Positions 1 to 20,413 of a DNA stretch of 20,413 nucleotides are shown in pieces. Positions within the stretch are counted from its first letter, which is position 1. Every line of letters begins with the position of its first letter. The notes below the pieces were generated by a model, which made no database searches, had not been told where the DNA came from, and saw only the letters and a list, made by a program, of their open reading frames with translations. The stretch is from a virus, in the IMG/VR virus record IMGVR_UViG_3300042691_037154, positions 1-20,413 of that record; one strand, written 5' to 3'. Both the position numbers and the translations under genes were made by a program.

Positions 1-68
1 ACTTGGACGAAAAACTAAAAGATGACAGGGACGACATAATAATGCCAATGCCCTTCATAATGATTTGA
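1..68 (+). CDS. 3' end of a phage protein, partial
   Basis: An open frame enters from the left edge and stops at TGA 66-68. The visible tail is about 21 residues, acidic then hydrophobic (LDEKLKDD... ending MPFIMI). Too little is present to name it. It lies 26 nt upstream of the next gene, on the same strand. That it is coding rests only on the open frame and its position. Confidence 0.45.
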   Translation, partial: LDEKLKDDRDDIIMPMPFIMI

Positions 69-79
69 TAACCGTTTAG

Positions 80-87
80 CATAAATA
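80..87 (+). promoter_or_regulatory. T4-type late promoter (CATAAATA)
   Basis: CATAAATA matches the T4 late consensus TATAAATA at 7 of 8 positions. It ends 7 nt before the ATG at 95. A start site 6-7 nt downstream would leave almost no leader, and no Shine-Dalgarno sequence is present. Confidence 0.6.
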
Positions 88-94
88 TAATACC

Positions 95-1561
95 ATGATT
101 GAAATTGATAAAGTAGCTGAAAATTTATTTGACAAGATTCGCAGCCGATTTGACTCTGTTAACATCGGAGACGAAAACGCCAAAGCCACGCTGGACCCTT
201 CCTTGGCCAGATTTTTTAATTTCGATTATATCAGAGATGGCAAAGAGTTTGGAAACATAACAATCAGTCTAGTAGATGACAACAATCTCAAAGTTTATTT
301 TGATAAAGAGATTGATAAAGGCATGACTCCAGAAGAAAAAAAAGTATGGTATGCTTTTTTAAAAAATTTAAGACTTTTTGCTAAAAGAAATTTATTAACT
401 TTTGACATTAGGGATATTGCCAAAAGCGGATTAAATTTGCGAGATCTTAAACATGCTAATAAAAATGCAGAAGTATTGAACAAAGACGATATCCGTGTAA
501 CAGAAAGTAAACAATACGGAACAAGTCGCAGCAGCTATGAACTTTACGACAATGTAAAAATTATAGCCAGACACAGCAAGCCAATTGTAGACGAAACTCT
601 TCCCGGTGCAAGAAGCCGAAATATACAGGCATTCTACATCGAGAATTCCTTGGGTGAACGATTCAGACTGCCCGAAGGCACTACATTTAATGGCGCAAGA
701 GCATATGCTCGTCACGTAAAAAACAATGGTGCAATACACGACGATTTTGGACAACATATAACTAAAATTATTAAAGAAATGTCGTCTTTGAAATTGTTTG
801 TTCGAAATATGCGGGGCAGGACCTTCGAAGACATCGAGACGTCTCAAATGGTAGAAAGTGCCATTGATCATTATGGTAAATTGCATCGAGACTTATTTAC
901 TATACGAGGTCAGCGCGGGTATGAACAATATAAATCATTGTGGCAACCAGAAGTAATGGATGAAGACCAATTCGATATCGACGAACTTCGTGAACGATTT
1001 GTTCGCAAAGTATTTGATGATAGATTAATGGATGCACTGCCTGTGGTTCGACGAGCGTATATGCAAAGAAAAAATGCAGTGTCGGATGAATTCGAATCGT
1101 GGGCCAACGGTATAATTGAAAATATCGGTAATACTATAGACGATCAAAATAAAAAACATGCCAGCTTAAAATTGGATGTGGAAGAAGACGCAGAAGATGG
1201 CAACGGCAACACAGACAGTCCATTTGCAAACAGCTTAACTTCAGCTGACTCGGATGGCAATGTAATAGACGGCGACGCAGAGGACGAACAACTAGTTCAA
1301 CTTTTTCAAGAGCATGGATTCGAATTTAGATTCAGTGACGGAGTGTATTATTTTGAAAGTCGAGAAGAACTAGAGCGAGCTAAAGATATTATAGCAGCAT
1401 GGGATCCACATTTTGAATTCCCTCGTATGGGAGTTTATGAATATGGGTACGGCAGCTACGGAAGTACCACTGCTGATAGAGAAATTGGTAGCTACAGCAA
1501 TGGTGTAATGGAAGAACTAGAAACCAATCTTCTCAAACAGTTAGCTGGTATTACCAAATAA
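95..1561 (+). CDS. phage protein of unknown function, late gene
   Basis: A 488-residue protein I do not recognise. It shows no signal peptide, membrane segment or catalytic motif. Residues about 355-395 form a low-complexity linker rich in Asp, Glu, Asn and Gly. This joins a long N-terminal part to a short C-terminal domain rich in Tyr, Phe and Gly. ATG at 95 is chosen because a late-promoter motif sits just upstream and the frame begins there. Late timing and length fit a virion or morphogenesis role, but that is inference only. It ends 157 nt before the early gp32 gene, in a separate transcription unit. Confidence 0.85.
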   Translation: MIEIDKVAENLFDKIRSRFDSVNIGDENAKATLDPSLARFFNFDYIRDGKEFGNITISLVDDNNLKVYFDKEIDKGMTPEEKKVWYAFLKNLRLFAKRNLLTFDIRDIAKSGLNLRDLKHANKNAEVLNKDDIRVTESKQYGTSRSSYELYDNVKIIARHSKPIVDETLPGARSRNIQAFYIENSLGERFRLPEGTTFNGARAYARHVKNNGAIHDDFGQHITKIIKEMSSLKLFVRNMRGRTFEDIETSQMVESAIDHYGKLHRDLFTIRGQRGYEQYKSLWQPEVMDEDQFDIDELRERFVRKVFDDRLMDALPVVRRAYMQRKNAVSDEFESWANGIIENIGNTIDDQNKKHASLKLDVEEDAEDGNGNTDSPFANSLTSADSDGNVIDGDAEDEQLVQLFQEHGFEFRFSDGVYYFESREELERAKDIIAAWDPHFEFPRMGVYEYGYGSYGSTTADREIGSYSNGVMEELETNLLKQLAGITK

Positions 1562-1625
1562 CTTGAGTTCTATCTCTGGCACAGTTATACTTTAATTGTG
1601 CTAAACAAATTTTTAATCTTTTGTC

Positions 1626-1655
1626 TTGACAGACTAAATACAAATGTTATATACT
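1626..1655 (+). promoter_or_regulatory. sigma-70 early promoter of gp32 operon
   Basis: TTGACA (1626-1631), 18-bp spacer, TATACT (1650-1655). It lies about 60 nt upstream of the gp32 start, which has a good AGGAG Shine-Dalgarno. It probably drives the whole recombination operon to 7181. Confidence 0.8.
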
Positions 1656-1717
1656 GCAACGGTGCAGTGTATATCTAAGCACAACAAAGACCATCTTAAA
1701 TTACATAGGAGAACATT

Positions 1718-2707
1718 ATGGCAACATCTTTAGCAGAAATTCGCGCAAAATTACAAGCGCAAGAGAGCAAAGGCCAAGGCGGCCAATCAGGCGGAGACAA
1801 TGGCATTTACGCTCATTGGAACATCCCAGAAGGCACTACAGCTCGTGTACGATTCCTTCCAGACGCAAACACTAAAAACACTTTTTTCTGGGTCGAACGA
1901 CTAATGATTAAACTGCCTTTTGCAGGCATTAAAGGTCAGGTAGACAGCAAGCCCACTTTTGTGCAAGTACCTTGCGTAGAAATGTGGGGCGAAGCTTGCC
2001 CAATCTTGGCAGAAGTACGTACATGGTTCAAGGACAAGAGTCTTGAAGAAATGGGTCGTAAATATTGGAAGAAAAAATCTTATCTATTCCAAGGTTTTGT
2101 TCGCGATAATCCGCTGAGCGATGACAAGCCAACTGACAATCCGATCCGTCGTTTTATTATTAGCCCTCAGATTTTTAATCTGGTAAAAAATGCACTCATG
2201 GATCCAGAATTGGAAAATCTACCCACCGACTACGAAGGCGGCTTGGATTTTAACATTAAGAAAACTAGTAAAGGCGGATACGCCGATTATAATACTAGTA
2301 CTTGGGCTCGTAAAGAAAGTGCATTGACTCAAGCCGAACTTGAAGCAGTTGAGAAGTTTGGATTATATAATCTGGCAGACTTTTTGCCTAAAAAGCCCAG
2401 TGACGTTGAGTTGAAGATCATTAAAGAAATGTTCGAAGCCAGTGTAAACGGTGAACCATTTGATGCAGACAAGTGGAGTGCTTATTACAAACCGGCCGGC
2501 ATGGCTGTGGCTGCTGGCAACAAGTCCGATGACACCACCCCTGCGGCAAAACCTGTAGCAGTGTCTCGTCCAGTACCTGCGGCAACACATGACGATCCTC
2601 CATTTGAAGTAGACGAGCCAGAAGTCACTGCACCAGTAGCAGCAGCTAAACCTGCTAGTCAACGTGCAGAAGATATTTTGGCAATGATTCGTAATCGTCA
2701 AAAGTAA
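1718..2707 (+). CDS. 32: gp32-like single-stranded DNA-binding protein
   Basis: A 329-residue T4 gp32-type protein that coats ssDNA during replication and recombination and loads partners through an acidic tail. Recognised from the basic N-terminus, the core around residues 30-220 (WNIPEG, VQVPCVEMWGEACPI, GRKYWKKKSYLFQGF, RRFIISPQI, TSKGGYADY) and an Ala/Pro/Asp/Glu-rich C-terminal arm. T4 gp32 is 301 residues and binds zinc through one His and three Cys (CX9CX2C). Here only two Cys remain in that segment (CX7CPIL), so the zinc site looks incomplete. The start has an AGGAG seven bases upstream. The stop overlaps the next start (TAATG), so the two are likely translationally coupled. Its early promoter is at 1626. 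Confidence 0.93.
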   Translation: MATSLAEIRAKLQAQESKGQGGQSGGDNGIYAHWNIPEGTTARVRFLPDANTKNTFFWVERLMIKLPFAGIKGQVDSKPTFVQVPCVEMWGEACPILAEVRTWFKDKSLEEMGRKYWKKKSYLFQGFVRDNPLSDDKPTDNPIRRFIISPQIFNLVKNALMDPELENLPTDYEGGLDFNIKKTSKGGYADYNTSTWARKESALTQAELEAVEKFGLYNLADFLPKKPSDVELKIIKEMFEASVNGEPFDADKWSAYYKPAGMAVAAGNKSDDTTPAAKPVAVSRPVPAATHDDPPFEVDEPEVTAPVAAAKPASQRAEDILAMIRNRQK

Positions 2708-3525
2708 TGAAACTTACAGTTGTACTAGGCGCCTCAGGAGAGGCGTCTTTTGACATCTCACTCAACGACAACAACTTTGTCCGTAAATGGCTGAATGAAT
2801 TTCGTTGGTGCCTGGACAATTGTAATATCAACCAACAAGAAGCGTTTTCGGGTTTACTGACTTTAAGTGAAGCTGAGCAAATTTTAAGAAGTGCTTGTGT
2901 CACTATTAATAAGTATTTGAAAAATTTCATTGAAATTCGTACAGATTTTGTCTCTCAACCACAAGAATATTTCAATTACCTGCATTTAAAATTTGAACAG
3001 TTAAGTGGAGAGTTTGGTAAACCCACCAAACTGTTTAGTATTGCAAAGCCAGAGCTCAAAGAAGCTATACGCAATCTGAATTATTTTGTTCATAGAATTG
3101 AAAAAAAACAAAAAGTGATTCCCAGTCTTTATTTGAGTTTTAATAAAGATCAATATCGACGACTTCCGTTGGAAAAATCAGACTACGAATATTTTGATTT
3201 TAAATTTCCACCCGGCACGTTATGTTTACATTATGTTGAACTTGGAAAAGAATTTTTAGATTTGTACGAAGATAATTTATCCGTCGAATATTCAAATTTT
3301 AAAAATTTACACTATTACAGCGGAGAAGCATCTCTTATGTTAAGTGAAGTTGATTTTTTTAAAGATTTAAAATATGTAGAATGGATTAAATCGAATAAGT
3401 TCGATCCTTATGATAAAACATTAGGACATGGTCGTATTCCTTTGGGCTCGGTTGACAACCCGGCCGATGTTTATAGTAAAATTCAAGAACACAAACATAT
3501 AAAAAATATTTTAATTAAGGACTAA
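2707..3525 (+). CDS. unknown protein between gp32 and uvsX
   Basis: A 272-residue soluble protein I do not recognise. It begins on a TAATG overlap with gp32 and ends 2 nt before uvsX, so it is co-expressed with the recombination proteins. Predicted helices fill the first 140 residues (hydrophobic/charged heptads around 40-80 and 115-135). The second half is rich in Tyr, Phe and Asp, with 'FPPGTLCLHYVELGKEFLDLYED' near residues 165-185 given here only as a landmark split across KFPPG and LHYVELGKE. No nuclease or ATPase motif is visible. Its position suggests an accessory role in replication or recombination, which is inference. Confidence 0.8.
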   Translation: MKLTVVLGASGEASFDISLNDNNFVRKWLNEFRWCLDNCNINQQEAFSGLLTLSEAEQILRSACVTINKYLKNFIEIRTDFVSQPQEYFNYLHLKFEQLSGEFGKPTKLFSIAKPELKEAIRNLNYFVHRIEKKQKVIPSLYLSFNKDQYRRLPLEKSDYEYFDFKFPPGTLCLHYVELGKEFLDLYEDNLSVEYSNFKNLHYYSGEASLMLSEVDFFKDLKYVEWIKSNKFDPYDKTLGHGRIPLGSVDNPADVYSKIQEHKHIKNILIKD

Positions 3526-3527
3526 TT

Positions 3528-4595
3528 GTGGCAAATAAACCATTTGATTTATCAAAATTTAGAAAAAGCATCACTAAAAGTATCGACGGTATTAGCGTAG
3601 GATTCAGAGATCCAGACACATGGATCTCTACTAACAACTATGCACTAAATTATCTTATCAGCGGGGACTTTAATAAAGGAATCCCCATGGGCAAGGTCAC
3701 TGTATTTGCAGGAGAGTCTGGAGCAGGTAAAAGTTTTATTTGCTCAGGCAATCTTGTTAAAAATGCCCAACAACAAGGCATTTATGTTATCTTAATTGAC
3801 ACTGAAAATGCACTGGATGAAGCATGGCTACACGCCCTGGATGTTGATACATCTGAAGATAAGCTATTAAAACTGAACATGGCAATGATTGATGACGTTG
3901 CCAAAATGATCAGCGAATTCGTTAAAGAGTATAAAACACTGCCAGAAGCAGAAAGACCTAAAGTTTTGTTTGTACTAGATTCACTGGGTATGCTTTTAAC
4001 GCCAACAGACGTTAATCAGTTCCAAGCAGGCGATATGAAAGGTGACATGGGACGTAAACCCAAAGCCCTAACCGCGTTAGTGCGTAACTGTGTAAACATG
4101 TTTGGTGATTTAAACTTGGGTCTGGTGGCAACAAACCACACCTACGCAAGTCAAGACATGTTTGATCCAGACGATAAAATTAGTGGTGGTCAAGGCTTTA
4201 TCTATGCAAGCTCTGTTGTTGTCGCTATGCGTAAACTCAAGCTCAAAGAGGATGAGGATGGTAACAAAATCAGCGAAGTTAAAGGTATTCGTGCTAGCTG
4301 CAAGATTATGAAAACTCGTTATGCCAAGCCATTTGAAAGTGTTCAGGTAAAAATTCCTTACGAAACTGGTATGAACCCTTACAGTGGTTTGGTTGATATG
4401 TTTGAAGCTAAAGGTTTATTGTCGAAAGAAGGCAATAGTCTTAAATACACTCTAGCAGACGGTACAGTTATTAAGCAATTTCGCAAAGCATGGGAGCGAA
4501 ACGAAAATAATAGCTTAGATAACGTAATGGCGGATTATATTAAGAATCCCCATCAAAAATTGTCTGTTAATGATGAACAGGAAATTGAAGAATGA
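3528..4595 (+). CDS. uvsX: UvsX RecA-like recombinase
   Basis: A 355-residue strand-exchange ATPase that forms filaments on ssDNA for recombination-dependent replication and repair. Visible motifs: Walker A GESGAGKS (62-69), catalytic Glu in DTEN (91-94), Walker B KVLFVLD (145-151), and ATNH (201-204) followed by the mobile L2 region up to SGGQG. Length fits T4 UvsX (about 390) with a short C-terminus. The start codon is GTG at 3528 with an AAGGA seven bases upstream. The next ATG overlaps its stop (ATGA). It works with the UvsY-like mediator encoded at 5959 and gp32 encoded at 1718. Confidence 0.96.
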   Translation: MANKPFDLSKFRKSITKSIDGISVGFRDPDTWISTNNYALNYLISGDFNKGIPMGKVTVFAGESGAGKSFICSGNLVKNAQQQGIYVILIDTENALDEAWLHALDVDTSEDKLLKLNMAMIDDVAKMISEFVKEYKTLPEAERPKVLFVLDSLGMLLTPTDVNQFQAGDMKGDMGRKPKALTALVRNCVNMFGDLNLGLVATNHTYASQDMFDPDDKISGGQGFIYASSVVVAMRKLKLKEDEDGNKISEVKGIRASCKIMKTRYAKPFESVQVKIPYETGMNPYSGLVDMFEAKGLLSKEGNSLKYTLADGTVIKQFRKAWERNENNSLDNVMADYIKNPHQKLSVNDEQEIEE

Positions 4596-4816
4596 CAATT
4601 GATACAGAGTTATTAGGCGAAGTTTATTCGACACTTAAACAATATATACCTCAAAAGGACAGGCAAGAAGCCAGTGATAATCTAATGAGCATATTAGTTG
4701 ATTTATTGGGCGATATAGAACTTAAAGAATTTAGTGGGATCGACAGTTATACTAAGCGTAGTTATGATGAATATGCTGGTAATTCATTGGATGACGAAGA
4801 GGATGATGAGGAATGA
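4592..4816 (+). CDS. small acidic protein, unknown
   Basis: 74 residues ending in a run of Asp and Glu (SLDDEEDDEE). It starts on an ATGA overlap with uvsX and its stop abuts the next ATG, so it is a true operon member. An acidic tail is typical of small phage DNA-mimic or gp32-partner proteins, but there is no recognisable domain. Confidence 0.75.
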   Translation: MTIDTELLGEVYSTLKQYIPQKDRQEASDNLMSILVDLLGDIELKEFSGIDSYTKRSYDEYAGNSLDDEEDDEE

Positions 4817-5959
4817 ATGAATAACTATTGTTCTCAGAAATTTTGGTGGTTGACTGTTGACTTAGAAAAACAAACTACCGCGAGTTGCTGTACTGCAACT
4901 GAAGAACAAATTGATAAAAACTGGATTAAAGATAACCCAGGAAAACTATTTAATACCCCGTCGCTGATCCGTGATAGGGAATTATTTCTAGAGGACAAAA
5001 GAGTACCCAATTGTGATGTTTGCTGGAAGGCAGAAGATGCTGGCATTACAAGCCGCCGGCTAAGTTTGGAATCAAATTTAAAAACTCACACAGATTTATA
5101 CTCGACTCCGTCGGTGTTACATTTTATTGTAAGTTCCGACTGTAATCTTACTTGTTCTTATTGTTCTAAACAATTTAGTAGCTCTTGGGCACAGGACATC
5201 GTAAAAAATGGTAGTTATAACGTATCATCAGATGTTAATAGGTATCAGATGACTACCCGAGATCGGGTAATTTTTAAAATGAGTCAGAAAGAATTAGAAA
5301 ATGCTCCTACCAGATCGTTACTATTAAACGAGGTAACATTATTAAATTATGATAAAATTATTATTACGGGCGGAGAACCTTTTTTATATTTAAATCTATT
5401 TAATTTAATTAAAAATCTAAATGCCACTACGACCATAGAAATATGGACAGGGTTAGGTGTTAATTCAAAACGACTATCGTCGGAAATAGAAAAAATTAAA
5501 TCGATCCCAAATGTTTGTATAGTTATTAGTGCAGAAAATATAAATGAGTTATATGAATTTAATAGATTTGGACACACATACCATCAATTTTGTAAAAATT
5601 TAGAAATTCTTAAAGAGTCAAGCATACCATTAAAGTTTAATGCAACTATGAGCAATACTACAATTTTTGGATTAGCTGATTTTATAGAAAATTATCAAGA
5701 TTATGATATAAGTTTTCAGTTGTGCTTGCACCCAACGTTTTTATCTCCCAATGTGTTAGACAGTGAAAGTAAACATCGTGTGTTGGAGTCGTTGTCGATT
5801 TATAAAGAAAGACTTAAATCGTTATTCGAAACTGTGCCTCAAGATTATACAATAGATCAAAAAATAGAACTAACAAATTTTATTAAAGAGTTTGCAAAGA
5901 GAAGAAATTTATCATTGGATATATTTCCAAAATCTTTTATTAAATGGATTAACGAGTAA
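4817..5959 (+). CDS. radical SAM protein, twitch-type
   Basis: 380 residues. The 4Fe-4S/SAM motif is CNLTCSYC (Cys109, 113, 116; CX3CX2C), and the SAM-binding GGEP is at 185-188. The N-terminal 100 residues carry extra Cys pairs (C24-C25; CDVC at 66-69), as in the twitch-domain radical SAM proteins common in aquatic T4-like phages. The family uses SAM and an iron-sulfur cluster to make a 5'-deoxyadenosyl radical; the substrate is unknown. It is embedded between uvsX and the uvsY-like gene. GAGGA lies before the ATG, and the stop overlaps the next start (TAATG). An early-expressed modification or biosynthesis role is inferred. Confidence 0.85.
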   Translation: MNNYCSQKFWWLTVDLEKQTTASCCTATEEQIDKNWIKDNPGKLFNTPSLIRDRELFLEDKRVPNCDVCWKAEDAGITSRRLSLESNLKTHTDLYSTPSVLHFIVSSDCNLTCSYCSKQFSSSWAQDIVKNGSYNVSSDVNRYQMTTRDRVIFKMSQKELENAPTRSLLLNEVTLLNYDKIIITGGEPFLYLNLFNLIKNLNATTTIEIWTGLGVNSKRLSSEIEKIKSIPNVCIVISAENINELYEFNRFGHTYHQFCKNLEILKESSIPLKFNATMSNTTIFGLADFIENYQDYDISFQLCLHPTFLSPNVLDSESKHRVLESLSIYKERLKSLFETVPQDYTIDQKIELTNFIKEFAKRRNLSLDIFPKSFIKWINE

Positions 5960-6411
5960 TGTGGTATAATCAAGTTGTTCAGGATCTGGGTAATATACCT
6001 GCGTTCATAATTTACTATGAAAATGAATTAGCAGATGCTAAGTTTGATTGCACTATCAAAGGTCATTTAGAAAAAAATATTGCATCCTTGCCGGGTATAA
6101 CCGAACTTCGTTTTAATCAGTTACAAGAGATTGAAGCCATTCTTAATTATTTAAATATTCAGTTGCGTAAGATACGTAAACGGCATTTTCAAAAATATTT
6201 AGAAAATTATCCTCGAGCACTAACGAGCAGGGATGCTGAAAAGTATGTTGATGGTGAAGATGAAGTAATTGACTTTGAAACAATAATTAACGAAGTTGCC
6301 TTAGTCCGTAATAAATGGCTAGGACTTATGAAAGGCTTGGAAAGTAAAAACTTTATGATAGGCCATGTAAGTAGACTCAGAACTGCGGGCATGGAAGACA
6401 TTACTTTATAA
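5959..6411 (+). CDS. uvsY: UvsY-like recombination mediator
   Basis: 150 residues, close to T4 UvsY (137). T4 UvsY loads UvsX onto gp32-coated ssDNA. The best match is the C-terminus: GLESKNFMIGHVSRLR (126-141) parallels the T4 segment around KSRGFAIKHIQDM. A basic helical segment (residues 65-80, QLRKIRKRHFQKY) could bind ssDNA. The gene overlaps the radical SAM stop by TAATG and shares the operon with gp32 and uvsX, which supports the call. The N-terminal half is too diverged to align by eye. Confidence 0.78.
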   Translation: MWYNQVVQDLGNIPAFIIYYENELADAKFDCTIKGHLEKNIASLPGITELRFNQLQEIEAILNYLNIQLRKIRKRHFQKYLENYPRALTSRDAEKYVDGEDEVIDFETIINEVALVRNKWLGLMKGLESKNFMIGHVSRLRTAGMEDITL

Positions 6412-6419
6412 GTAGTTGT

Positions 6420-7181
6420 ATGAAAATTGTACTAGTAACAGGTGGATTCGACCCCATACATTCAGGGCACATTGCCTATTTTAACGCAGCCAAACAGTTA
6501 GGAGATATTCTAATTGTTGGCGTTAACAGCGACAAATGGTTAGAACGCAAAAAAAGCAGGGCATTTATGCCATGGCATGAACGTGCTACAATCATCGATA
6601 ATCTTAAAATGGTGGATTTTGTCTACGAATTTTACGATGATGACGGATCTAGTATAGATGCAATTAAGAGAGTTAGGGAAGCATATCCCGATGCAAAAAT
6701 CATTTTTGCTAATGGGGGCGATCGTACTAAAGATAATATACCAGAGATGGCTTTCGAAGATGCCAATTTGGAATTTGTTTTTGGTATCGGGGGTGAAGAT
6801 AAACGTAATTCGTCTAGTTGGATATTAGAAGAATGGAAGGCACCTAAGACATCTCGCGCATGGGGGTATTACCGGATTCTGCACACTTGCGGCCCAGGAG
6901 TAAAACTTAAAGAACTCACTGTGGCACCTAAGACTTGTTTAAGTATGCAACGTCACGAAAAACGTGCAGAATTTTGGTTTGTGGCTGAAGGGCAAGCAGC
7001 AGTATATACATTGGATTCAAGCACAGATCATGATTTAAAATGTAGTTTAGTGGCCCATCAAAGTACATTTATTGATACCAATGAATGGCATATGCTATGC
7101 AACGAAACAGATCAGCCATTAAAGCTTATTGAAATTCAATACGGCGAAAATTGTATTGAAGAAGACATCGAAAGAAAATAA
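6420..7181 (+). CDS. cytidylyltransferase-like / cupin fusion
   Basis: 253 residues in two parts. Residues 1-140 are an HxGH nucleotidyltransferase of the RfaE/TagD type (GGFDPIHSGH, with HSGH at 14-17, and a downstream NSSSWIL segment as a diverged ISTT loop). Residues about 145-245 are a cupin like the C-terminal domain of mannose-6-phosphate isomerase/GDP-mannose pyrophosphorylase (QRHEKRAEFWFV, then WHMLCN and EIQYGE). The family transfers CMP or AMP to a phosphorylated substrate, and the cupin suggests a sugar. A nucleotide-sugar for glycosylation of DNA or virion is a guess. Last gene of the recombination operon; no clear Shine-Dalgarno. Confidence 0.85.
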   Translation: MKIVLVTGGFDPIHSGHIAYFNAAKQLGDILIVGVNSDKWLERKKSRAFMPWHERATIIDNLKMVDFVYEFYDDDGSSIDAIKRVREAYPDAKIIFANGGDRTKDNIPEMAFEDANLEFVFGIGGEDKRNSSSWILEEWKAPKTSRAWGYYRILHTCGPGVKLKELTVAPKTCLSMQRHEKRAEFWFVAEGQAAVYTLDSSTDHDLKCSLVAHQSTFIDTNEWHMLCNETDQPLKLIEIQYGENCIEEDIERK

Positions 7182-7182
7182 A

Positions 7183-7260
7183 TTACCTTTTAGGTAGTCT
7201 TCCGTAATTTACCCAATCCCAATCTTCATCGGTCATTGGGATCCAATTAGTAGTATCCAT
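7183..7260 (-). CDS. 25-residue peptide, end of minus-strand operon
   Basis: Reads MDTTNWIPMTDEDWDWVNY..., ending RLPKR. The ATG at 7260 overlaps the end of the preceding minus-strand gene, so translation would be coupled. It is Trp- and Asp-rich and unrecognised. Support is its position in a consistent three-gene overlap chain. Confidence 0.45.
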   Translation of the reverse strand: MDTTNWIPMTDEDWDWVNYGRLPKR

Positions 7261-7351
7261 TGTAGCCTCGCTTGATTGCATTTTTCCTGCTTTCAGCAAT
7301 CACTTCAGCCCAATCTACTAAAAAATTCCAGATTTTGATTGTAATTTTCAT
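7247..7351 (-). CDS. 34-residue phage peptide
   Basis: Reads MKITIKIWNFLVDWAEV..., a short amphipathic helix followed by a basic Tyr-rich tail. A good Shine-Dalgarno (AGGAG, on the minus strand at about 7361-7365) precedes the ATG. The ATG overlaps the stop of the upstream 52-residue gene (ATGA). Similar tiny Trp/Tyr-rich proteins are frequent in T4-like phages; function unknown. Confidence 0.6.
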   Translation of the reverse strand: MKITIKIWNFLVDWAEVIAESRKNAIKRGYNGYY

Positions 7352-7506
7352 ATAAAATTTCTCCTAGCAGTTTGATAGTTATAGTGCCTAATCCAAAGTT
7401 CTATTTCGGCTGCACTTTTAGGTTGTTTACTTAAAATATAAGATTCTACGTTGTCTTGGTAAGACGTTTCTTTAAAAAGACTTTTGATCCATTTTAAAAA
7501 GTTCAT
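7348..7506 (-). CDS. 52-residue phage protein, first gene of minus-strand operon
   Basis: Starts MNFLKWIKSLFKETSYQD and ends RRNFI. The N-terminal amphipathic basic helix precedes an acidic/helical C-terminal half (SAAEIELWIRHY). AAAGGA lies upstream of the ATG on the minus strand. A late-promoter motif is at 7557-7550, and a tandem repeat lies between promoter and gene. It has the form of the small helix-rich proteins seen in aquatic T4-like phages; no function known to me. Confidence 0.72.
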   Translation of the reverse strand: MNFLKWIKSLFKETSYQDNVESYILSKQPKSAAEIELWIRHYNYQTARRNFI

Positions 7507-7520
7507 TTTGTTCCTTTATC

Positions 7521-7548
7521 AGTGTTTCTACTATTAGTGTTTCTACTA
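7521..7548. repeat. tandem 13-nt direct repeat in leader
   Basis: AGTGTTTCTACTA occurs at 7521-7533 and again at 7536-7548, 2 nt apart. It lies in the predicted leader of the minus-strand operon, between its late promoter and ribosome site. It could be an operator or a simple duplication. Confidence 0.7.
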
Positions 7549-7549
7549 G

Positions 7550-7557
7550 TATTTATG
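7550..7557 (-). promoter_or_regulatory. T4-type late promoter (CATAAATA), minus strand
   Basis: CATAAATA read on the minus strand, identical to the motif at 80-87. It points at the three tiny genes 7506-7183 and leaves a leader of roughly 35-40 nt. Confidence 0.6.
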
Positions 7558-7593
7558 TTGCGTTGCAATATCTAAACCGATATTAAAATTTCT

Positions 7594-7601
7594 AATAAAT
7601 A
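7594..7601 (+). promoter_or_regulatory. late promoter-like AATAAATA
   Basis: AATAAATA ends 7 nt before the ATG at 7609, the same spacing as at 80-87. No Shine-Dalgarno is present. It is arranged back-to-back with the minus-strand late promoter at 7550-7557. Confidence 0.5.
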
Positions 7602-7608
7602 CACTACT

Positions 7609-8832
7609 ATGACTAACGATATTCGTAAATTTATTAATATAGTGGAAGAAGATCCGGAAAAATTACGTTCTGCAATCTCCAAACGGGTTGAAAAAATACC
7701 AGATGAACAAGACTTAACGGATATTTTAAAATTTACCAACAAGTACGGTATCAAAAAAGATGTAGAAAAATTTACAACATTGCGTAATTATAAAGGCATT
7801 GTTAGTAATGTTTTCTTAGAAGCATTAGCCAATGCAAATTTAACCGATGCTGAAATTAAAAAGTTTTTAAAAAAGCTGAGTACAGACGGAATATTAGACG
7901 AACGGAAATTATTAACTCCACGTAAATTGCATAGCTATGCAGAATTGATAGACAGTGAATATAGAAAAACTTTTGATGCTATCAAAGTTGATATTTTTGA
8001 AAAAATTTCTGGAAAAATAGGCGAAAAAGGCGATGTGGGTAAAGGCGAATATATGTTAGACATTATTAGCCCGGGAGTAAATCGTCGTGGGGCTCCGGGG
8101 GATTTGGATATTGATGGGACTAAAATTGAATTAAAAGCCGGCCAAAACGGAAGACTTGGTCCAGCCGGCAGTCAAGCATTGGTGGGACGTTTTTCCAGAG
8201 AATATGCACCTATAATAAAACAGATTGACCCCGAAGCAGAGATTCCAACGGATAATAGCCAAATTGCAGAAATTTTTAATCCTAAATTAAACATGTCGGC
8301 ATTTAGTGCTTTTTTTGGCAATGACAGCAAAAAAGTAAAGCTAGCACTAAAAGCAATGTTGGAAATGCATTACCCTAGTGTAAATGTCAATTCAATGGTT
8401 AATAAAATTGTTGGACCAAACGGTGTCATTAATGGCACAGAATTAAAAAAACAAATGCTTAACACTAGTTTTGACGTATATAAAGCTGATAAAGATTTTG
8501 ACGGTATTATAATTATGGATAGTGCAGTCACTGGATTTTTATATGTGAATAGTGGCGATGATGTTGCTGCAATATCTGACCAACTTGGTGTGAGCTTTCC
8601 AAGTTGGACAGACACACAGGGTAACTGTATGAAAGTTACATTAAGTGCAGGAGCACTTAAGGCTGCAGGACAAGCAGCAGGCATTCTACCAACAGCCAAA
8701 TCAAAACAATCGAAAGTCAGAGATCCGTCATCAGTGGCAGTTGCTACACACGGAGTGACCGGACTTAAACCAACTCGGTCAAAACCGGCTCCCGCCGCAC
8801 CTACAATATCTGCACCACGTGCTCGCAGATAA
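7609..8832 (+). CDS. putative PD-(D/E)XK nuclease-fold protein
   Basis: 407 residues. The core has a GKGE element (144-147), then GDLDIDGTKIELKAG (164-178). Asp165 or Asp167, Glu174 and Lys176 fit a PD-(D/E)XK metal-dependent nuclease site, and Glu147 fits the upstream helix Glu. The N-terminal 120 residues are helical. Residues 345-407 are an Ala/Pro/Ser/Lys-rich tail. T4-like aquatic phages carry long unassigned proteins of this kind; a virion-packaged nuclease is possible but unproven. An AATAAATA late motif sits 7 nt upstream and suggests late, leaderless expression. Confidence 0.72.
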   Translation: MTNDIRKFINIVEEDPEKLRSAISKRVEKIPDEQDLTDILKFTNKYGIKKDVEKFTTLRNYKGIVSNVFLEALANANLTDAEIKKFLKKLSTDGILDERKLLTPRKLHSYAELIDSEYRKTFDAIKVDIFEKISGKIGEKGDVGKGEYMLDIISPGVNRRGAPGDLDIDGTKIELKAGQNGRLGPAGSQALVGRFSREYAPIIKQIDPEAEIPTDNSQIAEIFNPKLNMSAFSAFFGNDSKKVKLALKAMLEMHYPSVNVNSMVNKIVGPNGVINGTELKKQMLNTSFDVYKADKDFDGIIIMDSAVTGFLYVNSGDDVAAISDQLGVSFPSWTDTQGNCMKVTLSAGALKAAGQAAGILPTAKSKQSKVRDPSSVAVATHGVTGLKPTRSKPAPAAPTISAPRARR

Positions 8833-8835
8833 TGT

Positions 8836-8864
8836 TTGACATTAATTCCTGATTAGTATATAAT
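8836..8864 (+). promoter_or_regulatory. consensus sigma-70 promoter of tRNA island
   Basis: TTGACA (8836-8841), 17 bp, TATAAT (8859-8864); both hexamers are perfect. The tRNA-Met/Ile2 gene begins 10 nt after the -10 box. Confidence 0.92.
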
Positions 8865-8873
8865 AACTCTATA

Positions 8874-8951
<78 letters not shown>

Positions 8952-8965
8952 TATACTTTTAATAA

Positions 8966-9178
8966 ATGAAAAACCAGCCTATTTACGTATTGAGAGAAGC
9001 TGAAGTTGCGCCCAGTAATATAGTCATGACTACCGGCTCTGATGAAATGCTTAAGATTACCAAAGACGGATTTTATGTTCGTGGGGTAAAGGTACAACAA
9101 GACGAGAGAGAAGCAGAAGCCGTGTATAGTGCTTTTTTGCAGTGGATGAGCTATATGGCGTTGACAAGAAATTATTAA
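8966..9178 (+). CDS. 70-residue phage protein, unknown
   Basis: Starts MKNQPIYVLREAEV and contains a compact beta-like segment (DEMLKITKDGFYVRGVKV), then an acidic helix (QQDEREAEAVYSAFLQWM). It lies 14 nt after a tRNA 3' end with no Shine-Dalgarno, so tRNA processing would leave a very short leader. Small proteins with a similar 'ITKDGFYVRG' core occur in T4-like phages; function unknown. The promoter of the next tRNA overlaps its end. Confidence 0.75.
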   Translation: MKNQPIYVLREAEVAPSNIVMTTGSDEMLKITKDGFYVRGVKVQQDEREAEAVYSAFLQWMSYMALTRNY

Positions 9179-9189
9179 ATCAGTATAAT
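9161..9189 (+). promoter_or_regulatory. consensus sigma-70 promoter before tRNA-Leu
   Basis: TTGACA (9161-9166), 17 bp, TATAAT (9184-9189), perfect. The -35 box lies inside the last codons of the upstream gene. tRNA-Leu starts 10 nt after the -10 box, as at 8836. Confidence 0.92.
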
Positions 9190-9198
9190 AGACACATT

Positions 9199-9290
9199 GC
9201 CCGGATGGTGAAATTAGGTAGACACAACAGACTTAAAATCTGTCGCTTTCCGAAAGGGGCGTGCCGGTTCGATTCCGGCTCCGGGCACCA
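9199..9290 (+). tRNA. tRNA-Leu (TAA), copy 1
   Basis: Class II cloverleaf, CCA encoded. Acceptor GCCCGGA/TCCGGGC, anticodon loop CTTAAAA, long variable arm, T-loop TTCGATT. Confidence 0.95.
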
Positions 9291-9304
9291 ATTTAAAACA
9301 AAAG

Positions 9305-9312
9305 TATAAATA
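9305..9312 (+). promoter_or_regulatory. TATAAATA late promoter motif
   Basis: A perfect 8/8 T4 late motif 62 nt upstream of the small frame at 9374 and just before a sigma-70 promoter. It could give late transcription of the same unit. AT-rich context makes chance plausible. Confidence 0.4.
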
Positions 9313-9334
9313 ATTTTAACTTTATCAAAAGTAG

Positions 9335-9363
9335 TTGACAGAAAAGACTAAATAAATTACAAT
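9335..9363 (+). promoter_or_regulatory. sigma-70 promoter of leader/attenuator
   Basis: TTGACA (9335-9340), 17 bp, TACAAT (9358-9363). It drives the 9374-9570 leader and the basic peptide gene at 9586. Confidence 0.85.
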
Positions 9364-9373
9364 AGAAACTGTT

Positions 9374-9508
9374 ATGAACACATTCGCATCATTATCGCAG
9401 ATACATTGCAGAGCCAAACAGGCAGGCTTTATGCCCACCTATTGGTCTGTGATTAGTACCCTAAGTAATGATCGCACACCAGAGGGATCGGGGGTCCGGG
9501 AGACCTAA
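9374..9508 (+). CDS. possible 44-residue leader peptide
   Basis: An ATG frame (MNTFASLSQIHCRAKQ..., ending SGVRET) starts 11 nt after the -10 box. There is no clear Shine-Dalgarno. The coding end overlaps the GGGGTCC arm of the anti-terminator helix, so ribosome position could affect termination. It may instead be only leader RNA. Confidence 0.35.
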   Translation: MNTFASLSQIHCRAKQAGFMPTYWSVISTLSNDRTPEGSGVRET

Positions 9509-9567
9509 GAGTAATAAAATACACTTAAACTCCAAAGGACCCCAGGATTAAACACCCTGGGGTTTTT
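9490..9567 (+). terminator. terminator with competing anti-terminator helix
   Basis: Terminator: CCCCAGG (9540-9546) and CCTGGGG (9556-9562), then TTTTT. An alternative helix pairs GGGGTCC (9490-9496) with GGACCCC (9537-9543), using the same C-run. The two helices cannot coexist, the layout of an attenuator upstream of the 9586 gene. Confidence 0.7.
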
Positions 9568-9585
9568 GTTTATATAAAGGAGATT

Positions 9586-9747
9586 ATGAGGAAGATAGAT
9601 TTAAAACGAAGAATGCGTGAGGTAAGGTTTACGACAGAGCACACTCTGACACCTGAACAGCGTAACAAGTTGATTCAGGATAAGTTAGAACGTGCTAGGC
9701 TAGACTCTGAAACTCGCAAACGAGTTGACAGTCGAACTTACGCATAA
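9586..9747 (+). CDS. 53-residue basic phage protein
   Basis: Starts MRKIDLKRRMREVRF and ends SRTYA, with the ATG preceded by AAAGGAG at a good distance. Arg/Lys-rich and helical (TPEQRNKLIQDKLERARLD). Possibly a nucleic-acid-binding or translation-linked peptide, given its position between tRNAs. It lies just after the attenuator and is the only likely protein target of it. Confidence 0.65.
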   Translation: MRKIDLKRRMREVRFTTEHTLTPEQRNKLIQDKLERARLDSETRKRVDSRTYA

Positions 9748-10045
9748 TTTCAACAGTGTAAAAAGGTGGAAACGAGGTCCACGCTACACACTCTAAAAAG
9801 TAGCAAACGGGCGTACTGAAGCATAAAACCCATGGCGATAACATGGGGAGTCAGAATCAGGTCAGGGTATTGACCCTGTCATATCCTGCGGAAACGCAGG
9901 GTATTCTAAAACATACTACATGCACAATTGGGTAGACATGGTGTTCGCTGAGTTGAAAGATTCAGAAAGATACTTTGGTAGTATGTTTTAGAATACCTTT
10001 GGATGAAAACAACAGTGTCTCCTTAGAAGAGCCTGTGTTAAACTA
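9748..10045 (+). ncRNA. structured RNA A, long terminal stem
   Basis: About 300 nt without a credible gene but dense in helices. CCCATG/CATGGG spans 9829-9847; CAGGGT-ATTG-ACCCTG spans 9863-9878; CCTGCG-GAAA-CGCAGG spans 9885-9900. A perfect 20-bp inverted repeat (9900-9919 with 9978-9997) encloses 58 nt. It follows the 9586 gene and precedes the 10067 promoter. I do not recognise a known RNA family. The long duplex would be an RNase III substrate. Confidence 0.65.
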
Positions 10046-10066
10046 GATTTTAACCACCAAAAGTAT

Positions 10067-10095
10067 TTGACAATTATATATGTTGAATGTATACT
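10067..10095 (+). promoter_or_regulatory. sigma-70 promoter
   Basis: TTGACA (10067-10072), 17 bp, TATACT (10090-10095). It drives the 10117 gene and the Asn-Leu-Gly-omega unit behind it. Confidence 0.85.
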
Positions 10096-10116
10096 TGTGA
10101 AAGTTAGGAAAATAAT

Positions 10117-10296
10117 ATGAAAACAACTTCGACGTTCAAACTTAATAAAACTGTGAAAACAATGTTGGCAACAGGTCGATTTCGATCACAGGAAGATCGT
10201 AATGGATTTAAACGTGCAATGATTGATGCACAAGTCAGCGGCGAAATGCAATCTAAAAATTCACAGAAACGTTCTAAGAACAGTGAACAAGAGTAA
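10117..10296 (+). CDS. 59-residue basic phage protein
   Basis: Starts MKTTSTFKLNKTVKTMLATGRF, contains NGFKRAMIDAQ, and ends in a Lys/Ser/Gln/Glu tail. The FKL..K..ML......FKRAMIDA pattern recurs in small proteins of T4-like phages as I remember them; function unknown. AGTTAGGAAA upstream serves as ribosome site. tRNA-Asn begins 9 nt after its stop, so one transcript carries both mRNA and tRNA. Confidence 0.7.
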   Translation: MKTTSTFKLNKTVKTMLATGRFRSQEDRNGFKRAMIDAQVSGEMQSKNSQKRSKNSEQE

Positions 10297-10305
10297 ATAA
10301 TATAT

Positions 10306-10382
10306 TCCCCGATAGCACAGTTGGTAGATGCGTCTGACTGTTAATCAGAATGTCCGTGGTTCGAGCCCACGTCGGGGAGCCA
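10306..10382 (+). tRNA. tRNA-Asn (GTT)
   Basis: Acceptor TCCCCGA/TCGGGGA, anticodon stem TCTGA with loop CTGTTAA, T-loop TTCGAGC, discriminator G, CCA encoded. Its anticodon loop is identical to the hairpin loop of the mini-RNA at 17438. Confidence 0.96.
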
Positions 10383-10391
10383 GATTTTAAT

Positions 10392-10468
10392 GCCCCGGTG
10401 ACGGAATTGGTATACGTGTTGGTCTTAGAAGCCAAATTTTAGGAGTTCGAGTCTCCTCTGGGGCACCA
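10392..10468 (+). tRNA. tRNA-Leu (TAG) with short variable loop
   Basis: Acceptor GCCCCGG/CTGGGGC, anticodon loop CTTAGAA, T-loop TTCGAGT, CCA encoded. Leu tRNAs normally have a long variable arm; here only about 5 nt lie between anticodon stem and T-stem. Its D-loop (GGAATTGGTA) is Leu-like. Confidence 0.88.
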
Positions 10469-10493
10469 AAATATAGAGTAAATAGATTTATAT

Positions 10494-10567
10494 GCGGGGT
10501 TCGTATAGTGGTAATACCTTAGCCTTCCAAGCTAAAGCGAGGAGTTCGATTCTCCTACCCCGCTCCA
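10494..10567 (+). tRNA. tRNA-Gly (TCC)
   Basis: Acceptor GCGGGGT/ACCCCGC, anticodon loop CTTCCAA, T-loop TTCGATT, discriminator T, CCA encoded. Confidence 0.96.
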
Positions 10568-10589
10568 TTAACAATTAATTAAAGTAATA

Positions 10590-10814
10590 ATGAAAAATTT
10601 AGAATCTCGTAGTTCGTTGGTTGACACTGATAAATGTGTAGAGAACATCGGTAGCAGATTTGATTTGGTTTTAGTGGCCAGTGCAAGAAGTCGTGAGATT
10701 TCTAGGCGTAACAAGTCTAGTAATCAACTACAGCACAGGCACCCAAACATCTCTGCTCTATTAGATGTGCAAGAAGGTCGAGTAGGACGAGAATACTTGA
10801 AAAAAGTTAATTGA
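10590..10814 (+). CDS. rpoZ-like: RNA polymerase omega subunit homologue
   Basis: 74 residues. Residues 15-38 ([18 protein letters not shown], then RSREISRR) closely match the conserved core of bacterial RpoZ ([21 protein letters not shown] in E. coli). Omega latches the beta-prime subunit and helps polymerase assembly. The C-terminal half ([21 protein letters not shown]) also fits the omega Ala-Leu...EI..G pattern, and the total is a little shorter than E. coli omega (91). It lies 22 nt after tRNA-Gly inside the tRNA island and shares the 10067 promoter. Shine-Dalgarno is weak. A phage omega could replace or compete with host omega; that is inference. Confidence 0.9.
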   Translation: [74 protein letters not shown]

Positions 10815-11096
10815 ATAACCCGGTTTACTCTTTGCCGTAAATAAAAGAGCGTCCCTGAAACGAGAGAACAGGGGGTACACTAGGACTTGACCTTACGGTC
10901 CCGCTAACATGGGATACCGAAAACAATCTAGGGTGTGGTCTAACGCCATCCCATAAGAATAAATGTTACGGACAGAGTAACAGCTCAGTTCAGGGCTTTT
11001 GTGGTGAAAGTGGCTGAACAATTTTATAAGTGTATAACACACCCTGCCGATAAGACAGGCTCTGTTTGTGAAAATGTTGTATGCTTATAAAATTGA
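10815..11096 (+). ncRNA. structured RNA B, upstream of initiator-like tRNA
   Basis: About 280 nt with no plausible gene. GTTCAG/CTGAAC spans 10988-11019. Then a 21-bp helix pairs 11019-11039 with 11075-11095 (all positions pair, three by G-U) around a 35-nt interior that contains CCTGCC...AGACAGG. The helix ends 1 nt before the tRNA at 11097. G-U pairs inside the arm argue for selection on RNA pairing. No known family recognised. Confidence 0.65.
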
Positions 11097-11172
11097 TGCG
11101 GAGTGTTAGAAGAGGTATCTGGCAAGGCTCATAACCTTGAGGTCGGTGGTTCGAATCCACCCTCCGCTACCA
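11097..11172 (+). tRNA. tRNA-Met (CAT), initiator-like
   Basis: Acceptor GCGGAG/CTCCGC is closed except for the first pair, which is U1-U72. A missing 1-72 pair is the hallmark of bacterial initiator tRNA (C1-A72 in E. coli). Anticodon stem CAAGG, loop CTCATAA, and T-arm GGTGG-TTCGAAT-CCACC resemble initiator tRNA. The D-stem is weak and only two of the three initiator G-C anticodon pairs remain. Confidence 0.85.
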
Positions 11173-11178
11173 CAATTT

Positions 11179-11253
11179 GCGTTCTTAGCTCAGCGGTAGA
11201 GCATCTCGTTTACACCGAGAGGGTCGGAGGTTCGACACCTTCAGGACGCACCA
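11179..11253 (+). tRNA. tRNA-Val (TAC)
   Basis: Acceptor GCGTTCT/AGGACGC, D-arm GCTC/GAGC, anticodon stem TCTCG with loop TTTACAC, T-loop TTCGACA, CCA encoded. Confidence 0.95.
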
Positions 11254-11259
11254 GTTTTT

Positions 11260-11333
11260 CTCGGTATAGTGAAATGGTATCACCCGACGTTTGGGACGTT
11301 GAAGCGCAAGTTCGATTCCTGCTACCGAGACCA
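11260..11333 (+). tRNA. tRNA-Pro (TGG)
   Basis: Acceptor CTCGGTA/TACCGAG, anticodon loop TTTGGGA, T-loop TTCGATT, CCA encoded. C1-G72 is the usual Pro identity pair. One A-C mismatch in the T-stem. Confidence 0.94.
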
Positions 11334-11344
11334 AGTTTTAATAT

Positions 11345-11419
11345 GGGCTGTTAGTGATAATGGGAGCACGGGGGCTTTGCACGTCTCAGGTAAGAGTTCG
11401 ATTCTCTTACGGTCCACCA
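11345..11419 (+). tRNA. tRNA-Ala (TGC)
   Basis: Acceptor GGGCTGT/ACGGTCC with G3-U70, the alanine identity pair. Anticodon stem GGGGC with loop TTTGCAC, T-loop TTCGATT, CCA encoded. Confidence 0.94.
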
Positions 11420-11424
11420 GTTTT

Positions 11425-11485
11425 AGGATAGTTACAGCAAATTCTTAGCTAAACTTTATGGTTGTCTAGCGACAAAAGCTATCCT
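11425..11485 (+). ncRNA. AGGAT/ACAGCAA mini-RNA element, copy 1
   Basis: TTTT then AGGATAG (11425-11431) pairs with CTATCCT (11479-11485), followed by GTTTTAT. ACAGCAA follows the 5' arm. Interior pairs GCTA/TAGC and AAC/GTT. It starts just after the CCA of tRNA-Ala. Related to the copies at 17438 and 18187, but its inner hairpin differs. Confidence 0.7.
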
Positions 11486-11495
11486 GTTTTATAAT

Positions 11496-11573
11496 GCACC
11501 GATGGCGGAGCGGCCCAACGCAACTGTCTGCAAAACAGTAAAACCGCAGGTTCAAATCCTGCTCGGTGCTCCA
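11496..11573 (+). tRNA. tRNA-Cys (GCA)
   Basis: Acceptor GCACCGA/TCGGTGC with discriminator T, anticodon stem ACTGT with loop CTGCAAA, T-loop TTCAAAT, CCA encoded. Confidence 0.94.
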
Positions 11574-11596
11574 TGTTTAAAACCGAAGTACTACAT

Positions 11597-11620
11597 ACCC
11601 TACTAAAATTTAGGGTTTTT
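11597..11620 (+). terminator. intrinsic terminator abutting the next promoter
   Basis: ACCCTA (11597-11602), 8-nt loop, TAGGGT (11611-11616), then TTTT. Its T-run is part of the -35 box of the 11619 promoter. A larger helix AAAACCGAA (11579-11587)/TTCGGTTTT (11629-11637) also ends in a T-run inside that promoter's spacer. Confidence 0.65.
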
Positions 11621-11647
11621 GACAGTAATTCGGTTTTTTGCTATAAT
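11619..11647 (+). promoter_or_regulatory. consensus sigma-70 promoter before boxB/boxA leader
   Basis: TTGACA (11619-11624), 17 bp, TATAAT (11642-11647), both perfect. Transcription would start near 11654, at the base of the boxB-like hairpin. Confidence 0.93.
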
Positions 11648-11653
11648 AGACAC

Positions 11654-11684
11654 ATGTTAAGAAATTAACATATGTTCTTTAAAA
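11654..11684 (+). promoter_or_regulatory. rrn-type boxB-boxA antitermination leader
   Basis: ATGTTAA-GAAA-TTAACAT (11654-11671) is a perfect 7-bp hairpin with a GNRA tetraloop. TGTTCTTTAAAA (11673-11684) matches bacterial rRNA boxA (TGCTCTTTAACA in E. coli). The order, hairpin then boxA right after the start site, is that of rRNA operon leaders, where NusB-S10 at boxA blocks Rho termination. Confidence 0.8.
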
Positions 11685-11701
11685 ATTTATCCAACATATA
11701 A

Positions 11702-11778
11702 ACCGCTGTGAAGCGGTCATTATATGTAAACACATTGCCGAGCGACGAAGGAAATGAGTGATGTGTTTACATATAATG
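11702..11778 (+). ncRNA. structured RNA C, double hairpin after boxA
   Basis: ACCGCT-GTGA-AGCGGT (11702-11717) is followed at once by a perfect 18-bp inverted repeat (11718-11735 with 11761-11778) around a 25-nt purine-rich loop containing GCGACGAAGGAAA. tRNA-Leu begins 5 nt later. It could be a processing stem for RNase III. Confidence 0.65.
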
Positions 11779-11783
11779 AATAT

Positions 11784-11870
11784 GCGACTGTGGCGTAATT
11801 GGTAGCCGCAACAGACTTAAAATCTGTCGTCTTTAATGGCGTACCGGTTCGAGTCCGGTCAGTCGCACCA
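11784..11870 (+). tRNA. tRNA-Leu (TAA), copy 2
   Basis: Class II. Acceptor GCGACTG/CAGTCGC, anticodon stem ACAGA with loop CTTAAAA, long variable arm, T-loop TTCGAGT, CCA encoded. Same anticodon as the 9199 gene but a different acceptor sequence. Confidence 0.95.
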
Positions 11871-11879
11871 AGTATTATT

Positions 11880-11954
11880 GCACGATTCGTCTATCGGTTA
11901 GGACGCTGCCCTTTCAAGGCGGAAAGACGAGTTCGATTCTCGTATCGTGTACCA
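11880..11954 (+). tRNA. tRNA-Glu (TTC)
   Basis: Acceptor GCACGAT/ATCGTGT (G1-U72 wobble), anticodon loop CTTTCAA, T-loop TTCGATT, CCA encoded. Confidence 0.94.
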
Positions 11955-11959
11955 GTTTT

Positions 11960-12035
11960 GCCGTGGTAGTCCTCTGGGTAGGGCATCTGATTGTCTATCA
12001 GACTCAGGCGGGTTCGATTCCCGTCCACGGCGCCA
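11960..12035 (+). tRNA. tRNA-Asp (GTC), copy 1
   Basis: Acceptor GCCGTGG/CCACGGC, discriminator G as usual for Asp, anticodon stem TCTGA with loop TTGTCTA, T-loop TTCGATT, CCA encoded. Confidence 0.95.
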
Positions 12036-12184
12036 ATTTTGTTTCAACTGTTTATCCTAACTACACATGGTTAAGTGACCTAACGGGATGTCATGTACAC
12101 AGTTGGACTTGAGTTTTCGAGGAGAGTGGCAGCGAGCCTACTCTTAAACGACTGGCCTCCACAGCGTCCTGTATCTAGTTTTAA
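12036..12184 (+). other. structured spacer without a gene
   Basis: 149 nt between tRNA-Asp and tRNA-Tyr. CAACTGT (12045-12051) pairs with ACAGTTG (12099-12105). A GAGG...CCTC-bounded stretch follows (about 12119-12158). No promoter or credible frame seen. Confidence 0.5.
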
Positions 12185-12271
12185 GGGGATTGCCCACTAC
12201 GGCGGACTGTAAATCCGTTCCTGAAGGTAGTGAAGTCAAGGCACGTGGAGCGTTACCATCAGTCCCCACCA
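12185..12271 (+). tRNA. tRNA-Tyr (GTA), atypical
   Basis: Acceptor GGGGATT/AGTCCCC with CCA encoded. Anticodon stem GCGGA, loop CTGTAAA. The D-arm is reduced to GCC-CACTAC-GGC without the GG of the D-loop. The T-loop reads AGCGTTA instead of TTCGANT. Loss on both sides of the elbow suggests a non-standard fold, or a decaying gene. Confidence 0.65.
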
Positions 12272-12276
12272 AATTT

Positions 12277-12355
12277 GGCTCGTTAGCATAGTCTGGCCTA
12301 TTGCGCCGCCCTGTCACGGCGGAGGACACCGGTTCGAATCCGGTACGGGTCGCCA
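12277..12355 (+). tRNA. tRNA-Asp (GTC), copy 2
   Basis: Acceptor GGCTCGT/ACGGGTC with two G-U pairs, anticodon stem CCGCC with loop CTGTCAC, T-loop TTCGAAT, discriminator G, CCA encoded. Confidence 0.93.
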
Positions 12356-12968
12356 AGTTTTGTCATAGTGTAATGAGAATGCACGGGATCGCCACATAAG
12401 TCTATGCCGAAAGGCAACACTAGTATTCTAGTGCAATAGCGGTGGAACAAGGTTCAGGTACGGTAAAAACCCGTAACGACATATAAGTTTTGCAAGTGTC
12501 AGCAAGAGAAAGACACGCTAGGAAGATACTTCGAAGGTCAACCTAGTGTAGAGCAGAGAGCAGGGTCAGTACCTGTCTTAGAGCATAATGGAATGCGCTG
12601 GTCAAGTATCCCGAGTGACGTACCGAGTCCCGGCCGGCTTAATTACACGGGTGAATGGTTGCTATAACGATGGGGCAACTACTTGCAAATCCTACGTTCC
12701 AGCGTCACTGGATACTCTGACCCAGAGGATGAGAAGTGCTGTGACAAGCACGGGTGGTTCTGAGATTTGGAATATAAGTCTCACAGTAGAGATACTGCGG
12801 TCCAACCTAACCGGCGCTGGCAATGCGATAACGATCCCTGTCGGGAAGCGGGTGGAGGCTGTGCGTGATGTTGTCGTGGATTATTCGTCTAGTCCGATGA
12901 TTGATGCAGTATAATTACCGCCGGGGGATGCAGAGCATTTTAAAGTGTATAATGTATTCTTTAAAATG
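12356..12968 (+). ncRNA. large ornate structured RNA
   Basis: About 0.6 kb between tRNAs, clearly more GC-rich than the flanking genes and full of closed helices. TGCC-GAAA-GGCA is at 12405-12416; CACTAG-TATT-CTAGTG at 12418-12433; GTGTC/GACAC at 12496-12516; CTAGG/CCTAG at 12518-12546. CGCTGG/CCAGCG (12596-12704) encloses GTTGC/GCAAC (12658-12679). CTCTG-ACC-CAGAG is at 12715-12727, and CATTTTAAAG/CTTTAAAATG at 12936-12968. Size, ornateness and setting recall the phage GOLLD and ROOL RNAs, but I cannot match a consensus. A 108-codon frame at 12588-12914 is judged incidental. Confidence 0.7.
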
Positions 12969-12980
12969 TTTTGACACAAT

Positions 12981-13075
12981 GGTGAGTTGGATGAGTTGGC
13001 TTAAATCACTTTCCTGCTAAGAAAGAGACTTGGCAAAAACCAGGTCCGTGGGTTCGAATCCCACACTCACCACCA
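12981..13075 (+). tRNA. tRNA-Ser (GCT)
   Basis: Class II. Acceptor GGTGAGT/ACTCACC, anticodon stem CTTTC with loop CTGCTAA, long variable arm, T-loop TTCGAAT, CCA encoded. Confidence 0.95.
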
Positions 13076-13082
13076 ATTAACT

Positions 13083-13547
13083 ATGATAAGATTTTTATTT
13101 GCAACAATTTTATTTTTTCCCATTTCTTTGTATGCCTGTGTAGGCTATGTTATCGGCTTTAAAGGCAACGACGATATATTTGACCACCAAGCATTTAATC
13201 AATATGTGAATCAAATAGGTTATTGCAGTAAACTTTTTAGTTGGCATCGATCCACTGATGCCGTAAAATTTATTAACAGCATAGATGAAAAATATCAGTT
13301 ATACGGTTTTAGCAAAGGTGCTGAAACTATTAGTAAACTGTTGAAAAATTCTTCTATTAGAAGACCTGAATACGTTTTAACTATTGGCGCTTTTAGAACC
13401 ACTGATGTTGATTTTAAAAAATACGACGTCAAATTTGATAATTATTTTGACGACTCGGGGCGAGGACAAAAAAGTCCCGGAGTATTTTTATCAGTCAGTC
13501 ATTCTAAAATTCAAAAAGAAGTTAATAGAGTTTTGTTTAAAACCTGA
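13083..13547 (+). CDS. secreted mini alpha/beta hydrolase-like protein
   Basis: 154 residues. The N-terminus (MIRFLFATILFFPISLYACV) is a signal peptide or anchor, with Ala-Cys at 18-19 as possible cleavage or lipobox-like end. GFSKG (75-79) is a GXSXG nucleophile elbow with Ser77 after a beta strand (YQLYGFS). His140 (SVSHSK) and an Asp in the 119-124 cluster could complete a catalytic triad. This is half the usual size of an alpha/beta hydrolase. A lipase, esterase or lysis-related role in the periplasm is inferred. It begins 7 nt after tRNA-Ser with no Shine-Dalgarno, so it depends on tRNA read-through or processing. Confidence 0.7.
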   Translation: MIRFLFATILFFPISLYACVGYVIGFKGNDDIFDHQAFNQYVNQIGYCSKLFSWHRSTDAVKFINSIDEKYQLYGFSKGAETISKLLKNSSIRRPEYVLTIGAFRTTDVDFKKYDVKFDNYFDDSGRGQKSPGVFLSVSHSKIQKEVNRVLFKT

Positions 13548-13578
13548 GTTGATCTCTGACAGTTTACTAAATAATTTC

Positions 13579-14199
13579 ATGAACAACTATTGTTATAGAC
13601 TTAAACTGCCAGCAATATTAAATCAGAAATTGCCGCTAATTTCTGACCACGGCCTAGTGCCATTAGATTATTCAAAAACGTTTTATCATAGAATTGAAAA
13701 TATAACAGTTTTCAATCATCAGTTATTTGACTGGCTCGATTCTTTGAACTTATCTTATTTGGCCGGTGGATATTTCTATGTTCCAGAAAACGGTAGTTTT
13801 CTTCCGCATGTGGACAGCCGAATGGCTTTCGATCAAGGAAAATTTGTAGATTTTTGCAAAATCAATTGGCGCCTAGGCGGATCAGGTTCAACTGCAACTT
13901 GGTATGACATATTGCCTGAATTTGAATTACTACCGCAAAATAATTTGCCAGAATCTATTTCAACTAACAGCAATAATCTTACTAATTTTTGTCTGCCAAA
14001 AGCGGGAACAATTAAACCAGTATTTTCTGTAGAACATCCAGAGGTCTGTTTGCTTAATCCGGGTCGTGTACATAGTTTTGAATCAGGGCCGTGCTCACAT
14101 CATATGGTATCCATAGCAGTGAGTATAAAAAATTCAAATAAACCATTATTGTGGAATGACGGAATAAAAATATTTAAAGACTATATCGTTAATCAATGA
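13579..14199 (+). CDS. 2OG-Fe(II) oxygenase-like protein
   Basis: 206 residues from the ATG at 13579. An in-frame ATG at 13384 would overlap the previous gene by about 160 nt, and the extra residues look non-native, so the later start is preferred. FLPHVDSR gives HxD (His77, Asp79). KINWRLGG (94-101) is a core strand. NPGRVHSFESG supplies the distal His165. This matches the Fe(II)-binding facial triad of prolyl-hydroxylase-like phage oxygenases. I do not see the expected downstream Arg/Lys for 2-oxoglutarate, so activity is uncertain. Such enzymes are common in aquatic T4-like phages. It sits between tRNA-Ser and tRNA-Thr. Confidence 0.7.
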   Translation: MNNYCYRLKLPAILNQKLPLISDHGLVPLDYSKTFYHRIENITVFNHQLFDWLDSLNLSYLAGGYFYVPENGSFLPHVDSRMAFDQGKFVDFCKINWRLGGSGSTATWYDILPEFELLPQNNLPESISTNSNNLTNFCLPKAGTIKPVFSVEHPEVCLLNPGRVHSFESGPCSHHMVSIAVSIKNSNKPLLWNDGIKIFKDYIVNQ

Positions 14200-14248
14200 T
14201 GCATCAATTTATTAGATTCTTTAAATAAATCAGTATAAGTAAATTTAC

Positions 14249-14324
14249 GCTCTTGAAGCATTGCTGGCGATGCGCCGGATTTGTAACCCGGAGATAATCT
14301 GTTCGATTCAGATCGAGAGCACCA
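14249..14324 (+). tRNA. tRNA-Thr (TGT)
   Basis: Acceptor GCTCTTG/CGAGAGC, anticodon loop TTTGTAA with one A-C mismatch at the stem top, T-arm ATCTG-TTCGATT-CAGAT, CCA encoded. Confidence 0.93.
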
Positions 14325-14331
14325 AATAATT

Positions 14332-14407
14332 GCGGGTATAGTACAGTTGGTAGTACATTTGCTTGCCAAGCAAAAGGTCATCGGTTCGAACCCGATTACC
14401 CGCTCCA
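14332..14407 (+). tRNA. tRNA-Gly (GCC)
   Basis: Acceptor GCGGGTA/TACCCGC, discriminator T, anticodon stem TTTGC with loop TTGCCAA, T-loop TTCGAAC, CCA encoded. Confidence 0.96.
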
Positions 14408-14414
14408 ATTTTTC

Positions 14415-14504
14415 GGAAGTGTGGCAGAGTCCGGCTTATTGCGTTAGTCTTGAAAACTAAAGGCTCGAAAGGGTCCGTGAGTTCGAATCTCACCGCTTCC
14501 ACCA
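14415..14504 (+). tRNA. tRNA-Ser (TGA)
   Basis: Class II. Acceptor GGAAGTG/CGCTTCC, anticodon stem TTAGT with loop CTTGAAA, long variable arm, T-loop TTCGAAT, CCA encoded. Confidence 0.95.
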
Positions 14505-14509
14505 AATAT

Positions 14510-14583
14510 GTATCCCTAATGTAATGGCAGCATCACAGTCTCCAAAACTGTTCGTCAAGGTTCGAGTCCTTGGGGGTACGCCA
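14510..14583 (+). tRNA. tRNA-Trp (CCA)
   Basis: Acceptor GTATCCC/GGGGTAC, discriminator G, anticodon stem ACAGT with loop CTCCAAA, T-loop TTCGAGT, CCA encoded. Confidence 0.95.
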
Positions 14584-14584
14584 A

Positions 14585-14767
14585 TTATTTTTTGTTAGTG
14601 TTTAATTTATGTAAGATCCTGTTTCTAATGATTGAATCATCGACCATCAGACTTGCAATGAATCCTATTAAACAGCCTAGCTGATAAGCAGCTCGATGTC
14701 GATTATGTTTATCGGGCATCGATTTAATAAATGCGAATAGAAGGTCTACATCTTTTTGATTTGCCAT
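14585..14767 (-). CDS. 60-residue minus-strand phage protein
   Basis: Starts MANQKDVDLLFAFIKSMPDK. It has one hydrophobic helix (AYQLGCLIGFIASLMV) flanked by charged segments, and a basic tail (HKLNTNKK). The composition is protein-like and AT-codon rich, unlike tRNA antisense frames. A TGTAAATA late-like motif (14779-14772, minus strand) lies 4 nt before the ATG, with no Shine-Dalgarno. Its end meets the tRNA-Trp 3' end tail to tail. Function unknown; possibly a small membrane-associated protein. Confidence 0.55.
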   Translation of the reverse strand: MANQKDVDLLFAFIKSMPDKHNRHRAAYQLGCLIGFIASLMVDDSIIRNRILHKLNTNKK

Positions 14768-14880
14768 ATTATATTTACAGTATTAGTTAATTAGGAAATA
14801 CGACAACAAATTAATTTTATATCTAATGGTATTCTGTCAGAATCTGACGCTTAGAATCTTATGAATACAGCATGTAGTTC

Positions 14881-14888
14881 TATAAATA
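14881..14888 (+). promoter_or_regulatory. T4 late promoter (TATAAATA)
   Basis: Perfect 8/8 late motif, 52 nt upstream of the radical SAM start at 14941. The gap from 14768 to here holds a short GTCAGAATCTGAC palindrome and nothing else I can support. Confidence 0.6.
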
Positions 14889-14940
14889 TTTTTAGAGTTA
14901 ATAACAGATAGTTAAGAAACAATAGAATTAATTTTATATA

Positions 14941-16545
14941 ATGATACACGGCATAATTCTTACAGACAATACTTTTAGTAATATGGACATTACTTGTCAT
15001 CGAGGATCCGGTGCCCATAAAATTGCAACTCATCTAAGAAATCATGGCTATAACATAGAAACTGTTGATTATTGTTTAAGTTGGACACAGGAAGAATTAG
15101 AACTATTACTAGATAAGTTAATTTCAAAGGATACATTGTTTTTAGGTATAGGTAGTAATTTATTTTTAGATAGATCTCACTTTGACAACAACATTCGTTG
15201 GTTTAAAAACAAATATCCTAAAATAGCAGTCATACTGGGCGGAAATCAAACGTTGTCACGTTCGACCCCGGGAGTTGATTACTATGTGGAAGGGTATGCA
15301 GAAAATGCTATACTGCACCTATTAGAATATCTTCGGGGGAATATTAATAAAAATTCTATTCATTGGAGCGCCAATGACGAAGGCAAAAATCTAATAGATG
15401 CCCTTAGTAATTACGGCCAAGTTGATACTAAAGATTTAAGCATACAGTACCTGCCTTCAGACTTTTTACAACCTGAACAAACCCTGGGACTAGAAACAGC
15501 AAGGGGATGTATCTTTAAATGCAAATTTTGTACATATCCATTGATCGGAAAAAGCAAATTAGATTATATCAGAGATTCTGCTACCATTGTTCGAGAACTA
15601 CAACAAAATTATGATCAATGGGGAATTACAAATTATCTAATTAACGAAGATACTTTTAATGACAGCATTGAAAAATTAGAGCTGCTTGAAAAAGCTATTA
15701 CTAGTTTGCCTTTTAAAATTAATTTTACTGCGTATGCTAGATTGGATTTGATAGTGGCAAAACCCCATAGCATTGAATTGCTTAGAAATATGGGTATGAA
15801 AGGGGTACATTTCGGCATTGAAACTTTTAGTAAAGATGCTGGAAAGTTGGTGGGAAAAGGTTTCTCAGGGCAACGTCTTAAAGATGGATTATTATGGTGG
15901 AAAGAACAAACACCTGACATTTCCACAGGATGCTCACTGATAGTTGGGTTACCGGGAGACACCAGTGACTATCACGCAGAAAATGAATGGTTTTCTGATA
16001 GTGGAGTTGATTATTGGTTTTGGCAACCCTTGTATATTACTAAGAGTCAGCAATTTGTTTATTCTAGTGAGTTTAGTAAAGATTACAATAAGTATGGTCT
16101 TGAAATTATGTCAGACTCTGAAGTGTCTGCAGAAGTGCGAAATCTTTGGAAATTGGAATATAAATTTACAAAAAATAGTCATCCTTTTAGTTATAGACCT
16201 TACCTTAATGAAAATTTTAGAAGTAAAGTAAATTATTGGAAAGATATTAAATCTGGTCAAAATTATTTTACCGCACTGAAGTTAAGTTGTGAACTCAATC
16301 AAAGTGTCAAAAATCAACGTGTTAGTCCGTGGACTATGTTTGATTATGTAAGTTTAGGATATAAAATAGAAGAAATAAGAACATGGGGTAAACATATCCC
16401 TGCTCCACCCGTACATGAAATAAAAATTCAAGCAGATAACAGAATAAATGAATATAAACGTAAAAAAATTGCATATGATTACTTAGAATTTTATAGTCAT
16501 AAGCAACAATCAATTCGACGAACTATTCCTATAGTTCTACAGTAA
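14941..16545 (+). CDS. B12-binding-type radical SAM protein
   Basis: 534 residues. N-terminal 150 residues look like the Rossmann-type cobalamin-binding domain (strands ILTDN, TLFLGIG, AVILGG, DYYVEGYAE). The classic DxHxxG is absent; only a GSGAHKIATHLRNHGY helix remains, so cobalamin binding is uncertain. The radical SAM core begins TARGCIFKCKFC (Cys190, 194, 197; CX3CX2C) and continues through GVHFGIET and GCSLIVGLPGDT. The last 150 residues are family-specific. Substrate unknown; relatives modify small molecules, lipids or proteins. It is late-promoted and inserted in the tRNA island. The first ATG is used; Shine-Dalgarno is poor. Confidence 0.85.
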   Translation: MIHGIILTDNTFSNMDITCHRGSGAHKIATHLRNHGYNIETVDYCLSWTQEELELLLDKLISKDTLFLGIGSNLFLDRSHFDNNIRWFKNKYPKIAVILGGNQTLSRSTPGVDYYVEGYAENAILHLLEYLRGNINKNSIHWSANDEGKNLIDALSNYGQVDTKDLSIQYLPSDFLQPEQTLGLETARGCIFKCKFCTYPLIGKSKLDYIRDSATIVRELQQNYDQWGITNYLINEDTFNDSIEKLELLEKAITSLPFKINFTAYARLDLIVAKPHSIELLRNMGMKGVHFGIETFSKDAGKLVGKGFSGQRLKDGLLWWKEQTPDISTGCSLIVGLPGDTSDYHAENEWFSDSGVDYWFWQPLYITKSQQFVYSSEFSKDYNKYGLEIMSDSEVSAEVRNLWKLEYKFTKNSHPFSYRPYLNENFRSKVNYWKDIKSGQNYFTALKLSCELNQSVKNQRVSPWTMFDYVSLGYKIEEIRTWGKHIPAPPVHEIKIQADNRINEYKRKKIAYDYLEFYSHKQQSIRRTIPIVLQ

Positions 16546-16557
16546 TTTAATAATTTT

Positions 16558-16652
16558 GCCCCTATAGTTTAATGGTAGAACTCCGGCCTTATACACCGGC
16601 ATCGGCGCCAGATTAGCGCACAGTCCAGGTTCGAATCCTGGTGGGGGTACCA
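16558..16652 (+). tRNA. tRNA-Ile (TAT) with extra variable arm
   Basis: Acceptor GCCCCTA/TGGGGGT (G1-U72), anticodon loop CTTATAC, T-arm CCAGG-TTCGAAT-CCTGG, CCA encoded. The variable region is about 25 nt and contains GCGC-CAGATTA-GCGC. Ile tRNAs normally have five nucleotides here. It would read AUA. Confidence 0.85.
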
Positions 16653-16657
16653 TATAA

Positions 16658-16706
16658 CCTTTCAATTTGAAAGGACATTGACAATAAATCCGATTTATTG
16701 TATAAT
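16658..16706 (+). promoter_or_regulatory. consensus promoter with two palindromes
   Basis: TTGACA (16678-16683), 17 bp, TATAAT (16701-16706). CCTTTCAA-T-TTGAAAGG (16658-16674) lies just upstream. ACAATAAAT-CCG-ATTTATTGT (16681-16701) fills the spacer and overlaps both boxes, the place for a repressor operator. Confidence 0.88.
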
Positions 16707-16732
16707 ATGTTTTTAGTTAGTAGGAGTAAGCA

Positions 16733-16879
16733 ATGAAGCATATGCAAAAGTTGCCGCGTGAGCGTAATCATTTTGTTGCCGCGGCATTGTTTAGAAAAGC
16801 GGGAGAACATCGTAAAACCCGCAAAGCCTTGCGTAAGCAAGAGAATCAAAAATTTTATAAAATGGAGAATTTGGCATGA
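16733..16879 (+). CDS. 48-residue basic phage protein
   Basis: Reads MKHMQKLPRERNHFVAAALF then RKAGEHRKTRKALRKQENQ... It has TAGGAG at a good distance. LPRERN.FVA...FRKAG.H.K..KALR is a pattern I remember from small proteins of many tailed phages of proteobacteria; function unknown, RNA or DNA binding likely from charge. The stop overlaps an ATG that opens a seven-codon frame (MKRSGKR, 16876-16899). Driven by the palindrome-rich promoter at 16678. Confidence 0.75.
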   Translation: MKHMQKLPRERNHFVAAALFRKAGEHRKTRKALRKQENQKFYKMENLA

Positions 16880-16898
16880 AACGTTCTGGTAAACGCTA

Positions 16899-16932
16899 GT
16901 GTCAACTTTGACCCCCGGGTTAAGGTTGGCAC
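16899..16932 (+). other. long RNA hairpin, possible processing site
   Basis: A 34-nt inverted repeat: GTGTCAACTTTGACCC pairs with the following GGGTTAAGGTTGGCAC over 15-16 bp, three of them G-U. There is no T-run after it, so it is not a standard terminator. It separates the mRNA from tRNA-Lys and could be cut by RNase III. Confidence 0.65.
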
Positions 16933-16947
16933 GTTAAATCTTAATCT

Positions 16948-17023
16948 GGGGGTATAGTGAAATGGTTATCACAGCAGACTTTTAATCTGCCAGTTCCGAG
17001 TTCGACTCTCGGTGCCCCTACCA
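16948..17023 (+). tRNA. tRNA-Lys (TTT)
   Basis: Acceptor GGGGGTA/TGCCCCT (G1-U72), anticodon stem GCAGA with loop CTTTTAA, T-loop TTCGACT, CCA encoded. Its ACCA end is also the start of the 5' arm of RNA D. Confidence 0.95.
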
Positions 17024-17358
17024 TATAAAAACACATTACACGCCCACCCGTCGTGGTTGACGGCCGGTAGTGGAGCCTCTAACCAAGCCTCTCATAGTGT
17101 GTTTCTATATGGTATATCAACTAACTGTGATACGTCCCACTATCGGGGCGGTAGCATATACCATAACTTTGGTTGCAACCAGGAATAAAGCCTGTCTAAG
17201 ACAAGCCACTCAAAGGCTCTACCCCATCCGTTAAATGTGGTTACAAGAGTGGCACTATATTGAAGCATATTCATCCATCATAGAAAAGCAGGAGAGATAC
17301 CTGTTGTCCAACGATAGCATCATCGGGGTAAGGAAGTGTGTTTCAATATAGTATTTTT
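17020..17358 (+). ncRNA. structured RNA D with competing helices
   Basis: About 335 nt with no gene. The 16-nt arms 17020-17035 and 17098-17113 pair with one mismatch. 17108-17117 also pairs perfectly with 17156-17165, so the two helices share TATGGT and exclude each other. GCCACTC/GAGTGGC spans 17205-17253, and ACTATATTGAA/TTCAATATAGT spans 17254-17352. The last helix ends 6 nt before tRNA-Ile. No known family recognised. Confidence 0.65.
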
Positions 17359-17432
17359 ACCCGGTTAGCTCAAAGGTAGAGCATTCGACTGATAATCGAA
17401 AGACAGAGGATCGTTACCTCTACTGGGTACCA
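17359..17432 (+). tRNA. tRNA-Ile (GAT)
   Basis: Acceptor ACCCGGT/ACTGGGT, D-arm GCTC/GAGC, anticodon stem TTCGA with loop CTGATAA, T-stem AGAGG/CCTCT, CCA encoded. The T-loop reads ATCGTTA: A54 and T58 replace the universal T54 and A58. Confidence 0.92.
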
Positions 17433-17437
17433 GTTTT

Positions 17438-17493
17438 AGGATGCGAACAGCAATATTAATAAATTCAACTGTTAATTGAAAAATAAGCATCCT
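17438..17493 (+). ncRNA. AGGAT/ACAGCAA mini-RNA element, copy 2
   Basis: AGGATGC (17438-17444) pairs with GCATCCT (17487-17493). ACAGCAA follows the 5' arm. Inside, TTCAA-CTGTTAA-TTGAA (17464-17480) is a 5-bp, 7-nt-loop hairpin whose loop equals a tRNA-Asn anticodon loop. Preceded by TTTT and followed by GTTAT, directly after tRNA-Ile. Confidence 0.75.
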
Positions 17494-17503
17494 GTTATCT
17501 AAT

Positions 17504-17579
17504 AGAAGCGTAGCATAGTGGCTAATGCACCACCTTCATACGGTGTTTATCGTGGGTTCGAGTCTCACCGCTTCTACCA
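17504..17579 (+). tRNA. tRNA-Met (CAT), elongator-like
   Basis: Acceptor AGAAGCG/CGCTTCT with a normal A1-U72 pair, anticodon loop TTCATAC, T-loop TTCGAGT, CCA encoded. One of three CAT tRNAs in the window; Met or lysidine-type Ile2 cannot be decided by eye. Confidence 0.92.
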
Positions 17580-17587
17580 GTTTCAGT

Positions 17588-17661
17588 TGGGGGTTAGTGT
17601 AATGGTAGCACCACAGACTTTGACTCTGTTAGTACAGGTTCGAACCCTGTACCCTCTGCCA
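17588..17661 (+). tRNA. tRNA-Gln (TTG)
   Basis: Acceptor TGGGGGT/ACCCTCT with an unpaired U1-U72 and discriminator G. Anticodon stem ACAGA with loop CTTTGAC, T-loop TTCGAAC, CCA encoded. A weak 1-72 pair is a known aid to GlnRS. Confidence 0.93.
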
Positions 17662-17819
17662 GTTAGCGGGATAGACGAGGACTTAGAGTCCTGCCCAACC
17701 TAGCACAAGGGCTCACTTGTGCGACTACATCAGAGTGGTTAGGAGCAGTATTTAGACTTGGTCATTCGAGACAATCCAGTGAGTCCTCTCAGGAGGATAG
17801 TTGGGCTCCCCATTTTTAT
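17662..17819 (+). other. structured spacer without a gene
   Basis: 158 nt between tRNAs. AGGACT-TAG-AGTCCT spans 17678-17692. GCCCAAC (17693-17699) pairs with GTTGGGC (17800-17806) around GCACAAG/CTTGTGC (17703-17722) and CCTC-TCA-GGAGG near 17785-17796. It looks like a further small structured RNA; no tRNA could be closed. Confidence 0.55.
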
Positions 17820-17894
17820 CGGTCCTTGGTGAAATGGATATCATCTCTGTCTTCGAAACAGAAGTCGTGGGTTCGACTCCTGCAGGACCGGCCA
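17820..17894 (+). tRNA. tRNA-Arg (TCG)
   Basis: Acceptor CGGTCCT/AGGACCG, discriminator G, anticodon stem TCTGT with loop CTTCGAA, T-loop TTCGACT, CCA encoded. Confidence 0.94.
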
Positions 17895-17896
17895 CT

Positions 17897-17974
17897 GCCC
17901 TTATGGACAAATTGGTAAAGTCGGCTCTCTCAAAAGGAGCAGTTTTCTCCGTTCGAATCGGAGTAAGGGCACCA
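17897..17974 (+). tRNA. tRNA-Leu (CAA) with short variable loop
   Basis: Acceptor GCCCTTA/TAAGGGC, anticodon stem GCTCT with loop CTCAAAA, T-arm CTCCG-TTCGAAT-CGGAG, CCA encoded. Only about 6 nt lie in the variable region, as in the Leu (TAG) gene at 10392. Confidence 0.88.
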
Positions 17975-17979
17975 ATTTT

Positions 17980-18054
17980 ATCGCTATAGTATAATGGATA
18001 ATACACTACGCTACGAACGTAGGAATAGAGGTTCGATTCCTTTTGGCGGTACCA
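17980..18054 (+). tRNA. tRNA-Arg (ACG), copy 1
   Basis: Acceptor ATCGCTA/TGGCGGT with U-G wobbles, anticodon stem CTACG with loop CTACGAA, T-loop TTCGATT, CCA encoded. A34 would need inosine for wobble reading. Confidence 0.93.
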
Positions 18055-18061
18055 GCTTAAC

Positions 18062-18180
18062 GGAGCCTTGGTGTAATGGTAGCACACGTAGAAAGTGATC
18101 CTGACAAGGATACAATACAGCAGCCAATTCATTCCATTCATAAGGACGAGATCGGGGTTCGAATCCCTGGGGCTCCACCA
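18062..18180 (+). tRNA. tRNA-like gene with insertion, possibly Val (GAC)
   Basis: 119 nt. Acceptor GGAGCCT/GGGCTCC, D-arm GTGT/GCAC, T-arm CGGGG-TTCGAAT-CCCTG and CCA are normal. Between D-arm and T-arm lie about 75 nt instead of about 22. The best anticodon loop is CTGACAA (GAC) on a weak stem, but ATCCT-GACA-AGGAT is a stronger hairpin there. About 40 extra nt follow. Confidence 0.6.
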
Positions 18181-18186
18181 AATTTT

Positions 18187-18246
18187 AGGATGCAGACAGC
18201 AATTCAAAAAAAAATCAAACTTGTAATTTGACTAAAAATGCATCCT
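18187..18246 (+). ncRNA. AGGAT/ACAGCAA mini-RNA element, copy 3
   Basis: AGGATGCA (18187-18194) pairs with TGCATCCT (18239-18246), followed by GTTTTAT. ACAGCAA follows the 5' arm. TCAAA-CTTGTAA-TTTGA (18215-18231) is a 5-bp, 7-nt-loop hairpin; read as an anticodon loop it is TGT (Thr). Confidence 0.75.
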
Positions 18247-18281
18247 GTTTTATAATAAGACTTTGCACTAGGGAAAACTAT

Positions 18282-18497
18282 ATGATACCTCTTATAGCCA
18301 AAAAAGAAATAGCACAAGAAAGATATAATATCTGTAAAGCCTGTGAAAGTTTTACTGCGGCAAAATTATGCAAAGAGTGTAATTGTTTTATGCCGGTTAA
18401 AGTTAAAATAGCTCATGCTTGGTGTCCTAAAACTAAATGGCTCAGTAAAATGGACCCAAGGGAACATCAAGCCAATGCTTATGAAAATTTAGAATAA
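18282..18497 (+). CDS. 71-residue Cys-rich mini-protein
   Basis: From ATG 18282 (AGGGA 8-12 nt upstream): MIPLIAKKEIAQERYNICKA and on. Cys pairs CKAC, CKECNC and AWCPKTKW suggest a small zinc or iron-binding ribbon. The KC..CNC.MP.KV......CP..KW pattern is shared by small phage proteins I have seen, without assigned function. An in-frame ATG at 18228 lies inside the preceding RNA element and lacks a ribosome site, so the later start is chosen. Confidence 0.72.
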   Translation: MIPLIAKKEIAQERYNICKACESFTAAKLCKECNCFMPVKVKIAHAWCPKTKWLSKMDPREHQANAYENLE

Positions 18498-18526
18498 AGT
18501 TATATAAGACTATTTAGGTGTGACTA

Positions 18527-18556
18527 TGTTGTAATGGTAGCAACCTAGACTGTGAC
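18527..18556 (+). pseudogene. 5' half of a broken tRNA-His gene
   Basis: GGTGTGACTATG... with D-arm GTTG/CAAC and D-loop AATGGTAG runs into CTGTGA, the His anticodon loop (GTG). It then diverges immediately. No 3' half follows; the GIY-YIG endonuclease frame starts instead. The intact tRNA-His at 19253 resembles it. Confidence 0.65.
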
Positions 18557-18582
18557 TATTGAGTATTGAACTAAATAGTAAT

Positions 18583-19251
18583 ATGTACTTCATACTTTAC
18601 AAAATAACTAACTTAATAAACAACAAATTCTACATCGGTGTACATCAAACTAATGATGTAGATGACGGATATATAGGCTCTGGGAAGGCATTACAAGCCG
18701 CATATAAAAAATACGGTGTTGATAATTTTAAAAAAGAGATAATACAATACTGTAGCAATGCAGAAGAAATGTACTTGATCGAAAAAGAGATAGTGCAACC
18801 GTTCTATAAAAATAATAAATCGTACAATCTTATGGAAGGTGGTAAAGGCGGATTTAACTACATAAATGATTTAGGTCAAAATGGCACACTTAAAGGTGTA
18901 GAAATTAGAAAAACACTTTTTACTGATCCTGAATGGTATGATAGTTGGAAAAATAAACAAAAGCAGGGTTGTAAAGATCACACAGCTACTATTTCAAAGG
19001 ATGAATTTCATCGTCGGGGAGTACAGGCAAATAAAACTGCAAAGTTAAAAAACGGTGTGTATTCATTTGAAGGTAAAGCGCATTCCGAAGAAACAAAATC
19101 AATAATTGGAAAAAAGAATTCAATTAATCAAAAAGGAGATAAAAACTCCAGATACGGTACTATGTGGATTACCAATGGTGTAGCCAGTAAATCTGTATCA
19201 AAAGATATTGTTATACCTGATGGATGGTATAAAGGTAGAAAAATAAAATAA
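18583..19251 (+). CDS. GIY-YIG homing endonuclease
   Basis: 222 residues from ATG 18583 (a TTG at 18559 would add eight residues inside the tRNA scar). The GIY-YIG domain is at the N-terminus: FILYKITN (GIY position at 4-6) and FYIGVHQT (YIG at 17-19), then GYIGSGKALQAAYKKYG and EEMYLIEKEI with the catalytic Glu region. The C-terminal part has a NUMOD3-like DNA-binding segment (GKAHSEETKSIIGKKNS) and the SRYGTMWITNG ending seen in phage homing enzymes. It is free-standing, placed between a broken and a whole tRNA-His gene, and more AT-rich than the tRNAs. It probably cuts tRNA-linked sites in competing genomes. Confidence 0.92.
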   Translation: MYFILYKITNLINNKFYIGVHQTNDVDDGYIGSGKALQAAYKKYGVDNFKKEIIQYCSNAEEMYLIEKEIVQPFYKNNKSYNLMEGGKGGFNYINDLGQNGTLKGVEIRKTLFTDPEWYDSWKNKQKQGCKDHTATISKDEFHRRGVQANKTAKLKNGVYSFEGKAHSEETKSIIGKKNSINQKGDKNSRYGTMWITNGVASKSVSKDIVIPDGWYKGRKIK

Positions 19252-19252
19252 T

Positions 19253-19326
19253 GGTGTTAGTGGTGTAGTGGTAACATAGCTGTCTGTGAAACAGTTGACG
19301 AGGGTTCGATTCCCCCTTTCACCCCA
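19253..19326 (+). tRNA. tRNA-His (GTG), imperfect acceptor
   Basis: D-arm GTGT/ACAT, anticodon stem GCTGT with loop CTGTGAA, T-loop TTCGATT. Acceptor GGTG/CACC pairs but T4 and T5 face T's, and the T-stem has one A-C mismatch. The 3' side is one base shorter than usual. The 3' end reads CACCCCA, allowing C73. Confidence 0.82.
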
Positions 19327-19337
19327 AATAAGATTAT

Positions 19338-19413
19338 GCTCCTTTAGCTGATGTGGTCATAGCAACGGATTGAAAATCCGTGGAACCCTGTTCGAATCGG
19401 GGAGGGAGCACCA
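19338..19413 (+). tRNA. tRNA-Phe (GAA)
   Basis: Acceptor GCTCCTT/AGGGAGC, anticodon stem ACGGA with loop TTGAAAA, T-arm CCCTG-TTCGAAT-CGGGG, CCA encoded. Confidence 0.95.
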
Positions 19414-19420
19414 ATACAAT

Positions 19421-19496
19421 GCCCCGTTCGTTTAATGGATAGGATATGATGCTACGAACGTCGGGATGGTGGTTCGATTCCATCACAGGGGTACCA
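19421..19496 (+). tRNA. tRNA-Arg (ACG), copy 2, imperfect
   Basis: Anticodon loop CTACGAA on stem TGATG/CGTCG, T-loop TTCGATT, ACCA end. The acceptor has GCCCC/GGGGT, then two mismatches and one extra nucleotide. Same anticodon as the 17980 gene, so it may be decaying or rely on a non-standard stem. Confidence 0.8.
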
Positions 19497-19513
19497 GTTA
19501 AAAGGGGATAAAC

Positions 19514-19693
19514 ATGCAAACAAAGCCTATTACATTTAAAAACTCTTTCAATGGTGAACAATGGATCTGCGAAGATACTAAGAAAATCAAATTGATCGAT
19601 GGAGTTAGTTATTTGACAGTGCATAAACCCGGCAGTTATCGCATGGTTCTGATGCGTAAAGACAGTCTAGTTCCATTAAAAACTAAACAGTGA
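19514..19693 (+). CDS. 59-residue phage protein, unknown
   Basis: Starts MQTKPITFKNSFNGEQWICE and ends VPLKTKQ, with AAGGGGAT at ribosome-site distance. A beta-rich sequence (WICEDTKKIKLIDGVSYLTVHKPGSYRMVLMRKDSL) predicts a small all-beta domain. I recall related small proteins in T4-like phages but no function. It sits between tRNA-Arg and tRNA-Thr; its TGA is adjacent to the tRNA-Thr gene. Confidence 0.75.
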   Translation: MQTKPITFKNSFNGEQWICEDTKKIKLIDGVSYLTVHKPGSYRMVLMRKDSLVPLKTKQ

Positions 19694-19767
19694 GCTCTTA
19701 TAGTTAAATGGCATAACGCATCCTTGGTAAGGATGTATTTCAAGTTCGATTCTTGGTAAGAGCACCA
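19694..19767 (+). tRNA. tRNA-Thr (GGT)
   Basis: Acceptor GCTCTTA/TAAGAGC, D-arm GTTA/TAAC, anticodon stem CATCC with loop TTGGTAA, T-loop TTCGATT, CCA encoded. It begins at the base after the stop codon of the preceding gene. Confidence 0.95.
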
Positions 19768-19775
19768 GCACCACA

Positions 19776-19850
19776 CTCGCTGTAGTTCAATGGATAGAAC
19801 GGGGTCCTCCTAAGACTCAGATCCAGGTTCGATTCCTGGTGGCGGGACCA
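19776..19850 (+). tRNA. tRNA-Arg (CCT)
   Basis: Acceptor CTCGCTG/TGGCGGG with G-U pairs, anticodon stem GGGTC with loop CTCCTAA, T-arm CCAGG-TTCGATT-CCTGG, CCA encoded. Last tRNA of the island. Confidence 0.94.
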
Positions 19851-19851
19851 C

Positions 19852-19859
19852 TATAAATA
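19852..19859 (+). promoter_or_regulatory. T4 late promoter (TATAAATA)
   Basis: Perfect 8/8 motif right after the CCA of tRNA-Arg and 6 nt before the desaturase ATG. No Shine-Dalgarno is present, so the late mRNA would be leaderless. Confidence 0.7.
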
Positions 19860-19865
19860 TGAAAT

Positions 19866-20413
19866 ATGATCACATATTTAAGATTTATTGACCCGGATCA
19901 AACGGCAGTGTCGCATGTTGCGATAAAAGTTAAATTACTAATTCTTATAAGTTTTATTGTAACTACATGGTGGGTAATTACCAACAACGAAACTTGGTGG
20001 ATAAATTTTTTATATTTTTATATTTCTTTGTTGATTGGCAGAATTTTTGTAGAAATAGGATTACACAGATTTTTCAGTCACAAAAGTTTTAAAACTTCTG
20101 AATTTAAAAAAAATTTTTTGTTGATCGGCGGAACCCTAATAGGATTGGGCAGTTGCATATCTTATGTAGGAGTACATAGAACTCATCATAGATATTCTGA
20201 CACTGTCAAAGATCCTCATAGTCCTAAAAATATAGGAATAATTAAAACTTGGCTAACAATGTGGGATAAAAATTGGATAGTTGATTTTTCTTCAGTTAAA
20301 GACTTGTTGAGAGATCCATTACAAATGTTTTTGCATAGACATTATTTTAAAATCGTATTAGGTTGGGTAATGATACTAAGTTTAATTTCTTATATCATAA
20401 ATTCGATAATTCC
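19866..20413 (+). CDS. fatty acid desaturase, N-terminal part
   Basis: 182 codons, cut by the window end. Hydrophobic segments (about 22-38, 47-62, 84-101, 148-180) alternate with histidine boxes: HRFFSH (67-72, HX4H) and HRTHH (104-108, HX2HH). These are the first two of the three di-iron boxes of acyl-CoA/acyl-lipid delta-9 type membrane desaturases. The enzyme introduces double bonds into acyl chains at the inner membrane using O2. It is a likely auxiliary metabolic gene, late-promoted, that could tune membrane fluidity or supply altered lipids. Start ATG 19866 follows the late promoter directly. Confidence 0.88.
   Translation, partial: MITYLRFIDPDQTAVSHVAIKVKLLILISFIVTTWWVITNNETWWINFLYFYISLLIGRIFVEIGLHRFFSHKSFKTSEFKKNFLLIGGTLIGLGSCISYVGVHRTHHRYSDTVKDPHSPKNIGIIKTWLTMWDKNWIVDFSSVKDLLRDPLQMFLHRHYFKIVLGWVMILSLISYIINSII

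What the first reader, a model, noticed from the sequence alone, without database searches (positions are those of the whole stretch)
18527..19326. GIY-YIG gene inserted at a tRNA-His anticodon loop
A tRNA-His 5' half ends at CTGTGA, inside the anticodon loop. The endonuclease gene follows, then another tRNA-His with similar 5' sequence. The likely history is homing into tRNA-His with loss of the 3' half and a flanking second copy, so the two tRNA segments act as direct repeats. Alternatively the half gene is used in trans.
Basis: partly seen in the sequence, partly recalled or inferred. Interest (0 to 1): 0.68.

Follow-up and report, generated by a model that had tools for sequence, protein, structure and literature searches.

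The report
Homing endonuclease that replaced a tRNA
A selfish DNA-cutting gene has landed inside a phage's histidine tRNA gene, leaving only its front half, and brought along a different intact histidine tRNA gene from another phage; it is a natural, both-parents-visible example of a known kind of gene hopping (T4 SegB-type homing).

Summary
At 18520-18557 lies the 5' half of a tRNA-His ('HisA'). A complete SegB-like GIY-YIG gene follows (ATG 18583, stop 19251), then an intact but different tRNA-His ('HisB', 19253-19326). Both parental alleles exist without the nuclease. In 49 of 49 other phage loci carrying the same 5' half, HisA is intact and uninterrupted; the window matches one exactly for 78 nt up to base 18557 and then diverges. 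The right flank (19250-20413) differs by one base from a contig where HisB follows a tRNA-Ser with no nuclease between. The second tRNA is not a repeat of the first but the replacement gene that came with the element, and no 3' half remains for use in trans. The protein is 41% identical to T4 SegB and keeps residues equivalent to catalytic Y17 and G19. Relatives sit in tRNA arrays beside many tRNA species, normally joined at the 3' CCA end of the upstream tRNA; a junction in an anticodon loop was seen only here. Verdict: a new member of a known kind, moderately interesting. Permuted-tRNA-like elements noticed alongside deserve separate study.

The parts
18506..18519 (+). 5' leader of tRNA-HisA; in intact relatives it pairs with the trailer as a covarying 12-bp extension of the acceptor stem
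   Evidence: 30 distinct leader/trailer pairs, almost all fully paired
18520..18557 (+). 5' half of tRNA-HisA (acceptor 5' strand, D arm, anticodon stem 5' strand, anticodon loop)
   Evidence: continuous with intact tRNA-His in 49/49 loci; 78-nt exact match to L145 ending at 18557
18557..18558 (.). left junction, recipient allele A to element
   Evidence: intact copies read CTGGTAGT (or near variant) after 18557, the window reads ATTGAGTA
18558..18582 (+). short nuclease leader: SegB-motif-like GTATTGAAC (18563-18571), late-promoter-like ACTAAATA (18570-18577), no obvious Shine-Dalgarno
   Evidence: similar to leader of sister gene L002 and of other family members
18583..19251 (+). SegB-like GIY-YIG homing endonuclease, 222 aa, intact
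   Evidence: phrog_314 E=6e-39; 41% identity to T4 SegB, YIG residues Y17 and G19 present
19249..19252 (.). right junction, element to allele B
   Evidence: window 19250-20413 has one mismatch to L096, where tRNA-Ser plus a 6-nt spacer precedes HisB
19253..19326 (+). intact tRNA-HisB (GTG), with encoded CCA
   Evidence: ARAGORN and Rfam; the same gene in six loci without the nuclease
19338..19492 (+). tRNA-Phe and tRNA-Arg(ACG) of allele B, replacing the tRNA-Phe of allele A where present
   Evidence: present in L084/L096; allele A loci have HisA, some with a different Phe, before the same downstream ORF
19514..19693 (+). 59-aa ORF shared by both alleles, right-hand homology
   Evidence: 92-100% identical in nine relatives

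Best explanation
This is a SegB-type free-standing homing endonuclease captured at the joint of two alleles of a phage tRNA array. A donor phage carried the nuclease directly upstream of tRNA-HisB, followed by tRNA-Phe, tRNA-Arg and the 59-aa ORF. In a mixed infection the nuclease cut the recipient's tRNA-HisA. The break was repaired from the donor: the right side joined by homology in or beyond the 59-aa ORF, so the HisA 3' half and its neighbours were replaced by nuclease-HisB-Phe-Arg; the left side was joined without long homology at the HisA anticodon loop. HisB restores the lost function. Shown: both empty alleles, both junctions, an intact nuclease, family placement. Inferred: the cut itself, its exact place, the order of events, and the unseen donor.
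For: Empty allele A in 49 loci and empty allele B in 6 loci. Left flank 96.9% to L089 and 78 nt exact to L145, ending at 18557; right flank 1 mismatch in 1164 bp to L096 starting at 19250. SegB homolog with active-site residues intact. Homologs lie in tRNA arrays, usually with their stop codon at the 5' end of a tRNA of any species, and the neighbouring species changes on the tree almost as often as in shuffles (26 vs 28.2). Klebsiella phages give a clean empty/filled pair at such a site. HisA has a perfect SegB motif (GTTCGAATC, reverse of RAWTSGAAC) starting 12 nt 3' of the junction; published SegB sites are enriched for this motif within 20 bp of the cut (PMC13096335).
Against: No donor with this nuclease upstream of HisB was found, and neither junction was found in a second contig. 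HisB has the same T-loop motif, so the motif alone does not explain why HisA was hit. The usual left boundary in the family is the tRNA 3' end, not the anticodon loop, so the junction may mark end-trimming rather than the cut. The leader lacks a clear ribosome site.
Confidence: 0.8

Rival explanations
1. Illegitimate recombination joined two tRNA-array alleles, and the nuclease was only a passenger already upstream of HisB; it did not make the break.
For: The left junction shows no long homology; allele blocks in these arrays are shuffled in many combinations without any nuclease.
Against: The nuclease lies exactly between the two alleles, its target class is tRNA genes, and the perfect T-loop motif lies 12 nt from the junction.
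Confidence: 0.12
2. One-step insertion into an ancestor that carried both HisA and HisB, deleting everything between them.
For: Would give the same final sequence.
Against: None of the six HisB loci has HisA in the fetched stretch. Only 2 of 49 HisA loci have a second tRNA-His nearby, and HisB was not found with HisA.
Confidence: 0.06
3. The tRNA half is used in trans, or spliced with a 3' half, to make a second tRNA-His.
For: The 5' half is unmutated.
Against: No 3' half in the window; no group I intron or other splicing RNA by Rfam; no mutations simply fits a recent event; intact HisB is present.
Confidence: 0.01
4. Chimeric metagenome assembly.
For: Single contig; junction not seen elsewhere.
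Against: Sequences at the left junction share only a few bases, too few for k-mer bridging; the right junction is of the family's usual form.
Confidence: 0.03

Closest known systems
Phage T4/T6 SegB
   Same: Free-standing GIY-YIG endonuclease in a tRNA array, 3' end a few bases from a tRNA gene (T4: 5 nt from tRNA-Arg); 41% protein identity, YIG residues intact; spread known to involve the flanking tRNA region
   Different: Here the left junction is inside a tRNA anticodon loop, leaving a dead half gene, and the incoming tRNA is of the same isoacceptor as the one destroyed
SegB homologs in Klebsiella Jiaodavirus phages (Nispero, Merci)
   Same: Same gene family, same position just upstream of a tRNA gene
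   Different: Insertion at the C|CA end of tRNA-Met; both flanking tRNAs stay whole
HEGs at boundaries of genetic exchange (PMC10448857)
   Same: Nuclease gene at the edge of a recombined segment (abstract)
   Different: That work centres on ICP1 and HEG islands, not tRNA junctions (abstract and outline only were read)

Membership tests
SegB-type homing endonuclease | GIY-YIG catalytic domain with intact active-site residues | tested here: met
   Y17 and G19 of the YIG motif align with T4 SegB; phrog_314 E=6e-39; Pfam GIY-YIG below the curated cut-off
SegB-type homing endonuclease | Sequence relationship to T4 SegB | tested here: met
   41% identity in the alignment
SegB-type homing endonuclease | Lies in a tRNA array, abutting a tRNA gene | tested here: met
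   1 nt from tRNA-HisB; same in most relatives that lie in tRNA arrays
SegB-type homing endonuclease | Absent from the same locus in close relatives (mobile) | tested here: met
   empty alleles A and B
SegB-type homing endonuclease | Late promoter with a hairpin hiding the start site | tested here: inconclusive
   ACTAAATA matches 6/8 of TATAAATA; fold z-score -1.2, not significant
SegB-type homing endonuclease | Cuts tRNA genes and is inherited preferentially in mixed infection | not testable with these tools
   needs enzyme and phage crosses
Group I intron endonuclease | Encoded in a self-splicing intron | tested here: not met
   no group I intron by Rfam to E=1; 3' exon absent
Split or trans-spliced tRNA | Matching 3' half elsewhere | tested here: inconclusive
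   absent from the 20-kb window; rest of the genome not held
tRNA-targeting integrative element | Integrase, and restoration of the same tRNA by an att repeat | tested here: not met
   no integrase inside the element; the downstream tRNA is a different gene of another allele

The most novel reading that the evidence does not exclude
The element is a self-compensating tRNA-swap cassette: it destroys the recipient's tRNA-His and always supplies a functional tRNA of the same isoacceptor, so the match of His for His is selected rather than chance.
Probability: 0.1. Interest if true: 0.6.

Novelty: new member of a known kind. Interest (0 to 1): 0.4.

Why it matters
Natural homing events of free-standing endonucleases are rarely seen with both empty parental alleles and both joints at base resolution. 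This one suggests how SegB-type genes reshuffle phage tRNA arrays: a tRNA gene is broken on one side and a whole block of foreign tRNAs is brought in on the other. The family survey also indicates where such genes usually sit, at the 3' CCA end of one tRNA and the 5' end of the next, which limits damage.

Tried and rejected
L002, the sister gene, seemed to have a fragment of tRNA-Asp upstream; 154 of 591 unrelated tRNAs matched as well, so rejected. Direct-repeat or duplication origin of the two tRNA-His: rejected, different genes from different alleles. A start-codon hairpin between 18507-18515 and 18572-18580 (ACTATTTAG/CTAAATAGT): the whole leader folds no better than shuffles (z -1.2). Searches for the donor by exact leader and 3'-end patterns: none. 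Solved-structure search by sequence: no hit. Empty sites for other family members among fetched loci: no clean pair, so named Klebsiella and T-even phages were used instead. The 2008 SegB paper (PMC2330249) is not in the library; my memory that it reports a 27-bp site containing the T-psi-C stem-loop motif is unverified here.

Full report
What is there. The window is a 20.4-kb virus record with SSB and UvsX genes of T4 type and 32 tRNAs found by ARAGORN. At 18520-18557 lies the 5' half of a tRNA-His ('HisA'), ending in the anticodon loop. A 25-nt leader follows, then an intact 222-aa ORF (18583-19251), and one base later a complete tRNA-His ('HisB', 19253-19326). Then come tRNA-Phe, tRNA-Arg and a 59-aa ORF.

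Empty sites. Relatives found through the 59-aa ORF showed two nuclease-free arrangements. Allele A (L085-L092): the same upstream region, an intact HisA, in some a tRNA-Phe, then the ORF. Allele B (L084/L096): tRNA-Ser, HisB, tRNA-Phe, tRNA-Arg, the ORF. A scan for the HisA 5' half gave 49 loci, all with intact HisA and no nuclease inserted in it. A scan for HisB gave six loci, preceded by several different neighbours, none with a nuclease. The window is allele A up to 18557 (78 nt identical to L145; 96.9% to L089 over 17649-18557) and allele B from 19250 (one mismatch in 1164 bp to L096). The 692 bases between are the nuclease element. The absence of any change in the remaining HisA half argues for a recent event.

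The nuclease. It matches the phage homing-endonuclease family phrog_314 and is 41% identical to T4 SegB; Y17 and G19, whose mutation abolishes SegB activity (PMC13096335), are present. 80 related loci were fetched. Many lie in tRNA arrays, with the stop codon touching or overlapping the 5' end of a tRNA. The neighbouring tRNA species changes almost as freely on the tree as in shuffles (26 changes against 28.2; as low in 6 of 200), in line with the published lack of isotype preference.

Where such genes usually join. tRNAs directly upstream of family nucleases lack an encoded CCA in 26 of 32 cases, against 122 of 570 other tRNAs in the same loci (Fisher p=6e-12; related loci are not fully independent). 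A clean pair confirms the point: Klebsiella phage KSKp has ...GCCTCCAAATAATTGGAC and Nispero has ...GCCTC[nuclease]TAAATAATTGGAC, so the element entered at C|CA of tRNA-Met and ends at the spacer before tRNA-Gln, sparing both genes. The window's right joint has this usual form; its left joint, inside the anticodon loop, does not. In T4 against RB5, similarity also breaks inside the tRNAs flanking segB and two tRNAs (Tyr, Asn) are missing, so tRNA-damaging or tRNA-replacing events have probably occurred elsewhere in the family.

Mechanism. Published SegB sites are enriched for RAWTSGAAC within 20 bp of the cut (23 of 83 sites). Its reverse complement, GTTCSAWTY, is the T loop shared by most tRNAs, which can explain the wide choice of tRNA neighbours. 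HisA has a perfect copy starting 12 nt 3' of the left joint; at the usual C|CA joint the motif region ends about 13 nt 5' of it. The one-sided replacement fits the asymmetric co-conversion described for I-TevI, which stays bound to one side of its cut (PMC2988022). My reading: the donor had the nuclease upstream of HisB; it cut HisA in the recipient; the right end was repaired by homology at the shared ORF; the left end was sealed at the trimmed HisA end. The break itself and the donor are inferred.

Regulation. Several family leaders carry a SegB-motif-like sequence just upstream of a TATAAATA-type late promoter (at least 8/9 motif matches in 10 of 46 leaders against 1.8 in shuffles; some of these do not lie directly before the promoter). 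This resembles I-TevI, whose own binding site overlaps its late promoter, and suggests autorepression; untested. The window's leader is short, with a weak promoter match and no clear ribosome site, so expression may be poor.

Limits. One contig only; neither joint was found elsewhere, although records very near the window may be hidden from the searches. The enzyme's activity, cut site and donor are not shown.

Side observation. While reading the relatives I met a recurrent RNA scaffold in these tRNA arrays, some copies of which appear to hold circularly permuted tRNAs. It is not part of this finding, and is listed under Noticed in passing because it may be more novel than the finding itself.

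Noticed in passing
window 11425-11485, 17438-17493, 18187-18246; also L144:730-845, L136:4783-4897, L123, L137, L106, L117, L001 and many others: A conserved RNA scaffold AGG-N4-n(1-5)-CAGCAA-[cargo]-N4'-CCT, mostly followed by GTT, recurs in tRNA arrays of these phages: 99 distinct elements in 54 loci; 102 of 159 seeds have their own 7-nt complement against 1.3 when arms are swapped. Short forms (52-69 nt) often hold one hairpin resembling an anticodon arm (loops CTTTTAA, CTTCTAA, CTTGTAA, CTGTTAA). No Rfam family matched the copies in the window.
   Followed up: partly
L144:730-845 (Arg TCT), L136:4783-4897, L137 and L123 (TGA), L106, L117, L102, L116, L145, L001: 23 of these elements hold what reads as a circularly permuted tRNA: T arm, acceptor 3' strand, 3-12 nt linker (T-CCA-T in L144), acceptor 5' strand, D arm, in several with an anticodon arm first. 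A stricter scan gave 20 distinct hits outside ARAGORN tRNAs across all loci (not all in the scaffold), 0 in mononucleotide-shuffled DNA (1.4 Mb). No paper on permuted tRNA genes in phages was found in the library. Potentially much more novel than the assigned finding.
   Followed up: partly
allele A loci L102-L150 (window remnant 18506-18519): tRNA-HisA is enclosed by a covarying 12-bp leader/trailer helix beyond the acceptor stem in 30 distinct sequences, with a constant mismatch at -1/73 and U or C, not G, at position -1.
   Followed up: partly
window 17664-17815: Conserved structured non-coding RNA with changes in its hairpin that keep pairing in relatives (GCACAAG/CTTGTGC, GCATAAG/CTTATGC) and long closing stem GCCCAAC/GTTGGGC; no Rfam match.
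   Followed up: no
window 18060-18181: tRNA-like gene (acceptor stem, D arm, T arm, CCA) with about 70 nt between D and T arms, nearly identical in L086, L087 and L089; not called by ARAGORN or Rfam.
   Followed up: no
leaders of L004, L007, L011, L046, L051 and other family loci: SegB-motif-like sequence GACTCGAAC just upstream of a late-promoter-like sequence before the nuclease start codon: possible autorepressor operator.
   Followed up: partly
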